From contig JAUCSD010000001.1 of assembly GCA_030445245.1 (NCBI GenBank), forward strand, positions 1 to 64,000: a stretch of 64,000 nucleotides of DNA, in the 5' to 3' direction. The DNA is from Candidatus Saccharimonadota bacterium. GTDB taxonomy: Bacteria; Patescibacteriota; Saccharimonadia; Saccharimonadales; Saccharimonadaceae. The notes beneath the pieces were generated by a model. The model ran no database searches. It was given only the letters and a program-made list of their open reading frames with translations, and was not told where the DNA came from. The position numbers were made by a program, and so were the translations under genes. Of this stretch, positions 1-64,000 are shown piece after piece (position 1 is the stretch's first letter; every line of letters starts with the position of its first letter).

Positions 1-370
<370 letters not shown>

Positions 371-584
371 TTTTATGTCCTTATCACTAGAGCTAATGCT
401 TGCATTGGCAAAAGTGATAGGGTAGACTTAACTAGTAATTGGTGGATATCACTTCGGTGATTGATCACTAACGTCAGTTTTATAACTTACAAACCAAAAA
501 ACCGTGCACCTGTTTCAAGGACATCGAAGCAAGGTTTAGACCCACTGATCTTTTTTATATCAGCGCAAAGTGTCTTAAACCTTA
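371..584 (+). other. 23S-5S spacer
   Basis: This is a spacer of about 210 nt with no gene. It holds short dyads such as GGATATCACTTCGGTGATT (about 443-461), which may be processing stems of the rRNA precursor. No tRNA cloverleaf is visible in it. Confidence 0.6.
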
Positions 585-695
585 CTTCGGTGCCCATGGC
601 GCTGAGGAAATACCTGTTCTCATTCCGAACACAGAAGTCAAGCTCAGCAGCGGCGATTATACTGCAAACGTGGGAAACTAGCACGGTGCCGAATT
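585..695 (+). rRNA. rrf: 5S ribosomal RNA
   Basis: The conserved loop ATTCCGAACACAGAAGTCAAG is present. Helix I can be formed between TTCGGTGCC at the start and GGTGCCGAA at the end, with two wobble pairs. The length of about 110 nt is normal. It follows 23S by about 210 nt, so it belongs to the same rRNA operon, and a terminator follows directly. Confidence 0.93.
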
Positions 696-697
696 AT

Positions 698-730
698 AAA
701 AAGGACTTCCGAATAGGAAGTCCTTTTTCT
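698..730 (+). terminator. rRNA operon terminator 1
   Basis: The stem is AAAAAGGACTTCC / GGAAGTCCTTTTT with a 5-nt loop and a T-run. It lies a few bases after 5S rRNA. Confidence 0.9.
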
Positions 731-777
731 TTATGTAGAACTATTATCTATTTGCAACCGAGAACATGAGCGCTGAT

Positions 778-812
778 TATAAAAAGGACTCCCGAGATGG
801 GAGCCCTTTTCT
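778..812. terminator. Second, bidirectional terminator
   Basis: AAAAAGGACTCCC / GGGAGCCCTTTT hairpin. It sits between the rRNA operon (plus) and the convergent PT-rich gene (minus), and has A/T runs on both sides, so it can serve both. Confidence 0.85.
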
Positions 813-827
813 TTAGCGATAGAATAT

Positions 828-1325
828 CTATTTTTTAAAGATATGAAGAAATTTCGCTACTAATCCTTCTGGCTGAGCGGGTACCTGCATAACAGGTGTA
901 GCCGACGGATCAGCGGTGAACGGCGGCTTTTCTTCTAAGGAAGAAGCGCCTAATGTCTGTGCTTGAGCGATTGGGTCGTTGGCTTGAGCTTCTTGGACTG
1001 GTTCGCTGACGACAGGGTCAACAGCGATGTCAGGAGTGACGGATGTGCTATCATTAACGGGGATTTCCGCGACAGGGGCATTTGTTATTGTAGCTTCTTC
1101 TGTTTCTGGAGTAACGATACCGGTAGGGCTGTACGTGTTTTCAACGCTTACGGGAGGGGTGGTGACGGTATTCTCACTGACTGGAGGCGTAACACTCGTA
1201 GGTGATTGCTCAGACGGAACATTAGTAGGGGTAGTACTAGCTTGGCTTAGGGCCGCGTCCACGAGCTCTTTATTAGGATCGGTTGATACTGTTTGTGGTG
1301 CCTGAGGCGCGGGTTGATCATTCAT
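828..1325 (-). CDS. Pro/Thr/Val-rich low-complexity protein
   Basis: 165 aa, family not recognised. Almost the whole chain is low-complexity P/T/V/S/E sequence, from MNDQPAPQ to about residue 150. It ends in a short basic, hydrophobic tail (FLHIFKK). There is no signal peptide and no clear membrane span. The start at 1325 is chosen because the start codon is preceded by AAGGGA; the frame stays open further upstream but without a ribosome site. It converges on the rRNA operon. It may be a disordered linker or surface protein; the function is unknown. Confidence 0.6.
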   Translation of the reverse strand: MNDQPAPQAPQTVSTDPNKELVDAALSQASTTPTNVPSEQSPTSVTPPVSENTVTTPPVSVENTYSPTGIVTPETEEATITNAPVAEIPVNDSTSVTPDIAVDPVVSEPVQEAQANDPIAQAQTLGASSLEEKPPFTADPSATPVMQVPAQPEGLVAKFLHIFKK

Positions 1326-1436
1326 CGTTTTGTTGTCCCTTGTTTGTGTTTGTTTTTTGCGATTACTATCCGTATTTATATCACGCTTACGCTCAAAATG
1401 CAATGACAATTTCTATTGTGAGGCGAGCGAACCGAC

Positions 1437-3389
1437 ATGATAATTACAAGAATGTTAAAATGGTTATGTATGGTATTAAAACAAAGAGTTGTTGCCTCTT
1501 GGCAAAAACTTCGAAATTACCCTAAGAAATATACGATTCCTGGCGGTGTCGCACTTGTCTTCGTCTTGCTATATTGCGTCATCTTTTTCATTGATAAGCC
1601 TGTAGCTTTCTCATACGCTGGTTCTACGTGTACGAGGTATCTCACTCTATTACCAGATATGCAGAAAACGACAGGGAACGGCTATAGTGCAAAGCCAATA
1701 CATATTTGGAAAATAGGTAATCTTGCTTTGGCAGCCAGCTCGGTCTGTTTTACTCCAACGGAGCCACCTCATGAGGGTATTAGCAATGTGATGCTTTCAC
1801 CAGGTGGCGGTTTGCTGATGCGTAAAACATTTGCCCTTACTGTTAAGTCTCCACCAACAGCACAAGTAGCGGTGCTCAGTAAGCCAGTTCCACTCTCGCG
1901 TCCATTAATCTTACCGCTTAGTGATACGGATACGATATTTACGTATCATATGAAAGTGGCGGACGTCGAGGTGTCGTGTAGTTCGAAAGATAAAGCAATC
2001 TCCTGTGAAGTGGGGAAACTCGGGCTACTTCAGGGAAAGCCATACACTATTGAGCTGATCCGTCAGTTTAATGGGAAAAACGTAGCTATGGTTGTTAAGA
2101 AAGATGTTATGACTCTATCTGCCACGTACGTGAGCGATAGCTCGGTTAAGCCTGATGAGACCGTATACGCCAAGCCAAAGGTGTTTGATTTTGTATTTGA
2201 TAAACCAATCGCTAAAGCGACGTCAACTATAATTCGAGTTAAGGGTGAAATACGAACGCCGGTTGTGTCGACCCAGGCGATCGCCGATAATAAGCTTCAG
2301 TTAACTGTTTCGGATGACTTACCTCGCTTGGCAACATATGAGATTGCTATAGATAAAGTAGAGGCGGGCGATGGTAGTGGCCTCGAAGCACCGTATAAAC
2401 TAGCTTTTAAAACCTCAGGTGGTCCACGTGTGACGGGTGTTAACGTCGGAAGAACCGGCGTTGCACTAGGTGCGACTGTGGTTATTTCGTTTGATCAGCA
2501 GTTGTCTGAGACGCAGGATGCGAGTAAGTTTATTGTTACCAGTGGTGGAGCGGCTATATCCGGCAAGAAGGGTAATCAGATATTCATCTCACTTAGCGGT
2601 GTGCCGCAGTGTGGTGATTTCTCCATTAAGCTGACCAACGATCTGCAGAGTAATTATGAGATAGCGGGTAGCTCGGCATGGAATTTTGCCAGTCGGACTA
2701 TCTGTCATACGGTCGGTGCCATTGGGTATTCGAGCAAAGGTCGGCCAATTAACGCCTATTATTTTGGAAGTGGGCCGACGACTGTATTATATACCGGTGC
2801 AATTCATGGCAATGAAGTCAGCACCAGGTCCTTACTTTATAGTTGGGTTGATGAGTTAGAGGCGAATGCACGTAGTATTCCTGCTGGAAAATCGGCGGTT
2901 ATCGTCCCTCAAATTAACCCTGACGGTGTCGCAAGTGGTTCGCGCACGAACGGCCATAATATCGACCTGAACCGTAATTTTGCAACAAGTGATTGGCAAA
3001 CAGACATCACCGATGTCAATAATCAGCCCTTTCCAGGCGGCGGCGGCAGCTCACCTATGAGCGAACCTGAGACACAGGCAATTGCGGCGCTTGCCAGTCG
3101 TCTGCGGCCAGCACTCATATTGTCTTATCACAGTCAGGGCGGTCTTCTTGCGGCAAATCAAGCCGGTAACTCAAATGCATTAGCAGACACCTATTCGCAG
3201 CTAAGCGGGTATCGTAATACGACTGGTCAATCGAGCACGACGTTTGAGTATTCTATCAGTGGTACGGCCGATGACTGGTATGCTGAACAGCTTGGCGTTG
3301 CAAGCGTGCTGATTGAACTCGGTAGTCATACTAACCCTCAGTTTAGCCACAATCAAAAGGCGATGTGGGCAATGCTGAATAATTCTTAA
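1437..3389 (+). CDS. Membrane-anchored M14-family zinc carboxypeptidase with Ig-like domains
   Basis: 650 aa. A basic N-terminus and one hydrophobic span (about residues 34-55) would anchor the protein with the catalytic part outside. Residues about 60-430 look like tandem beta/Ig-like domains. The C-terminal third is an M14 peptidase: zinc ligands H457 and E460 in HGNE, the NPDGVASGSRTN and DLNRNF substrate-binding segments, third ligand H565 in SYHSQ, and catalytic E627 in LIELGSH. M14 enzymes of this type (MpaA-like) often cut peptidoglycan peptides; that substrate is inference. The next gene, another secreted protease, starts 26 nt downstream, suggesting one transcript. The first ATG is kept; ATG 1452 is an alternative. 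Confidence 0.85.
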   Translation: MIITRMLKWLCMVLKQRVVASWQKLRNYPKKYTIPGGVALVFVLLYCVIFFIDKPVAFSYAGSTCTRYLTLLPDMQKTTGNGYSAKPIHIWKIGNLALAASSVCFTPTEPPHEGISNVMLSPGGGLLMRKTFALTVKSPPTAQVAVLSKPVPLSRPLILPLSDTDTIFTYHMKVADVEVSCSSKDKAISCEVGKLGLLQGKPYTIELIRQFNGKNVAMVVKKDVMTLSATYVSDSSVKPDETVYAKPKVFDFVFDKPIAKATSTIIRVKGEIRTPVVSTQAIADNKLQLTVSDDLPRLATYEIAIDKVEAGDGSGLEAPYKLAFKTSGGPRVTGVNVGRTGVALGATVVISFDQQLSETQDASKFIVTSGGAAISGKKGNQIFISLSGVPQCGDFSIKLTNDLQSNYEIAGSSAWNFASRTICHTVGAIGYSSKGRPINAYYFGSGPTTVLYTGAIHGNEVSTRSLLYSWVDELEANARSIPAGKSAVIVPQINPDGVASGSRTNGHNIDLNRNFATSDWQTDITDVNNQPFPGGGGSSPMSEPETQAIAALASRLRPALILSYHSQGGLLAANQAGNSNALADTYSQLSGYRNTTGQSSTTFEYSISGTADDWYAEQLGVASVLIELGSHTNPQFSHNQKAMWAMLNNS

Positions 3390-3414
3390 TGCTTTGCGGT
3401 ACAATGGAGTAAGT

Positions 3415-4158
3415 ATGTGTTTTATGTGTTCTGTGGCGTATGGTGTGGCCGGGGTAAGCGTTCTTCTTGGAAATAGCGGCGCTCCTTTGGCGCTTGCAAC
3501 TGCAACGCAGGTAAAGACAATCTCCTCGCAAGTCCAAAGCTTGCAAGACTTACCCTCGGTTCTCGGGTCAATGAAGGTACCGAATCTTGAGGAACCTGCG
3601 TGGCTTAAGGATCAAAATGCCGCAGAGGCCGCAGCAAAAGCGGCCAAGAGTGTGCCCGTAGTAAAGGTCGTCACGTATGACGTTACGAGCAAAGGCGCGA
3701 TTACAGCCAATATGGCAGAGTTTCGTTCCCAGGCGAATGCGACGCTTAATGACGGTCGTGGCTGGGCAAGACTTGGCGTCAGCTTCCAAGAAGTAGCCTC
3801 TGGCGGTATGTTTACTTTAGTTATGAGTGAGGCGAGCCAAATGCCGACGTTTTCATCTGGTTGCGGCACTGACTACAGCTGTCGAGCGGGCAGGTATGTT
3901 GTTATCAACCAAGATCGTTGGCTTGGGGCAACGCCGTCATGGAATAATGCCGGTGGATCACTACGAGACTACCGACATATGGTAATAAATCATGAAACAG
4001 GCCACTGGCTTGGGCACGAGCATGAGTTCTGTGGTGGACCAGGCCAGCCAGCCCCCGTCATGCAGCAGCAATCTATTGATTTGCAGGGCTGTACCTTCAA
4101 TGCGTGGCCGACGGCAAGTGAGATGTGGTCGACACAGCTAGGGATTACAAAGGTATGA
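3415..4158 (+). CDS. Secreted DUF3152-like zinc protease
   Basis: 247 aa with a hydrophobic N-terminal signal segment (about residues 3-30). The catalytic motif is HETGHWLGHEH (H193, E194, H197, H201, H203), a metzincin-like HExxH with further histidines. It is followed by GGPGQPAPVMQQQ and a Cys pair, as in the DUF3152 family of actinobacteria. The ATG at 3415 has GGAG five bases before it. A TACAAT -10-like box at 3400-3405 also lies 9 nt upstream, so either SD or near-leaderless starts are possible. The next gene overlaps by ATGA. Substrate unknown. Confidence 0.82.
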   Translation: MCFMCSVAYGVAGVSVLLGNSGAPLALATATQVKTISSQVQSLQDLPSVLGSMKVPNLEEPAWLKDQNAAEAAAKAAKSVPVVKVVTYDVTSKGAITANMAEFRSQANATLNDGRGWARLGVSFQEVASGGMFTLVMSEASQMPTFSSGCGTDYSCRAGRYVVINQDRWLGATPSWNNAGGSLRDYRHMVINHETGHWLGHEHEFCGGPGQPAPVMQQQSIDLQGCTFNAWPTASEMWSTQLGITKV

Positions 4159-4952
4159 TCTTATCTAAGAAACTGAGACACATAAGTCCAAAGCGTCGAC
4201 GTACGCTTACCATCACCGCTATAAGTGGTCTCTTTGTGGTACTGGTTGCTGTCTATACTTTCTGGAGTATGAATACCTGGAGCAGCTATAAAACGACCTA
4301 CGAGAGCTGGCAAAAAGAACTGCAGGTCAGTGTCGACGCGGCTATGGCGCTGCCTGGGACGACATCAGCTGAACGAGCCAAGAAGCTGACGGCTTTCAAA
4401 AACGTTTCAGGCACGATCACCTCTGCTCAGCAATCCCTCTGTCATACTCCTGTTATTATTGCGTGGCAGCATGTCATCGTAGGTCTTCGTCAACATGAGG
4501 AAGCATGTGCTCAGACTATTAGTAAGGCTGATACATTCGGTAAGAAAATGCAGATGACAACCAGTTATCTTGAAAGTGAACAAACTGTTGCTATGACTAT
4601 AGAAAAAACACTCGCTGCATCCCAAGATAAGGTGACTGAGGCTACCTGGAACTCCCAGGTAACTACATGGCAAGATGCGGATAAAGCGATAGGTAAGATG
4701 TCATCAGGAGCAACTTTTGCTCCTGTTAAGGCAAGCGCGCTCGAGAAGGTCAAAGTACTAGAATCGACGTGGCAAGAGCTTCTCGCTGCTCATGCAGCCA
4801 AGGATAAGACAAAGTACACAGAGGCTCAGAGTAATCTTACAATTGCCTACGCGGCTTTAGGTTCGCTCTCAACGGTAAGCGCCGGACAACTAGCACCACT
4901 AACGACAGCACTCCAATCAGCCTATGCACAACTATTTAGCCTAAAGACATAA
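4155..4952 (+). CDS. Single-span membrane protein, function unknown
   Basis: 265 aa. The start is the ATGA overlap with the DUF3152-like gene, which implies translational coupling; a start further upstream would overlap much more. A basic N-terminus (KKLRHISPKRRR) precedes a membrane span at about residues 20-40. The remainder is alanine- and threonine-rich, predicted helical, and probably extracytoplasmic, with two Cys about 22 residues apart (about residues 96 and 118). No family recognised. By position it belongs with the two secreted peptidases. Confidence 0.7.
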   Translation: MILSKKLRHISPKRRRTLTITAISGLFVVLVAVYTFWSMNTWSSYKTTYESWQKELQVSVDAAMALPGTTSAERAKKLTAFKNVSGTITSAQQSLCHTPVIIAWQHVIVGLRQHEEACAQTISKADTFGKKMQMTTSYLESEQTVAMTIEKTLAASQDKVTEATWNSQVTTWQDADKAIGKMSSGATFAPVKASALEKVKVLESTWQELLAAHAAKDKTKYTEAQSNLTIAYAALGSLSTVSAGQLAPLTTALQSAYAQLFSLKT

Positions 4953-4984
4953 ATCTGGTCATTGTCTCGTAGTAGTAAGATATT

Positions 4985-5021
4985 AAAAAAACGACCCATC
5001 TCGCAGATAGGGTCGTTTTTT
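4985..5021 (+). terminator. Terminator of the protease operon
   Basis: AAAAAACGACCC / GGGTCGTTTTTT stem around ATCTCGCAGATA, with a T-run. It ends the 1437-4952 cluster. Confidence 0.88.
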
Positions 5022-5126
5022 ATTTTGAATCTAAATTTGGGATTCAAACAGGTGCTTATTTATAATATCGCACACGTGGTATAAGTGCAACCATCTAAGT
5101 ATAATAAAATAACGCTCATGTAAATA

Positions 5127-5155
5127 TTGACAAAAAGCATAAGCTATGCTATATT
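5127..5155 (+). promoter_or_regulatory. Sigma-70-type promoter of KGG gene
   Basis: -35 TTGACA (5127-5132), 17-bp spacer, -10 TATATT (5150-5155). The predicted start near 5162 leaves a leader of about 60 nt before the SD and ATG. Confidence 0.75.
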
Positions 5156-5223
5156 AGATTCATACACATATCACGTGTGAGATAATAAACAGGGTGGAGA
5201 CTCTGTTAAAAGGAGATAATTCA

Positions 5224-5448
5224 ATGGCAGGAACTAAAGCTGGCGGCCAGAAGGCTGCTGCAAAGAACTTAGCAAAAGACCCAAGCTTTTACGCCAAAAT
5301 TGGTGCTAAGGGTGGTAAAAATGGCCGTACTGGTGGTTTTGCTGCAAACCCTGAACTAGCACGAATTGCTGGTGCAAAAGGTGGCCGTATTTCACGCCGC
5401 AAAAAAGTTGTTGCGACTACTCAAGACGACTTTGCTCTTGTTGCGTAA
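5224..5448 (+). CDS. KGG-repeat stress-type protein
   Basis: 74 aa, basic and glycine-rich, with repeats of the KGG type (AKGGKNGRTGGF, AKGGRISRRKK). Proteins with KGG repeats (YciG, Con-10) are stress-induced in other organisms; the function here is inferred only from the family. The ATG at 5224 has AAGGAG eight bases upstream. The gene is monocistronic, with its own promoter at 5127-5155 and its own terminator at 5464-5501. Confidence 0.8.
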   Translation: MAGTKAGGQKAAAKNLAKDPSFYAKIGAKGGKNGRTGGFAANPELARIAGAKGGRISRRKKVVATTQDDFALVA

Positions 5449-5463
5449 GTAAGGACACATTTC

Positions 5464-5501
5464 AAAAAAATAACATCCGTGAACACGGATGTTATTTTTT
5501 T
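5464..5501. terminator. Bidirectional terminator
   Basis: AAAAAAATAACATCCGTG / CACGGATGTTATTTTTTT, almost perfect dyad between the KGG gene (plus) and the M78-like gene (minus). Confidence 0.9.
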
Positions 5502-5947
5502 ATGTATCGGCGCAATGCGCAAAAGCGAGCGTCGTTTACGTGCCAGAGAGTGCTACAGGCGATACATTTGTAATCGCTCTTCTTTATCTGTAGTCCTGTC
5601 GCACCGCATTGCGGACAAGTGCTCCGTGCATGAAGCCAGTCTCGGTAGGTATCAAGTGAATCTTGTACGATAGCTTCCTCGATGACGATCCCATAGCGAG
5701 GAGCTAGTGTACTGTGTGCATACTCCCAGGCATCACGTTCAAGCTCGATCAAGCCGATATCCTTTAGGTAGTCCTTGTGATCAAGGATAGCGTGAGCTAA
5801 TTCATGCAAGAGTGTCGGATCATCATGTACTTGTTCATCATAATAGATCGTCATTTCATCAGGGGACCAGCGGAATTCAGTAGCTGGCATAAACTCAAAT
5901 GCGGAGAAGTCTTTTTCTAGTTTAGGCAGCAAGTGAATCAAGGGCAT
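5492..5947 (-). CDS. HELAH metallopeptidase-like protein with zinc ribbon
   Basis: 151 aa. HELAH at about residues 48-52, followed by ILDH, is the zinc site of ImmA/IrrE (M78)-like peptidases. Two CxxC pairs near the C-terminus (CPQC and CIAC) form a zinc ribbon. The start at 5947 gives a normal domain boundary and overlaps the end of the upstream ROK gene by 26 nt, so the two are probably co-translated. No helix-turn-helix is present. Substrate unknown; the zinc ribbon could bind nucleic acid or protein. Confidence 0.7.
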   Translation of the reverse strand: MPLIHLLPKLEKDFSAFEFMPATEFRWSPDEMTIYYDEQVHDDPTLLHELAHAILDHKDYLKDIGLIELERDAWEYAHSTLAPRYGIVIEEAIVQDSLDTYRDWLHARSTCPQCGATGLQIKKSDYKCIACSTLWHVNDARFCALRRYIKK

Positions 5948-6734
5948 AGTAGTAACATCCGTAAATAACTGCTTGTTCAGGGTGGCGTGCTTCCTGAAAT
6001 ACCGGGCAAGGAATATGAGAAGGAAGTTTTTGTCGCAGGATTGATTCGAGCTGTGTGCCATAGCGCTCGAAGTACGTGCCTATACTGCCACCAATAATAA
6101 CCGTATCAGGTTGGATGATCGGTATCGCCGCGAGAAAGCCGCGGCTAATTCGATCGGCTATGAGTGACCACGTGTGTTCACTATCAATATCGCGGGCGTA
6201 CAGGCCAAACTTTTCATAAATAGCTTTACCTGAAGCGAAATCTTCCCATTCTTGAACTTTGCCCTCAAACTCAACAAGGGCACGTCCGCCTTCGCTATAG
6301 CGAAGACCTGGGTCGATATGACCGTCAGTGATAACGCCTGTACCGATACCGGTACTGATGGTGACGTACAGTGATGATACTGGCATAGGGTCGAGGACAC
6401 GTGTTTCGGCGAGACCTGCAAGATTGGCGTCATTTTCAACAAGGATAGGCGTGCCGCCGAGTACGCCGCTAAGCGCTGATCGGATATCGAAATTTCTCCA
6501 CTCAAGATTGTTACACCATACGGCGACGCCGTCTTTGATGATACCTGGCAGGGCGATAACAAGAGCCTCCACTGTCTGGTCGCCAAAGTTTTCTTCTAGC
6601 GTTTTACGAAGTAGTGTGATGTATTCATTTTGATTTTTAGGGGTAGGGAACTTAATGCTTTCGCCTACGACGCCATTCTCTCCAAATGGAGCAATGAGCG
6701 TTTTGGTTCCCCCCGTGTCGACTGTCACTAGCAT
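5922..6734 (-). CDS. ROK-family sugar kinase
   Basis: 270 aa. The N-terminal phosphate loop DTGGTKT (residues 7-13), the catalytic ENDAN motif (about residues 100-104) and the GIGTGVI loop mark a ROK kinase. The zinc-binding CxCGxxGC element of canonical ROK glucokinases is absent, and the protein is shorter than usual (about 300). Glucose or another hexose would be the substrate; not decidable from sequence. It is the first gene of a two-gene minus-strand unit. Confidence 0.82.
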   Translation of the reverse strand: MLVTVDTGGTKTLIAPFGENGVVGESIKFPTPKNQNEYITLLRKTLEENFGDQTVEALVIALPGIIKDGVAVWCNNLEWRNFDIRSALSGVLGGTPILVENDANLAGLAETRVLDPMPVSSLYVTISTGIGTGVITDGHIDPGLRYSEGGRALVEFEGKVQEWEDFASGKAIYEKFGLYARDIDSEHTWSLIADRISRGFLAAIPIIQPDTVIIGGSIGTYFERYGTQLESILRQKLPSHIPCPVFQEARHPEQAVIYGCYYYALDSLAA

Positions 6735-6815
6735 GTTTGTAGTTTAGCATACTCCACTACTTGCGTTAGTCGGCATAAAACAGTATAGTAAAGGAAAGTA
6801 AATGAAGAGGTGAAT

Positions 6816-7196
6816 ATGGTACGAACGAATCAGGGTGGTTCAGTACTAAGTTTTGTAATTGTTGGGATTATTTTAGCCGGTTTAGCTATCGGTGGTGCTT
6901 ATATTGTTCACCGCCAGACGACTATCCAACCTACAACGCCGAGTCAACCGCAGCCTGTTGTGACGCAGCCTGAAGCAACGAAACCTAACGAGAAGACCGA
7001 AGATAAGCCGACTGACACACAACAGCAGTCATCACAAGCATCTCAAGGTACAACCCCAAGCCAGAGTACTCCCACGGTGAGCGCACTACCTCATACGGGT
7101 CCTGCTGAGACATTTGGCGTGGTCATCCCCCTTGGTCTGCTGAGTATCGCGACCGTCTCATACATACGATCACGTCGTCTCGAACTACCTCTTTGA
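6816..7196 (+). CDS. LPHTG cell-wall-anchored small protein
   Basis: 126 aa. An N-terminal hydrophobic span (about residues 8-30) is followed by a P/T/Q-rich stalk (about 35-90). The C-terminus has a sortase signal: LPHTG, a hydrophobic stretch, then RSRR. Sortase would link the protein to peptidoglycan. ATG 6816 is chosen because AGAGGTG precedes it; a GTG six bases upstream lies inside that SD. A TATAGT box at about 6783-6788 may be its -10. No sortase gene is in the window. Confidence 0.8.
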   Translation: MVRTNQGGSVLSFVIVGIILAGLAIGGAYIVHRQTTIQPTTPSQPQPVVTQPEATKPNEKTEDKPTDTQQQSSQASQGTTPSQSTPTVSALPHTGPAETFGVVIPLGLLSIATVSYIRSRRLELPL

Positions 7197-7221
7197 CTTG
7201 CGTTTCTATCTGGGGTACAAT
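7193..7221 (+). promoter_or_regulatory. Promoter of rpsA-infB
   Basis: -35 TTGACT (7193-7198, overlapping the stop codon of the LPHTG gene), 17-bp spacer, -10 TACAAT (7216-7221). Confidence 0.75.
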
Positions 7222-7270
7222 AGAGGTAATCTAGAAGTGCTGTATTTAACGCGTTTCAGAAAATATCAAT

Positions 7271-7295
7271 TAAGGAAGGAGTCTTAAAAAGACTT
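7271..7295 (+). promoter_or_regulatory. Structured ribosome-binding site of rpsA
   Basis: The purine-rich SD AAGGAAGGAG (7272-7281) lies 14 nt before the ATG, too far for normal use. A 5-bp hairpin GTCTT-AAA-AAGAC (7281-7293) lies between them and would bring the SD close to the start codon. This could be a control point for S1 synthesis. Confidence 0.5.
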
Positions 7296-8375
7296 ATGGC
7301 AACACAAGCCGCAATAACAATGGATGATTTGCTCGCATCTCACGAAGATAGCGTCAAGCAATTAACAGCAGGAGAAGTAATTACCGGTAAGGTATTATCT
7401 CTTCGTAAACACGAGGTTCTTGTCGACCTCGGCGCACAAGGTGTCGGTTACGTACCTCGCCGCGAAGTTGGCTTCTCACGTACATTAAAAGAAGGTGACG
7501 ATGTTACCGCTAGTGTCGTTGATGCTGAGCTTGATAACGGATACTCACTGCTTTCACTTCGCAAGGCAGCTAAAGACCGCGGCTGGGAAGAAGTGGCTGT
7601 TAAGCTTGATAGTGGTGATATTATCGAAGTTACTCCATACGACGCTAACCGTGGTGGATTGCTTGTTGAATACGAAGGTGTTCGTGGATTCCTACCTGTA
7701 TCTCAACTTTCAGCCGAACACTACCCGCGTGTTGGTTCAAGTGACAAAGATGAGATCTTACAGCGTCTTAACGGCCTCGTTGGTCAATCACTTAAGGTTC
7801 GTATCCTTGATAGTGACCGCAAGGCAAACAAACTGATCTTCAGCGAAAAAGAAGCTGTTAAAGATGGTCTTGCTGACCGATTTAGCAAGCTCAAACTTGG
7901 CGACAAGGTAACTGGTGTCGTAACTGGTGTCGTTGATTTCGGTGTTTTTGTAAACGTTGAAGGTATTGAAGGTCTTGTTCACATCTCAGAAATTAGCTGG
8001 GAACGCGTTAACAATCCGAGCGACTACGTAAAGGTTGGTCAGACTATTGAAGCGAAGATCATTTCAATTGATAAGGATCGTTTGAGCCTTAGTATCAAGC
8101 AGCTTTCACAAGACCCATGGCTTGATGAAGTAGAGCAATTCAAACCAGGTAGTGCTGTTGAAGGTACGGTTACTCGCATCACTCCGTTCGGTGCATTCGT
8201 TCAGATTAGTCCTGCTGTTGAAGCACTTGTTCACATTAGTGAACTTGGTGACGGCAACGACGTCGATCCTGAAAAAGTCTTTACACTCAACGAACGCAAA
8301 GGATTTACTGTTCTTGACGTTGATAAAGACAACCGCAAGATCTCTTTGAGCCTTGCTGACAAAAAGAAGAAATAA
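7296..8375 (+). CDS. rpsA: 30S ribosomal protein S1 (short form)
   Basis: 359 aa with four S1 RNA-binding domains, starting at about residues 22, 105, 195 and 282. Repeats of the type GxVxGxVxxxxxxGxFV and the VHISE signature appear twice in the second half. S1 brings mRNA to the 30S subunit. Four domains match the short S1 of Gram-positive bacteria rather than the six of E. coli. It is followed by infB 56 nt downstream, so the two initiation functions are probably co-transcribed. Confidence 0.93.
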   Translation: MATQAAITMDDLLASHEDSVKQLTAGEVITGKVLSLRKHEVLVDLGAQGVGYVPRREVGFSRTLKEGDDVTASVVDAELDNGYSLLSLRKAAKDRGWEEVAVKLDSGDIIEVTPYDANRGGLLVEYEGVRGFLPVSQLSAEHYPRVGSSDKDEILQRLNGLVGQSLKVRILDSDRKANKLIFSEKEAVKDGLADRFSKLKLGDKVTGVVTGVVDFGVFVNVEGIEGLVHISEISWERVNNPSDYVKVGQTIEAKIISIDKDRLSLSIKQLSQDPWLDEVEQFKPGSAVEGTVTRITPFGAFVQISPAVEALVHISELGDGNDVDPEKVFTLNERKGFTVLDVDKDNRKISLSLADKKKK

Positions 8376-8431
8376 ACCTCTTAATCAGAGGATAATCCGT
8401 CCAGGAAACTGACGGGCGAAAGGAGCTTACT

Positions 8432-10210
8432 ATGAGCCCAGAAAAAGTACTTGTTGTCGCTGACTCAATTACTGTAGGTGAATTAGCTGAAACGCTCAAT
8501 CTGCCCGTCACAACATTGATTGGTGAGTTGTTTAAAAACGGCATCGTTGCAACCATCAATCAACGAATTGATTTTGAAACAGCAACTATTATTGTTGAAG
8601 AACTTGGTCTTGACGTTGAGCTGCAAAAAAAGCCAGCTGCTGCTACAACTGAGCGTGTTAAGCACACCCTTACAGATAAAGCAGTTGATCGTCCACCGAT
8701 CGTTGCGGTGATGGGCCATGTCGACCATGGTAAAACGAGTCTACTCGACTCTATCTTAAAGACCAAAGCTGCTCAAGGTGAAGCTGGTGGGATTACTCAG
8801 CACATTAGCGCTTACCAGACTGAACGTAAGGGTCGTATGATTACCTTGCTTGATACGCCAGGTCACGAAGCTTTTGCTGCACTTCGACAGCATGGTGCAA
8901 CGCTTACTGATGTTGTTATTATTGTTGTCGCTGCCGATGACGGCGTAAAACCACAGACAGTCGAAGCAATCCGTTTTGCAAAGACTGCTAACGCGAAAAT
9001 CGTTGTTGCCATTAACAAGATGGACAAAGAGTCTGCTAATCCGCAGCTTGTGAAGACGCAGCTTGCGACTGAACACGGCCTTAACCCTGAAGAATGGGGT
9101 GGTGACACGGTGATGGTTGAAGTCAGTGCTAAGACTGGCCAAAACATTGATAAACTTCTTGATATGGTGCTGCTTGTTGCAGATCTTGAGGAGCTCAAAG
9201 CTGATATCGACGTACCAGTTGAAGGTCTTGTTATCGAATCACACATGGAAACAGGCCGTGGTTCAGTTGTCGGTCTTCTCGTTGAACAAGGTGAGCTTAA
9301 ACCTGGCCATTTCCTGGTTGCAGGTACGTCATACGGTAAGGTACGAACATTACTTGATTTTGCCGGTAAGACGATCAAGAGTGCTGGCCCATCTACTCCT
9401 GTGACGGTGACTGGTTTTAAAGAACTCCCGCAATTTGGTGATGTGTTCACTGTCGTGAAAAATGAAAAAGAAGCTCGTAATAAAACCGAGCAAGCTCGCA
9501 TCGAACGCGAAAAGAATGCAGCCAGCACGAATGTGACTGGTGCAGATATGCTCAAGATGATGAGCCAGAAGCACGACAGCCAAGAACTAAATGTTATCGT
9601 AAAAGCTGACGTACAAGGTTCATTGACTTCAGTCGTTGATAGTCTTCGCCTGGTTGATACCGGTGGCCAGATTAATCTTCGTATCGTTGGTACGGGTGTT
9701 GGTAATATCTCTGAAAACGATATCCGTCTTGCGGAAAGTGGCGACACGATTATCTATGGTTTTAATGTTGAACTACCACCAGCCGTTAAGCGTCTTGCGA
9801 TGCGCGACAAAGCACAGGTCCGTATCTTTAAAGTCATTTACGAACTACTTGACGATGCTCGCGAATCAATGGAAGCTATGCTTGCTCCAGAGGTTGTTGA
9901 AACCGAAGTTGGTAAGTTAACTATTAAGGGCATCTTCCGTACACTTAAGGATGAAGTCATTGTTGGTGGAGAAGTCACCAGCGGTAAAGTAATGCCAAAT
10001 ATTCTCGCTCGCGTGAGGCGTGGCGATGAGCAACTAGCCGAAGCTGAAGTGACAAGCGTCCAACGCCAACAGCAAGAAGCCAAAGAAGTGTTCGAAGGTG
10101 AAATGTGTGGTATGTCACTCAAGACGAACAAGAAACTTGTTCTCGAAGAAGGCGACAAGCTCGAATTCTTTACTCGTGCGCTCGTGAAACGTACACTTGC
10201 CTCTAAATAA
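8432..10210 (+). CDS. infB: Translation initiation factor IF-2
   Basis: 592 aa. A short N-terminal IF2_N domain (about residues 5-55) leads directly to the GTPase: G1 GHVDHGKTS (about 95-103), G3 DTPGHE, G4 NKMD, G5 SAK. Then come domain II, the IF-2-specific domain and the C2 fMet-tRNA-binding domain. The long variable N-terminal extension of many bacteria is missing. IF-2 places fMet-tRNA on the 30S subunit and drives 50S joining. SD AAAGGAG lies 8 nt before the ATG. Confidence 0.97.
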   Translation: MSPEKVLVVADSITVGELAETLNLPVTTLIGELFKNGIVATINQRIDFETATIIVEELGLDVELQKKPAAATTERVKHTLTDKAVDRPPIVAVMGHVDHGKTSLLDSILKTKAAQGEAGGITQHISAYQTERKGRMITLLDTPGHEAFAALRQHGATLTDVVIIVVAADDGVKPQTVEAIRFAKTANAKIVVAINKMDKESANPQLVKTQLATEHGLNPEEWGGDTVMVEVSAKTGQNIDKLLDMVLLVADLEELKADIDVPVEGLVIESHMETGRGSVVGLLVEQGELKPGHFLVAGTSYGKVRTLLDFAGKTIKSAGPSTPVTVTGFKELPQFGDVFTVVKNEKEARNKTEQARIEREKNAASTNVTGADMLKMMSQKHDSQELNVIVKADVQGSLTSVVDSLRLVDTGGQINLRIVGTGVGNISENDIRLAESGDTIIYGFNVELPPAVKRLAMRDKAQVRIFKVIYELLDDARESMEAMLAPEVVETEVGKLTIKGIFRTLKDEVIVGGEVTSGKVMPNILARVRRGDEQLAEAEVTSVQRQQQEAKEVFEGEMCGMSLKTNKKLVLEEGDKLEFFTRALVKRTLASK

Positions 10211-10406
10211 AGAACCACCAAAGCTCTGCCGATATCGTACGGGATACGAAATGCATTCAAGCTTAAGGTAACAAGTTAGGTACACGCCGTACAAAAACCA
10301 ATCACTAGGATATCTCGCTTCAAATAGCGATTCAGTATACGTAAACGTCATAATATTATTGTGTTTATGCTTTGTTTTTAGTATAATTTCAACAGAGTAG
10401 CATGCA

Positions 10407-10435
10407 TTGACAAAAGTGCATTTTTATAATAAAAT
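10407..10435 (+). promoter_or_regulatory. Promoter of the 10455-14899 gene pair
   Basis: -35 TTGACA (10407-10412), 17-bp spacer, -10 TAAAAT (10430-10435); an overlapping TATAAT (10425-10430) is spaced too closely. The intergenic stretch 10211-10406 shows nothing else. Confidence 0.65.
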
Positions 10436-10454
10436 AGACAAAAGGACAAGTATA

Positions 10455-10775
10455 ATGAACGGTGATGAATTAGATCAATTTGTCGATGGTATCCTTGACG
10501 CTAAGAAACTTTCTGGGATTGATCAGGATGTTCGTGCACAGCTCGTGACCGACCTCAAACAACAGCTGCTCGATCAGATAAATCGAGCGCTTATTGATGC
10601 TTTGTCAGAGGATAAACTCGACGAGTTCAATACATTGCTTGAAGACCCAAAGACAACCGACGAGACTGTTCAGACATTTATAACTACTAGTGGCATGGAC
10701 ATTAATCGTATCACGACTAAAACGATGCTACAGTTCCGGGATCTATACTTACAGTCAGCCGAGGATAGGGCGTAA
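10455..10775 (+). CDS. Small acidic helical protein (DUF5663-like)
   Basis: 106 aa, predicted all-helical. The pattern of leucines and the segment LSEDKLDEFNTLLED resemble those of the gene at 15460 (LSDEQLGEFESFVDR), suggesting a shared small domain, tentatively DUF5663. The start at ATG 10455 follows AAAGGAC. It lies 5 nt before the giant membrane-protein gene and shares its promoter, so it may be an accessory factor. Function unknown. Confidence 0.65.
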   Translation: MNGDELDQFVDGILDAKKLSGIDQDVRAQLVTDLKQQLLDQINRALIDALSEDKLDEFNTLLEDPKTTDETVQTFITTSGMDINRITTKTMLQFRDLYLQSAEDRA

Positions 10776-10780
10776 AGGCA

Positions 10781-13700
10781 ATGGCCGAGCGGCTAGCTAC
10801 GCGGACGAGGGATGCCGAGGAACTTACCACGGTTATGCACCCGACTGTGCCAACTCATGAGAGAGCGGCGCCGTTAACTCTGGAAGAAGAAGCTGCTCTT
10901 CTCGAGATGGAGCATCACTATGATTCTCCTCCTATTGACCCCCCCGTAGGACCTGCAGAACCAACACCGGATATGCCGGCTCGTGAAGTTCCGCCTCCAG
11001 TACCGGAGTTCACTCTTGTTATGCTCGACCAGTCAAAGGATGCGCGCGACTTTGCGCGTGATGCTGCTGATACTCGCTTAACTCAGGAACTTGGTGAAGG
11101 TGGAAAATTTAGTAAGTTTATTAAAGGTATCTGGAAAGGTAATATCGCCAAAGATTATTATCGCCAGAAATATATTAAAGAAGCGCAGACTCAGATTGAG
11201 TCGTCTCAAGATGTTTTAATACATGAAACGAAAGAGGTGGGTGCTCGTGGTCGTGCCAAGCTTGCTACGATGGAACGATTCCAGCGTGAAGAAGCCGAAA
11301 TGATCAATCGTGGTGCTGGTGAGAATAAAAACAGTATTGCTGGAGATTCAGAACTGGCCGTTGGTCTAAAAGGTATCCTTCGCGAATATGCTGAGGGTCG
11401 CTTAAGTGACGATGCGCTTCTTGAAGAACGTACGCGTGTCGTTGAGGCGTATCGTGAGGCTCATGGAGATGCTTTCGTTGGCGAAGGTCTTGTTAAGACG
11501 GATAATATTCTTGATATTGCCCAGGCGGTAAAGGGTGCAATCGAGCATGGCGAGAGCGTTGATAACGTTCTAGCTAACATGAAAATCGTAACCGGTGAAG
11601 CTCGTACTGGTTCACGTAGCGAAGCGCATTATAACAAAGTCGATAAAGCGATCAACTGGCTATCAAAGAGTAGAATTGGCTCAGTTGTGCCTGAGGCTGC
11701 GATCATAGCCGGGACGTCAATTGCCTCGGGAATTTTGCGTATAGGAAGTAGCAAGACGATAGGAGCCCTCGCGAAGACGATTGCACCTGGTGTCGGTGGT
11801 GCTCTTATCGCCGGTGTACGTGAATGGCACCACGTTAAAGATGAGCGTACTCAGCACTCTCGCGAGATGGCAGTAGGCAAAGGATTTCGCGTTGGTGATG
11901 AGCGACGCGAGAAGATGGAAGGGACTCGCTATGAAACACTTACGGCGCAAAGTATAACTAACGCACTTCGTGAACATCACGAGTCTATTTTCAGGGATGA
12001 TGCCGAACGACCCGCCGGTACAACGAAAGATATGGCACTTCAAGCGGCTCTTGACGCCCTAACAGCTACGGAAGTACGTAACCTGATGGCTGACAGTCAG
12101 AAGATTGATCTTATATCGTATTCTGACGTGGCGAATGTTGGTGAAGAACGTATGCAACTCGCTTTGGCGCGTGCACAGTTAAAGGTTGCGCTGCGTAATG
12201 AGCTTGATGATGATGCGCGCTCACGGCTTGGTATCGATACGGCACCGAGTATCGAAGATCTTATCGAGGCTCAATCGGGTACATTTATCGACATGATCAG
12301 TAACGACATAACCGCTAAAGATAAAGCCTTTAGGCATTTACGTAACCGCCGAGTAGCAATTGCTGCTGGTATCGGACTTGCTGCTGGCCTAACATTTGGA
12401 GTCATTGGCCAAGAGACGATGGCAGCCTTTGACAGTACACGAGAAGGACTTGTTGAACAACTATGGAATGGGCAGAACCACCCAATTGACGGTACCGACC
12501 ATCAGACGATCTTGCATGGACTAGCTCACGGCGATAAGTCGGCTGGACATCATGCGCCAAGTACGGAGTATACCTCAACGTCTACGGGTGAGCATGGTAC
12601 GCTTGAGCTATCAAATGATCACTCGATTGTCCATAATCCTGACGGTACGATGAACTTTGTTGATCCAAATGGTAATACGACGATTGAAAACTTGTCAGTT
12701 AACCCTGATGGATCGCTGTCTCCAGAATCAATTCAACTACTTGAATCTCATGGGATGCTGGTTCAGGATACGTCGACAATTATTGATGTTGTAACGCATG
12801 AACCGAAGGCCGTTAATTTTAATACATTCATGCACAATCACCAAGGTGATACGACTCATGTTACCCGTGATGGATGGTACGATAACAACACGCCCGCACC
12901 AGTCTTTGACAAGAATGAACTTGGTGTTCAATGGGGTGGTAAAGAAGGTACTGGTATTACGAAGACCGGTTATCAACTTAATCTCAATGGAATGATTGCG
13001 AATGGCTCGTTCCACGGCGATAAGTCGGTTGATTATCATGAGGCTATCAAATCAGGTCATCTTAAATTAGAGATATCAGGCTCCAAGGATACACAAACGC
13101 ACCCATTCACCGTTAAAGTTAACCCTGATGGCACGATGGATATTCCGAAAGACAGCCCTGCAGGCCAGTTCTTTACCAAGGAAGATGGTCATGCTGTATT
13201 TAACGGACAGTATGGTGAAGTTTCGCAAATAGGTGATGTCGACAAGCATGGTGTTGAACATATTCGCCCTCTGGCTACTATTGTAGGAACAGGAAAAGCA
13301 GAACATCATACGTTCCACGACATTGTCGCTGTACATACCCCAGTGGTTCATCCTGGGTATGTAATTACATCAGGTGGATATGAAACAACGGGTACATTTA
13401 CCGAGATGGCACCAGTTATTCCAATTGTCTCACGACGATCACTTGAACGACTTGCAAAACCAGTAGACCTTACTAATCCGAATCTTGAGGGTTTCTATTA
13501 TGGTGGAGGTAATCTAGAGAATCTTCGTGCATGGATTGCAGCATCACCAGATCGTTTGCGTACACGTACAGAGGTAACAAACCTCGATGGCACTAAGACA
13601 TGGCTCGAGGCCGATGGAAGTCCTGTGGAGCGAAGCGTTGATCGAGAACGATCAGTGCTGCGAAAATATCTTGACGGAGAGCGTGCGACGAATCCTAGTC

Positions 13701-14899
13701 ATTACGCCATGATAGAGTCAGTGGCAGCTGGTCTAGGGACGATGAACGATAAATCTCGAGTTGCGGTGAATGTGCCGGCTTGGATGGAAGAAGGAAGCCT
13801 CAAGCATTTCCTTACTGAGTATACTGCTCAGGTTGATAAGGACGGTACTCCGATTGATCCAGATCTATATGAGATCAATATCATCGTCAACCGTAAAACC
13901 GGTGTCGCACCAGATGAGTCAGTGAAGGTCATCAAGGATTTTATTGCCGAGTTTGAACGAGTTAACGGATTTAAGCCGCATGTAAACTACAGTGACGTAG
14001 AATTAGATCCTCCATTTAACAATGTTGGATATGCACGAAAGCTATTAACTGATGCTGTAGCACTTCGAAACATTCAGCGTACTGGCCAGACGGAGCCACT
14101 CTACATTGAGAGTGAAGATGCTGACATGGTACGAGTTGATAAGAAAACAGTTATAAATCTTATTAATAAATTGGACGCCAATCCTCATCTTGATGCTGTA
14201 AGGGGTGTACAAGACCGGTCACCTGAATACATGAAGGAAAACGATATGCTCTTCTTACGTCGTCGAGCTTGGGACTTCTTTGAAATCATGGCACGAGACA
14301 AGCGATTCAGGGATCCAAACTCACCTGATTGGAACTTTACGTGGAATAGGATTGTTACTGGTGGTTGGAATACAGGCTACACTGCTGAATCATATGGCCT
14401 TATTGGTGGCTACGACTCAGTTCCAGCTGGTGAAGATATGAGTGTAGGTGAGAAGATCACGATGATACGTGGCAATGGTAACGTACCAAACCTTGAAGTA
14501 ATCGGGACGGTATCATCACGTTCCGATTCATCACCTCGTCGATTCATTAATGAAATTGAAGCTGACAAAGGTGCCTATGCAGACTTTACGAACGAAGCAG
14601 ATAATAAGCTTATTCGCGAGAAGTCTATTCCAGAACTGCTCGATTCAATCAAGGACTTCAGCCGCATAACTGATAGTAATAAGGGCGCATTTGAAAGTTA
14701 CATAAGTGGGACCTTTAATTGGGCAAAATCTGCGACACCGACTCGAAGAGATGCAGAGCAGTTCTCTCATCGACTACTATTCTTCCTTGGGTTTCAGAAG
14801 AGTGATTACGATATCGTGGGTGATAGTATCCGTGTGAATTCTTGGGATAATGTCAGTAGTGCACTCGAGAAGTACAGGGCGCGTACCGCAAAACCGTAG
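10781..14899 (+). CDS. Giant membrane-associated protein with GT2-like C-terminus
   Basis: 1372 aa. The N-terminus is acidic and proline-rich (to about residue 90), followed by a charged helical region. Hydrophobic, glycine-rich segments lie at about 297-350 and 523-543. A beta-rich middle region (about 550-900) carries repeated NPDGTM units. The C-terminal part reads like a GT-A fold glycosyltransferase: VAVNVPAWMEEGSL (about 993), a DxD-like EDAD near 1110, and GGYDSVPAGEDMSVGEK near 1215, resembling the GGxD...GED motif of family 2. That assignment is mine by motif and untested. The whole protein is not recognised. It shares a promoter with the 106-aa gene and ends at a strong terminator. 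Confidence 0.75.
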   Translation: MAERLATRTRDAEELTTVMHPTVPTHERAAPLTLEEEAALLEMEHHYDSPPIDPPVGPAEPTPDMPAREVPPPVPEFTLVMLDQSKDARDFARDAADTRLTQELGEGGKFSKFIKGIWKGNIAKDYYRQKYIKEAQTQIESSQDVLIHETKEVGARGRAKLATMERFQREEAEMINRGAGENKNSIAGDSELAVGLKGILREYAEGRLSDDALLEERTRVVEAYREAHGDAFVGEGLVKTDNILDIAQAVKGAIEHGESVDNVLANMKIVTGEARTGSRSEAHYNKVDKAINWLSKSRIGSVVPEAAIIAGTSIASGILRIGSSKTIGALAKTIAPGVGGALIAGVREWHHVKDERTQHSREMAVGKGFRVGDERREKMEGTRYETLTAQSITNALREHHESIFRDDAERPAGTTKDMALQAALDALTATEVRNLMADSQKIDLISYSDVANVGEERMQLALARAQLKVALRNELDDDARSRLGIDTAPSIEDLIEAQSGTFIDMISNDITAKDKAFRHLRNRRVAIAAGIGLAAGLTFGVIGQETMAAFDSTREGLVEQLWNGQNHPIDGTDHQTILHGLAHGDKSAGHHAPSTEYTSTSTGEHGTLELSNDHSIVHNPDGTMNFVDPNGNTTIENLSVNPDGSLSPESIQLLESHGMLVQDTSTIIDVVTHEPKAVNFNTFMHNHQGDTTHVTRDGWYDNNTPAPVFDKNELGVQWGGKEGTGITKTGYQLNLNGMIANGSFHGDKSVDYHEAIKSGHLKLEISGSKDTQTHPFTVKVNPDGTMDIPKDSPAGQFFTKEDGHAVFNGQYGEVSQIGDVDKHGVEHIRPLATIVGTGKAEHHTFHDIVAVHTPVVHPGYVITSGGYETTGTFTEMAPVIPIVSRRSLERLAKPVDLTNPNLEGFYYGGGNLENLRAWIAASPDRLRTRTEVTNLDGTKTWLEADGSPVERSVDRERSVLRKYLDGERATNPSHYAMIESVAAGLGTMNDKSRVAVNVPAWMEEGSLKHFLTEYTAQVDKDGTPIDPDLYEINIIVNRKTGVAPDESVKVIKDFIAEFERVNGFKPHVNYSDVELDPPFNNVGYARKLLTDAVALRNIQRTGQTEPLYIESEDADMVRVDKKTVINLINKLDANPHLDAVRGVQDRSPEYMKENDMLFLRRRAWDFFEIMARDKRFRDPNSPDWNFTWNRIVTGGWNTGYTAESYGLIGGYDSVPAGEDMSVGEKITMIRGNGNVPNLEVIGTVSSRSDSSPRRFINEIEADKGAYADFTNEADNKLIREKSIPELLDSIKDFSRITDSNKGAFESYISGTFNWAKSATPTRRDAEQFSHRLLFFLGFQKSDYDIVGDSIRVNSWDNVSSALEKYRARTAKP

Positions 14900-14902
14900 G
14901 GT

Positions 14903-14939
14903 AATAAAGAAAGTTCCGGATTACGGAACTTTCTTTATT
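14903..14939. terminator. Bidirectional terminator
   Basis: AATAAAGAAAGTTCCG / CGGAACTTTCTTTATT stem, shared by the giant gene (plus) and the convergent 14953 gene (minus). Confidence 0.88.
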
Positions 14940-14952
14940 GGTACGAGTTATG

Positions 14953-15321
14953 CTACTGGTCTTGTTGTTCGAGGTAGTTAATCTCAGCTACGATTTCAAG
15001 CAGAGCATTGGCTTGTGTTTCGGCGTCCTCAATAGCGAGTCCTGCATCAAGAGCGGCATCTACGAGGTTCTGATCGTCTGTAAAACGAATAGCTTCGATG
15101 CATATTCTGAATCGTTGTTCAGGTTCTAGATTATTGAGTTGAGGCATAAGCGCAACAAGCGCCTCAAGAGCTCTTCGTTTTGTCTTATCCAGGTCCTTTG
15201 TGCGACTTGTTGTAGTTGGCTGTCGTGCTGTTGTATTAATGTCCGTTGTGATTGGTTGTGCCGGTGCATGTGCTGCTAGTGCAGCTGCCGCCTGATTGTC
15301 TTGACTATCGTCGTTTTCCAT
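14953..15321 (-). CDS. Small protein with disordered N-terminus, function unknown
   Basis: 122 aa. Residues 1-40 are A/T/Q-rich and probably disordered; residues about 42-118 are helical with several acidic residues (LDKTKRRALEALVALMPQL, AETQANALLEIV). GGTGAGG precedes the ATG at a good distance. It lies convergent to the giant gene and divergent from the 15460 gene. No family recognised. Confidence 0.6.
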   Translation of the reverse strand: MENDDSQDNQAAAALAAHAPAQPITTDINTTARQPTTTSRTKDLDKTKRRALEALVALMPQLNNLEPEQRFRICIEAIRFTDDQNLVDAALDAGLAIEDAETQANALLEIVAEINYLEQQDQ

Positions 15322-15459
15322 AGAATCCTCACCCGTTTATTACTATCTCTATTAAAGACGATTATGCTTTAAAAGTCGAGGCTAAATACATATATAGAGT
15401 GCACAAACATCTTAAGTTGGGTATACTTATAGGAAGATAGTATATGAAAGGTTTTTCAA

Positions 15460-15888
15460 ATGTTTCAATTAGATGATAAATTTCTACAAGATTTGGGACT
15501 TGATTCGCTTCCGGCGGATCAAAAAGAAGCATTTCTTGCGCATATATATAGCGAACTTGAACTGCGCGTAGGCGTGCGTTTATCTGAGGGCCTCAGCGAC
15601 GAACAGCTCGGCGAGTTTGAGTCATTTGTGGATCGTAAGGAAGACAAAGTTCGTGCATGGGTAGGCGCTCATACGCCTGATTACCAAAATGACCAGGCGT
15701 ATGAGCAGTTGAAGGCGAACGCCCCCGAAGGCACAGCCGAAGCAATAGTACTTGCTGAATATGCGTCACTGAAGTGGCTTAGTATGAACCGACCTAACTA
15801 TCGGGATGTTGTTGCGCAGGTACTTGCGGAACTAAAGTCTGAAATCATGAGCAACCGAGATACAATTCTTGGTGGTCAGGTTGCATAG
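15460..15888 (+). CDS. Helical protein with DUF5663-like N-terminus
   Basis: 142 aa. The N-terminal 65 residues (LGLDSLPADQKEAFLAHIY ... LSDEQLGEFESFVD) match the pattern seen in the 106-aa protein at 10455. The C-terminal half is helical. SD GAAAGG precedes the ATG, with a TATACT box at 15422-15427 as likely -10. Its 3' end overlaps the 3' end of fmt by 13 nt (convergent). Function unknown. Confidence 0.65.
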   Translation: MFQLDDKFLQDLGLDSLPADQKEAFLAHIYSELELRVGVRLSEGLSDEQLGEFESFVDRKEDKVRAWVGAHTPDYQNDQAYEQLKANAPEGTAEAIVLAEYASLKWLSMNRPNYRDVVAQVLAELKSEIMSNRDTILGGQVA

Positions 15889-16778
15889 CCGCGCAAAAAG
15901 GCTTCACTACTCATAGCTCGTCCGCTAGGGGCTATAAGTTCATCAACAGATAGAAAAGCACCGTCTCGACACTCAATGTCGAGCGGTGTTTTTGGTTCCG
16001 TCTCAACATGCGCCTTGGTGATAATAATGTCGTGTCCTAAAAGGGCTGTCTTTGTTTTGGGAAAGCCTAGGTGAGCGCGAACACGACGTTCAGCTTCGGC
16101 TGCCGTAAAGGTGGTAGGGCTAAGCTGACTATCGCTTTTTGAAAGGAGCTGGCAGTAGGTCGCCTTACTATCATCTTGAGATGTTGGTTGAAGTGAGCTG
16201 TCAAGAATAGTGGGGAGAACTTTGAGCAATAATTCGACACTTGCGTCGCTAAGCTTTTCGTAGAGATCAAATTTTGTTTCTGTACCAATGAGGGGTACGG
16301 TTGTCTGGGCGTATACTGGACCCTCGTCCATACCAGCGGTCAGCTGCATGATAGAAACGCCGGTTTCTTTGTCGCCATTGGTAATAGCTGACTCGATTGG
16401 TGTTGGGCCGCGGTAATTCGGGAGCAGTGAAGGGTGAATATTAATAATGCCCTTGGGAAATATATCAATAATACTTTGCGGAATAATACGTCCGTAGGCG
16501 ACAAGTATAGCGGCTTCTGCACCCAGCGCAATAAGCTCGTCGCGTATCTCACTCGGACGGTTAGGCAAGTAAACGGGAATGTCATGGTTGGCCGCAACCT
16601 GTGCGACTTCAAGTTCTCGATTATTGCGTGATTTACCATCGGAGTGATGTGAGACAACCGCCGCAATCGTGTACCCATGCTCGATCAGAGCTGTTAGAAC
16701 CGGCGCATTGGTGGTCTTGAGGCCGCTAACAAGTCGTTCGTTACCAAAGAATAGAAGAGGTTTTGATGAATTGGTCAT
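15876..16778 (-). CDS. fmt: Methionyl-tRNA formyltransferase
   Basis: 300 aa. It transfers a formyl group from 10-formyl-THF to Met-tRNAi. The catalytic core is visible: the family's Asn-His-Asp set appears in IINIHPSLLPNYRG (about residues 103-116) and TAGMDEGP (about 140-147). The N-terminal FFGNERLVSGL is the usual first strand-loop. The start at 16778 fits the family; the frame is open upstream but lies inside def. It overlaps def by 38 nt and is the third gene of priA-def-fmt. Confidence 0.93.
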   Translation of the reverse strand: MTNSSKPLLFFGNERLVSGLKTTNAPVLTALIEHGYTIAAVVSHHSDGKSRNNRELEVAQVAANHDIPVYLPNRPSEIRDELIALGAEAAILVAYGRIIPQSIIDIFPKGIINIHPSLLPNYRGPTPIESAITNGDKETGVSIMQLTAGMDEGPVYAQTTVPLIGTETKFDLYEKLSDASVELLLKVLPTILDSSLQPTSQDDSKATYCQLLSKSDSQLSPTTFTAAEAERRVRAHLGFPKTKTALLGHDIIITKAHVETEPKTPLDIECRDGAFLSVDELIAPSGRAMSSEAFLRGYAT

Positions 16779-17313
16779 AATCAAGTGGTTGTAGCTCGCC
16801 TTTCTTATCGAGGGTGTAAAAAGCTTCAGTTTGATCTTTAATGTGATCGATAAAGAGAAGACCGTTTGTATGATCGATTTCGTGTTGGATGACACGGGCG
16901 AGGAAGCCTTCAGCTTTGAAACGGACTTCTTTGCCTTCAAGATCAAGGGCCTTAACACGTATCTTGGTGTGTCGCGGCACCATGCCGTAGATTTTATCGA
17001 CACTTAGGCATCCTTCATAGTCGCTGACGACTTCACCTTCATACTTTACGATCTCGGGATTGAGGAGGGCAGTGAATTCCCGAGCTGCCTTGTCATCAAA
17101 ATCGCTGCGCACAATTACTACTCGCATCAACCGATCAATCTGTACTGCAGCAAGCGCCGCGCTGATCTCATGTGGACGTGAATCTTCCCAGTCGAGTGAC
17201 GCACTGGTCATATCTTCAACCAAGTGAATAACTTCGTCGGTGATAACGTGAACACGCTCAGACTTCGTGCGTAGATGAGTGTTAGGCAGGGTTATGATGG
17301 CTTCTTTTTTCAT
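16741..17313 (-). CDS. def: Peptide deformylase
   Basis: 190 aa. It removes the formyl group from new proteins. Metal-binding motifs EGCLS (about residues 100-104) and HEIDH (about 143-147) are intact. Motif 1, usually GxGLAAPQ, reads SAALAAVQ here, keeping the glutamine but replacing Pro with Val. It lies 34 nt after priA and overlaps fmt, so deformylase and formyltransferase are made together. The last 20 residues extend past the fold. Confidence 0.92.
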   Translation of the reverse strand: MKKEAIITLPNTHLRTKSERVHVITDEVIHLVEDMTSASLDWEDSRPHEISAALAAVQIDRLMRVVIVRSDFDDKAAREFTALLNPEIVKYEGEVVSDYEGCLSVDKIYGMVPRHTKIRVKALDLEGKEVRFKAEGFLARVIQHEIDHTNGLLFIDHIKDQTEAFYTLDKKGELQPLDYDQFIKTSSILW

Positions 17314-17347
17314 TCCATCTCATTATAACAGATGGAGCGACTGTTTC

Positions 17348-19288
17348 TTATAGCAGACTAATTGGATCAAGTTCGGATTGCCAATGGGTTGGGGGTACAA
17401 GCGGTAGTATGGCTACAAGATGAGCACGTTTGGGCGATTTGAGCGTGAGCTGCCAGCGGTAGGTATCACTCTGACGCTCATAGAATGATGGAGTTGGGCC
17501 AAGAATCTGAACATCGCTTGGTACTTGCTGCCGCAGTTCGCGTGCCAGTTTTTGTGCATTCTTAATGGCTGTCGCTTCAGTTTTGTAGATGCATGTCAGC
17601 TTCAGTAAATACGTAAACGGAGGGAAGTGTCCCTTCTGGCGAATAACTAAAGCTTCTTTATAAAATTGTTCATAGTCTTGAGCGAGTCCGCTGACGACAG
17701 CGGGGTGTTGCGGCTGGTAGCTTTGAACAATAACTGTCGTGGGGTGATGTGAACGTCCGACCCGCCCGATTACCTGCGCCAGCAATTGGAAGGTACGTTC
17801 ACTCGAAGAATAGTCGGGAAGGCTGAGGCCGGCATCTGCCTGTACGACTCCAACACTCCGGAGTTTGGGTAGATCGAGACCCTTAGCGATAACCTGTGTT
17901 CCAATGATTAAATCAATCTTGCCATCGTAGAGATCCTTGTAGCGTTCCTCGACTGATTCGCCTGTTTCACTGTCGCCATCAAAGCGAGCGATTATTTTAT
18001 TCGGAAACAACTTTCGAAGTTCTGATTCAATGAGTTTAGTGCCGATCCCTTTATGAACGACATCCGCCGAGTGACAGACAGGACAGCTGGTCGGTACTTT
18101 TTCGGTAAGACCGCAAATATGGCAACGCAGGAGATGCTGGTCGGCATGGAGGGTGAATGGAATAAAGCAGCGCGGGCAGATGGCTGACCATCCACAATTT
18201 TCACAAAGCGTAGTGCTGGCACTCCCGCGTCGGTTATGAAAAATGAGTGCTTGGTTGCCGTCTGCGAACGTTTCTTCAAGTTGCGCTAATAATTTATCCG
18301 ATAAAAAACGATGCTTCTTAAAGTTGGCACGTTTGGTCATATCAATGAGTGTAATGCTGGGTGCGACAGCGTCTTTGCGGGCTCGTTGGCTCATTGTAAT
18401 AACCGGACGATCTGATTGTTCTGCTAAGTAGTAGTCGGCTACAGCTGGTGTAGCCGTTCCTAATATGAGTTTTGCCTGGTGGTATTTGGTTAACATACTG
18501 GCGGCACGCAGGGCGGAATAGCGTGGTGATTGTTCCTGTTTGAAGCTTGGTTCGTGTGCCTCGTCGATTACTATAAGGCCGATATTCTTGAGTGGTAAAA
18601 AGAGGGCAGAGCGTGGTCCGACGGCGACTCTGGCCGTTGGGCTCGTAAGTGCCTCACGCCAGGCGAGATGTCGTTGGGCTTCGGTCTGTCGCGAGTGCGT
18701 GAGGATGATGTTTTCAAAGTGATGTGAAAATTCGTCGACGAGTTGAGAGGTGAGAGCGATCTCTGGCACCAAGATAATAACTGATTTGTTCTGAGCTAAT
18801 GCTCGGCTCGCGGCTTCAATATAGACGGCCGTTTTACCCGAGCCAGTGACACCATGTAAAAGTGCTGAACCAGGTGACATAATCTCGATTGTTTGGAGAG
18901 CCACCACTTGTTCTGGAGTGAATACATTTTTTGTTCGCTCTCGTAAAGCTTCACGAGTCGTCGCTGCTTGGACACGACGGGTCGTTTGAAGCCCGCGAGG
19001 CAGGAGGGTTTGTAAAACGGTAGCCAAGTGGCCTGCATAGTAGTCACTAAGCCATAGGGCGAGACTGACTAGCGCCTCTGGAAGAGGTTGCTCCTCGATG
19101 ATAGAGACAATAGGTTTTGTCTCGTAAACTGGTTTCTTGGCCGAACGCAGTATCACACCCGTCAGCTTCTTTTTACCAACCTCGATAACCACCAATTGAC
19201 CGATCACGAGCGGTTGTTCAGAGGCATACGTAAAAAACGCGCTTGAAGCCCGCACGATTTGATTTGGCGCCACCTCGTAGTAGTGCAT
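17348..19288 (-). CDS. priA: Primosomal protein N' (PriA helicase)
   Basis: 646 aa, a little shorter than E. coli (732). An N-terminal 3'-DNA-binding domain is followed by Walker A GVTGSGKT (about 140-147), DEAH in VIDEAHEPS (about 238), and paired zinc-binding cysteines CENC, CPRC, CHIC, CPVC (about 360-405). The helicase C domain carries the VIGRVGR motif. PriA restarts stalled forks. The ATG lies 7 nt after a TATACT -10 shared with the divergent gene at 19318, which predicts a leaderless mRNA. Confidence 0.95.
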   Translation of the reverse strand: MHYYEVAPNQIVRASSAFFTYASEQPLVIGQLVVIEVGKKKLTGVILRSAKKPVYETKPIVSIIEEQPLPEALVSLALWLSDYYAGHLATVLQTLLPRGLQTTRRVQAATTREALRERTKNVFTPEQVVALQTIEIMSPGSALLHGVTGSGKTAVYIEAASRALAQNKSVIILVPEIALTSQLVDEFSHHFENIILTHSRQTEAQRHLAWREALTSPTARVAVGPRSALFLPLKNIGLIVIDEAHEPSFKQEQSPRYSALRAASMLTKYHQAKLILGTATPAVADYYLAEQSDRPVITMSQRARKDAVAPSITLIDMTKRANFKKHRFLSDKLLAQLEETFADGNQALIFHNRRGSASTTLCENCGWSAICPRCFIPFTLHADQHLLRCHICGLTEKVPTSCPVCHSADVVHKGIGTKLIESELRKLFPNKIIARFDGDSETGESVEERYKDLYDGKIDLIIGTQVIAKGLDLPKLRSVGVVQADAGLSLPDYSSSERTFQLLAQVIGRVGRSHHPTTVIVQSYQPQHPAVVSGLAQDYEQFYKEALVIRQKGHFPPFTYLLKLTCIYKTEATAIKNAQKLARELRQQVPSDVQILGPTPSFYERQSDTYRWQLTLKSPKRAHLVAILPLVPPTHWQSELDPISLL

Positions 19289-19295
19289 AGTTACC

Positions 19296-19303
19296 AGTAT
19301 ACT
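19296..19303. promoter_or_regulatory. Palindromic bidirectional -10 element
   Basis: AGTATACT reads as TATACT on both strands (minus 19301-19296, plus 19298-19303). It lies 7 nt from the priA ATG and 14 nt from the PRTase ATG, in a 29-bp divergent gap. Confidence 0.6.
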
Positions 19304-19317
19304 GCTAAACTTAAACT

Positions 19318-19974
19318 ATGTATTTTGAAAGCCGTGCCCAGGCTGGGCAAATCCTCGCCGGACAGTTAATAGAAAAATATCGCTACGAAAACTGTGCTGT
19401 CGTTGCACTTAGTGATGGGGCTGTTCAAGTTGGAGAGCAGATTGCCGCTGCGCTCCACTGTATTCTGACGATGCTTCTTGTAGAAGACATCCAGGTACCA
19501 GGGGAGAATATGAGTTTTGGTGGTGTTTCGCAAAACGGTGGTTTTACCTATAACGGTATGTTCAGCGCTGGTGAAATGGAAGAATATGCCAGCGAGTATC
19601 ATGGCTACCTCGAAGAACAGAAGCGAGAAGCATTTCAGCGGATTAATAAACTGCTCGGTGATGGCGGTATGATCGATAGCGACATGCTACGAGACCATGT
19701 AGTGATCTTAGTGGCCGACGGGCTCGATAACGGCGCATCACTTGACGTGGCAGTCGATTTCTTAAAACCAATTCGTATTAAGCGACTTATTGTTGCGACC
19801 CCTGTGGCAACAGTTCCAGCTGTCGACAAGCTACACATTGTCGCCGACGAGCTTCATGTGTTGGATGTGAAGGAGAATTTCATGGGAATTAATCATTATT
19901 ACGAACAGAATGATATCCCTACACACGAGGAAACAATTGCTAAAATCAACCAAATTGTGTTGAATTGGCACTAA
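19318..19974 (+). CDS. Phosphoribosyltransferase-like protein
   Basis: 218 aa. The fold pattern of type I PRTases can be followed: an N-terminal FESRAQAGQILAGQL helix, VALSDGAVQVGEQIAAAL, an acidic/Gly segment VVILVADGLDNGASLDVAVDFLKP at the PRPP-loop position, and VATPVATVPAVDKL. In the PRPP loop the usual DDG(I/V)xTG is altered to ADGLDNGAS, so the activity is uncertain. Substrate unknown. Divergent from priA. Confidence 0.72.
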   Translation: MYFESRAQAGQILAGQLIEKYRYENCAVVALSDGAVQVGEQIAAALHCILTMLLVEDIQVPGENMSFGGVSQNGGFTYNGMFSAGEMEEYASEYHGYLEEQKREAFQRINKLLGDGGMIDSDMLRDHVVILVADGLDNGASLDVAVDFLKPIRIKRLIVATPVATVPAVDKLHIVADELHVLDVKENFMGINHYYEQNDIPTHEETIAKINQIVLNWH

Positions 19975-19980
19975 ACGAGC

Positions 19981-20010
19981 TTGCAAATAGGGCACTAAAA
20001 AGTGTAGAAT
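19981..20010 (+). promoter_or_regulatory. Promoter of HTH-recJ
   Basis: -35 TTGCAA (19981-19986), 18-bp spacer, -10 TAGAAT (20005-20010). Confidence 0.55.
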
Positions 20011-20051
20011 AAAAAGCAACAGAGAGTCAGAGATTTTAAACAAGGGAAGTT

Positions 20052-20351
20052 ATGCTAGACGTTTTTATTACCTCAAGAGTGCGAAGAAAAATTGTAGTGG
20101 TGTATGCCAAATACCCTGATTTTCATACTCATGTCCGTGGTCTTGCCAAGCTAATCAAAGAAGATCCAGGCAATATTCAGCGCGAATTGAAGCGACTTGA
20201 AAAAGTAGGATTTCTTACGAGTGAGAAGCAGGGCAATACCAAGATCTATTCCACGAATAAACAGTTTCCAATTTTTAAGGAACTTCAGAGTATTGTCATT
20301 AAGTCACAGCAGCACGCTGGTCGTCCAAAACGAACATCCGCTGATCTGTAA
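20052..20351 (+). CDS. Winged-helix transcriptional regulator
   Basis: 99 aa. The fold of a winged helix is visible: helices at about 8-40, then the recognition segment KEDPGNIQRELKRLEKVGFL (about 41-60) and a wing with KQGNTKIYST. The family is ArsR-like; no metal-binding Cys. SD AAGGGAAG precedes the ATG. It overlaps recJ by one base (TAATG), so the two are translationally coupled, and it may regulate its own operon. Confidence 0.75.
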   Translation: MLDVFITSRVRRKIVVVYAKYPDFHTHVRGLAKLIKEDPGNIQRELKRLEKVGFLTSEKQGNTKIYSTNKQFPIFKELQSIVIKSQQHAGRPKRTSADL

Positions 20352-21973
20352 TGTCCTTGTTTGAAGAGATTTTAGCTGCGCGTGGCTTTGTTGGAAAGTC
20401 GCGCGAGCTTTTTTTATCACCTAGTTACGAAGCGCGACACGATCCTTTTTTACTTCCTGATATGCAGGCGGCAGTCGATCGATTGATCCTCGCGCGAAAA
20501 CGCCAGGAGCATATAACCATTTATGGTGACTATGATATTGATGGATTAACGGCAACTACGGTACTCTTTGAGGCGCTTGAGGCCTTTGGTTTCAAACATG
20601 TCGATGCGTTTATTCCTAATCGTTTTGTTGAAGGCTATGGTCTGACGGTAGATGCGGTTGAAAAGATTGCTGCCGCGGGTGCGCAACTGATTGTAACGGT
20701 AGACTGTGGTAGCTTGAGTGAAAAAGAAATTATTAGAGCGGCCGAACTTGGTGTCGACGTCATTGTGACCGATCACCATAATGTGGCGCCTGTGCAGCCA
20801 CCGGCCGTCGCGGTTATCAATCCAAAGCGCCCTGATCATGAATATCCGTTCATTGATCTGGCGGGAGTTGGCGTAGCATTCAAACTCGTCCAAGCGCTCC
20901 AGACTCAGCTCGATGGACTGCCAATCGGGCAAGAGAAGTGGATGCTTGATCTTGTGGCTCTTGGTACGGTGTGTGATGTTGTGACGCTTGTTGATGAGAA
21001 TCGTGCCAATGTTTTCTGGGGGCTTAAAGTACTCGCTAAAACTCGTCGACCAGGTCTTAAGGCCTTGATGGCCGTTTCAAGTGTGGAACCGGAAAAGGTA
21101 AATGCTCGTAGTCTTGGCTTTGGACTGGGACCTCGCATGAACGCGGCAGGGCGACTCGAGACTGCCAAACATGCACTTGATATGCTCCGCGCTGAGGATC
21201 CTACCACCGCGCTTGAGAAGGCGCAGCAGCTTGATACACTTAACGTTGCTCGCCGTGCCGACCAAGATAAAATTTTCAAGGCGGCATTGATCCAGGCAGA
21301 AGCTTATAAGAATGATCCAGTGCTAGTTGTGAGTCATGCTGACTGGAATCACGGTATTATCGGCATTGTTGCAGCAAAATTGCTTGAGAAGTATAAGAAG
21401 CCAACATATGTCCTGCAGGAAATGGGAGCGGAGAGTAAAGGTTCGGCTCGTAGTTATGGAGATTTCAGTGCCGCTGATGCAATTCGAGCGGCGGACGATA
21501 TTATTACAAAAGGTGGTGGTCACAAACTAGCAGCAGGCGTTACCATGCCAACCGAGAATATTGCCGCTTTTCGCGCACGGGTTAACGAATTCTATCGATC
21601 GCAGAAATTAATCGATCAACCCAATTTGCTTCTTCCGAAGGAAGATGTCGTAATCGAGCGGCTTAGTATCGTGGACGAAACGCTGATTAATCAACTGAGC
21701 CAGCTCGAGCCCTTTGGCAACGGCAATCCAGAGCCCGTATTTAAGGCGATTAACTTACTTGTGACAAATCAGCGACGGATGGGCGCAGACGCTCAGCACG
21801 TCAAACTTGAACTGCAGGATAAGGATCGTCATACGATGCAATTTTTAGCATTCAGTGCTCCGGATCACTTTTTCGTCGAGCCGGGCGAGTATGTAACGAT
21901 TTGGTTTCAACCGGGAATAAACGAGTGGCAGGGCAGGCGTACGGTTGAAGGCAGACTACTCCATCTCGAATAA
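20351..21973 (+). CDS. recJ: Single-stranded-DNA exonuclease RecJ
   Basis: 540 aa. A 5'-3' ssDNA exonuclease of recombination and mismatch repair. DHH-superfamily motifs: DYDIDGLTATT (about residues 59-69), VTVDCG (about 115), VTDHHN (about 139) and the DHHA1 motif GGGHKLAAG (about 388). An OB-like C-terminal domain is present. Start ATG overlaps the upstream HTH stop. Confidence 0.95.
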   Translation: MSLFEEILAARGFVGKSRELFLSPSYEARHDPFLLPDMQAAVDRLILARKRQEHITIYGDYDIDGLTATTVLFEALEAFGFKHVDAFIPNRFVEGYGLTVDAVEKIAAAGAQLIVTVDCGSLSEKEIIRAAELGVDVIVTDHHNVAPVQPPAVAVINPKRPDHEYPFIDLAGVGVAFKLVQALQTQLDGLPIGQEKWMLDLVALGTVCDVVTLVDENRANVFWGLKVLAKTRRPGLKALMAVSSVEPEKVNARSLGFGLGPRMNAAGRLETAKHALDMLRAEDPTTALEKAQQLDTLNVARRADQDKIFKAALIQAEAYKNDPVLVVSHADWNHGIIGIVAAKLLEKYKKPTYVLQEMGAESKGSARSYGDFSAADAIRAADDIITKGGGHKLAAGVTMPTENIAAFRARVNEFYRSQKLIDQPNLLLPKEDVVIERLSIVDETLINQLSQLEPFGNGNPEPVFKAINLLVTNQRRMGADAQHVKLELQDKDRHTMQFLAFSAPDHFFVEPGEYVTIWFQPGINEWQGRRTVEGRLLHLE

Positions 21974-22123
21974 ATGTTGTTAAGAGCAAAAGGCCCCCTG
22001 TGCCATCGATACGAAAGCCTTGTTGCTCGTAGCGAAGCAATACGACTTTGGGGACTATACCTTCTCGGTCACGGTGAAAGAATGCCAAATGTCTAAACAA
22101 TTCGACCAAAATAGAGTGTAGTA

Positions 22124-22152
22124 TTGCGTCAAGTCACTCTATCTGTTACAAT
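22124..22152 (+). promoter_or_regulatory. Promoter of rpsU, near-leaderless
   Basis: -35 TTGCGT (22124-22129), 17-bp spacer, -10 TACAAT (22147-22152). Only 9 nt separate the -10 from the ATG of rpsU, so the 5' leader would be 0-3 nt. The rest of 21974-22123 holds short dyads and no gene. Confidence 0.7.
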
Positions 22153-22161
22153 TGCACCTAT

Positions 22162-22377
22162 ATGGTACAAGTAACACGTAAAGATGAACGCGAAGCGAAC
22201 GAAAATATTATTCGTCGTTTTAACCGCAAGGTTTTGCAGAGTGGTGTTTTAGCAAACGCGAAAGCGTCTATGCGATTTTCGAAAGATTTGAGCAAGACTG
22301 AACGCCGAGCTAAAGCGATTATTCGCAAAGAACGTAAAGCAGACAAATTAGCTAAAGCCCGTTTGGGAATCCGCTAG
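22162..22377 (+). CDS. rpsU: 30S ribosomal protein S21
   Basis: 71 aa, typical bS21 length. Basic helical protein with the family pattern VTRKDEREANENIIRRFNRKV and a long Arg/Lys-rich C-terminal helix. S21 lies near the anti-SD end of 16S rRNA and supports initiation. Three bases separate it from yqeY. No SD; see the promoter entry for the predicted leaderless start. Confidence 0.93.
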   Translation: MVQVTRKDEREANENIIRRFNRKVLQSGVLANAKASMRFSKDLSKTERRAKAIIRKERKADKLAKARLGIR

Positions 22378-22380
22378 TCA

Positions 22381-22833
22381 ATGGCGCTAAAACAGCGTAT
22401 CCAAGATGATCTTAAAGCCGCTCTTTTGAGCGGCGATCGTTTTGCAGGGGAAACGTTACGTGGCCTTAAGGCCGCTATCTTAAATGAAGAAGTCGCTCAA
22501 GGTAAACGTGATGACGGTCTTGATGATGCAACGATTGAACAAATTATTGCCAAAGAAGTAAAGAAGCGCAACGAAGCTGCCGCTCTTTATGATCAAAACA
22601 ATCGTCAGGACTCAGCGGCTGATGAACGTCACGAAGCTGAAATCTTAATGATCTATCTTCCAAAGCAGCTCAGTGAAGCTGAACTGAAGACAGTTGTCGA
22701 CGCTAAAGTTCGCGAACTCGGTGCAACCGACGCCAAAATGATGGGTCAGGTAATTGGCGCTGTTAAAAAAGACGTTGGTAATACGGCTGATGGCGGCATG
22801 ATCGCTCGTCTTGTTAAAGCTGCTCTCTCTTAG
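22381..22833 (+). CDS. yqeY: GatB/YqeY domain protein
   Basis: 150 aa. The family pattern is clear: an N-terminal IQDDLKAALLSGD helix, LRGLKAAILNEE, then EAEILMIYLPKQLSEAEL and MGQVIGAVKK. It resembles the tail domain of GatB, which binds tRNA; the cellular role of stand-alone YqeY is not known. The rpsU-yqeY order is conserved in many bacteria. Confidence 0.92.
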   Translation: MALKQRIQDDLKAALLSGDRFAGETLRGLKAAILNEEVAQGKRDDGLDDATIEQIIAKEVKKRNEAAALYDQNNRQDSAADERHEAEILMIYLPKQLSEAELKTVVDAKVRELGATDAKMMGQVIGAVKKDVGNTADGGMIARLVKAALS

Positions 22834-22903
22834 CAAACTATTCCTTGTGAATAAGTGATGCGATAAAATAGGGGTTAATACTCAAAAACTTGGAAGGAGC
22901 TCC

Positions 22904-23719
22904 ATGTTAAAGCAGGTTGCAAACGGTGTCTGGGTTCACAATAGTGAGTTTCTCGAGAGTAAATCTATTATCGTGCAGGGCAAAGCTGGCGTATTGCTTA
23001 TCGACCCTGGTATAACCGAGGATGAATTAGTTAACCTCGCAAGTGACCTCGACGAGTTGGGCCAGCCTGTTGTAGCAGGCTTTTCGACGCATCCTCACTG
23101 GGATCATGTGCTTTGGCACGCCCAGTTCGGTGAGGTGCCACGTTATAGCACGGCTCACTGCGCGGCTGATATTCGAGATCTGTTGTCTTACGCAGACTGG
23201 AAAGCTCGAGTCGCTGGGGTATTACCACCAGACATAGGTAATCAAATACCGATCGACAACTTATTCGGCCAAATTACCGGTTTGCCTGTCGGCACGACAT
23301 ACATTCCTTGGGACGGTCCTAGTGTGAGGATTATCGAGCATCAGGCGCATGCCCGGGGTCATGCAGCACTACTCATCGAGGAGGCTAATGTACTCGTCGC
23401 TGGTGATATGCTTTCTAATATCCTGATCCCGTTTCTCGAACTGGAAGCTAAGCGTCCAGTCGAGGATTACCTGGCTGCATTGCAACTGCTCGAAAATGTA
23501 GCAGGGGACACCACCATTCTAATTACTGGTCACGGATCGGTCGGTGGGGCGGGTGAGGTACGTACGCGAATAGGACAGGACCGTGCATACGTGCAAGCCT
23601 TGCATGACGGTGGGGGTTCTGATGATTCACGCCTCACGACAGGACCGAACAAGGAATGGCTGCCGAGCGTGCATGAGCGGCAAGCGCAGCAGCTTGCCAA
23701 AAATGCTGTTAGGGGATAG
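22904..23719 (+). CDS. MBL-fold metallo-hydrolase
   Basis: 271 aa. The metal motif HPHWDH (about residues 63-68) is a variant of HxHxDH in which the second His is replaced by Trp spacing. Further ligands may be H in HARGHAA (about 149), D in VAGDML (about 168) and H in ITGHGS (about 209). SD GAAGGAGC precedes the ATG. The substrate class (thiolester, lactone, beta-lactam-like) cannot be told. It is followed by a small frame at 23776. Confidence 0.82.
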   Translation: MLKQVANGVWVHNSEFLESKSIIVQGKAGVLLIDPGITEDELVNLASDLDELGQPVVAGFSTHPHWDHVLWHAQFGEVPRYSTAHCAADIRDLLSYADWKARVAGVLPPDIGNQIPIDNLFGQITGLPVGTTYIPWDGPSVRIIEHQAHARGHAALLIEEANVLVAGDMLSNILIPFLELEAKRPVEDYLAALQLLENVAGDTTILITGHGSVGGAGEVRTRIGQDRAYVQALHDGGGSDDSRLTTGPNKEWLPSVHERQAQQLAKNAVRG

Positions 23720-23775
23720 CCGCTGTCTCATTTGGCGGTTTTACGATGGACTATACTGAAGTGAGTTATATTAGA

Positions 23776-23892
23776 ATGATGGACTCATTCATCACTCTCA
23801 CTGCATACTACCTGACGCCGAGGGTAATGGATCGACTTACGGCAAAGACTCAGAAAGAGACACGCAATACTAAACCGCTCGAAACGGAATAA
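23776..23892 (+). CDS. Possible 38-residue protein
   Basis: 38 aa, starting MMDSFITLTAYY with a charged C-terminal half. The stop lies 4 nt before the GTG start of the DUF2127-GNAT gene. A TATATT box (23768-23773) lies just upstream and a TATACT box (about 23752-23757) further up, so it may be leaderless. No family; it could be a regulatory upstream frame rather than a functional protein. Confidence 0.35.
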   Translation: MMDSFITLTAYYLTPRVMDRLTAKTQKETRNTKPLETE

Positions 23893-23896
23893 GGCC

Positions 23897-24856
23897 GTGA
23901 GCTGGTATCACCCCTCAACGCTGTTCGATAAGATTTTTGAGAGTGGAATTATCATCAAAGGTGTGACTGGTGCCCTGGAGTTCCTTGGCGGATTGCTTCT
24001 TTTCTTTTTTGACCCATCAGTTATTCACCAGTTCTTAGGAGCCATTACACAGAAAGAGCTGATAGAGGACCCCCATGATAAGATTGCTACCTTCCTACTC
24101 CAATCGACTGAACATCTTGGCGGTGGTGGCAGTAGAACATTTCTGATTGTCTACCTCTGGATTCACGCTGTCATTAAGCTAATTGCGGTCATTGGCATTC
24201 TCCGTAACCAGCTGTGGGCTTACCCATTCTCGCTTGTGACACTCAGTCTCTTTGTGCTGTATCAGTTGTATGAGATTGCGCTCCATGGTTCTATTGGTAT
24301 GATTCTTCTAACGATTTTCGACTTCTTTATTCTCTGGCTAATTTGGCGGGAATGGGGGAAGGTACGAAGCCCTATTGTTGATAAGCGCGATGACGCTACG
24401 AGAGAGTCGATCAACATACGACTGTTCAGAACGACAGATGCAAATGAACTGTCTAGCGTCATTATCCGATGTTTGCGTGAGGTTAACAGCAAAGACTATG
24501 CTGCCGATATTATCGAAAAGATGTGCTCGTATTTCACGCCTGAGATTATAGCTAAACTTGCACACGAACGTCAGATGTTTGTAGCAGAACAAAATGGCCA
24601 GCCAGTAGGCACTGTTAGCCGAGATGGTAATAAGGTATTCACGATGTTCGTCAATCCCGACGATGCGGGTCAGGGAATTGGCACAAAGCTCATGGGATAC
24701 ATTGAACATCTTGTGGTTGAAGAAGGATTTAAGTACATCGAGACGGGTGCTAGTATCACGGCTCATGATTTTTATCACAAGCTTGGATATGTTGACGTAC
24801 GCGAGAGTGAGACTGACTTTGGTCTCAATTATATTTTGAGAAAACCGCTGAGATAA
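23897..24856 (+). CDS. DUF2127 membrane domain fused to GNAT acetyltransferase
   Basis: 319 aa. Residues 1-155 hold four hydrophobic spans of the DUF2127 type (YLWIHAVIKLIAVIGILR, WAYPFSLVTLSLFVLYQLY, LLTIFDFFILWLIW). Residues about 175-319 are a GNAT domain, with the acetyl-CoA loop in DDAGQGIGTKLM (about 253-264) and a final HDFYHKLGY element. The GTG start is set by frame and by the stop of the small upstream frame. The two domains are in one frame without a break. The acetylated substrate is unknown; the membrane part may localise the enzyme. Confidence 0.78.
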   Translation: MSWYHPSTLFDKIFESGIIIKGVTGALEFLGGLLLFFFDPSVIHQFLGAITQKELIEDPHDKIATFLLQSTEHLGGGGSRTFLIVYLWIHAVIKLIAVIGILRNQLWAYPFSLVTLSLFVLYQLYEIALHGSIGMILLTIFDFFILWLIWREWGKVRSPIVDKRDDATRESINIRLFRTTDANELSSVIIRCLREVNSKDYAADIIEKMCSYFTPEIIAKLAHERQMFVAEQNGQPVGTVSRDGNKVFTMFVNPDDAGQGIGTKLMGYIEHLVVEEGFKYIETGASITAHDFYHKLGYVDVRESETDFGLNYILRKPLR

Positions 24857-24910
24857 TACTGGCATGCTCCGCTCGGGGCGATCCCAGGCAGCTGGTCCAG
24901 CTCCTGCGTA

Positions 24911-24940
24911 TTGATATATATTTGCTGTATGACATAATAT
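24911..24940 (+). promoter_or_regulatory. Possible promoter of GC-rich gene 25008
   Basis: -35 TTGATA (24911-24916) with -10 CATAAT (24933-24938, 16 bp) or TAATAT (24935-24940, 18 bp). It lies in a short AT-rich patch between GC-richer stretches. Confidence 0.45.
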
Positions 24941-25007
24941 TGCTTGATCTGTGAATCAAATAACAGGTCGTTTGCTCTTCTCGGTTTTCTAGTGGGAAGG
25001 TACGCGT

Positions 25008-25469
25008 ATGAATCGACGGGTTGCTCTTATCGTCGCAGCTGTGCTCGGTGTCGGACTGTTGATGTTGGTGGTATCTGAGGCGGTCAGCGAGTTTCGCTCC
25101 TCGGCCGCTGCCAACACGCTACTCCAATGCTCGCCAAGTGACCAGTCCCGTAACTCGGTGACGGGTGCGGGAGGGCCTCTGCTCGAGGTATTTCCGATTT
25201 CGCTCGGAGACGAGCGGACTATCAGTCCGTTTAAGCTGCAAGAGCCGGCCGGCTCGGCCGTTCTGAGTATGCCGGGCGCTTCGCATCAGGTGGTGGTATT
25301 GGTATACGACATGCACTACCTAAAGATCGTTCGTGCTCAGCAAGTGGTGGGCGTGTCCTTCCGCGGCATTGCGCCGCTCGATCTGGTCAGTATTCCAGCG
25401 GACGTCAGAGCGCTGTATGAGTCGGATGCAAGCTACATCATCGCACCGAAATCCTGCCTACCTGCGTGA
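25008..25469 (+). CDS. GC-rich membrane-anchored protein, function unknown
   Basis: 153 aa. N-terminal signal-anchor (about residues 4-24), then an extracytoplasmic domain with two Cys (in LLQCSPSD and KSCLPA) that could pair. SD GGGAAGG precedes the ATG. Third codon positions are mostly G/C, unlike adk just downstream. It has its own promoter-like patch and a long terminator hairpin. No family recognised; one of several GC-rich single-gene islands. Confidence 0.7.
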   Translation: MNRRVALIVAAVLGVGLLMLVVSEAVSEFRSSAAANTLLQCSPSDQSRNSVTGAGGPLLEVFPISLGDERTISPFKLQEPAGSAVLSMPGASHQVVVLVYDMHYLKIVRAQQVVGVSFRGIAPLDLVSIPADVRALYESDASYIIAPKSCLPA

Positions 25470-25486
25470 TCGAGGAGAGAAGCTCG

Positions 25487-25528
25487 GGACTCATCGCGCA
25501 CGATCGTGCGATGAGTCCGGGTTTTCCT
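25487..25528 (+). terminator. Long-stem terminator of 25008 gene
   Basis: GGACTCATCGC / GCGATGAGTCC, 11 perfect pairs around the palindrome GCACGATCGT, then GGGTTTTCC. Confidence 0.8.
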
Positions 25529-25566
25529 CTTTGTAAGGGGTTTTACCCATGATATACTAAGCTTAT

Positions 25567-26112
25567 ATGATTGTATTTTTTGGCCCCGCAGGTGCCGGTA
25601 AAAGTGTTCAGGGACAAATGTTAGCAGCACGCCAAGGCTGGCGCTGGTTAAGTGCGGGTCAACTATTACGGGATACGCACGATATGGAACTTCTCAAAGA
25701 AATGCAGACTGGTAAGTTGGTAACTTCTGAAACGGTAAACAGACTCATGGGCGAGGCTCTTAAGCGGGCTAAAAATATTGATCGAGTTATTCTCGATGGT
25801 TTTCCGCGCGAACTATCCCAAGCTAAATGGCTGATTAGTGCGCAACCTGAGCACGGACGTGCAATCGATCTTGTGGTTGTTCTCGAAGTCCCTCGTAGCG
25901 AGCTTCTCAAGCGTATTGAAGTTCGTGGCCGCGTTGACGATACACCCGACGCTGTTGATGAACGATTGAAAATCTACCGAACTGAAATGTATCCTATTTT
26001 GAGCTATTTTACAGAGGAAAATGTGAACATTGTTCATATTGATGGAACTGGCTCGGTCGGGCAAGTTCACGACCGAATTATGGAAGAACTGGTGGCATGC
26101 AAACTGGCGTAA
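25567..26112 (+). CDS. adk: Adenylate kinase
   Basis: 181 aa. P-loop GPAGAGKS (residues 6-13), the NMP-binding RDTH region, and DGFPRE (about 79-84) are typical. The LID is short, without zinc cysteines. It makes 2 ADP from ATP and AMP. The -10 TATACT (25553-25558) ends 8 nt before the ATG, so the mRNA is probably leaderless. It overlaps map by 16 nt, an order known from ribosomal-protein operons. Confidence 0.93.
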   Translation: MIVFFGPAGAGKSVQGQMLAARQGWRWLSAGQLLRDTHDMELLKEMQTGKLVTSETVNRLMGEALKRAKNIDRVILDGFPRELSQAKWLISAQPEHGRAIDLVVVLEVPRSELLKRIEVRGRVDDTPDAVDERLKIYRTEMYPILSYFTEENVNIVHIDGTGSVGQVHDRIMEELVACKLA

Positions 26113-26852
26113 AAACTCCAGAACAAATTCAGGCAATGCGTGAAGGTGGTAAACTGCTCGCAACTATTTATGATGGATTGAAAAAACAGGTTCATGCTGG
26201 TGTCAGTGAGCTTGAACTTGATGCATGGGTAGAAAAAGAGATTGCACGACTTGGTGCAATCGCCACGTATAAAACCTCAGAAGTTAATTTTCCGAACGTC
26301 ATTTGTATTAGCACGAATGACAAAATCGTTCACGGCGTACCGACTGACTACGTGCTTGAAAAGGGTGATGTTGTGAGTTTTGATCTAGTTATTACGTACA
26401 AGGGCATGAAAACTGATTCGGCTTTTACGATGATTGTCGATGAAGTACCGAGCGGTATTAAGAAACATTTGCTTAATGTAACCGAGCGAAGCCTGATGGC
26501 GGGTATCGACGCGATTCATGGCCCTGTTCATACCGGCGACATTGGCGCGGCTGTTGAAGCCGTCCTCACCAAAGGTAAACTCGGTATCGTTCGCGAACTT
26601 GTTGGTCACGGCGTTGGGCTTGAGATGCATATGCCTCCTGAAATTCCGAACTATGGCAAAAAGGGGTCTGGCGTCTTGCTAAAGCCGGGTGATACGATTG
26701 CGATTGAACCAATGGCGATGCTTGGCCGAGAACACATCAAAACGGGCAGCGATGGCTGGACGTTCCGTACCAAAGATGGAAGCCTGGCGGCTCACTTTGA
26801 ACACACGGTGCTTATTACCGAAACTGGCGCTGAAATCTTGACCACGCTTTAG
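26097..26852 (+). CDS. map: Methionine aminopeptidase, type I
   Basis: 251 aa. The five metal ligands can be traced: D in VSFDLVI, D in MKTDSAF, H in ELVGHGVG, E in AIEPMAM and E in HFEHTV. The catalytic His is in DKIVHGVP. It removes N-terminal Met after deformylation, linking it functionally to def and fmt. It is read from the adk transcript. Confidence 0.95.
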   Translation: MQTGVKTPEQIQAMREGGKLLATIYDGLKKQVHAGVSELELDAWVEKEIARLGAIATYKTSEVNFPNVICISTNDKIVHGVPTDYVLEKGDVVSFDLVITYKGMKTDSAFTMIVDEVPSGIKKHLLNVTERSLMAGIDAIHGPVHTGDIGAAVEAVLTKGKLGIVRELVGHGVGLEMHMPPEIPNYGKKGSGVLLKPGDTIAIEPMAMLGREHIKTGSDGWTFRTKDGSLAAHFEHTVLITETGAEILTTL

Positions 26853-26885
26853 ACGTAATTAAAATAAATGTGAGATAATGAAGAC

Positions 26886-28175
26886 ATGAAAATTGCCTTA
26901 CTTGGTTACGGGGTTGAGGGTGCGTCGGCGTACCATTATTTTAAGCGGCTTTACCCGGAAGCAGAATTTGAAATTTACGATAACGCCGAGTCGCCAAAAT
27001 ATGACATTCCAGATGGCGTAGCACTGAAAAGTGGTGTGAAGGATTTTTACGATATTGATGCCGATCTTGTCATCAAGACGCCGGCCATCGCTCCTTCAAA
27101 AGTCTCAACACGAGGCAGTATTAGTTCGGTTACTCGAACTTTCTTTGATGTATGCCCAGTGCCTATTATCGGCGTCACGGGCACGAAGGGGAAGGGTACA
27201 ACTGCAACCTTAACGGCGGAGATTCTCAAAAAAGCTGGCTTCAAAGTTTGGCTTGTTGGCAATATTGGTGTTGCAGCACTTGATAAGATTGAGGAAATCG
27301 AGCAAGCCCGCGTCGCCGGGCAGAAGTGCGTCGTAGTGTACGAGCTATCAAGTTTCCAGCTTTGGGACATGACAAAAAGCCCGCAGGTTGCGATTGTCCT
27401 TATGATTGAACCAGAGCATTTAAATGTCCATAAAGACTTTGAAGAATATGTTGAAGCCAAGAGTAATATCGTTAAATATCAACATCCTGAGGATACGACA
27501 ATTTACTTCGACGACAACGACATCAGCAGATCAATTGGTGAAAAATCACCTGCAAAAAAGATACCCTATGTTCTTGAGCTTGGTTCGACATTGAATATTG
27601 ATGGTCGGCCAATTGTTGAAAAGAGCGATATTGCCTTATATGGCGATCACAATGTTGGGAATGTCCATGCTGCCATACTCGCCGCTTGGCAATTCACTCA
27701 AGATGAGTATGCGATTCAAGCTGCCGTTCGTGAGTTTCGTGGCTTGCCACATCGGCTTGAGCCTGTGGCAACCCGCAATGATGTTCTCTTTATTAATGAC
27801 AGTTTCTCTTCGGCGCCACCTGCGACGGTCGCGGCTGTACGAGCGTTTTCTCAACCGAAGATTGTTATCATGGGCGGCTTTGATCGGGGACTTGATTTTA
27901 CTGACACTGCCCGCGCTATCGTATCCCAACCGCAGGTGAAAAGGATACTTCTCATTGGGCAAACGCGTCATGGTATTGCCGCAGCATTTGATGCGTGCGA
28001 TTGGCATGACTATGAAATAATTGATGGAACACTTGATCAAGCAGTGACACGAGTAAATCAATTAGCCGAGGCTGGCGACGTGGTACTGTTTAGCCCCGGT
28101 TGCGCGAGTTTTGATATGTTCCCAGACTTTAATAAACGGGGCGACGCATTTAAGGAATTGATAGCAAATTTATGA
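26886..28175 (+). CDS. murD: UDP-MurNAc-L-Ala:glutamate ligase, probable MurD2 type
   Basis: 429 aa. Mur-ligase ATP site GVTGTKGKGTTA (about residues 95-106), central-domain ELSSFQLWD and EPEHLNVH, and C-terminal SPGCASFDMF ... RGDAFKEL are MurD features. In Xanthomonas, MurD2 adds L-Glu instead of D-Glu and works with MurL; because a MurL-like gene overlaps this one (ATGA), L-Glu use is likely but not proven by residues. The -10 GATAAT (26874-26879) ends 6 nt before the ATG, predicting a leaderless mRNA. Confidence 0.85.
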   Translation: MKIALLGYGVEGASAYHYFKRLYPEAEFEIYDNAESPKYDIPDGVALKSGVKDFYDIDADLVIKTPAIAPSKVSTRGSISSVTRTFFDVCPVPIIGVTGTKGKGTTATLTAEILKKAGFKVWLVGNIGVAALDKIEEIEQARVAGQKCVVVYELSSFQLWDMTKSPQVAIVLMIEPEHLNVHKDFEEYVEAKSNIVKYQHPEDTTIYFDDNDISRSIGEKSPAKKIPYVLELGSTLNIDGRPIVEKSDIALYGDHNVGNVHAAILAAWQFTQDEYAIQAAVREFRGLPHRLEPVATRNDVLFINDSFSSAPPATVAAVRAFSQPKIVIMGGFDRGLDFTDTARAIVSQPQVKRILLIGQTRHGIAAAFDACDWHDYEIIDGTLDQAVTRVNQLAEAGDVVLFSPGCASFDMFPDFNKRGDAFKELIANL

Positions 28176-29443
28176 AAACCTTTTTATTTGAATCATACGA
28201 ATTTACACCCGAGACTCGAACGGCAGCATTTCGCTACAGCTTCGACCATGAGATGTTCTTTACTGAAAAGGTAGTATTCAGCGAGATAGCCATTTATGAT
28301 CAAGCGGCGCTCGATCGGGCACTTTTTCTGGCGTTTATTATAACTGGCGTGTCGTACTATAAGTTATTCCCTCGTACGGCGGTTGAGTGGAAAGCTGGCG
28401 GTATCGACGCTTGGCAGAGTAGCTTTTTAAACAAAGTCTACCAAGAAGGCTTAGGTCAGTTTGCGTTTGAAAATAATCTTACTCGTCAGGATTTGGCGCA
28501 GTTTAGTGAAGCGAATGTGGCTGTCGTATTTGAACCAATAGCTTATACAGGCGAGGGGATTATGGCACTGCAAAGCGGAGGTAAGGATTCACTGCTCACG
28601 GCCGAAACCTTGCGCGAAAAAGGCGACGCGTTTGATTCATTTTATATATCAAGTGGTACGGCGCATCCGGCTATGCTCGATGAAATTGGTGACCGATTGC
28701 TTGTTGCTCGTCGCTACGTCGATATTCCTGCTATCATGGCCGCTCGTGGAGAGGGCGCTTTGAATGGCCATGTGCCGGTTACTTTTATCGTTCTGTCTTT
28801 TGCATTACTGCAGGCAGTACTGCTTAACAGAAAGACGGTCATAGCTTCGATTGGTCATGAAGGCGAGGAACCACATGCCTGGATCGATGATCTTGCTGTA
28901 ACGCATCAATGGTCAAAGACCTGGGATGCGGAAGTACTCTTTAGTGAATACGTGAGTCGGTATATTTCCCCTGATGTTCAGGTAGGATCACCGCTTCGTC
29001 GGTTTACAGAGCTTCGCATTGCCGAACTCTTCATTGAAAAAGCGTGGAGTAAATATGGCCATACCTTTAGCTCGTGTAACAAAGCGAACTACACCCAGGG
29101 CGCCGACAACACCCATCTGAAGTGGTGCGGCAATTGTCCGAAGTGTGCCAACTCCTATTTGCTGTTTGCGCCGTTCCTCGACGCTACCGAGCTTAAGAGT
29201 ATTTTCGATGGTCAGGATTTATTTACCAAACCAACGCTCCAGGATACGTTTAAAGGACTACTCGGCATTGATGGGGCGATGAAACCATTTGAGTGCGTGG
29301 GCGAGACTGACGAGCTACGTCTGGCGTATCACAAAGCTCAGGCTCGTGGTGGGTACGCGTCTTTTGATTTTGACGTTCCAGAATCAAATTATGACTATTT
29401 GCAGCAATTTCCGTATCAGACAGCACTATCTTTATTTGATTAA
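28172..29443 (+). CDS. murL: MurL-like UDP-MurNAc-L-Ala-L-Glu epimerase
   Basis: 423 aa. Residues about 133-141 contain QSGGKDSLL, an ATP-pyrophosphatase type loop, and the C-terminal part has the Cys set CGNCPKC (about 320) followed by ANSYLLFAPF, as in MurL. MurL inverts the terminal L-Glu of the muropeptide precursor to D-Glu in an ATP-dependent way. The overlap with murD and the pathway fit strongly support the call. It would replace glutamate racemase for this step; no murI is in the window. Confidence 0.78.
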   Translation: MKTFLFESYEFTPETRTAAFRYSFDHEMFFTEKVVFSEIAIYDQAALDRALFLAFIITGVSYYKLFPRTAVEWKAGGIDAWQSSFLNKVYQEGLGQFAFENNLTRQDLAQFSEANVAVVFEPIAYTGEGIMALQSGGKDSLLTAETLREKGDAFDSFYISSGTAHPAMLDEIGDRLLVARRYVDIPAIMAARGEGALNGHVPVTFIVLSFALLQAVLLNRKTVIASIGHEGEEPHAWIDDLAVTHQWSKTWDAEVLFSEYVSRYISPDVQVGSPLRRFTELRIAELFIEKAWSKYGHTFSSCNKANYTQGADNTHLKWCGNCPKCANSYLLFAPFLDATELKSIFDGQDLFTKPTLQDTFKGLLGIDGAMKPFECVGETDELRLAYHKAQARGGYASFDFDVPESNYDYLQQFPYQTALSLFD

Positions 29444-29454
29444 AGGCAAAGCCC

Positions 29455-29502
29455 CGCTGCAGGCAGCGAGACTTCACCTTCGGCGGCTCAACTGTTGTAA
29501 CG
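29455..29502. terminator. Branched structured terminator
   Basis: Outer pair CCCCG / CGGGG encloses CGCTGC-AG-GCAGCG and a second weak stem. It lies between murL (plus) and the 29526 gene (minus). After the outer stem the minus strand reads CTTTGCCTTT. A function as terminator is inferred. Confidence 0.45.
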
Positions 29503-29525
29503 GGGTGTGATGACACTGTACGAGA

Positions 29526-29828
29526 TCAGAGCTTGTATTTCTTGATCGCGTTCAGCGCGGTAGCGCGAACCTGCTTGTTTTTGATAAGGGCCTCGACGTA
29601 CTTCTCCAGATCATCGCCGAGTCGTCGAATGGTCGCAATGTCATCGGTAGAAGCTCTGATTGCCTCGACCAGCATGGCCGTGACTTCTTCTCCTGACATT
29701 CTCTGGCCGCCGGACCGAAGAACGATTACGTAGAAGGTGACAACAGTGTCATCGTTGCGTACAGAGGCGAGCTGTTGTAACATCTGCAAGCGACTAGTCA
29801 GCGTAATGGTTTTTGGTCTTCTGGGCAT
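29526..29828 (-). CDS. Small basic protein, function unknown
   Basis: 100 aa, starting MPRRPKTITLTSRLQML; mixed helix/strand, basic C-terminus (AIKKYKL). The ATG at 29828 follows AAGGAG at 5 nt; a GTG two codons earlier overlaps that SD. Codon use is GC-richer than in murL or ftsA. It stands alone between two plus-strand operons. No family recognised. Confidence 0.6.
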   Translation of the reverse strand: MPRRPKTITLTSRLQMLQQLASVRNDDTVVTFYVIVLRSGGQRMSGEEVTAMLVEAIRASTDDIATIRRLGDDLEKYVEALIKNKQVRATALNAIKKYKL

Positions 29829-29976
29829 GATCACTCCTTGAAAGGCGTGCCAGTACAGGTCGCGTTAAATAATACCATACTGGATTATGTAGATACATAG
29901 AAAATCGCAGACTACTCGATTAGCTTAGTCTGTTCTGATCTAGGCAAAATGTGTCATAAGCGTTATACTTTTACTT

Positions 29977-31224
29977 ATGCAAGAAACTTCTCGATACGCC
30001 GTCGGTATTGACATTGGCACGACTACTGTACGCTGTGTGGTCGGTCATATCGATGCGACCACAGGGGCGCCAACTATCGTTGGTGTCGGTCAAGCGCCAA
30101 ACAGCGGTATGCGCAAAGGCGTCGTCGCTAACTTAACTGGTCCAGCTCAGGCAATTGACGATGCGCTCGGTGAAGCTGAACGGATGAGTGGCTATCAGGT
30201 AAACGCCGCTTCGATTAGCATCAATGGTTCCCATATTCTCAGCACGAAAGCGGACGGTATGATCGCCGTTGGTGCGATGGATCATGAGATTGCGCCCGAG
30301 GACCTCGCTCGTATCGAAGAAGTTTCGACACTCGGCAAGGTACCTGCTAACCGTGAGATCTTGGAAGTAGTACCTCACAGTTATCGACTTGACGGCCAGG
30401 ACAACATCAAAGATCCACTTGGTATGACTGGCACTCGTCTGGAAATCAATGCTAATGTCGTCTCAGCTCTAGCGCCACACCTCGCTAACTTACAAAAATC
30501 TGCTGAAATGGCCAAGGTGACGCCGAACAATATCACGCCGGCAATCCTCGCCGCCGCTCGTGCAGTGCTTAGTGAGCAACAGATCGAAAACGGCGTTGCC
30601 GTTGTTGATCTTGGTGGTGCAACAACCAGCGTCGCCGTCTTTGAAGAAGGTGATCTTCAGTATGTCGCCGTGATCCCACTTGGTGGGGTTAACATTACTA
30701 ACGACCTAGCGATCGGCCTGAAGACAGATCCCGAGATCGCCGAAAAGGTAAAAGTGGGCCATGCAACCGCGACGGCTCGCAAGAACACTGAACGTATTTC
30801 AATTAAGCACGAGAAAGAAGCTTACAGTTTCGAATCGGCTGACATTGACGAGATCGTTGAAGCTCGTCTTGAAGAAATCTTTGATAGCATTCACAAGGAG
30901 CTTAAAAAAGCCGGTCGAGCTGGACAATTGCCAAGCGGCGTCGTCCTGACCGGTGGTACTGCCAAGATACGAGGCATTGCTGAATATGCCAAGCACAAAC
31001 TGGGACTTGCTGCGCGCGTCGGTAAATCATCAGGATACGGCGGGGTAGCGGAAAATATCGAAGAACCGCAGTTCGCCACCGTTGTTGGTCTCATGCTGCT
31101 CGATGCTCAGGATACAAGTCGCGCGGCCACTTCCCAGAAGCGGTCAGGCGCGGGCGGCGGTAAAGCCGCCATGAAGAATGCTGGAGGGATAATCTCCAAG
31201 TTCCTCGACAGATTTAAGGCATAA
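29977..31224 (+). CDS. ftsA: Cell division protein FtsA
   Basis: 415 aa. Actin-like ATPase that ties FtsZ to the membrane. Phosphate 1 motif GIDIGTTTVRCVV (about residues 9-21), phosphate 2 VVDLGGATTSVAV (about 208-220), adenosine motif TGGTAKIRGI (about 325). The final IISKFLDRFKA is the amphipathic membrane-binding helix. -10 TATACT (29964-29969) ends 7 nt before the ATG, hence a leaderless mRNA is predicted. ftsZ follows after 63 nt. Confidence 0.96.
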   Translation: MQETSRYAVGIDIGTTTVRCVVGHIDATTGAPTIVGVGQAPNSGMRKGVVANLTGPAQAIDDALGEAERMSGYQVNAASISINGSHILSTKADGMIAVGAMDHEIAPEDLARIEEVSTLGKVPANREILEVVPHSYRLDGQDNIKDPLGMTGTRLEINANVVSALAPHLANLQKSAEMAKVTPNNITPAILAAARAVLSEQQIENGVAVVDLGGATTSVAVFEEGDLQYVAVIPLGGVNITNDLAIGLKTDPEIAEKVKVGHATATARKNTERISIKHEKEAYSFESADIDEIVEARLEEIFDSIHKELKKAGRAGQLPSGVVLTGGTAKIRGIAEYAKHKLGLAARVGKSSGYGGVAENIEEPQFATVVGLMLLDAQDTSRAATSQKRSGAGGGKAAMKNAGGIISKFLDRFKA

Positions 31225-31287
31225 TTTGTTTTTAAAATATAAATGTTATACTAGAAAAGAATAGAATATCGGGGAGACTATAATTCA

Positions 31288-32496
31288 ATGCCTGAAGTAA
31301 AACCAAGCGAAATACAAACATTTGCCAGCATTAAAGTTGTTGGTGTTGGTGGCGCGGGTGGTTCTGCTGTAAACCGTATGAAAGATGCCGGTCTTGCTGG
31401 TGTGCAATTTATTGCCATGAACACCGATGCACAAGCCTTACACAACTCACGTGCTGACGTGAAAATCCATTTAGGCCACTCTATCACCAACGGACTTGGA
31501 GCCGGAGCTGACCCAACGACAGGTGAAGCTGCCGCTAATGAATCACGCGACGAAATTCGCGAAGCTATCGATGGTGCTGACATGATCTTTGTTACCATCG
31601 GTGCCGGTGGTGGTACCGGTAGTGGTGCTGGTCCAGTTGTGGCCGAAGTTGCCCGTGAACTTGGTATCCTCGTTGTTGGTGTCGCCACGAAACCATTCAG
31701 TTTTGAAGGTGAAAAACGTCGCCAGAACGCTGACTGGGCAATCGCTCAGCTTGGTCGACAAGTCGACACACTTATTACAATTCCAAACGACCGTCTTCTT
31801 CAGACGATTGATCGTCGTACGCCACTTCTTGAAACATTCAAGATTGCGGACGACGTTCTACGTCAAGGTGTTCAGGGTATCTCTGAACTGATCACCGAAC
31901 ACGGCCTCATTAACCTCGACTTTGCCGATGTAAAGGCAATTATGAGTAACGCCGGCTCAGCTCTCATGGGTATTGGCCGTGCAAGCGGTGATGACCGTGC
32001 TATCCAAGCTGCTCAACAAGCTATTGAGTCGCCACTTATCGAAGTTTCAATCGATGGTGCCAAGGGTGTTCTGTTCAATGTAACCGGTGGTTACGATATG
32101 AGCATGAGTGAAATTCAAGAAGCTGCTGAGATCATTACCAGTGCTGTGTCTCCTGATGCTAACATCATCTTCGGTGCAACGCTGAAGCCTGAGCTTGAAG
32201 ATGAATTGATCATTACGGTGATTGCAACTGGTTTTGACAGTGCATACTTCCACGAACAAGCTGCTCAACTTGCAACGCCAACTTCAGGTAAGGTTGCTCC
32301 AAACGCTGCCCCTGAAGTAACGGACGAAGCAGTTGATACCATTAACATGGACCTTGATCAGACCGACGCTGCTGCAAGTTTCGCCGAAGAGACGACTCAC
32401 GATATCTGGAACAATCCACCAGAAGAGGATGACGAATCGGACACGCCTGCGTTCCTCCGTCGCCGCAAGAAGAATCACAATCCAGACGAATCTTAA
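31288..32496 (+). CDS. ftsZ: Cell division protein FtsZ
   Basis: 402 aa. Tubulin-like GTPase of the division ring. Gly-rich GVGGAGGSAVNRM, tubulin signature GAGGGTGSGAGP (about residues 108-119) and NDRLL are present. The C-terminal peptide DTPAFLRRRKK is the FtsA/ZipA-type binding tail. SD GGGGAGA precedes the ATG; a separate -10 TATACT lies at 31247-31252, so ftsZ can be transcribed apart from ftsA. Confidence 0.98.
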   Translation: MPEVKPSEIQTFASIKVVGVGGAGGSAVNRMKDAGLAGVQFIAMNTDAQALHNSRADVKIHLGHSITNGLGAGADPTTGEAAANESRDEIREAIDGADMIFVTIGAGGGTGSGAGPVVAEVARELGILVVGVATKPFSFEGEKRRQNADWAIAQLGRQVDTLITIPNDRLLQTIDRRTPLLETFKIADDVLRQGVQGISELITEHGLINLDFADVKAIMSNAGSALMGIGRASGDDRAIQAAQQAIESPLIEVSIDGAKGVLFNVTGGYDMSMSEIQEAAEIITSAVSPDANIIFGATLKPELEDELIITVIATGFDSAYFHEQAAQLATPTSGKVAPNAAPEVTDEAVDTINMDLDQTDAAASFAEETTHDIWNNPPEEDDESDTPAFLRRRKKNHNPDES

Positions 32497-32511
32497 AAGG
32501 GGTATCTCACG

Positions 32512-32961
32512 ATGAGTTCAAAGTACAAGATTGGCGATAGCCGAGTAATCGAGTCACGTGAAGCAGCAGACGGTTTGACTATTCGTCGTCGTCGAGAGTC
32601 ACTTGATGGCAAGCACCGTTTTACAACCTACGAGCGCGTCGAACGTCCGAATCTTGCGGTTGTTAAGAAAGACAGCTCTCGTGAGCTGTTCGACAGGGAC
32701 AAACTCTCTACTGCAGTTAGGCGTTCTGTCGGTAAGTTCTTCACGTCAGAAGTTGAGGTTGAAGAGATTATCAATAATGTTGAAGATGCTCTGTATGAGA
32801 TTGGCGAGAGCGAAGTGTCTTCTATCCAAATCGGTGATTTGGTTCTTGACGAACTAGCGAGTCGGAACGAGGTTGCTTACGTACGCTTTGCAAGCGTGTA
32901 TCACGAATTTAAAACCCTCGATGAGTTTGAAGAGATATTGCAGCAGCGTCGTAAAAAATAA
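32512..32961 (+). CDS. nrdR: NrdR-type ATP-cone regulator lacking zinc cysteines
   Basis: 149 aa. The ATP-cone (about residues 47-137) and the linker GLTIRRRRES ... RFTTYERVERP are clearly NrdR. In NrdR the first 35 residues hold a zinc ribbon with two CxxC pairs. Here they are MSSKYKIGDSRVIESR and RRRRESLDGKHRFT: all four cysteines are gone. The arginines and the fold order are kept. NrdR represses ribonucleotide-reductase genes; without zinc its DNA binding must differ. SD AAAGGGG precedes the ATG; it lies 15 nt after ftsZ. Confidence 0.85.
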   Translation: MSSKYKIGDSRVIESREAADGLTIRRRRESLDGKHRFTTYERVERPNLAVVKKDSSRELFDRDKLSTAVRRSVGKFFTSEVEVEEIINNVEDALYEIGESEVSSIQIGDLVLDELASRNEVAYVRFASVYHEFKTLDEFEEILQQRRKK

Positions 32962-32976
32962 GGGAGTAGTGTTTAG

Positions 32977-33234
32977 GTGAGAACAATCATTGTATACAAA
33001 GACGAAACCGATTACACTCGTACGGTTACGGACTATCTGCGTGACTTCAAACGTCAGACTGGTCATGATATTGAAACGCTTGATCCCGATACAGCCGATG
33101 GCGCCGATTTTTGTCGAACCTACGATATCGTTGAATACCCAAGTGTCATTGCTATGAGTGACGATGGTCACATGCAGAACGTATGGCGCGGATTGCCACT
33201 ACCAACGATTAGCGAGGTAAGCTATTATGTTTAA
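32977..33234 (+). CDS. Thioredoxin-fold protein with one cysteine
   Basis: 85 aa. The pattern TIIVYKDETDYTRTVTDYLRD ... YDIVEYPSVIAM, with the cis-Pro segment EYPSV, is that of a thioredoxin/glutaredoxin fold. The CxxC active site is absent; the only Cys is in DFCRTYD. GTG start after GGGAG. It overlaps the VKOR gene by 8 nt, so the two may act together in disulfide formation, but a Cys-less redox role is doubtful. Confidence 0.65.
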   Translation: MRTIIVYKDETDYTRTVTDYLRDFKRQTGHDIETLDPDTADGADFCRTYDIVEYPSVIAMSDDGHMQNVWRGLPLPTISEVSYYV

Positions 33235-33847
33235 TCTCTTTGGCAAGAAAAAATCCCTTCAGAAATCAACTAAATGGATTTTTGGCACGATGCTCGCTTT
33301 TGGTATTGTTGGATTAGTGGCAGCCTTTGTCCTTGCTATTGAAGAATTCCATCTGTTAAAAAATCCAGATGCTGTGCTGTCGTGTTCGTTTAATTTAGTA
33401 CTCAACTGTGCCACGGTTATGAAAACCTGGCAGGCGAGTGTGTTTGGATTCCCAAACATGTTCATCGGTCTAATGGGATATCCTATTGTGATCACTGTTG
33501 CCGTTATTGGCCTCGCCGGCGCAAAGATGCCACGCTGGTTCTGGCGGACAGCAAATATATGTTACTTGTTAGGTGCGCTCTTTGCGTACTGGCTGTTCTT
33601 CAACAGCGTCTATGCGATTGAAGTGCTGTGCCCATGGTGTCTTGTTGTGACGTTCTCAACTACCATGCTCCTTGCGACGATAACGCATTACAGCTTACGT
33701 GAGAATATGTTTGGATTAACGAAGTCTACGAATGACATGATCCAGAAGTTACTCAAGAAAGACATTCTCAAAGTCGTGACAGCCAGCTGGATTGTGCTGT
33801 TGATTGCCGCTGTCTTCCTTAAATTCGGAAGTAGCCTGTTTACGTAA
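33227..33847 (+). CDS. VKOR-family disulfide-generating membrane protein
   Basis: 206 aa. Four to five hydrophobic spans. The loop pair CSFNLVLNCATVM (about residues 53-65) and the active-site CPWC (about 137-140) match bacterial vitamin K epoxide reductase homologues, which reoxidise a DsbA-like partner using quinone. The partner is not in the window except possibly the thioredoxin-like protein upstream. It ends the nrdR-Trx-VKOR group. Confidence 0.85.
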   Translation: MFNLFGKKKSLQKSTKWIFGTMLAFGIVGLVAAFVLAIEEFHLLKNPDAVLSCSFNLVLNCATVMKTWQASVFGFPNMFIGLMGYPIVITVAVIGLAGAKMPRWFWRTANICYLLGALFAYWLFFNSVYAIEVLCPWCLVVTFSTTMLLATITHYSLRENMFGLTKSTNDMIQKLLKKDILKVVTASWIVLLIAAVFLKFGSSLFT

Positions 33848-33882
33848 GGGGTAGTTACTATTCGAGTGCTCGTTAAGTAACG

Positions 33883-33911
33883 TTGACAAAAATACCAGTT
33901 ACGTATATAAT
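33883..33911 (+). promoter_or_regulatory. Consensus promoter of GC-rich gene 33957
   Basis: -35 TTGACA (33883-33888), 17 bp, -10 TATAAT (33906-33911): a perfect sigma-70 consensus in AT-rich DNA directly before a GC-rich gene. Confidence 0.8.
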
Positions 33912-33956
33912 AATTAAATTGTACAATGCGTTCGTGAGCTACGCGCTCGGACCCGC

Positions 33957-34313
33957 TTGACCGTTACTCTGACTTCGGTCGGCGCACTGCTGATAACCAT
34001 CGCCTCATGGCTACCGGACGACGAGTCAAGCCTGCGAGTCTGGCTGGTCATTCCCGGAGCTGTGACCCTGTTCGGCGCATTCTGCGCATACATGACCCTG
34101 AACAAGTTGCGCGAGGACGCTGGTCGTTTTCTCCGCCAGGGTTCAGTGCGCAAGGTCTCCTGCGGTGTTCGCAAGAACTACCGCGCGTTCACCAAGGCCG
34201 CGAACATCAACCCCTGTGATGAGGAACTCTTCGACTACGACAAGGAGAGTCAGACGGTCGCGGAGGCGCTGGACGCCAAGTTCCGCGCACGTCATGGGCG
34301 GGAGCGGACGTAG
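33957..34313 (+). CDS. GC-rich small membrane protein, function unknown
   Basis: 118 aa from a TTG start. Two hydrophobic spans (about residues 6-19 and 29-46) precede a basic, cytoplasmic tail with two Cys (SCGVRKN, NPCDEE). The start is uncertain: no SD is visible, and the frame is open back to 33918 without ATG or GTG. Third codon positions are mostly G/C. It has a perfect promoter (33883) and a strong terminator (34342). A single-gene island of unknown function. Confidence 0.6.
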   Translation: MTVTLTSVGALLITIASWLPDDESSLRVWLVIPGAVTLFGAFCAYMTLNKLREDAGRFLRQGSVRKVSCGVRKNYRAFTKAANINPCDEELFDYDKESQTVAEALDAKFRARHGRERT

Positions 34314-34341
34314 TAGCGTCCCAGAAAACAATGCCGTGTCG

Positions 34342-34380
34342 ATAGGACGTACCCCTTCTGGGGGTCGTCCTATTCGATTT
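34342..34380 (+). terminator. Terminator of GC-rich gene 33957
   Basis: ATAGGACG-T-ACCCC / GGGGGT-CGTCCTAT around TTCT, then TTCGATTTTTT. The -10 of the next gene lies immediately after. Confidence 0.88.
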
Positions 34381-34401
34381 TTTAGGGTAAAATATGCATA
34401 T

Positions 34402-34680
34402 ATGGAAAAGAATCTTCCCGCCCACGAAACTGAACCAACACCAGAACCACTCGATAGAGAAGCTATACTTAATGCGCTCGCTGAGATTATTGGAGCAGGG
34501 GAGCTTGAGCTCGGTGTAGACCTCGATAATAGGGATGAATTGGAGCAGCTGCTTGGTGATGACGACGAGGAGCTCATATCTAATCTAGTGTCGCTTGCCG
34601 CAGAGAATGGTATTGATATTGAGGAATTTCTTGTACGGCTCGGTATCCCAGTTGAACGAATAGTTGATCCAAGTCAGTAA
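34402..34680 (+). CDS. Small acidic protein, function unknown
   Basis: 92 aa, very acidic (DNRDELEQLLGDDDEEL). Mostly helical, N-terminal 18 residues disordered. The -10 TAAAAT (34388-34393) ends 8 nt before the ATG, so the mRNA is probably leaderless; a start further upstream would read into the preceding GC-rich gene. Its last codons overlap the -35 of the ileS T-box transcript. No family recognised. Confidence 0.65.
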   Translation: MEKNLPAHETEPTPEPLDREAILNALAEIIGAGELELGVDLDNRDELEQLLGDDDEELISNLVSLAAENGIDIEEFLVRLGIPVERIVDPSQ

Positions 34681-34692
34681 AAAGGGTAAAAT
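34664..34692 (+). promoter_or_regulatory. Promoter of T-box/ileS transcript
   Basis: -35 TTGATC (34664-34669), 17 bp, -10 TAAAAT (34687-34692). Confidence 0.65.
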
Positions 34693-34698
34693 AGAAGA

Positions 34699-34892
34699 AA
34701 CGCCTCTTAGAGAGTAAGAGTAAGCGGTTATCACCCGCGAAGTTTTGGGAAGAAATCGATACCCGACAGTAGACCCCAACGTGTACGCGACGTAATAGCG
34801 ACCCAAGTAAGCGCTAAGAAGAATCTCTTTTTAGAAACTGGATGGTACCGTCCGAGGCAACTCGGATTCCAGTGACTAAATAGGGATTTTTT
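34699..34892 (+). promoter_or_regulatory. T-box riboswitch leader of ileS
   Basis: The conserved T-box bulge TGGTACCG lies at 34843-34850, inside an antiterminator built from CTGGA / TTCCAG and GTCCGAG / CTCGGA. T-boxes bind uncharged tRNA; here that would be tRNA-Ile, since ileS follows. Two Ile ATC triplets in loop contexts (34730-34732 and 34755-34757) could be the specifier; I cannot decide between them. The alternative hairpin ATTCC / GGGAT before TTTTTT (34883-34891) is weak, so control may be translational. Confidence 0.85.
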
Positions 34893-34953
34893 GTGTTTTT
34901 AAGAAAGGGCGCAAAACCATGCAAGACAGTCAACAAATCGAAGGAGAGACCGT

Positions 34954-37812
34954 ATGAAGTTTAAAGCCAACACCCGTCGCCGTGCATTAGAATATGAAAA
35001 AGCTATCGTCGAGCAATGGAAAGAGAATAAGACATTCGAAAAATCCATCGAACAGCGACCAAAAGCTGATAGTTACGTTTTCTATGATGGCCCACCGTTT
35101 ATTTCGGGTGTGCCGCATCACGGGACGCTGCTTAGTAGTATCGTAAAGGATGCGATTCCTCGTTATCAGACGATGAAGGGTAAGCGCGTTGAACGTGTTT
35201 GGGGTTGGGACGCGCACGGGCTTCCAGCAGAGCGTTATACCGAAAAGAAACTCGGTATCCGTTCACGCCAAGAAGTGATTGAGTATGGTCTTGAAAAGTA
35301 CATCGTCGCGACACGGGCAAACATGCTCGAGACAAGTAGTGCGTGGGAAGATGTTGTCGATCGAATTGGTCGTTGGGTGGACTTTAAAGGCGCCTATAAA
35401 ACCATGGATAAAGACTACATGGAATCTATTTGGTGGGCGTTCAAAGAACTATACGAAAAGGGCAAGATCTATGAAGGTGAAAAGGTACTTATGTACTGTA
35501 CGCTTGATGCAACACCGCTATCTAAAGCGGAAGTTACTATGGACGCTGGCGCGTATAAGGACGTGACTGATCCAAGCGTCTTCGTGAAATTCAAGCTCGT
35601 TGGTGAAGATACGAGTCTGCTTGCCTGGACGACCACGCCATGGACCTTGCCAGCCAATACGGCTGTGGCAGTGAACAAAGATTTTGACTACGTCGAAGTG
35701 GAACAGGGCGGCGAGAAATTTATCTTAGCAAAAGACTTGGTTGAAAAAGTGCTGACCAACGAGAAGCACCAACCACTTGAGTACAAGATCGTTCGTAAGA
35801 TAAAGGGTAAAGACCTGGTTGGTAAGACCTATGAGCCGTTACTTGGTGTCGACCGTGGCGTGAATGCCCATAAGATATGGCATGCCGACTACGTGAGTGA
35901 TGAGAGTGGTTCTGGTATTGTTCACCTCGCACCAGCCTATGGTGAAGAGGACTTCGTGATGGCGCGGGCAGACAAGATCCCTGTTGTTCACGTTATTGAT
36001 GAGAACGGACTCTACTTCGAGAGTGAATGGAAAGGTGAGAATGTCTGGGAGATCAATAAGACGATCGCTAAGACATTGCATGAGCGCGGCATTGTTTGGA
36101 AGATTGAGTATATTCAGCATAGCTATCCACACTGTCACCGCTGTGGGACACGGCTTATGTACCGAGCTCACCCAAGCTGGTTTATGGACATCGATGCGCA
36201 GCGCACCAAGATGCTTGAAAAGAATGAGAACGTCAACTGGTTCCCCGCGCATGTGAAGCATGGTCGGTTCGAGAAGACCGTCCAACAAGCACCAGACTGG
36301 AATATTAGTCGTGACCGTTTCTGGGCGACGGCTATGCCCGTATGGAAGGGTATTGATAAAGACGGTGTTGAACGCGTCAAAGTTATCGGGAGTTACGCTG
36401 AGCTCAAAGAACTATCAGGTAGAGAGCTGGATGATTACCACCGTCCGTGGATTGATGAGATTACCTTTGACGTTGATGGCGTGACGTATACGCGTATCGA
36501 TAAAGTAATGGACAGTTGGTTTGAAGCGGGCAGCATGCCGTTTGCCCAGTTCCATTATCCGTTTGAGAACAAGCAAAAATTCGAAGAGAATTTTCCTGGT
36601 GATTTCATCGTGGAATACATCGGTCAGGTTCGTGCTTGGTTCTACTACATGCACTCCATGAGCGTGGCGCTCTTTGGTGAAAACTCATTCAAGAATGTGA
36701 TCGTGACTGGCAATATCGCTGGCAACGACGGTCGTAAGATGAGTAAGAGCTATGGCAACTATACAGATCCAAACATTCTGATGGATGAGTATAGCGCCGA
36801 TAGCCTTCGCTTCCTGCTCCTTTCAAGTCCACTCCTCAATGGTGAAGACTTTGCCTTGCAGGACAAAGAAGTAGGTGACGTAGCCCGAAAACTCAGTATG
36901 ATCTGGAATATGTACGACTTCTTCACGATGTACGCTGAAGTTGACGATTGGCAGTTCGAGGGTGACTTAAGTGATCCGAGCGAGAGCCTCGAGAATCCAC
37001 TCGACCAGTGGGTGGTAAGCCGTGTCCATCAGCTGACACAGGAAATTGAAAAGCACATGGATGCCTACGATATTCCAAACGCTATGAAACCAATTTTGCC
37101 GTTTATCGAAGATGCTAGTAATTGGTATGTGCGTCGTTCACGCCGTCGTTTCTGGAAATCGGGCGACGACACCGATAAGAACAATGCCTACCGAACGCTT
37201 CACTACGTCCTGACGCAACTTGCTCAGGTGATGGCGCCATTTACGCCATTCCTCGCCGAGGAACTGTACCAGAAGCTTACGGGTGGTGAGAGTGTTCACC
37301 TGCTTGATTGGCCCAAGACTGGTCATATCAACGAACTCGTTGTTCAAGACATGGAGACGGTTCGTGAATACGTGAACGCAGGACTCAGTATTCGTGCCAA
37401 GGAACGCCTGAAAGTTCGTCAGCCACTGGCGAGCGTCACGGTACCGACACTTGGAGAATTCGTGAGCTTCGAAGATGTGCTGACCGAAGAGCTGAATGTG
37501 AAGGCAGTGAAGACCGGTGAAGAACTGAGCCTTGATCTTGAAGTAACGCCTGAGTTGCGACGTGAAGGCCTGATGCGCGAAGTTGTGCGTCATGTGCAGA
37601 ATGCTCGCAAACAAGCCGGTCTTAACGTTGATGATCGAATCGCATTGAGTCTCACGACGGATGATATGGACCTACAAAAGGCGATTAATGAATATCACGA
37701 CACGATTGCTACTGAGACGCTCGCAGAAACAATCGGCAAGCAGGAGCATGCGTATTCTGCTGAACTCAAAGTCGAAGGCGCCCTGCTCAAAGTATCACTG
37801 CAAAAAGCCTAA
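34954..37812 (+). CDS. ileS: Isoleucyl-tRNA synthetase
   Basis: 952 aa. Class I synthetase: HIGH-type motif in PPFISGVPHHGTLL (about residues 46-59), the CP1 editing domain with TTTPWTLPANT (about 227-237), and KMSKS in DGRKMSKSYGN (about 592). A Cys pair CHRCG (about 396) may bind zinc. The C-terminal anticodon-binding region ends in a long tail as in the large archaeal/eukaryotic-type IleRS, a type also known from some mupirocin-resistant bacteria. SD GGAGAGA precedes the ATG. Regulated by the T-box. Confidence 0.96.
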   Translation: MKFKANTRRRALEYEKAIVEQWKENKTFEKSIEQRPKADSYVFYDGPPFISGVPHHGTLLSSIVKDAIPRYQTMKGKRVERVWGWDAHGLPAERYTEKKLGIRSRQEVIEYGLEKYIVATRANMLETSSAWEDVVDRIGRWVDFKGAYKTMDKDYMESIWWAFKELYEKGKIYEGEKVLMYCTLDATPLSKAEVTMDAGAYKDVTDPSVFVKFKLVGEDTSLLAWTTTPWTLPANTAVAVNKDFDYVEVEQGGEKFILAKDLVEKVLTNEKHQPLEYKIVRKIKGKDLVGKTYEPLLGVDRGVNAHKIWHADYVSDESGSGIVHLAPAYGEEDFVMARADKIPVVHVIDENGLYFESEWKGENVWEINKTIAKTLHERGIVWKIEYIQHSYPHCHRCGTRLMYRAHPSWFMDIDAQRTKMLEKNENVNWFPAHVKHGRFEKTVQQAPDWNISRDRFWATAMPVWKGIDKDGVERVKVIGSYAELKELSGRELDDYHRPWIDEITFDVDGVTYTRIDKVMDSWFEAGSMPFAQFHYPFENKQKFEENFPGDFIVEYIGQVRAWFYYMHSMSVALFGENSFKNVIVTGNIAGNDGRKMSKSYGNYTDPNILMDEYSADSLRFLLLSSPLLNGEDFALQDKEVGDVARKLSMIWNMYDFFTMYAEVDDWQFEGDLSDPSESLENPLDQWVVSRVHQLTQEIEKHMDAYDIPNAMKPILPFIEDASNWYVRRSRRRFWKSGDDTDKNNAYRTLHYVLTQLAQVMAPFTPFLAEELYQKLTGGESVHLLDWPKTGHINELVVQDMETVREYVNAGLSIRAKERLKVRQPLASVTVPTLGEFVSFEDVLTEELNVKAVKTGEELSLDLEVTPELRREGLMREVVRHVQNARKQAGLNVDDRIALSLTTDDMDLQKAINEYHDTIATETLAETIGKQEHAYSAELKVEGALLKVSLQKA

Positions 37813-37889
37813 AAACACGCTTACAGGCAAGGCGATGGGATACGCTGCCCCCATTCTTATTCATCCTTAAAAGTAGCGGTTGAACGGAT

Positions 37890-38080
37890 AGTAACGACGG
37901 CACATCACTAGACCTAGCAACCTGTAGTGATGCATTGCTCTGATAACTCGCAACAAATTGATTACTGTTGGTTGATGTAGCACCACGGGTGGTGCTATCG
38001 GCTGGCCGGACTGGCTTCGAGAAGGCCAATGGAGGGCTTTGGCTCCTCGGCTACTAACAAGAGCCGGGGAGCATACCTAA
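37890..38080. other. Intergenic block of stable hairpins, possible structured RNA
   Basis: No gene between ileS and 38178. Four stems stand close together: CATCACTA / TAGTGATG (37903-37932), TAGCACCA / TGGTGCTA (37978-37997), GGCTTC / GAAGGCC (about 38013-38027) and an 11-bp GCTCCTCGGCT / AGCCGGGGAGC (38042-38072). It does not fit tmRNA, RNase P RNA, SRP RNA or tRNA. The strand is not certain and no clear promoter is visible. Confidence 0.4.
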
Positions 38081-38085
38081 ATAAA

Positions 38086-38108
38086 AAAGACTCCATTAGG
38101 AATCTTTA
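38086..38108 (-). terminator. Terminator of GC-rich gene 38178
   Basis: On the minus strand AAAGATTCC-TAAT-GGAGTCTTT is followed by TTTATTT. A second, longer GC hairpin (GGAGGTGG...CCACCTC, about 38121-38154) lies between it and the gene end. Confidence 0.75.
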
Positions 38109-38177
38109 TCTGTAGGGGGTTAGGAGGTGGACCGCGATATACGCGGCCCACCTCAGTGGATGTCTTCGAATCGTCCT

Positions 38178-38936
38178 CTACCTCACGTTCACCGGAATGA
38201 GACCATTGGCGCTCCTATCTTTGACAGGAGCAACGCATGGAGGCATCGTTACCTCCAGAGAACCGTCCTTCATTCGTGTGACCGACGCGCCGACCGAGTA
38301 TCCGTACTCGGGACCAAGAAGCTCGCGCATCAGAAGAAGGTCAATCATGTACGTTTTCCCGTCGGGGGTCTCGCGAATGAAGCCGGGCGCCGTCCAGGCC
38401 GTCTCACCGGGCTTCAGGTCTGCAGTTTTCCGGTGGCCCTTCAGGACTTCCGGAAACTCGACAGCGCTGCCCTTGGTCGTTGTGGTTGCCGTGAGCTCAT
38501 GCGTACTCGGATCCCAGTACGTCAGGACGCTTACGGGCTTCCAACTGGTGGGATCGGGGGTGACATTGCTCTCGTGGGTATACCCCACGGGCAAGCTGAC
38601 ATGGTAAGCGTTGCCTACCTTCTCCACGGTACCGCACGCGATGCGGAGGTCGCAGCTCGTCAAGCTCATGTCCGTCCGCACGTAGGTGCGGCCATCGATC
38701 ACGATTACGTCAAAGCCGGGTTCGTCTCGGTGCGGGGAAGCATTGAGTCGCGTCTGGTATGCGAGGCGATCAGGGAACGCCTCTTCCGGAGTCGGAGACA
38801 CCGTAAGCGTGGCGAACGGTCGGAGCGTCGTGTCCGGCTTAGACACGGACCTACTTACCGTTATGAGCACGAGAGCGAGTAGGGTTAGGAGGGCTGCCGC
38901 TATCGCGATAGTCCCAGTCCGTTTGCGACTGTTCAC
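38178..38936 (-). CDS. GC-rich membrane-anchored protein, function unknown
   Basis: 252 aa from a GTG. Signal-anchor at about residues 9-29, then an extracytoplasmic part rich in beta strands, with two Cys (TSCDLRIACGT) about 7 apart and a third near the end (PPCVAP). Codon use is strongly G/C at third positions. It has a TTGACA promoter at 38989-39017 (minus) and its own terminators. No family recognised. It lies next to, and divergent from, the TasA/SipW-like island. Confidence 0.68.
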   Translation of the reverse strand: MNSRKRTGTIAIAAALLTLLALVLITVSRSVSKPDTTLRPFATLTVSPTPEEAFPDRLAYQTRLNASPHRDEPGFDVIVIDGRTYVRTDMSLTSCDLRIACGTVEKVGNAYHVSLPVGYTHESNVTPDPTSWKPVSVLTYWDPSTHELTATTTTKGSAVEFPEVLKGHRKTADLKPGETAWTAPGFIRETPDGKTYMIDLLLMRELLGPEYGYSVGASVTRMKDGSLEVTMPPCVAPVKDRSANGLIPVNVR

Positions 38937-38988
38937 TTGAGTCTACTCTCTCTTGAGAGGGTGGATGAACGGAAGATCATCTGTCATC

Positions 38989-39017
38989 ATAATGACATTT
39001 ATATGAATGATTGTCAA
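38989..39017 (-). promoter_or_regulatory. Promoter of GC-rich gene 38178
   Basis: On the minus strand: -35 TTGACA (39017-39012), 17 bp, -10 CATTAT (38994-38989). The leader is about 50 nt. Confidence 0.6.
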
Positions 39018-39366
39018 TTATTTCGACCATTCACCATCCATTCATATCGCTTTATGGGAATGGCGATCTGATTTGACGGGCAGAGGAGTAGCCAGGCGCC
39101 AATAGTGAAGTGTTTGTTTGAGGATGTCGAGCCTTCTGATATCCACTTGCTGGCCGTAGCTTCAAGGTCCCGCAGGACCTGGCACTGGCTCAACTGACAC
39201 TTGAGGACTGATGAACGCTGTCCGCGCGGCGCGTTCCGCCGCGTTCCTGATCTCGTCCAGTCCCTACTAGGCAAGTGGTCCCGTCAACGACGGGGTCCAC
39301 TTCAATTTCTAAGGGTGTTGATTAATATGTAAGTCAACCTAAAATAGACTTATTAACAAAAAGGTG
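39018..39366. other. GC-rich intergenic stretch with gene remnant
   Basis: About 350 nt without a supported gene. A 19-codon frame (ATG 39211 to TAG 39270, MNAVRAARSAAFLISS...) runs into the terminator at 39272 and may be a remnant or a very small protein. Nothing else is seen. Confidence 0.4.
39272..39310 (+). terminator. Terminator-like hairpin upstream of TasA-like island
   Basis: AAGTGGTCCCGTC-AAC-GACGGGGTCCACTT, then CAATTTCT. It isolates the island from upstream transcription. Confidence 0.7.
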
Positions 39367-39395
39367 TTGACATATTTATATGATCCGAGTATGAT
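39367..39395 (+). promoter_or_regulatory. Promoter of the TasA/SipW-like operon
   Basis: -35 TTGACA (39367-39372), 17 bp, -10 TATGAT (39390-39395). Predicted leader of about 110 nt, unusually long for this genome. Confidence 0.78.
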
Positions 39396-39401
39396 GGTTT
39401 G

Positions 39402-39512
39402 AGTGTCACGCCTAAAAAGCGAGCACAACCCAGATTGTTGGGCGCAGAAACAGGGTACGACAAGGTTCTCATTTCTACGTGGCGAAAGCCACAGAACGGC
39501 AGGACGTCACTC
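39402..39512 (+). promoter_or_regulatory. Structured leader of the TasA-like gene
   Basis: The leader forms CCCA / TGGG (39430-39443 region) and a strong GTGGC-GAAA-GCCAC hairpin (about 39479-39492) with a GNRA-type tetraloop, 20 nt before the ATG. It does not match the c-di-GMP (GEMM) or other riboswitch cores that I know. It may control translation. Confidence 0.4.
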
Positions 39513-40055
39513 ATGTCTCGCATCTCCCGCAAGAAGCTCATCGGAATCGTCGTCGCGGGCCTCGCGGCCCTCGGTATCGCCACCGCGCTCGTTCTCCCCA
39601 GCACCGGGGCGGACTTCACGGCCAGCGACATCGGGACGGTCAACGTGTCGACTGCCACTCTCTCGCTCAGCCTGAGCGACGACAGTGGTTCCAGCGGCAC
39701 CTTCGACCTGAACTTCACGAACCTGGCGCCCGGCGCGCAGCAGGTCCGCAACTTCTACGTGAAGAACACGGGCAGCATCGCGGCGAACGTCAAGATCGGC
39801 AACCCGGTCTCCGGCGTCGTCTTCACGGCCCCGGCGGGCCAGACTCCCGACCCGGCCCAGTTGAAGTTCGGCGTCGACGGCTACCTGGCCCTGACGCCGG
39901 CCACCAGCATCGGCACTTCGATCCCGCTCGGCTCCATCGGCGCCGGCGAGACCAAGGGCTACACGCTGAGGGTCTCGCTCGACCAGGCCGCCGGCAACAA
40001 CTGGCAGGGTGTCTCCGTCGGCGCTACCGCCACGGTCACGCTCAACCAGCAGTAG
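39513..40055 (+). CDS. TasA/camelysin-like fibre protein
   Basis: 180 aa. N-terminal signal with KKLIGIVVAGLAALGIATAL (residues about 7-26) and the typical SipW-cognate region, then a beta-sandwich: ADFTASDIGTVNVSTATLSLSLSD, NLAPGAQQVRNFYVKNTGS and a GETKGYTLRVSL strand. This is the pattern of the TasA/CalY family, whose B. subtilis member forms biofilm fibres. Third codon positions are almost all G/C. ATG 39513 is chosen because the mature signal begins there; the frame is open upstream. The partner peptidase is encoded at 40666. Confidence 0.82.
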   Translation: MSRISRKKLIGIVVAGLAALGIATALVLPSTGADFTASDIGTVNVSTATLSLSLSDDSGSSGTFDLNFTNLAPGAQQVRNFYVKNTGSIAANVKIGNPVSGVVFTAPAGQTPDPAQLKFGVDGYLALTPATSIGTSIPLGSIGAGETKGYTLRVSLDQAAGNNWQGVSVGATATVTLNQQ

Positions 40056-40086
40056 GCCGTCCGGTCAGCAATCTCGGGTTGTGAAC

Positions 40087-40133
40087 ACCACCCCGGGCCC
40101 CCTCCACGCATCGGCGAGGGAGGCCCGGGGTGC
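40087..40133 (+). terminator. GC hairpin between TasA-like and PT-rich genes
   Basis: CACCCCGGGCCCCCTC / GAGGGAGGCCCGGGGTG, very stable, without a T-run. It could end or weaken transcription after the fibre gene, keeping fibre mRNA above peptidase mRNA. Confidence 0.55.
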
Positions 40134-40247
40134 ACACCCCATTCGTACAACTTCAAGCTATTGATATGCGCTTGAGGATCCGAACAACTTCGGAGCCTAA
40201 CGCACCTACCCATAGTTTCATCCTGATAAGAAGGAGTGATGAGCGAT

Positions 40248-40685
40248 ATGCGCCGCCGCATCCGACGTCTCTCGTTGACGACACTGTTCGCAATTGTCGC
40301 CGCGAGTACCGGGTATTTCCTGATCCCGCCAACTAGTGCGAGTCTTCAGGACACTCAGCAGGGAACGATCCACATCACGATCAGCATCCCCGCAGAGCCG
40401 ACTAGCTCCGAGCCGACATCTCCGCCGCGGCGCCCTCGAGTGTCTTCGGTGACTGCGAACCCTAGTGGTATGCCGTCAACGAAATCAAGTCCTTCGGGGT
40501 CCCCGACACCAGAGGAGACCACTACGACTCCGACTACGGCGCCGAAAACCCCTGAACCCTCGAGAACAACGCCCGCAGTCCAACCGACTGAGGAGAAGAG
40601 TCCGAAACCGTCAGACACTGCGACCGCAACACCGACCGTTACGCCTTTCGACAAGGAGACAAGCGATGACCAAGCGTCTTCGTAA
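40248..40685 (+). CDS. Pro/Thr/Ser-rich secreted protein
   Basis: 145 aa. A signal-like N-terminus (RRIRRLSLTTLFAIVAAST) is followed by about 100 residues of P/T/S/E low complexity (SGSPTPEETTTTPTTAPKT), a stalk or anchor. No sortase motif at its end. The ATG at 40248 is preferred: AAGGAGTGA ends 8 nt before it, while two earlier starts overlap the SD. It overlaps sipW by 20 nt. It is probably part of the fibre system as a minor or anchoring subunit (inference). Confidence 0.68.
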   Translation: MRRRIRRLSLTTLFAIVAASTGYFLIPPTSASLQDTQQGTIHITISIPAEPTSSEPTSPPRRPRVSSVTANPSGMPSTKSSPSGSPTPEETTTTPTTAPKTPEPSRTTPAVQPTEEKSPKPSDTATATPTVTPFDKETSDDQASS

Positions 40686-41172
40686 CACCGCCATCTGGTC
40701 CATCGCTGTGCTGATCGCACTTTGCGGTGCGTTCCTTCTGGCGACGAGCTACGGCGTCCAGGTTCACGCCGTCAAGTCGGGGTCCATGGTGGGTACGCTG
40801 CCCAAAGGCGCGATCGTCATCACTCATCCCGAGAAGAACTTGAAACGGCGTGATGTCATTCTGTTCCACAACCCCGGTGATCGTACGGGTCTCACAACCC
40901 ATACGTTCCTCGGTTACAACAAAGATGGCAGTCTGATCACCAAGGGCGACGCCAACCCGTCGGTGGACAACTTCGATCAGCCGCCGCACCAGTCTGACGT
41001 CGTCGGGAAGGTGTGGCGTCACGTCGATGTCTTCGCGCCGTCGTTCTGGCTGACTCTGCGAGGAATCATCGTTGTCGTCTGCCTGGCCTTCTTGCTGCTG
41101 GGCTGGTGGCTGTACCAGTCTGCGGATGAAACTGAAAAAGCGTCGAACTCAACCGAGGTCGACGCGATCTAA
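40666..41172 (+). CDS. sipW: SipW-like (ER-type) signal peptidase I
   Basis: 168 aa. An N-terminal span, catalytic Ser40 in KSGSMVG, then His79 in LTTHTFLG where ordinary SPase I has Lys, and GSLITKGDANPSVDNFD with the conserved Gly-Asp and Asp residues. A C-terminal span (about 130-152) follows. Ser/His chemistry and two spans define the ER/SipW type, which matures TasA-type fibre proteins. SD AAGGAG lies 8 nt before the ATG. Last gene of the island; a long terminator follows. Confidence 0.85.
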   Translation: MTKRLRNTAIWSIAVLIALCGAFLLATSYGVQVHAVKSGSMVGTLPKGAIVITHPEKNLKRRDVILFHNPGDRTGLTTHTFLGYNKDGSLITKGDANPSVDNFDQPPHQSDVVGKVWRHVDVFAPSFWLTLRGIIVVVCLAFLLLGWWLYQSADETEKASNSTEVDAI

Positions 41173-41200
41173 CCCGTCTGACCACTCCGACTACGCGTCG

Positions 41201-41247
41201 AGCAAATGCTCCGCCGACTCGGGTTGGTCGGCGGGTGTTTGCTTTTA
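41201..41247 (+). terminator. Long-stem terminator of TasA/SipW-like operon
   Basis: AGCAAA...CCGCCGAC / GTCGGCGG...TTTGCT, then TTTT. Between it and 41474 lies about 225 nt with only a TATGAT -10 (41441-41446). Confidence 0.82.
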
Positions 41248-41473
41248 GGGGTACGTGCGCATAGGTGAGGCAGGTTAGAGGGATAGTTTTTTGTTTGGCA
41301 GTAGATAGTGTTGCTCGGTCAGGGGCCGTGACATATAGCGATATTGAGTCTATGTCGTACGTGGATTCAGTAGCACCGGTGCGGCTGTATATAATGCATA
41401 GCCATTGATCGACTTGTATATCACAGAAACGGAACTGTAGTATGATAAAAGGTAATAAGTGGGGGAAATAAAT

Positions 41474-42154
41474 ATGAATGAAGAGCCAACGTTCCAGCGT
41501 CCAATCGTAAGTGAAACTCCATCACCGTTCCCGGTGAAGAAGAGTCATAGAGGCATAAAACGTGTAGGTATTGTTATTCTTTTCTTGCTACTTCTTGGTG
41601 CTGCTGGGTATGGCGCGTATTACGTCTTGATGCAGAATAGGGATTTGCAAAGTGCGCAGACTAATTTGTCGAACGAGCAGGCGAAGGGTAAATCTTTAGC
41701 TGCTGAAAACAGTGAACTAAAAAATCAAGTAGCAGCAAAGTCGGCTACGCCGACGATTACCGATACGCTACCTAATGGTAAAATGATTACGTATGCAGAT
41801 ACGGCCGCTAACAGGAATATTCTTTGGTGGAGCAGCGGTTCAACCTTGCTTAAAGATAATTCTATAAAATTGTCACATAAGGGCTATCAGCAGTACCTTA
41901 GTATGGTAGACGACAGTCTAGTCGCTAGTGTATGTGGAACGGATCAAAATCTAAAAGCTCTCCGAACGAATATTGTATATGGCCTTATCGATACCACGAC
42001 AAAGAAAATAACCGCACCGCAGAATCAGAACTGCGTAGAGGCGATAGCGTCCACGGACAATAAAGATGCGGTATCACGGGTTGCAGCGCAAAAGGTGCTT
42101 GATGGAATCAAGGCTGATGTTGCGGCATTTATAGCATCTGCAACAATAAAGTAA
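41474..42154 (+). CDS. Membrane-anchored coiled-coil protein, function unknown
   Basis: 226 aa. Cytoplasmic N-terminus of about 28 residues, one membrane span (about 31-55), then a short coiled coil (about 58-90: LQSAQTNLSNEQAKGKSLAAENSELKNQV). The C-terminal extracytoplasmic domain has two Cys that could pair (VASVCGTD, NQNCVEA). The SD GGGGGA fixes the ATG at 41474. The base composition is that of the core genome, not of the neighbouring island. No family recognised. Confidence 0.68.
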   Translation: MNEEPTFQRPIVSETPSPFPVKKSHRGIKRVGIVILFLLLLGAAGYGAYYVLMQNRDLQSAQTNLSNEQAKGKSLAAENSELKNQVAAKSATPTITDTLPNGKMITYADTAANRNILWWSSGSTLLKDNSIKLSHKGYQQYLSMVDDSLVASVCGTDQNLKALRTNIVYGLIDTTTKKITAPQNQNCVEAIASTDNKDAVSRVAAQKVLDGIKADVAAFIASATIK

Positions 42155-42174
42155 TCTCAAGTTAAGAACACGAA

Positions 42175-43023
42175 CTAGAGGTTGAGCAGGCTCAGTGGTC
42201 TCGGTGGCTCAGCAGGATCATCGCCATCTTCATCGATTGGTAGCCAGATTTTTACAGATTCATTATTTTTTATTGTCTCAAGCGTTGTCGTAGCGAAAGT
42301 AATTTCCTCGTATGAATCTTGAAGTTCTTTAGCTATTCGCTTACGGAGCCGCTTCTGCATGCTCGTATTGGCACATGCCATAAGGATAGTAGGAAACATG
42401 GTGCCAGTCTCACTCCAATCTCCGTCCTCACTATATTTGAAGTAAGTCTTTAGTTTTCTGATGAGGACAAAAAACGGCTGGGTATCTTCAAAGATATCGA
42501 GAAAGAATTGAGGCTCGTCATCGTTATCTCCAAGGCGAATATAGGCGTCTGGGAGAGAGCTAGGGAGGTAGTCGTAACATTCGTAGTTGAGACGGCTCTT
42601 TGTGCGATATATGATATTGTCTTTTGCCAGGTACTGCTGTTTTAAAACAAGATATACTTGCAGCACATTCGAACAGTGCTCAACAAAATTCTCGGAGACA
42701 TTCATATTCCTGTAGATTTGTTTGAAATTAATCGGCTCATGTGGTTCGCGAGGAATTAAAGAATCTAGTGTTTTGACACCTCTTGGAAGAAGGTAATATG
42801 CGGCAGGTTTGCCCCTAAGCTTATAAGTCTTGTCGTAACGCTTGGCTATGAATCCTTGGTCTTCGAGTATCTTGAGTCGGTTTTGAACGGGCCTGATAGT
42901 TTGTTTATGTTGATAGGAGGCTATTTGTTTACAACTGGCAAATCGAAATCGATACAGGAGTTCTAAGATGTCTACTTGTTCCGAGTTTAGTTTTTTACGA
43001 TGTTTTGGTTGTGTGCTGCTCAT
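42175..43023 (-). CDS. Replication-relaxation family protein
   Basis: 282 aa. Residues about 12-85 form a winged helix (LNSEQVDILELLYRFRFASCKQIA ... NRLKILEDQGFIAKR), followed by a domain with the family's YLLPRGVKTLDSL segment and a nuclease-like region (QFFLDIFEDTQPF). The family occurs on conjugative elements and plasmids of Gram-positive bacteria, near relaxases. Here it stands alone, with no relaxase or transfer genes near it. An AT-rich 345-nt gap precedes it. Confidence 0.75.
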   Translation of the reverse strand: MSSTQPKHRKKLNSEQVDILELLYRFRFASCKQIASYQHKQTIRPVQNRLKILEDQGFIAKRYDKTYKLRGKPAAYYLLPRGVKTLDSLIPREPHEPINFKQIYRNMNVSENFVEHCSNVLQVYLVLKQQYLAKDNIIYRTKSRLNYECYDYLPSSLPDAYIRLGDNDDEPQFFLDIFEDTQPFFVLIRKLKTYFKYSEDGDWSETGTMFPTILMACANTSMQKRLRKRIAKELQDSYEEITFATTTLETIKNNESVKIWLPIDEDGDDPAEPPRPLSLLNL

Positions 43024-43368
43024 TGTGTATGCTTATGGTTTTTAGACTTGTTATTTTTTGGATGGGCTACTAGGGATCTATACTTTTTTGCCTATCCCTC
43101 CTGCTCCTTTATTTATATAGAAAGGAAGGGGGAGTGTAAAGATAACTTAACAGATAAAATTAATTATTTTAGATAGCATATTGATAAGACTATTTATTAG
43201 AAAATAAAATTGCTCATCGTCGTACTATTAGATAATGGGCGCACTGTTGTTGAGCGGTTTATTGTCCACAATTAGCTATGTGAGATAATATGTGAGAAAA
43301 TAAGCCCACCGAGAGAATTAGATTTATTATTCTAACCCACGTATCGAGTAAAATTAAAGGACGACATT
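43024..43368. other. AT-rich intergenic region
   Basis: 345 nt, very AT-rich, no supported gene. It contains the upstream regions of the divergent genes 42175 (minus) and 43369 (plus), including -10 TAAAAT (43349-43354). Short dyads such as GGATGG and CCTATCC are not convincing. Confidence 0.5.
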
Positions 43369-44340
43369 GTGAAAAAACTTATTTCGATCGTTATACCAAT
43401 TTACAACGAAGAAGAGAACATACCGATTCTAATCAGTGAACTTGAAAAAGTGACAAATGCTCTCGCTTCATACAGTTTTGAATTTATTTTTGTCGATGAT
43501 GGCAGTATTGATACTTCCGTCAAAGTAATTAAAGAATTCACTAAAAAGAATAAGAATCTTAGACTTATTGAATTCGCTCGTAACTTCGGTAAGGAGGCGG
43601 CCATCTCTGCTGGTATTTACGAAGCGGTGGGGGACGCGGTTGTCATTATAGATGCCGACCTGCAACATCCACCAAAACATATCACTCAGTTTATTGAATT
43701 ATGGGAAGACGGCGCCGAGGTAGTGGTCGGAGTGCGAAACAATAGCGGTAAACAAAGTAGGCTAAAACAATTGGGATCAATGTGGTTTTATAAGATTATG
43801 CAGCGTATCTCGCATACTGACATAACTCCATACGCAACAGATTATCGTTTGATTGATCGTTGTGTCGTCGATGAGTTCAACCGCTTTACTGAGCGCAATC
43901 GAATGACACGTGGACTTATTGATTGGCTTGGTTTTGAGCGTCGTTATTTCTATTTTGACACTCCGGAGCGACAACACGGTGAAGCGTCGTACACAATGAC
44001 GAAATTGATTAGTCTTGGGCTCAATAGCATTACTGGCTATAGTATGGCTCCACTTCGACTTGCTGGCTACTTGGGGATCGTGGTTCTTCTTGTGTCAGCG
44101 CCACTTGGTCTTTTCGTGCTTATCGAGCAATATATCATGCGTGATCCAATGCAATTAAAATTCACAGGTTCAGCTAGCCTTGGCATTGCTGTTCTTTTCC
44201 TTGTCGGCATTGTACTCGTCTGTCTTGGTCTCGTTGCTCTCTATATTGCCCAGATTCATACTGAAGTTATTAACCGTCCGTTGTATGTTGTGCGAAGAAA
44301 ACGAACTCAGACTCATACGGAGGGACAGCTACTTAAATAG
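43369..44340 (+). CDS. Family 2 glycosyltransferase with two membrane spans
   Basis: 323 aa. GT-A fold: ISIVIPIYNEEENI (about residues 4-17), VDDGSID (about 42-48), DADLQHPP (about 94-101) with the metal-binding DxD. Two hydrophobic C-terminal spans (about 227-250, 262-290) are typical for undecaprenyl/dolichyl-phosphate sugar synthases (GtrB/DPM1 type). Such enzymes load a hexose onto the lipid carrier for envelope glycans. GTG start after AAGGAC. Donor sugar unknown. Confidence 0.88.
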   Translation: MKKLISIVIPIYNEEENIPILISELEKVTNALASYSFEFIFVDDGSIDTSVKVIKEFTKKNKNLRLIEFARNFGKEAAISAGIYEAVGDAVVIIDADLQHPPKHITQFIELWEDGAEVVVGVRNNSGKQSRLKQLGSMWFYKIMQRISHTDITPYATDYRLIDRCVVDEFNRFTERNRMTRGLIDWLGFERRYFYFDTPERQHGEASYTMTKLISLGLNSITGYSMAPLRLAGYLGIVVLLVSAPLGLFVLIEQYIMRDPMQLKFTGSASLGIAVLFLVGIVLVCLGLVALYIAQIHTEVINRPLYVVRRKRTQTHTEGQLLK

Positions 44341-44407
44341 TGCATGAAGTAGTCATCAAATCCAAATAGATTGAGTCTATTATGAGGCGAGGTTATTATC
44401 TGTACGA

Positions 44408-44436
44408 TTGACACTTAAACGGCATATTAATATGAT
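44408..44436 (+). promoter_or_regulatory. Promoter of GC-rich gene 44502
   Basis: -35 TTGACA (44408-44413), 17 bp, -10 TATGAT (44431-44436): the same promoter type as at 33883 and 39367. Confidence 0.75.
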
Positions 44437-44501
44437 TAAATAGCCTATAGCTTTTGAAAGACATAGAAGTACTTCGAGAACGCACATTGGAGAGTGTCGT
44501 C

Positions 44502-44867
44502 ATGAAAGAAACGAATGCTGAGCTTCTTGCTCGCATAAAGGCAACGCTACCTCAGGCAGTAGAGGTGCTTAGGCGGCGCAACGCCCCTCTATCATTCCCT
44601 GGGTTGGATGTGGCACGGCCCATCCACTGGAAAGGCGAGTTGCATTATGCGTGGCCACTCGTGCAAGGATTCGCGGAATACGACGGAGGGCTAGGCGTAA
44701 AGTGGTCGGTCTTTCTTCTAACCGATGGCACTTTGATCCGCTTGCATTTTGGCATGTCACCAAGCATCAAAGTGCCAGTCGATGAAGTTGTCTGTCAGAG
44801 AGTTCTCGACAGTCTTACGACGATCGCTACGTTTAGGAGTCGGTCTCGTTTTAAGAAGCGCTACTAG
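44502..44867 (+). CDS. GC-rich soluble protein, function unknown
   Basis: 121 aa. Helical N-terminus (ETNAELLARIKATLPQAVEVLRRR), then a beta-rich part (KWSVFLLTDGTLIRLHF), ending in a basic tail (SRSRFKKRY). No signal or spans. The ATG at 44502 follows GGAG at 9 nt; a TTG 16 codons upstream is less likely. Own promoter and terminator. No family recognised; third codon positions are fairly G/C-rich. Confidence 0.62.
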   Translation: MKETNAELLARIKATLPQAVEVLRRRNAPLSFPGLDVARPIHWKGELHYAWPLVQGFAEYDGGLGVKWSVFLLTDGTLIRLHFGMSPSIKVPVDEVVCQRVLDSLTTIATFRSRSRFKKRY

Positions 44868-44971
44868 TGGCAGCTACGGCCGTAGGGACGACATACATCT
44901 AGAAGCTGATGCTCTTTTGAGCCCACGACGGGAAGAGCTCGTCTTAGAGATGTAATTCTCCAGGACTTGTC

Positions 44972-44998
44972 GCTCACCCTGAGTGGGCTCTTTTCGTA
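44972..44998 (+). terminator. Terminator of GC-rich gene 44502, two competing stems
   Basis: GCTCACCCTGAGTGGGCTCTTTT gives a local hairpin. The 3' arm GTGGGCTC can instead pair perfectly with GAGCCCAC about 60 nt upstream (about 44918-44925), so two structures compete. Confidence 0.6.
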
Positions 44999-45079
44999 TG
45001 AATGTGTAGATACTTGACTTATTATACTATTTATGCTTAAATGAGTTTAGTAAAAAAGTAAAACAAAAAGAAATAAAAA

Positions 45080-45286
45080 ATGTCACTATTCCACCACGTT
45101 TCATTCCGACCAATCGACCCACTAGGGGATGGTCTTCGAGAGGAGATCGCCGCCGAACAGCAGGAATCTGATGCTATTGAAGGTCTTGAAGAAGGACTTG
45201 ATGAGCAAGAACTATCTGCGTTCTGGACTGATGTAGAAAAAGATGTAGAAAATGACCCAACGTGGTTTCATCTTTCTGAGGACTAG
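45080..45286 (+). CDS. Small acidic protein, function unknown
   Basis: 68 aa, strongly acidic (EEIAAEQQESDAIEGLEEGLDEQELSAF), helical. The start has only an A-rich upstream region, no SD. Promoter candidates are TTGACT (45014-45019) with TTAAAT (45037-45042) at 17 bp, or TATACT at 45023. It precedes the zincin gene by 35 nt. No family recognised. Confidence 0.55.
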   Translation: MSLFHHVSFRPIDPLGDGLREEIAAEQQESDAIEGLEEGLDEQELSAFWTDVEKDVENDPTWFHLSED

Positions 45287-45321
45287 TATTACTATACTTT
45301 GTATAGTACACTAAATTTATT

Positions 45322-45708
45322 ATGCTAGAACTAACTGACGAACGCTTCGATCAGCTCATTACCCGTGCTATGGATGAGCTTCCACAAAAATATATTACGG
45401 GTCTTGATAACGTAGCTATTATTTATGCTGATGATCCAAGTGAAGAGCAAAAACAAAAGATGAAACTCGACAGTCATCATCTTTTACTTGGTCTGTACGA
45501 GGGGATTCCATTAACGCAGCGGGGCAATGGGTATTCATTTGTTTTGCCGGATAAGATTACCTTATTCAAGAACTCTATTCTTGCTGTTGTCCGCAGTGAT
45601 GAAGAGCTATTTGAGCAAATTAAACGCACCCTTTGGCATGAAATTGCCCATTACTACGGTCTCAACCATAATCGGATCGATGAACTACAGAATCGCTCCA
45701 TAGACTAG
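45322..45708 (+). CDS. Zincin-like metallopeptidase family protein
   Basis: 128 aa. HEIAHYYGLNH (about residues 110-120) is the zinc site HExxHxxxxxH of the small zincin family (DUF1025/Zincin_1). The preceding ILAVVRSDEELFEQIKRTLW fits the family. -10 TACACT (45307-45312) ends 9 nt before the ATG, predicting a leaderless mRNA. Substrate unknown. Confidence 0.8.
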   Translation: MLELTDERFDQLITRAMDELPQKYITGLDNVAIIYADDPSEEQKQKMKLDSHHLLLGLYEGIPLTQRGNGYSFVLPDKITLFKNSILAVVRSDEELFEQIKRTLWHEIAHYYGLNHNRIDELQNRSID

Positions 45709-45787
45709 CCTTGGCCATGACCGGTATGATATAATTGCCTCAAAGTAACACTACATGTGGAGTGTAGGGGAACGATAGAGGGGCATC

Positions 45788-47146
45788 ATGAGGCTAGGGG
45801 ATAATTTATCACCAAAAAGCCGACGAATCGCAGCGTCGATAACCCTTCTTGCGCTTATGATCCAGCCTTTTTACGGATTCATTCAATCACCGACCGCCTA
45901 TGCGGCCAGTTCCTCGGTTGTTAGTCCGGATGCAATGCATGGATGGCAAGTAGGTGACCCGACAGGTAATGGCGGATCGGTGAATTTTGCGAACAGCATA
46001 GCAAGCGCGGGTTTGGGGAGCGCTCAATTTAGTCTGCCGGGTATAAATCAAACGCAGTCTCTTCAGCTGTCCACATATGGCTCGACGAAGTTAGCTGACC
46101 TATCAACTCTTGCGTACGACACGTATGTTTATACTGGTACAACCGCCGCACCATCGCTTCGACTTGCGATTGATAAGGATGTAACCGATAGCGACACGAG
46201 TTCGCAGGGTTACTTAGTGTATTCACCATACCAGAATGGCTCGGTAGTTGCAGGCCAGTGGCAGCATCAGAATGCTCGAGATGGCCTCTGGTGGTTTTCA
46301 GATGCATCCAACTTGACGTGCTCCCAGTTGAGTCCTTGTAGTCTTAATGCAATCATAACGCTCTATCCTCATATTGGTATTTCAAGTGGTGGTATTGATC
46401 TTACCTCGAGCAATAGTGGCGGTGAACCGTCTACGAGTAATGTTGATACGCTTATGGTCAATGATGACAGTTTCAACTTCGAAGCTATCTCAGCCCCACA
46501 GTTGATCAGTCCGACTGCCACTAGTATCCAGAGCGACCCAACCCTTGTCAGTAAATGGCAGGCCGTGCCAACAGCCAGTAAGTATATATATGAAAGCTAC
46601 AACGATGAGGCTGCAACACAGCTCCGAGTACATGAAGTCGCAACTGACACGCAAAAGAGCGAAACGAACGTAGCGGACGGTACGTCTTGGTGGCGCGTAA
46701 AGGCAATAGATCAGCAGGGGAATGAGGGTGGCTGGAGTGATCTTTGGAAGGTAATAATAGGCAAGAGGGTGGCCGCTGGTAGCGGGATTGTCTCGGGTAA
46801 CGACAGTGGGCAGACGCAGGAGTTATTGACGCAGATGGCACGACTAAATGAGCCATTTACCGTCCCAAGCTCACTCGATACATTTATTGCCCCACACGTA
46901 CTAAACAACGCCATCGATACGGCAGGTGATAGCAGTAGCGTACAGCAAGCACACGTGGCGGTGAATCCTGTGGCTGATCATGGAGTAAGTACGGCCGCCG
47001 CTGTTCCGACGGAGAATGGCTGGAAGTTCTTTGGGGTGTTGTGGTATTGGTGGATAGTGCCCGTACTTATAACCGGATTTATACTGGCTCGTATTGCGAA
47101 TCGTCCAGCTCGTCGCCCTTTCTTGTACAGTAGCGATCAAGTCTAG
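45788..47146 (+). CDS. Large secreted/surface protein with C-terminal anchor
   Basis: 452 aa. Signal peptide with cleavage near AYA-AS (about residue 38). A beta-rich ectodomain follows, with two Cys in LTCSQLSPCSL and a fibronectin/Ig-like part in the middle (ISPTATSIQSDPTLVSKWQAV ... about 235-325). A C-terminal span (about 418-440) with a basic tail anchors it. SD GAGGGG; extended -10 TGATATAAT at 45727-45735. Probable adhesin or envelope protein; no family named. Confidence 0.7.
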   Translation: MRLGDNLSPKSRRIAASITLLALMIQPFYGFIQSPTAYAASSSVVSPDAMHGWQVGDPTGNGGSVNFANSIASAGLGSAQFSLPGINQTQSLQLSTYGSTKLADLSTLAYDTYVYTGTTAAPSLRLAIDKDVTDSDTSSQGYLVYSPYQNGSVVAGQWQHQNARDGLWWFSDASNLTCSQLSPCSLNAIITLYPHIGISSGGIDLTSSNSGGEPSTSNVDTLMVNDDSFNFEAISAPQLISPTATSIQSDPTLVSKWQAVPTASKYIYESYNDEAATQLRVHEVATDTQKSETNVADGTSWWRVKAIDQQGNEGGWSDLWKVIIGKRVAAGSGIVSGNDSGQTQELLTQMARLNEPFTVPSSLDTFIAPHVLNNAIDTAGDSSSVQQAHVAVNPVADHGVSTAAAVPTENGWKFFGVLWYWWIVPVLITGFILARIANRPARRPFLYSSDQV

Positions 47147-47152
47147 TACACT
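47123..47152 (+). promoter_or_regulatory. Promoter of galU, leaderless
   Basis: -35 TTGTAC (47123-47128), 18 bp, -10 TACACT (47147-47152), inside the end of the upstream gene; 7 nt separate it from the galU ATG. Confidence 0.6.
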
Positions 47153-47159
47153 AGGGACT

Positions 47160-47978
47160 ATGACTATTACCAAAGCTATTATTCCTGTTGCCGGTTGGGG
47201 AACTCGCCGATTACCAATTACAAAATCTATTGAAAAATGTATGTTACCGATTGGCAATCGCCCCATCGTTGACTACGTTGTGAAGGATTGTATCGCCGCT
47301 GGCATCAAGGATATTTACTTCGTTGTAAGCGAAGAAAGTACCCAGATCCAAGCTTATTATGGTGACAATGGTGCTCTTAACACCTATCTAATTGCCAATG
47401 GCAAAGAGGAATGGCTTCCTGCTGTCGCTCCACCTAGAAATGTAAATTTTCATTATATTATTCAAAATACGCTCGGCAAGTATGGCACGGCGGTGCCTGT
47501 AAGCCTGGTCTTTTCGAAACTTCACCCGGGTGAGTCGATCGTCTATCTTGGAGGTGATGATTGTATCTATAATTCTGATGGCAGCAGTGAAGTGGCTCGT
47601 TTAATTGCCGCGACGCCTGAGAATGGTAATGCCATGCTTGGTGCAAATGTTCCTCGTGAAATAGTGGGTCGTTACGGGGTATTGCAGCTTAACGAGCGAA
47701 ATGAGTTTGTGCGAATTGTCGAGAAGCCTCGTCCCGAAGAAGCACCGAGCACCCTCATCAACATCAGTAAGTACGTATTGAATTATGATGTTCTGCGGGC
47801 GATCACTGAATATGTAGACGTGCCGGTATCCGGTGAATACTACATCACTGAGCCGATAAACCAGTATGTACTGGGCGGTGGATCGGTCAAGGTAGTCGAA
47901 GCGCAGGGCACCTACTTGGATAGCGGCACGCTACAAGGTTGGCTGCATGCTAATAATGTCGTGTGTGCTGACCTTTAA
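47160..47978 (+). CDS. galU: UTP-glucose-1-phosphate uridylyltransferase
   Basis: 272 aa. GWGTRRLPITKSIEKCMLPI (residues about 11-30) holds the nucleotide-binding Gly/Arg loop and Lys, followed by RPIVDYVVKDC. KYGTAVPV and the GGDD metal site (about 130) are kept. It makes UDP-glucose for envelope glycans. ATG 47160 gives the usual N-terminus; the frame upstream lies in the preceding gene. Leaderless mRNA predicted. Confidence 0.92.
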   Translation: MTITKAIIPVAGWGTRRLPITKSIEKCMLPIGNRPIVDYVVKDCIAAGIKDIYFVVSEESTQIQAYYGDNGALNTYLIANGKEEWLPAVAPPRNVNFHYIIQNTLGKYGTAVPVSLVFSKLHPGESIVYLGGDDCIYNSDGSSEVARLIAATPENGNAMLGANVPREIVGRYGVLQLNERNEFVRIVEKPRPEEAPSTLINISKYVLNYDVLRAITEYVDVPVSGEYYITEPINQYVLGGGSVKVVEAQGTYLDSGTLQGWLHANNVVCADL

Positions 47979-48002
47979 AGATTTGTCTATTTTATAATTT
48001 CG

Positions 48003-48036
48003 AGTAAAACCCCGTCAGCATCAGCGGGATTCTACT
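48003..48036. terminator. Hairpin after galU
   Basis: GAGTAAAACCCCG / CGGGATTCTACTC. On the minus strand the inner stem CCCG / CGGG is followed by TTTT, so it may end the minus frame at 48071 as well as galU. Confidence 0.7.
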
Positions 48037-48070
48037 CAGAGAGTCGTGCCGTTCTTGCGGGCAGGGTTGA

Positions 48071-48370
48071 TCAGATTTCTCCTAGATTGGACGCAGAAAG
48101 TCTTTCTTTTGCATCTCGCAGGACTTGTCTGTCTCCGATGAGTGCAGCGGTGAACTTTGGGATATTTTCCATCATCCGTATTTTAGCCACGGGCACATAG
48201 CTCTGAGAGTCAGCGCACTCGGTGACCGCACTCAGTAGCATTTGCACGATGCGGTGGCCGTCCTCAAGATCCTCACCGTGTCCGATCTCGAAGCCAACAC
48301 CTCGGTGTTGCACGTGATCGTTCACGAGGGCAAGGTGGACGAGTTCATCACTACGCACATTCTCGGCCAC
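48071..48370 (-). CDS. Uncertain gene in GC-rich island (minus strand)
   Basis: 99 aa from a GTG: MAENVRSDELVHLALVND ... MMENIPKFTAALIGDRQVL. The C-terminal 40 residues read like a real helical protein. But the opposite strand at 48242-48397 also has an open frame whose third positions are almost all G/C (48397 is its stop), and only a weak AGGA lies before the GTG. Either a gene on this strand or a truncated gene on the other is possible. No family recognised. Confidence 0.4.
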   Translation of the reverse strand: MAENVRSDELVHLALVNDHVQHRGVGFEIGHGEDLEDGHRIVQMLLSAVTECADSQSYVPVAKIRMMENIPKFTAALIGDRQVLRDAKERLSASNLGEI

Positions 48371-48444
48371 GTCGGCAACGTCCTGGCGTCGAACTGAACT
48401 TCGGCCGCCTGACCTGGTTGTCCTGAAAGCCCGTCCCTGACGGG

Positions 48445-48498
48445 AGTATACGAGCCGAGGCTCTACGCTCCCGCTGCGGGCGGGCTCGTATACTTTTA
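48445..48498 (+). terminator. Long-stem terminator
   Basis: AGTATACGAGCC / GGCTCGTATACT, 12 perfect pairs with an inner GC stem, then TTTT. It implies plus-strand transcription of the GC-rich island before rplU. Confidence 0.8.
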
Positions 48499-48568
48499 GT
48501 AGCTATTGCTATGACAGGCCATATCTGTTAGAATTGGTAAGATTGATAATAAATATTAAAGGAATCAT

Positions 48569-48877
48569 ATGAAAAAAGCAGTCGTTAAGATCGGTGGCAA
48601 ACAATTCATTGTTGCCGAAAAAGAGACCCTTCTGGTGGACCTCCTCCAGGAAGGCACTAAAGAGCTCACGCTTGATGCACTGTTGGTCATTGATGGTGAT
48701 AAAACCACTATCGGCACGCCAACTGTAGAAGGTGTCGTAGTCACCGCTAATGTTGTTGACGATCTCGTCAAAGGCGAAAAAATCCGCATTATTCGTTACA
48801 AAGCGAAAAAGCGCGTTCACAAAGAAAATGGCCACCGCCAAAAATATAGCAAGATAGAAATCGTTTCTATCAAGTAA
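48569..48877 (+). CDS. rplU: 50S ribosomal protein L21
   Basis: 102 aa, standard bL21. N-terminal AVVKIGGKQFIV and C-terminal IIRYKAKKRVHKENGHRQKYSKIEI are diagnostic. SD AAAGGA precedes the ATG. In many bacteria rplU is followed by rpmA; here an ABC exporter follows and rpmA is not in the window. Confidence 0.96.
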   Translation: MKKAVVKIGGKQFIVAEKETLLVDLLQEGTKELTLDALLVIDGDKTTIGTPTVEGVVVTANVVDDLVKGEKIRIIRYKAKKRVHKENGHRQKYSKIEIVSIK

Positions 48878-48933
48878 TTGTATCTCTCCTTTGATTCTGT
48901 ATCTAGGTGGGTACAGCAGATAAGAAGGAAGAC

Positions 48934-50724
48934 ATGAACAATAATTCAGATAAAAAGCGCTACCGCTCTTTGCGGGCGTATATCAGCTACATTAAGACGT
49001 TTAAGTATCAATTTCTATTGGTACTAAGTGTTTTTATTGTAGCTGATATTTTATTAGCGGTCCTACCGATTTTCATTGGTCAACTAACAGGGGCGCTAGC
49101 CGGCCATCCTATTGATCATGGGCAGGTATATTGGTTCGTAGGTATTTTGGTTGCCTTAAGCGTCGGGCACGATCTGCTATGGCGATCAGGTGATTTGCTT
49201 TACCGTGCGATCCTTAATCACCGGGAATATGAGTTTGAGAATATTATATTTCGAGCGGTTATGGCGAAGCCGTATCCATACTTCGTTGGTAAATTTACCG
49301 GTAAGATTAGTAGTTATGTTACGGGTCTCGGACGAGAGTTTCGTGAGTTCTTAGATGCAACGTGCTATCAGTATGTTGATTTACTTGTAAAAATGCCGAT
49401 CATTGGAGGCATTATGTTTACCGTTAACCTTAATACGGGACTGATTTTCGTCGCCTCAATCATCGTAATGTTCATTGCTGGGCGATATATTGCGCGCTAT
49501 ACTGCTCGAGCAGAACAGGACTTAACTGACTCCGTATCAAATCTTGATGGCTATGTTATCGATGTGATTAGTAACTTTGTTAGCGTGAAGGCGTTTCGAC
49601 GTGAGCATACTGAACTAGAAACTGTTCTAGAACGACGGAAGGGTGTTATTGCAAAAGCGAAACATCGCTATCTCTGGGAGATTATCTTCTGGGGGGCAAT
49701 GAGCATCGTCATTCGATGGGTTGTGTGGCCAGTAACGATAATTATGAACGTGGCACTGTTCTTAAACGGACAATTGGATCTGACGCAGATCACAACATTC
49801 ATTTCTGCACTGATGATCTTCTCGGATTATATTTGGATGGTAGTATGGAATGTGTCGCAGTTCAATATGAAGCTGGCTCGCATGGAAGAGTCGTACCGTT
49901 ATTTGTTTAATGATAGTGAGGTGGTGAGTGAGTCTGCGATGGATGAAGCTGATCATCGTAGCGCTAGGCCCATTCCAGGATTTAAAGAGTCATTGCATCT
50001 TCGTAACCTCGAGTTTGCTTATCCAGATAGACCCCAAGAGTTGATACTACAGGCCATCTCACTCGATATTGCTAAGAACGAGAAGGTGGGTATCGTAGGG
50101 GCGAGTGGTAGTGGCAAGACGACACTTATCAAACTGCTTCTTGGTTATTACGAGTTACCCGAGGGAGTCGTGGCGCTTGATGATGAAGTACTCGATAGTC
50201 GTCGTTTAGTTGACCTGATCTCATACGTGCCTCAAGACACGGCGCTCTTTCATCGAACGGTAAGTGAAAACATTGCTTACGGCGCAACCGGCGCAGCAAC
50301 TCAGGCGGCTATTGAGCAGGCGGCTCGTCGAGCTCACGCGCATGAATTCATCTTGAATATTGATATGAAGTACGATGCACTAGTAGGTGAGCGTGGCATT
50401 AAGCTTTCAATGGGGCAGCGTCAACGTATCGCTATCGCCAGGGCATTCTTGAGCGAGAAGCCTATACTTGTTCTTGACGAAGCAACAAGCGCACTCGACA
50501 GTGAGAGTGAGGTGTTAGTCCAAGAGTCGCTTGAAGATCTTTGGCACGACAAAACAGTTATTGCGATTGCACATCGTCTATCGACGCTGAGGCACATGGA
50601 TCGTATTATTGTGATGGATGCGGGTAAGATTATCGAACAGGGAACCCATACTCAGCTGCTAGAGCAAAAAGGTAAGTATTACCGTCTATGGCAGCATCAG
50701 AGTAACGGAATCCTCGCCGAATAA
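48934..50724 (+). CDS. ABC exporter (fused membrane and ATPase domains)
   Basis: 596 aa. Six-span type IV exporter domain (about residues 20-330), then the NBD: Walker A GASGSGKTT (about 389-397), signature LSMGQRQR (about 492), Walker B ILVLDEATSALDS (about 509-521), H-loop IAHRLST. The half-transporter would act as a dimer. Start ATG 48934 after AAGGAAG; a GTG at 48907 has no SD. Substrate (lipid, peptide, drug) not predictable. Confidence 0.9.
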   Translation: MNNNSDKKRYRSLRAYISYIKTFKYQFLLVLSVFIVADILLAVLPIFIGQLTGALAGHPIDHGQVYWFVGILVALSVGHDLLWRSGDLLYRAILNHREYEFENIIFRAVMAKPYPYFVGKFTGKISSYVTGLGREFREFLDATCYQYVDLLVKMPIIGGIMFTVNLNTGLIFVASIIVMFIAGRYIARYTARAEQDLTDSVSNLDGYVIDVISNFVSVKAFRREHTELETVLERRKGVIAKAKHRYLWEIIFWGAMSIVIRWVVWPVTIIMNVALFLNGQLDLTQITTFISALMIFSDYIWMVVWNVSQFNMKLARMEESYRYLFNDSEVVSESAMDEADHRSARPIPGFKESLHLRNLEFAYPDRPQELILQAISLDIAKNEKVGIVGASGSGKTTLIKLLLGYYELPEGVVALDDEVLDSRRLVDLISYVPQDTALFHRTVSENIAYGATGAATQAAIEQAARRAHAHEFILNIDMKYDALVGERGIKLSMGQRQRIAIARAFLSEKPILVLDEATSALDSESEVLVQESLEDLWHDKTVIAIAHRLSTLRHMDRIIVMDAGKIIEQGTHTQLLEQKGKYYRLWQHQSNGILAE

Positions 50725-50798
50725 TAACCCCTAGCTTTATGTCAAAATTGTAACCGCTCGTGCTACAATAGAACAAAAGAAGAGGGAACATTAAACAC

Positions 50799-51560
50799 GT
50801 GGCGACAGTCATTTCAGTAACCAATCAAAAAGGTGGCGTGGGCAAAACAACCAGCGCAGTCAACATCGCTTACTACCTAGCGAAGATGGGCAAAAAGACC
50901 CTGCTTATTGACTTTGATCCACAAGGAAATGCTACAAGCGGTCTTGGTGTCGATAAGCAGTTGTTGGTTGGCACTATGACCGAGGTTATCCTCGAGACCA
51001 AATTATTAGTCGATGTTATTATGCCGACCGATCACAAGAACCTATACTTAGCTCCGAGTACATCCCACCTTGCTAACACTGAGGTGGAACTCGCGCAAGC
51101 TAATCGTCGGTTCTCTCGATTGAAAAACGCTATCAGTACGCTACCTGAATATGATTTTGTGATTATCGATAGTCCTCCAAGCCTCAGCTTATTGACGGTA
51201 AACGGTCTGATTGCTGCCCGTTACATCTTATTGCCGGTTCAGGCTGAATTCTACGCGCTTGAAGGTCTTGGCCAATTACTAGAGACGATGAAGCTCGTAC
51301 GTAAGAGTATGAATCCGACACTCGATTTACTCGGTGTTCTTCCGACGATGGTTGATGGCCGCACGACACTTAGCGGCCAGGTGCATGAAGAGATCAAAAA
51401 GCACTTTCCTGGCAAAGTCTTTAAAACGACTATTCCACGCAATATTCGTCTGGCTGAGGCACCTAGCCATGGTTTGCCAGTTGGAGCGTATGACAAGTTT
51501 TCTAAGGGTGCCAGGGCATACAAGGCTGTCACCAAGGAGGTATTAGAGCGTGTCGGTTAA
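50799..51560 (+). CDS. parA: Chromosome-partitioning ATPase ParA/Soj
   Basis: 253 aa. Deviant Walker A KGGVGKTTSA (residues about 11-20), DFDPQGNAT (about 40-48) and IDSPPSLS (Walker B, about 123-130) mark a ParA. It drives segregation of origins with ParB. GTG start. The CACGTGG at its start codon resembles a parS half-site only weakly. It overlaps parB by 11 nt. Confidence 0.95.
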   Translation: MATVISVTNQKGGVGKTTSAVNIAYYLAKMGKKTLLIDFDPQGNATSGLGVDKQLLVGTMTEVILETKLLVDVIMPTDHKNLYLAPSTSHLANTEVELAQANRRFSRLKNAISTLPEYDFVIIDSPPSLSLLTVNGLIAARYILLPVQAEFYALEGLGQLLETMKLVRKSMNPTLDLLGVLPTMVDGRTTLSGQVHEEIKKHFPGKVFKTTIPRNIRLAEAPSHGLPVGAYDKFSKGARAYKAVTKEVLERVG

Positions 51561-52440
51561 AAAAGGACTAGGACGAAGTTTTGACTCATTGATTCCAACA
51601 GAATTGTTTGATGAGTCGTTTGATCCAACGGCTGCACAAGATGACAAGGTGAGTGAGCTCCGCCACATTAAGATCAGTGAAATTATCGCCGATCCTGATC
51701 AGCCTCGTCGCAGCTTCGACGAGACGGCTCTCGATGAGCTAGCTGATTCGATCAAGACTCATGGTGTTTTGCAACCGATTGTCGTAACACCGGCAAATGG
51801 CAAGTATCAGATTGTCGCTGGTGAACGTCGTTATCGAGCAGCTAAGCTAGCCAGTCTTGATAAAATTCCAGCTATCGTTCGAACGCTCAGCAATCAGCAC
51901 AAGTTGGAGATATCGTTAATCGAAAACTTGCAACGTCGTGACCTCAATGTACTGGAAACGGCAACGGCATACCTAAAGCTTCGTGATCAGTTCAACTTGA
52001 CGCTTGATGAAATTGGGCAGCGTGTCGGTGGTAAATCAGTTAGTGCGGTCAGTAATACGCTTAGATTACTGCGTCTACCAGAGGAAGTTCGCCAAGCGTT
52101 GATTGATCATAAGATAAGCGAAGGCCAGGCTCGCCCACTCGTGAGCGTTGATCCGGCTGTTGTTCTTGACATACTTCCAAAACTGATTGAAGAGGAGTGG
52201 AGCGCGCGAAAAATTGAGCAGTTCATCGTGCAGCTTAAAAAGAACGCCGAACAGGCGCATGAAGCTAAAGTAGTTAGTGCGACAGCTATGCCGTACGAAG
52301 CTGACGCTAAGCGCCTTGTGAAGCGTCTCGTGGCAGATGTTAGCGTTAAGACTAACGCTAAGGGCGCTGGACAAATCGTAATTCGTTTTAAAGATGATAA
52401 TGACTTCCAACGAATTCAAAAGTTATTAAGCGAAGACTAG
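51550..52440 (+). CDS. parB: Chromosome-partitioning protein ParB
   Basis: 296 aa. N-terminal GLGRSFDSLIP, the CTPase motif region with PRRSFD and GERRYRAA (about residues 97-104), ENLQRRDLN, and an HTH with GKSVSAVSNTLRLLRLPE. C-terminal dimer domain with QIVIRFKDDNDFQRI. It binds parS and spreads as a CTP clamp. GTG start within the end of parA. A terminator overlaps its stop codon. Confidence 0.95.
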   Translation: MSVKKGLGRSFDSLIPTELFDESFDPTAAQDDKVSELRHIKISEIIADPDQPRRSFDETALDELADSIKTHGVLQPIVVTPANGKYQIVAGERRYRAAKLASLDKIPAIVRTLSNQHKLEISLIENLQRRDLNVLETATAYLKLRDQFNLTLDEIGQRVGGKSVSAVSNTLRLLRLPEEVRQALIDHKISEGQARPLVSVDPAVVLDILPKLIEEEWSARKIEQFIVQLKKNAEQAHEAKVVSATAMPYEADAKRLVKRLVADVSVKTNAKGAGQIVIRFKDDNDFQRIQKLLSED

Positions 52441-52464
52441 CTACTAAGTAGCTAGTCTTTTAAG
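52432..52464 (+). terminator. Terminator of parAB
   Basis: AAGACTAGCTACT-A-AGTAGCTAGTCTTTT palindrome; the parB stop codon TAG lies in its left arm. Confidence 0.85.
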
Positions 52465-52641
52465 TTCGAAGTAAGTTCGTTCTTTTTATTTTGCAACTGC
52501 TTGGAGTTATTTTTCGTATTATTTATATTAACATGCTATTGCTTATAATTAACGATAGAATAAAGAAAGTAATCTGTTATAGCGGATGGCAGCCTGATAA
52601 AGTCAGGACAGACAGTATTCTCCATTGACAGGGTGTCGTAG

Positions 52642-52680
52642 GACAAATAGCCCTCGCTCATCTCGCGAGGACCATTTGTC
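52642..52680 (-). terminator. Long-stem hairpin downstream of GC-rich gene 52711
   Basis: GACAAAT...CCTCGC / GCGAGG...ATTTGTC. On the minus strand it follows the zinc-ribbon gene; no T-run. The rest of 52466-52710 has no gene. Confidence 0.55.
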
Positions 52681-52710
52681 AACTGCGTGAGTGAGCAAGG
52701 GCCTATGAGA

Positions 52711-53061
52711 TCATCGATTAGGCAGTCTTTTCCACCAAGCCCATGCCCGGGCTGGAATGTTCCAGAACGTCCAGAAATTGTCGTTTTCTTCCGTCGGAAT
52801 GGCTGGAATTAGACGACCGATCCAGGTAGACATCTGACCGTCTTGCATACGAGTTCCGTCGGTACGCATCCCGCGTACGCTTACTCCTTCCTTCTTTGCC
52901 GCGCAGCCGACGCATCGGAGAGTTTGGGTGGACCGCATGTCGCCGTAGTCGCGCCATAGCTTGACGCCAGTTTTTTTGCATGAGCCGCAGGCATAGCTGG
53001 ATGGTGTCTTCCGAGAGCTGTAGTTTACGGGCTCTCCCGGATCGACGATGCTAATTTTCAC
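52711..53061 (-). CDS. Zinc-ribbon protein, GC-rich, function unknown
   Basis: 116 aa from a GTG. Two CxxC pairs (CGSC about residue 25 and CVGC about 50) separated by about 22 residues form a zinc ribbon. The C-terminal part is Trp-rich (STWIGRLIPAIP, NFWTFWNIPARAWAWWKRL). Similar small zinc-ribbon proteins are common in actinobacteria and phages (family knowledge, not searched). Only a weak SD. Part of the set of GC-rich islands. Confidence 0.6.
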   Translation of the reverse strand: MKISIVDPGEPVNYSSRKTPSSYACGSCKKTGVKLWRDYGDMRSTQTLRCVGCAAKKEGVSVRGMRTDGTRMQDGQMSTWIGRLIPAIPTEENDNFWTFWNIPARAWAWWKRLPNR

Positions 53062-53141
53062 AGGTGCACCCCAATACCCCAGTAGCGATGATACTCTTTA
53101 TTATGGCACAAAGCATGAGAAATATAACGTTCATAATTAGT

Positions 53142-53180
53142 ATATAAAATCCCCGCTATTATCAGCGGGGATTTTATATA
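53142..53180. terminator. Bidirectional terminator
   Basis: TATAAAATCCCCGCT / AGCGGGGATTTTATA stem at the end of the AHSA1 gene. Confidence 0.88.
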
Positions 53181-53201
53181 ATTCAGGGCTATATCTGTAG
53201 A

Positions 53202-53711
53202 TTACTTAGTTTCGACAAACTTCTCAAGCTTGTCCAAAGTGCTAGTTAGGCCTTCTATCATGCCCATATTAACGAGCTTCTCAAGCTGTTCTTTCGACTC
53301 AACCACGCCTCGGTTCACGAGTTTTGTCTTGCCATCTTCTTCGACGAACTCCACAGTAATCGTCATGATTGGTAGTGTTTCATCGATCTTGCCATCTGCA
53401 TCGGAAAAGTAATCTTTGTAGGTAAAGCTACTTGGTTTTTCGACCTGTTCGAATACCATCAAGCCCCATGATTCTTGATTGAACCATTCGCCTTGGTTTT
53501 TATCAACGCACTTCATGACGTAGTGGTTTTTTCCGCCTGGCACGAATTCAAACTTCTTGACATGCGTTTCCCAGCCTTCCGGTCCCCACTATTGGCTAAA
53601 CTGTTCAGGGTCGGCGTAAGCATCCCAGACACACTCACGCGGTGCGTTGAATGTCCTCTCTATAATGAGCGTGTTGCTGTCAAAATCCTTTGTTACTTTA
53701 GTCTTGTCCAT
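53202..53711 (-). pseudogene. AHSA1/SRPBCC protein interrupted by a stop codon
   Basis: Read through, the frame gives about 169 residues of the AHSA1/SRPBCC lipid-binding type: ERTFNAPRECVWDAYADPEQFSQ, then codon 41 TAG (53591-53589), then WGPEGWETHVKKFEFVPGG. The family has WWGP at this place, so the TAG replaces TGG for tryptophan by one G-to-A change. The part after the stop could start only at internal codons. SD AAGGAG precedes the ATG, 1 nt after arsR. TAG ends other genes here (rpsU, yqeY), so recoding is unlikely. A recent nonsense mutation or a sequence error. Confidence 0.8.
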
Positions 53712-53712
53712 A

Positions 53713-54042
53713 TCATTTTTCTCCTTTTTTAAGTAGTGATTCGAGGCGATCAAACCGCTCATCCCATAGGGACGCGTACTGGTCTATGTAGTCGCCCGCA
53801 TGTTTTAACGCGACAGGTGAAATCGTCACAAACTGTTCCTTTCCTTGTTTCCGTTTGATTATCAACTGCGCGCGTTCGAGAATTTTTAAGTGTTTGGAAA
53901 TGGCTGCTAGTGATATAGGGTAGGGCATCGCGATATCGCTAATATTTAGCTCACGTTCTGTGACGCGTTTTAAGATATCGCGACGGATCGGATCCGCTAG
54001 CGAACTGAAAATGGAATCCAAACTTAATGTATATTCAACCAT
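53713..54042 (-). CDS. ArsR-family transcriptional regulator
   Basis: 109 aa. Winged helix with LADPIRRDILKRVTERELNISDIA (about residues 15-38) and recognition helix ISLAAISKHLKILERAQLI. No metal-binding Cys. It forms the common ArsR-AHSA1 pair with the following gene. Promoter on the minus strand: TTGACA (54079-54074), 17 bp, TAACAT (54056-54051), 8 nt before the ATG, so leaderless. Presumably autoregulatory. Confidence 0.88.
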   Translation of the reverse strand: MVEYTLSLDSIFSSLADPIRRDILKRVTERELNISDIAMPYPISLAAISKHLKILERAQLIIKRKQGKEQFVTISPVALKHAGDYIDQYASLWDERFDRLESLLKKGEK

Positions 54043-54142
54043 ATGGTTAAATGTTATCTCACATCGAATTGAATGTCAAACATACTATCTTAAATGTACA
54101 GACCGAAAAATCTACCTTTGAGTTTCCTGCTATTATAAAGCC

Positions 54143-54595
54143 ATGAAATATTCTATTCAAAGACTCGATAAGAACAACTTAGTATTGATGAGGCGGCTAA
54201 ACAAGCTCTTTACTGATGTATTCGAAGATGTTGAATCCTATGCCGATAAGATTCCGACTGATGCGTATGTCGAGTCATTTATTGCTAATAGAGACAATAT
54301 CGTACTAGTTGCAACGGTGGGCGAAAAGGTCGTTGGAGGACTTGTTGCATATACTCTAACTAAGTTTGAGAGAGAACGCAGAGAGATCTACCTATATGAC
54401 TTAGCTGTCTCTCGTGAGCAGCAAAGGACGGGAATCGGTAGAAAGCTTATGGAGGAGTTAATGACTATTGCGCGGGCTGTCGGGGCTTACGTTGTGTTTG
54501 TACAGGCAGATGAGGGTGATGATGCAATAAGGTTCTATGAGTCACTTACTCCTAGTGAAAACATCCATACACGAAACTTTGATTATTTAACCTAG
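54143..54595 (+). CDS. AAC(3)-I-like GNAT acetyltransferase
   Basis: 150 aa. The order FTDVFEDVESY ... VVGGLVAYTLTKFERERREIYLYDLAVSREQQRTGIGRKLM ... GAYVVFVQADEGDD matches the aminoglycoside 3-N-acetyltransferase type I family along its length, with the acetyl-CoA loop QQRTGIGRK. AAC(3)-I enzymes acetylate gentamicin and fortimicin; activity here is untested. Leaderless start predicted: TATTAT (54131-54136) ends 6 nt before the ATG. Confidence 0.78.
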   Translation: MKYSIQRLDKNNLVLMRRLNKLFTDVFEDVESYADKIPTDAYVESFIANRDNIVLVATVGEKVVGGLVAYTLTKFERERREIYLYDLAVSREQQRTGIGRKLMEELMTIARAVGAYVVFVQADEGDDAIRFYESLTPSENIHTRNFDYLT

Positions 54596-54634
54596 ATTAA
54601 GGTCGTGAGATACGTACAAGCGATCGGAGAACTT

Positions 54635-54663
54635 AAAAGTGGCTCATCGAGGGCCACTTTTTG
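54635..54663. terminator. Bidirectional terminator
   Basis: AAAAGTGGC / GCCACTTTTT hairpin between the acetyltransferase (plus) and lepB (minus). Confidence 0.88.
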
Positions 54664-54684
54664 ATAGACTTAATAAACTGCCGC

Positions 54685-55284
54685 CTAGAAGAATCGTATT
54701 TTGTTAAGAGGGTAAATTCGAATGCCAACAGGTCCAACGACATCGTAGAAAGGAATGAGACCAAGGCCGCTACGTGAATCGTACGAGTAGTCACCTTGAC
54801 GGTGGTCACCTGAAACGAATAGGGTGCCATCGGTCACGATAGTATCAACGTCACCACTTGTAGGAGAACCTGGCTCGCCGTGATTGTTGTCGTCAGGATG
54901 GAAGCCTTCAGGATGAGCATCATTATATACCGTAAGAATGCCGTCTTTTACTGTAACGCGCTCGCGAGGGAAGGCGATAACTCGTTTAACGATATACTCG
55001 TCACCGGTACCAGAGTTATAATGTGGGTTCTTAAAGACGATTATCTGACCACGTTCTGGGATGTATGGTTGATTTCGAAGTTGTGCCAATGTAACAGGGA
55101 GACGGTTAACGATTAAACGATCGTCTGTGTAGAGTGTTTTTTCCATACTTGGCCCTAGGACGTTGAAACTGCGAAATACATAGGTATTGATAAGAAGCGT
55201 ACCAATAAGCACGCATGCAATAAAGATTAAAATACTAAGGCCATCTTTTAATAGAGCGTGACGTTGCAAGAAGTTTGGTTCCAT
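54685..55284 (-). CDS. lepB: Signal peptidase I, Ser/Lys type
   Basis: 199 aa. One N-terminal span (about residues 16-37), catalytic Ser in VLGPSMEKTL (about 46), catalytic Lys in YIVKRVIAFP (about 99) and GDHRQGDYSYDSRS near the end. This is the general bacterial SPase I, in contrast to the SipW-like enzyme at 40666. TATAGT (minus 55297-55292) ends 7 nt before the ATG, so leaderless. Divergent from the LCP gene. Confidence 0.92.
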   Translation of the reverse strand: MEPNFLQRHALLKDGLSILIFIACVLIGTLLINTYVFRSFNVLGPSMEKTLYTDDRLIVNRLPVTLAQLRNQPYIPERGQIIVFKNPHYNSGTGDEYIVKRVIAFPRERVTVKDGILTVYNDAHPEGFHPDDNNHGEPGSPTSGDVDTIVTDGTLFVSGDHRQGDYSYDSRSGLGLIPFYDVVGPVGIRIYPLNKIRFF

Positions 55285-55392
55285 TACTCTTACTATACAC
55301 TGTCGTAGCAATCTATAAAATATAAAAGCAAACCAGTTATGATTTTTCATTCAAAAATACGGCAAAGTCGTATATAGTAGATGAAGTAATTT

Positions 55393-57039
55393 ATGACGAG
55401 TAAGCATTCAATCGACGGATTTATACCACGCCGTGCTGGTAGCCAGCTAGGCGAACGACACACGCCTCACGCGGGTATTTCTAAACCTATTCCTGAAGTT
55501 GGAAAGAATGTTGCGCCACGAGTACACGTGCCTGCGGCGAATGCTCAGCGATCAAATATCGGAATCGCTCGTGCAGATATCACCGAATCTCTTCGCGGTA
55601 TCGAAACAGTTGAACAACCAGTCAAGAATAAAAAGAACAAGAAAACGCGCACGCCCAAAAGCAAAAAGCGCCGTATTATCAAATGGGCAATTATTGTATT
55701 GATTCTCGGTCTGTTGGCTGGAGGCGGATGGATCCTTTATCGTGGATTTAGTGCTACTGGCAACATCTTTAAGGGCAATATTTTTGATATTATTCAGAAC
55801 CAACCACTTAAGCAAGATGCTAACGGACGCAGCAATATACTAGTTGTCGGAACATCAGAGGACGATCCTGGGCATCAGGCGGGCTACTTGACTGACTCGA
55901 TGATGATCGTAAGTATCGACCAGAACAAGAAGAACGCTTATATGATTAGTATTCCTCGTGACCTTGAAGTGAAATACGGTCAAGCTTGTTTATCAGGCTA
56001 CCAAGGTAAGATTAATGTTTACTATAACTGTGTCGGAGGTGGCACGGGAAATGTTGATGCTGACCGTACCGCACTTACGAAAGAGGCTGGATTCGTCGGT
56101 GGCATTCTCGGCATGGACGTTCAGTATGGAGTCAATGTCAATTATACCGTTATGCGCGAACTTGTCGGAGCTGTCGGTGGTATTACTGTAGATATTGAAG
56201 GTAGTGGTGGTGCGCCTGGCATCATGGATAGTAACTTCGACTGGAAGTGTGGCGTTGGTGACAGAAAAGTGAGCCGCGCACAAGTTCTTAAGCGCTGTCC
56301 ACCAAATGGCCACTTTATCGAATATCCGAACGGGCCAGCAAATCTCGATGCAGAGCACGCGCTTTATCTCGCGCAAGCTCGAGGTGACGTTATGCCAACA
56401 TACGGACTTGGTCGATCAAACTTCGACCGTGAAATAAATCAACAGAAGATCGTAAAAGCTATTCGCGAGAAGGCTATGAGCGCTGGTGTTTTGGCCAACC
56501 CAGCTAAGGTGACCGGTATAATTGACGCACTCGGTAATAATATGCGTACAACGTTTGAATCTAAAGAAATTGGAACACTTATGTCTCTTGCCAAAGATAT
56601 TAAGAGTGAAGACATCAATTCGATTAGTCTCGTGGATGAAGCAAACCCTCTACTCAATGGCGATGCACAGCCTGCAGCGGGAAAATACCAATTCGGTGAT
56701 ATTCAGGCATTTATTAAGAAGAAATTGAGTACAGACCCCGTTGTTCGCGAAGAGGCCGGTATCATTGTCTTGAATGGCTCCGGCGTTCCGGGTGTTGGAA
56801 TGACTGAGGCTAATAAGCTAAAAGAACAAGACTTTACTATTAAGGCTGTAGACAATGCACCTGCAGGAACATACGCTGATGTTGAGATATATCAAATCGG
56901 TGATGGAAAATCAGGTACAAAAGCAAAGCTCGAATCAATGTTCAAGGTAAAGACTAAAACGACCACTCCACCGGTAGCTGTTGACGCTGGTACGAACTTT
57001 GTCGTAATCTTTGGCAAAGACCGCTCAACGACTAACTAG
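55393..57039 (+). CDS. LytR-CpsA-Psr (LCP) family protein
   Basis: 548 aa. A basic cytoplasmic part (KNKKNKKTRTPKSKKRR) precedes a span at about 97-117. The LCP domain (about 150-350) has NILVVGTSEDDP, SIPRDLEV, YGVNVNYTVMRELV and the catalytic Arg run LGRSNFDREINQQ. A LytR_C domain (about 460-545) follows, starting GIIVLNGSGVPGVG. LCP proteins attach glycopolymers to peptidoglycan. -10 TATAGT (55373-55378), leader of about 7 nt. The C-terminal domain fits TM7 and other Gram-positive LCP proteins. Confidence 0.9.
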   Translation: MTSKHSIDGFIPRRAGSQLGERHTPHAGISKPIPEVGKNVAPRVHVPAANAQRSNIGIARADITESLRGIETVEQPVKNKKNKKTRTPKSKKRRIIKWAIIVLILGLLAGGGWILYRGFSATGNIFKGNIFDIIQNQPLKQDANGRSNILVVGTSEDDPGHQAGYLTDSMMIVSIDQNKKNAYMISIPRDLEVKYGQACLSGYQGKINVYYNCVGGGTGNVDADRTALTKEAGFVGGILGMDVQYGVNVNYTVMRELVGAVGGITVDIEGSGGAPGIMDSNFDWKCGVGDRKVSRAQVLKRCPPNGHFIEYPNGPANLDAEHALYLAQARGDVMPTYGLGRSNFDREINQQKIVKAIREKAMSAGVLANPAKVTGIIDALGNNMRTTFESKEIGTLMSLAKDIKSEDINSISLVDEANPLLNGDAQPAAGKYQFGDIQAFIKKKLSTDPVVREEAGIIVLNGSGVPGVGMTEANKLKEQDFTIKAVDNAPAGTYADVEIYQIGDGKSGTKAKLESMFKVKTKTTTPPVAVDAGTNFVVIFGKDRSTTN

Positions 57040-57062
57040 AGATGGTATAATAAAGGCAGATT

Positions 57063-57842
57063 ATGGAGTTTCTAAAATCATCTAAACGACGCTCCTTTGT
57101 GAGTGAACTCATATACATACTGCTCAACGTGGCGTTAGCTGTGGCTGTTTTGGTTGTTGTATGGGCTATTGATTCACCGATTGCCGCATTTGCATTAGTG
57201 CTTTTAAGTAAATGGCGAGTACTCGCGGTGCGACCTCGTTACTGGTTTGCGAACGTGCAGGCTAATCTTGTCGACATTATCGTGGGAATAAGTGTCGTCG
57301 TCCTTCTATATGCCGCAAGTCATGCACTTGCAGCTCAAATTGCTCTTACGGTCTTGTACGTTGGTTGGCTACTATACATTAAGCCACGCTCTAAGCGAGT
57401 ATATATTGCTATTCAGGCTGGTACGGCACTGTTCCTGGGCGTAACGGCTCTTATGACGGTGTCATACGACTGGTTCGCATCAGTTGTTGTGCTCTTCATG
57501 TGGCTGATTGGTTACAGCACAGCCCGTCATGTTCTTGGAAGTTACGATGAAGCGCATATATCGTTCTATAGTCTCGTATGGGGACTTGTTATGGCCGAAC
57601 TTGGTTGGTTGGCTTACCACTGGGCCTTCGCTTACGGGCTACCAGGAGTGGGGAATATTAAACTTTCTCAAACTGCGATTATCGCACTAGCTATTAGCTT
57701 TGTGACCGAGCGTGTTTACACAAGCTATGTCAAACACGGTTCAGTTCGCTCGGCTGATGTCATGCTGCCAGTACTTCTGTCAGTCAGTCTTATTCTCGTT
57801 ATTCTTGGCTTCTTCAACAATGTTAGCATTGGCACGAGTTAG
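57063..57842 (+). CDS. Polytopic membrane protein, function unknown
   Basis: 259 aa with about eight hydrophobic spans covering nearly the whole chain (e.g. LLNVALAVAVLVVVWAI, IIVGISVVVLLYAAS, FASVVVLFMWLIGYS). No charged catalytic motif stands out. TATAAT (57046-57051) lies 11 nt before the ATG. It sits between the LCP and HtrA genes, suggesting an envelope role. No family recognised. Confidence 0.7.
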   Translation: MEFLKSSKRRSFVSELIYILLNVALAVAVLVVVWAIDSPIAAFALVLLSKWRVLAVRPRYWFANVQANLVDIIVGISVVVLLYAASHALAAQIALTVLYVGWLLYIKPRSKRVYIAIQAGTALFLGVTALMTVSYDWFASVVVLFMWLIGYSTARHVLGSYDEAHISFYSLVWGLVMAELGWLAYHWAFAYGLPGVGNIKLSQTAIIALAISFVTERVYTSYVKHGSVRSADVMLPVLLSVSLILVILGFFNNVSIGTS

Positions 57843-57884
57843 CTTAAGCTTTATTTCAGTTCAGCGTATTAATCTAGGGGGGAT

Positions 57885-59099
57885 ATGAAAACAATGGAAG
57901 ATAACAAACTACCACAGCCACAAAAGGACGATGCGCCAGAGGCAACGCCCCCTGAGTCAACAACCCCTGTAAAACGTAAACGCTCTATAATATTACCAAT
58001 AATTATTGCCGTGATTGTGCTTTGTGCTATAGCTGGTTATGGTGGTGTGCGATTGTTTTCGATGCTATCTACGGATATAGCTAATAAAAACGGCACAAAT
58101 CATCAGTCTCTAGCAAACGACGGCAATACTAATGTCACTCAAGAAGAAGAGAATATTTCAAACGTTGTCGATAAAGTAGGACCAAGTGTAGTTTCGATTG
58201 TTACAACTTCTCGTGCGAGCACGTACTATGGAACGAGTGCTGGTCAAGAGGGTGCCGGTACCGGCATCATTGTCAGTAAAAGTGGTTACATCCTCACTAA
58301 TAAACACGTGATCGATGGTGCCGCTACTGTTCAGGTTATCTTGTCTGACGGTACGACATACGACAATGTGCAAGTACTAGGGACCGATCCACTTAATGAC
58401 GTCGCGTTTTTGAAGATAGACAAAGTCTCGAACCTGCCAGCAGCTGGTCTTGGCGACTCTACCTCGATTCGAGTTGGGCAAAAAGTTGTCGCTATAGGTA
58501 ACTCGCTAGGACAATATCAGAACACGGTCACGAGTGGTATTATCTCAGGTACTAACCGACCAATCTCTGCCCAAGCTGGTGATAGTGTCGAGAACCTAAC
58601 TGATCTTATTCAGACGGATGCTGCAATCAACCCAGGTAACTCAGGTGGTCCATTACTCAACCTTAGTGGGCAAGTGATTGGAATTAATACGGCGATTGCT
58701 CAAGATGCTCAAGGAATTGGTTTCTCTATCCCAATTAACGCTACCAAGGGAATTTTGAAGGGTGTGCTAGCAGGCAAAGGCGTGCAGAGAGGATATCTCG
58801 GTATTAACTTCATCCCTATCACAGCTGATGCTGCAGAATACTATAAACTGTCAGTTAAAAAAGGTGCCTATGTGTTTAGCGCTTCAGGATCTGCGGTTGT
58901 TGCCGGCAGTCCAGCCGACAGAGCGGGAATTAAGGATAAAGACATCATCACGAAAGTTGGAGGCATTGAGGTAGGGGATAAGGGCGGTGTATCGAGCCTT
59001 ATAGCTGAATATGCGCCTGGTGACACGATTCAATTGACTGTTTTGCGCGACGGTAAATCAATCGACTTGAGCGTGACTCTCGACGCCTACAAAAGCTAA
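57885..59099 (+). CDS. HtrA/DegP-type serine protease with PDZ domain
   Basis: 404 aa. A cytoplasmic P-rich N-terminus, one span (about residues 33-55), then a trypsin-like domain with H141 (TNKHVIDG), D172 (LNDVAFL) and S253 (PGNSGGPL), and one PDZ domain (about 300-400: KKGAYVFSASG ... SPADRAGIKDKDIITKVGG). Membrane-bound HtrA proteins remove misfolded secreted proteins. SD AGGGGGGA precedes the ATG. Its 3' end overlaps prmC by 4 nt. Confidence 0.93.
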   Translation: MKTMEDNKLPQPQKDDAPEATPPESTTPVKRKRSIILPIIIAVIVLCAIAGYGGVRLFSMLSTDIANKNGTNHQSLANDGNTNVTQEEENISNVVDKVGPSVVSIVTTSRASTYYGTSAGQEGAGTGIIVSKSGYILTNKHVIDGAATVQVILSDGTTYDNVQVLGTDPLNDVAFLKIDKVSNLPAAGLGDSTSIRVGQKVVAIGNSLGQYQNTVTSGIISGTNRPISAQAGDSVENLTDLIQTDAAINPGNSGGPLLNLSGQVIGINTAIAQDAQGIGFSIPINATKGILKGVLAGKGVQRGYLGINFIPITADAAEYYKLSVKKGAYVFSASGSAVVAGSPADRAGIKDKDIITKVGGIEVGDKGGVSSLIAEYAPGDTIQLTVLRDGKSIDLSVTLDAYKS

Positions 59100-59950
59100 G
59101 ACTTTTGAAACGCTACGATAAAGCCATCGGTCTTATTGTAGCGTAGTCCTGTTGCCTTAGCCGCCTCGATCATAGCCGCGTGCTGACGAGGATCTGCCTC
59201 TAGCAAGACATATCCGTTAGTTGTGAGATGAGATGGTATCTGGCGGAGAAGCTTGAAGATAAGTTGTAGGCCGTCGTTAGGCGCAAAGAGAGCAAGCTCT
59301 GGTTCGTAGTTTGTTTCCGGGGACCGTTCCCAACTTGAGTCAACGTAGGGGAGGTTGGCGATAATGAAGTCAGCTTGGAGAGGGTATTTCATAAGAAGAT
59401 CACTCTGTTCGACGTCTACCTTAGCATTGAGATCTGTTGCATTACGCTCAGCAACACTTAACGCGTGGCGACTTATATCCAGTAGGGTCACCTCAAGCTC
59501 AGGCAATTCCAACTTAGCCGTAATTCCAAGGCAGCCAGATCCAGTGCCGACGTCAATAAGTTTCTGTAAAGGCGTACCGGGTAGGGATAAATTTTTAGGT
59601 GCTAACTCTTTGAGTAGTGTGATAAGAGCCTCGGACTCAGGCCGCGGTATGAGTGTTGCGGGCGTCACTCGAAATAGGCGGCCATAGAATTCTTTGTGAC
59701 CAATAATGTAGGCAACCGGCGTTCGGTCGAGTCGTAGATCGAGTCGGGCGCTGGCGATCTCATATTGGCGGGGTTCAAGTTGCTGTTCTCCGTGGGCATG
59801 GAGGTATGTTCGACTTTTACGTAAAGTATGGGCAAGAATGATTTCGGCATCAAGCTTGGCCGAACCAATGCCAACACCTACGAGTTGAATAGTGGCTTCA
59901 TGGAGCCAGTCTTTAATTACTGGCGTTTTTGGCAGCAAGTTCACGTTCAT
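59096..59950 (-). CDS. prmC: Release-factor glutamine methyltransferase PrmC
   Basis: 284 aa. A helical N-terminal domain, then a methyltransferase with [11 protein letters not shown] (about residues 117-127) and the catalytic motif NLPY in [12 protein letters not shown] (about 190), where E. coli has NPPY. It methylates the Gln of the GGQ motif in RF1 and RF2. The ATG at 59950 overlaps the prfA end by 38 nt; an upstream TTG is the alternative. Confidence 0.92.
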
Positions 59951-60983
59951 AGCTTTGTAGGTGCTCAATTATATCTTCAATATTGCCGTTCATAGCCTGA
60001 GGGATGCCGCTGCGAGAATAGCCAATGCGGTGGTCGGTAATGCGGTCCTGAGGGAAATTGTACGTGCGAATCTTTTCGCTGCGATCACCTGAACCAATTA
60101 GCCCTCGGCGTTCGGCTGCGAGTTTGGATTGCTCGGCATCAATTTTCTGTTGTAGCAATCGGCTACGCAAAACACTCATGGCCTTTTCTTTGTTCTTGAT
60201 CTGAGATTTTTCGTCCTGGTTGGTGACGACCATTCCTGATGGTAGGTGAGTAATACGAACAGCGGAGTCGGTTGTGTTAACCGATTGTCCACCATGTCCG
60301 CCGGCGCGATAGACATCGATTTTCAAGTCACCAGCTCCAATTTCAATGTCTGTTTCCTCGGCTTCTGGGAGCACCGCTACTGTAACGGTACTGGTGTGTA
60401 TTCGACCCTGTGATTCAGTAGCTGGCACGCGTTGAACGCGATGAACGCCAGATTCAAACTTAAGCTGGGCATATGGCGAGTCGCCCTTAACGAGGAAGAT
60501 AACTTCTTTATAACCACCAGTGTCATTAGCACTTTCACTCATGAGCTCGGTTTTAAGATTATGCGTCTCGCAGTAGCGTAAGTACATACGGTACAGTTCA
60601 GCAGCGAATAGACTTGCTTCGTCGCCACCAGCACCTGCACGGATTTCAATAATGACGTTCTTTTCGTCGTTAGGATCCTTCGGAGCTAGTGAGAGGAAGA
60701 GGTCATCTTCGAGTTTAGCTAGTTGTTCCTCGGTTTCAGACAGCTCCATTTTAGCGAGTTCTGCCAGTTCGTCGTTGCCGCTCGCCAGTTCACGCGTTTC
60801 ACGAAGTCTCGTTTCGAGTGCTTCGCGTAGCGTTGCTTTCTCAATGATAGCCTCAAGTTCAGTGAATCGCTTGTTCTTACTACTGTAGGCTGGGTCGCTA
60901 TAGGCGCTTGGGGACGCCAAGAAAGTACCGAGTTCGGTCTTCTCTGCTGTTAGTTCGCTGATGTTGAGGCTAATCTTTGGCAT
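59913..60983 (-). CDS. prfA: Peptide chain release factor 1
   Basis: 356 aa. GGQ motif in [14 protein letters not shown] (about residue 225) and the PxT codon-recognition tripeptide PAT in RVPATESQG (about 185) identify RF1 (UAA/UAG). The start at 60983 gives the family's N-terminus; a -10 TATGAT (minus 61002-60997) lies 13 nt upstream. It is followed by prmC, which modifies it. RF1 confirms that UAG is a stop here. Confidence 0.96.
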
Positions 60984-61003
60984 ATTGTTACTTTCTATCA
61001 TAC

Positions 61004-61034
61004 AAAAAGAGACTGTCAAATGACAGTCTCTTTA
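61004..61034 (-). terminator. Terminator of rpmE
   Basis: AAAGAGACTGTCA / TGACAGTCTCTTT on the minus strand, then TTTTGTATG. It overlaps the promoter of prfA. Confidence 0.85.
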
Positions 61035-61045
61035 AGGTAGCGACG

Positions 61046-61366
61046 CTATTTATCGCTTTTTTTAGCTTTAAGAGCTGCAGCTTTTTTTGCTTTGCTAGCA
61101 AGGGCTTCCTTGCGGGCTTCAGCGGCGGCAAACTTAGCTTTGAATCGGTCGACACGACCTTCTGTGTCGATAATCTTCTCTTCACCAGTAAAGAATGGGT
61201 GAGAGGCTGATGAGATGTGGACTTTGACGAGTGGGTACTCGTTGCCATCTTCCCATTTAATAGTATCGGAAGTTTGCGCAGTTGACTGTGTCAAGAACGC
61301 AAACCCAGCGACATCGTCGCTAAATACGACGGGTCGGTAATCTGTGGGGTGTATACTGCTTTTCAT
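61046..61366 (-). CDS. rpmE: 50S ribosomal protein L31, type B, extended
   Basis: 106 aa. The zinc-free type B pattern [21 protein letters not shown] ... [32 protein letters not shown] is clear. The usual length is about 80 to 90; the C-terminal 25 residues are an Ala/Lys tail ([17 protein letters not shown]). Minus-strand -10 TACAAT (61380-61375) ends 8 nt before the ATG, predicting a leaderless mRNA. Confidence 0.93.
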
Positions 61367-61419
61367 ATCGTCCTATTGTACCGAATTTTTACAGATAAGT
61401 CAAAGGGATGGAGGAAAGG

Positions 61420-61914
61420 TTAGTTTTCGTCAGGTTTCTTTTGAGGCTCACCTGAACGGTGAAGCAAATGAAACACGGATCCACCGGTTACTGATGACTT
61501 GCGACGGTCATGCTCGGCGGCGATCTTTTCGTGGAGTCTTCGCATAGCATTAAGCGTACCGGGGTTTTGAGTGAGGAGTTTGAATTCCTTATCGAGCTCG
61601 CTAAGGTCGGCGTCACTGAGATCCTCAAGCCCTACATATTGGTTGCGAGCACCTTTAGTAGCGCGAATCAGCTCATCGAGTTTAAGTTGTACTGCCTTAC
61701 CGTCACGGTTTTGGGTATTTTGAATGAGGAAAACCATGAGGAACGTGATGATGGTTGTGCCGGTATTGATTACGAGTTGCCAGGTATCTGAGTAGTGAAA
61801 ATAAGAACCGGTTGTTCCCCAAATAACAATAACAAGTACGGCTCCGAGAAATACGGTTGCCGTGCCAGTCCAAACGGATATACGATTTGCGATAGAGCGG
61901 AATAAATCTTTCAT
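61420..61914 (-). CDS. Low-affinity iron permease-like membrane protein
   Basis: 164 aa. Two spans (about residues 18-38, 46-66), with FLIQNTQNRDGKAVQLKLDELI after the second, a hallmark of the low-affinity iron permease family, whose iron transport in bacteria is unproven. The C-terminal half is cytoplasmic and helical. Minus-strand TATACT (61929-61924) ends 9 nt before the ATG, predicting a leaderless mRNA. Confidence 0.85.
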   Translation of the reverse strand: MKDLFRSIANRISVWTGTATVFLGAVLVIVIWGTTGSYFHYSDTWQLVINTGTTIITFLMVFLIQNTQNRDGKAVQLKLDELIRATKGARNQYVGLEDLSDADLSELDKEFKLLTQNPGTLNAMRRLHEKIAAEHDRRKSSVTGGSVFHLLHRSGEPQKKPDEN

Positions 61915-61982
61915 ATGTGTTTTAGTATACGCTTACGGTTATAAATAGACTAGAGGAAGTATATCTTTATAAACGTGGTACG

Positions 61983-62017
61983 AAAAAAGCCGGCGAGTAT
62001 GAAACTCAAGCCGGCTA
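61983..62017 (-). terminator. Terminator of GC-rich gene 62059
   Basis: On the minus strand AGCCGGC-TT-GAGT / ACTC-GCCGGCT, then TTTTT. Very stable. Confidence 0.85.
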
Positions 62018-62058
62018 CCCATAGATCGTTGATGTCTACAGGCTGGGGTGGAGGGGGG

Positions 62059-62316
62059 TTATCTGCGAGGCACGAGGGCCGTCATCACGAGGACGAATGC
62101 CAACGTCATGGATAATATCCCTGCGATAAGGGAGATCACATCCATTGTCGTATGGGTCTCGCAGCCCTGGGTATGGGGTTGAACCGACTCGCACAGCAGG
62201 ACTAGCTTCAGGGCGACGTGCCTCAGTGCTACGCCCATGGCGATCAGAAGACCCGCCGCGACCAGCAGCAGGACTCGTGCGCGCAAGGGCATTTTGATTT
62301 CAAACTCCCAAACCAT
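62059..62316 (-). CDS. GC-rich small membrane protein, function unknown
   Basis: 85 aa with two spans (about residues 13-33 and 58-80) joined by a loop with two Cys (LLCESVQPHTQGCE) that may form a disulfide. The ATG at 62316 follows GGGGGAG; ATG 62292 is an alternative. A TTGACG (minus 62383-62378) and AT-rich -10 candidates lie upstream. Base composition is unlike that of rpsB next to it. No family recognised. Confidence 0.65.
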   Translation of the reverse strand: MVWEFEIKMPLRARVLLLVAAGLLIAMGVALRHVALKLVLLCESVQPHTQGCETHTTMDVISLIAGILSMTLAFVLVMTALVPRR

Positions 62317-62457
62317 CTCGATCAACTCCCCCGTAGGACATTCGACATTATATATTTATGCACTTTTATGTTTATTTCGTCAATTTTTAGTAAGTATCTA
62401 TGGTGTTAATCGAAAGAATATGGTATATTTAAAGACGTAACAATTATTAACGACACA

Positions 62458-62495
62458 ACCGTCCGGCATACTCCTGAATCTCAGGGCCCGACGGT
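62458..62495 (+). promoter_or_regulatory. rpsB leader hairpin
   Basis: ACCGTC / GACGGT outer stem with inner CCTGA / TCAGG, between a TATATT -10 (62424-62429) and the SD (about 62502-62507). Likely a protein-binding leader for S2 autoregulation; not one of the leader types I can name. Confidence 0.5.
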
Positions 62496-62519
62496 GAGGA
62501 ACAAGGAGTTCAAAACATT

Positions 62520-63227
62520 ATGGCAGTAACTGTCGATATTAAAGCATTGCTCGAAGCTGGTGTTCACTTTGGACACAAAACGAGCCGTTGGCATCCTAAA
62601 ATGGCCAAGTACATTCACTCTAAGCGTCAGGATAGCCACATTATCGACCTGACAAAGACTGTTGAAGGTCTTGATAAGGCGCTCCCATTCCTTACAAAGG
62701 TTGCGGCAAGTGGCAAGCAAATCCTATTCGTAGGTACTAAAAAACAGGCCAAAGACATCGTTCGTCTTGCAGCTGAACAGTCTAACCAGCCATTCGTTAC
62801 TGAACGATGGATCGGTGGCATGCTTACAAACGTTAGTACTGTAACTCAGCAAATCAAGAAACTTAAAGATCTTGAAAAGCGAATGGATGCAGGTGACCTT
62901 GAAAAGCGCTACAACAAGCTTGAAGTTCAACGTTTCCAAGAAGAAATTGATGAATTGAACATTAAATACGGTGGTATCAAAGATCTTAACGGTAAGCCAG
63001 GTGCAGTTATCGTTGTTGACGTCATTACAGACGCTAACGCTGTTAAAGAAGCTCAGACTCTTGGCGTACCTGTTGTTGGTATCGTTGATACTAACGCTGA
63101 CCCAACTCCAATCGATTACGTTATTCCTGCAAACGATGACGCAATCAAGGGAATACAATTACTACTAGATTACTTCGTTGCAGCCGTCGCTGAAGGTGCT
63201 GTAGCGGTTAACAAAGAGGAGAAATAG
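62520..63227 (+). CDS. rpsB: 30S ribosomal protein S2
   Basis: 235 aa. Family start VDIKALLEAGVHFGHKTSRWHPKMAKYI and the later RWIGGMLTN, NTADPTPIDYVIPANDDA elements are clear (the latter in the form TNADPTPIDY). SD AAGGAG is 14 nt before the ATG. It precedes tsf by 4 nt, the usual rpsB-tsf operon. Confidence 0.97.
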   Translation: MAVTVDIKALLEAGVHFGHKTSRWHPKMAKYIHSKRQDSHIIDLTKTVEGLDKALPFLTKVAASGKQILFVGTKKQAKDIVRLAAEQSNQPFVTERWIGGMLTNVSTVTQQIKKLKDLEKRMDAGDLEKRYNKLEVQRFQEEIDELNIKYGGIKDLNGKPGAVIVVDVITDANAVKEAQTLGVPVVGIVDTNADPTPIDYVIPANDDAIKGIQLLLDYFVAAVAEGAVAVNKEEK

Positions 63228-63231
63228 ACAA

Positions 63232-63831
63232 ATGGCAGCTGTTTCAATTGAGGACATCAAGAAACTGAAAGAACTAACTGGTGTTGGTCTTACCGACGCA
63301 AAGAACGCACTTGTTGAAGCTGAGGGCAATTTTGACAAGGCTCTTGAAGCAATGCGCAAAAAGGGTTTGACCCGCGCAGAGAAAAAAGGTGACCGTGAAG
63401 CCCGTGAAGGTATTATCGATAGCTACGTTCACAGTGGTCGTATTGGCGTTATTGTTGAAGTAAACTGTGAAACTGACTTCGTAGCTCGTCTTGACGCGTT
63501 CAAGTCACTTGCTCATGAAATTGCGCTTCAGATTGCAGCAATGAACCCAATCTATGTAAGTGAGGCTGATATTCCTGTTGAGGAAATTGAGCGTGTTCGC
63601 AAAGAAGCTAAGGATCGAGTTATTGCTGAAGGCAAGCCAGCAGAGATTGCTGAAAAGATCGTTGATGGACAGGTGAAGAAGCATTTTGCCGAGAAGGTAC
63701 TTATGCAACAAACTTACATCAAGGATGACAAGCAGACCGTTGCTGACTTCATTAAAGCAAACATCGCTCAACTTGGTGAAAATATTGTTGTTCGCCAGTT
63801 CAAGCGTATCGAGCTTGGCGTAAACGAATAA
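63232..63831 (+). CDS. tsf: Elongation factor Ts
   Basis: 199 aa, shorter than E. coli (283). UBA-like N-terminus with IKKLKELTGVGLTDAKNAL and the EF-Tu-binding TDFVAR in NCETDFVARLD (about residues 81-91), HEIALQIAA, and one core domain. It recycles EF-Tu by GDP release. SD GAGGAG precedes the ATG. A strong terminator follows. Confidence 0.96.
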   Translation: MAAVSIEDIKKLKELTGVGLTDAKNALVEAEGNFDKALEAMRKKGLTRAEKKGDREAREGIIDSYVHSGRIGVIVEVNCETDFVARLDAFKSLAHEIALQIAAMNPIYVSEADIPVEEIERVRKEAKDRVIAEGKPAEIAEKIVDGQVKKHFAEKVLMQQTYIKDDKQTVADFIKANIAQLGENIVVRQFKRIELGVNE

Positions 63832-63846
63832 GATTTGTTTACTTGA

Positions 63847-63878
63847 TAAAAACGCCCGATGTACATCGGGCGTTTTTG
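63847..63878 (+). terminator. Terminator of rpsB-tsf
   Basis: AAAAACGCCCGATG / CATCGGGCGTTTTT perfect dyad. Confidence 0.93.
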
Positions 63879-63912
63879 ATTGTTTGATTTGTTTGATGCA
63901 TAAATTAGCCTC

Positions 63913-64000
63913 ATGATTAAGCTAACGTTGACGTGTACTAGGGATAAATGGGCCGATCTCGACGGCACACAAGCCACATTCGAAAAGTATCGATATTATG
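63913..64000 (+). CDS. Start of a gene cut by the window end
   Basis: 29 codons, beginning MIKLTLTCTRDKWADLDG. The -10-like TAAATT (63901-63906) ends 6 nt before the ATG, fitting the leaderless pattern. The family is not recognisable from this fragment. Confidence 0.5.
   Translation, partial: MIKLTLTCTRDKWADLDGTQATFEKYRYY

Follow-up and report, generated by a model that had tools for sequence, protein, structure and literature searches.

A candidate SipW-dependent, TasA-like surface fibre operon in a Saccharibacterial genome

We identified a three-gene operon that probably encodes a SipW-dependent surface fibre system of the donor-strand (TasA-like) kind, with a strand-only protein as its starter. 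The operon lies in a 64,000-nucleotide stretch of DNA (the window) from a single-contig genome of 1.164 Mb that is 99.45% complete. A sequence-only reading had attributed the DNA to a TM7-type genome, and the family does include MAGs titled Candidatus Saccharibacteria or Saccharimonadia. ORF listing and a sequence scan placed three consecutive plus-strand genes at 39513-41172, with one promoter on the 5' side and a T-tailed terminator on the 3' side (Table 1). The single promoter, the three open reading frames, the operon's own terminator and its GC-rich composition (0.58-0.64 versus 0.47) were all found as that reading had described them.

Table 1. Features of the operon, with positions in the window
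Feature	Position	Strand	Remarks
Sigma-70-type promoter, TTGACA-17-TATGAT	39367..39395	+	11/12 consensus matches
5' leader, about 110 nt	39396..39512	+	start of transcription inferred from -10 box
TasA-like fibre subunit (candidate), 180 aa	39513..40055	+	signal peptide 1-33; mature DFTASD..., 147 aa
Strong RNA hairpin, 15-16 bp, no T-run	40089..40132	+	immediately 3' of subunit gene
Gene 2, Pro/Thr/Ser-rich secreted protein, about 145 aa	40239..40685	+	start 40239 or 40248
SipW-like ER-type signal peptidase, 168 aa	40666..41172	+	Ser40/His79/Asp95
Intrinsic terminator	41210..41245	+	10-bp stem (41210-41235), then T-rich tail

Subunit orthologues were found in two other genomes among the 198 family genomes searched, JALRDA (G105, 46% identity) and VGLK (G031, 40%), which belong to separate genera; the source genome is labelled G000. 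Both have the identical three-gene order at the position it takes in the window, immediately 3' of the essential gene ileS, so that a search for homologues with the same neighbours, proposed in the sequence-only reading, returned the operon at the same site in two other genera. The -35 box and its distance to the ATG (-146, -137 and -133) are conserved in the upstream regions of the three genomes, as is an AAAAA-GTGTTGACAT block (AAAAA-GTG) upstream of the -35 box on the 5' side of the subunit gene. DNA alignment of the three regions also revealed leader elements, ACAACCCAGAT and GTGGCGA..CAC, common to the window and G105. Promoter-like sites numbered six, against 1.4 expected in shuffles. 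Given the same genes, order and ileS site in two other genera and the conserved promoter position, the operon is a real unit, and neither a private acquisition nor an assembly artefact. The peptidase reading frame begins 20 bases before the end of gene 2, an overlap that suggests translational coupling.

The surroundings of the operon differ among genomes. Between ileS and the operon, the window has a divergent orphan gene and G031 has two short ORFs; the G031 operon crosses a contig break, the two contig ends of which overlap. In G105 and G031 alike, the next gene after the operon is a class C26/GATase-like one, and in G090 (genus g9, shared with G105) and G095 this gene comes directly after ileS with no operon between them. 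Across the 30 genomes inspected, the site downstream of ileS is variable. Pilin-like, C26, NUDIX, DsbD-like, glycosylase and other genes, with functions judged by eye, occupy the 3' side of ileS according to genome (loci L054-L094). The operon is patchy, bound to one site and old enough to be present in three genera, through loss or through transfer among Saccharibacteria. The divergent orphan in the window (38178-38936, minus strand, GC3 0.71) encodes a membrane-anchored or secreted protein; it was considered as a part of the system and rejected, its sole credible homologue being in G013 (33% identity), with none detected in G031.

The product of the first gene had been called a TasA/camelysin-like protein. 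It is TasA-like and coupled to a SipW-type peptidase, with homology that is partial and confined to about the first 90 residues: residues 6-92 match the TasA model NF046066 with an E-value of 1.2e-5 and 24.9 bits, short of the equivalog cut-off of 450 bits, and the match to camelysin PF12389 (17.8 bits, E 0.003) is below the gathering cut-off of 22.5 bits. When a profile of the three subunits was compared with PDB sequences, the most relevant match was to TasA structures and was weak (E 0.09). An LxPG...NxGS motif is conserved across the three orthologues. TIGR04088, the model for SipW-dependent signal proteins, did not match the window protein. The predicted cut in the subunit, GA/DF, at a site that the three orthologues share, puts Phe at P2', as in TasA, and provides the cleavable signal suited to the peptidase that the sequence-only reading had called for; the predicted P2' residue of the signal peptides is Phe (or Trp/Leu). 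Phe at P2' is an obstacle to E. coli LepB but is tolerated by SipW (PMC10269814).

Structure prediction gave an all-beta model for the window subunit (AF2, pLDDT 64) with residues 1-15 unstructured. This model had no significant match in the PDB, with type 1 pilus subunits and CupB6 among the structures listed. The AlphaFold model of the G031 orthologue (pLDDT 70) is also all-beta, with residues 1-14 unstructured. In the PDB comparison FimG, a type 1 pilin, came first (E 6.7e-4) and a GOLD domain next; FimF, the PapG pilin domain and a Csu pilin are also listed amid mixed Ig-like folds, and Ig-like matches to CEP192 and GOLD domains rank near the pilins. TasA itself (5of1) is absent from the 50 listed fold matches of either model, so the comparison with TasA that had been proposed as a check brought up FimG as the nearest structure to the G031 model and did not recover the TasA jellyroll. 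The G031 model supports an incomplete Ig-like sandwich and is not proof of a TasA fold. That the subunit forms a fibre, as the sequence-only reading held, is plausible from the resemblance of the G031 model to donor-strand pilins and from its unstructured N-terminus, with the window model contributing no significant match. Amyloid, the term used in that reading, is the wrong word, because TasA filaments are donor-strand and not cross-beta assemblies (PMC9674648, PMC10151520).

The peptidase had been described as SipW-like with a Ser/His pair, and Ser40 and His79 are indeed conserved in the aligned ER-type relatives. In an alignment with Saccharibacterial and Leifsonia sequences, in which two rows were partial or cut, His79, Asp95 and Asp101 are invariant and Ser40 occurs in every row that spans it. 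The ER-type signature is present, with a Ser-His catalytic pair, a downstream GD..N..D and no Lys. Profile matches were to TIGR02228 (1.7e-11), NF046067 (3.8e-6) and PF10502 (3.3e-5); the PF10502 score of 24.3 is over its cut-off of 22.9, and those for TIGR02228 (44.2) and the SipW model NF046067 (26.6) are under theirs of 51.85 and 190. It is the sole ER-type peptidase found in the genome. A separate P-type signal peptidase is encoded at 54715-55230, and the operon peptidase therefore looks dedicated.

Gene 2 occupies the same position in the three operons. Profile searches with its 145-residue reading frame found no recognised domain and no family match, and the protein has no Cys. Its mature N-terminus, SLQDTQQGTIHITISI, resembles that of the subunit. 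The signal peptide is followed by 16 strand-like residues, of which numbers 2, 10, 12, 14 and 16 are hydrophobic in each of the three genomes, and the C-terminal part is a disordered Pro/Thr/Ser-rich tail. Over the first 15 mature residues, the summed BLOSUM62 score between gene 2 and the subunit was 133, against -76 +/- 49 by column permutation (P 2e-4), and the similarity occurs in register 0 only. Part of this likeness may come from recognition by one peptidase, but residues 8-15 are beyond the cleavage site. Secretion of TapA residues 44-57 alone (its first 14 mature residues) still supports biofilm in B. subtilis (PMC10151520), where the N-terminal strand of TapA is considered to be inserted into the first TasA (PMC10151520, PMC9674648). 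Judged by its sequence, the gene 2 protein looks like a pared-down, natural strand-only analogue of TapA that lacks the Ig domain.

A strong hairpin (-37.5 kcal/mol, z -5.5), which the sequence-only reading did not note, lies within the operon. The 80 nt after the subunit stop codon fold at -43.1 kcal/mol, and equal stability was seen in 0.6% of 165 sampled genes of the genome. Equivalent hairpins lie 3' of the subunit gene in G105 (-35.2, z -8.3), in G031 (-42.6, z -8.6) and in G224, a genome from another family (-39.9, z -7.6). Equivalents also occur in G319 and in a TasA-like/SipW pair on a Leifsonia plasmid (25-bp stem), and several other Saccharibacterial SipW operons have no hairpin. Unlike the window copy, the G031 hairpin has a T-run on its 3' side and may act as a terminator. 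The hairpin probably raises subunit output, through message protection or partial termination.

The sequence-only reading considered that the operon looks acquired. Composition bears this out chiefly for the first gene; presence at one locus in three genera shows that the operon is not a private recent import. GC3 is 0.934 in the subunit gene, 0.62 in gene 2 and 0.75 in the peptidase gene, so that the extreme value is mainly in the first gene, which lies 6.6 SD above the genome mean of 0.446 (sd 0.073; 169 sampled ORFs, operon included). Subunit genes elsewhere are similar (0.816 in G105, 0.989 in G031 and 0.942 in G224), and over four operons from two families the ranges are 0.82-0.99 for the subunit and 0.49-0.75 for the peptidase. 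Gene 2 values are 0.46-0.62. Ribosomal genes of the same genome have GC3 of 0.37-0.46 and prefer GGT, GCT and CGT, whereas the subunit gene prefers GGC, GCC and CGC. We therefore rejected translational selection, in its ordinary form, as the cause of the high GC3. With the bias concentrated in the subunit gene and missing from the ribosomal genes, "acquired" is most apt for the first gene, which likely came from a high-GC donor. A tblastn search of plasmids and phages revealed no actinobacterial source for it. Among the matches listed, a contig scan gave nothing beyond the orthologues in G105 and G031 and one weakly matching protein from Bacilli, and no relative of the operon was found in viral contigs. 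The window subunit and that of the Leifsonia plasmid (NZ_CP065038, locus L097) share 28% identity over 109 residues, with a two-sequence E-value of 3e-6.

The GC3 contrast between subunit (0.82-0.99) and peptidase (0.49-0.75) in four operons and two families, against about 0.45 for the genome, together with a published proposal that TasA homologues from different species form joint filaments (PMC10151520), points to a further reading that we consider improbable. In it the epibiont would renew the subunit repeatedly from actinobacterial hosts of high GC and would attach by donor-strand co-polymerisation with TasA-like fibres of the host, the strand-only TapA analogue serving as the starter.

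In the mechanism we favour, Sec would export the two pre-proteins and the dedicated peptidase would cleave them. Each subunit would insert its freed N-terminal strand into the incomplete Ig-like sandwich of its successor, building a thin, non-amyloid filament. The gene 2 protein, with a donor strand and no acceptor domain, would start the filament and cap its base, and its Pro/Thr-rich tail would be a flexible spacer toward the envelope. By protecting or separating the subunit message, the hairpin would keep subunits far in excess of gene 2 protein and peptidase. The fibre would probably be adhesive, binding either the host or other cells, and attachment to a host is a reasonable role for it.

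A somewhat unlikely alternative is that the subunit is a monomeric SipW-processed surface protein (an adhesin, an envelope coat or a camelysin-like protein) that never polymerises, with gene 2 encoding a mucin-like wall protein that shares the cleavage motif. The match to camelysin would suit such a protein, as would the diversity of SipW substrates, exemplified by TIGR04088 proteins in other Saccharibacteria, and the many non-pilin Ig domains among the fold matches. However, the hairpin after the subunit gene and the conserved order of the three genes are in keeping with stoichiometric assembly; the subunit's N-terminal 14-15 residues, though conserved, have no structure in either model, as would be expected of a donor strand; and alternating hydrophobic residues occur at 10, 12, 14 and 16 of gene 2 in each of the three genomes.

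It is very improbable that the stretch arrived recently as actinobacterial cargo and has no function in this lineage. The occurrence of all three genes at one locus in three genera, the conservation of an AT-rich promoter, and the composition of gene 2 and the peptidase gene, which is far nearer that of the genome, argue against it, even though the subunit gene has a GC3 of 0.93 and codon choices opposite to those of ribosomal genes, a GC-rich orphan adjoins the operon and a replication-initiation-like gene is found at 42175. A general role for the peptidase, as a second signal peptidase whose neighbours are incidental, is extremely improbable: the frequency of ER-type peptidases in the order (given below) would allow it, but SipW-type secreted proteins adjoin the enzyme in most ER-type loci inspected, and the overlap with gene 2 suggests coupled translation.

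Among the known systems nearest to the donor-strand fibre that we favour is B. subtilis tapA-sipW-tasA. Both have a major beta-sandwich subunit with an N-terminal strand and the LxPG...NxGS motif (here the fold is only predicted), an ER-type peptidase within the operon, and a partner whose N-terminus resembles that of the subunit (PMC9674648, PMC10151520). They differ in that mature TasA has about 234 residues against 147 here, the Bacillus gene order is tapA-sipW-tasA rather than subunit-partner-peptidase, TapA has a V-set Ig domain and a disulphide that gene 2 lacks, and the window proteins fall below both the TasA and SipW equivalog cut-offs. The sipW-tasA, calY and capP system of Bacillus cereus likewise has SipW-linked subunits, a separate assembly factor and sortase-independent filaments (PMC13082335), but it has two subunits and a different chaperone, belongs to a Firmicute and is unlinked to ileS. 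The Leifsonia plasmid shares the arrangement of a subunit gene, a strong hairpin and then an ER-type peptidase; it has no gene 2 and is closer to another Saccharibacterial type, represented by G037 (32% over 218 residues). Type 1 and P pilus subunits (FimG, FimF and the PapG pilin domain) resemble the subunit in the predicted incomplete Ig-like sandwich and unpaired N-terminal extension, but these pili are a diderm system, their chaperone and usher are absent here, and no sequence homology was found.

Of 295 Saccharimonadales genomes, about 80, or roughly a quarter, have a clear SipW-type ER peptidase (E < 1e-12); this is a manual count, and the 167 genomes obtained at E 0.001 include P-type enzymes. 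Most ER-type loci inspected have SipW-type secreted neighbours, and Saccharibacterial proteins in G139 and G180 pass the curated cut-off of TIGR04088. We found no open-access paper in which SipW or TasA fibres are connected with Saccharibacteria or Patescibacteria; judging by titles and abstracts, the co-mentions seem incidental. Saccharibacteria in culture live on other bacteria, and type IV pili explain their binding only partly (PMC12206443). If our reading is true, the operon would supply a second class of fibre from three genes, with no dedicated usher or sortase, which suits a genome of 1.16 Mb, and the minimal TapA peptide known from deletion work in Bacillus would have its natural counterpart in the gene 2 protein.

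Other Saccharibacterial operons pair SipW with TasA-like or SipW-signal proteins (loci L047, L051 and L057-L062), some with two or three substrates, and one type is shared with the Leifsonia plasmid. Two matches to ER-type peptidases in genus g12 contain an in-frame TAA (G108:C2:45039-45518 and G067:C4:417624-418106) and are perhaps decaying genes.

Just downstream of the operon, at 42175-43023 on the minus strand, is a gene for a replication-initiation (nicking) protein of phage or plasmid type (PHROG 9381, 2.5e-11), which may be a remnant of a mobile element. No convincing flanking repeats of such an element were found around the operon, and a search for tRNA-associated integration found no tRNA genes in the window. 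Elsewhere in the window, a small secreted-looking orphan gene at 25008-25526 (GC3 0.65, no PHROG match) has a hairpin after its stop codon, where 80 nt fold at -45.9 kcal/mol, the lowest value in the genome sample. In a sample comprising the window and loci L099-L108, a downstream hairpin of -30 kcal/mol or lower follows 6 of the 12 ORFs with GC3 above 0.58, versus 4 of 174 others. Several of these high-GC3, hairpin-ended ORFs encode small secreted-looking proteins or lipoproteins, and some may be spurious; the pattern suggests a class of single-gene acquisitions.
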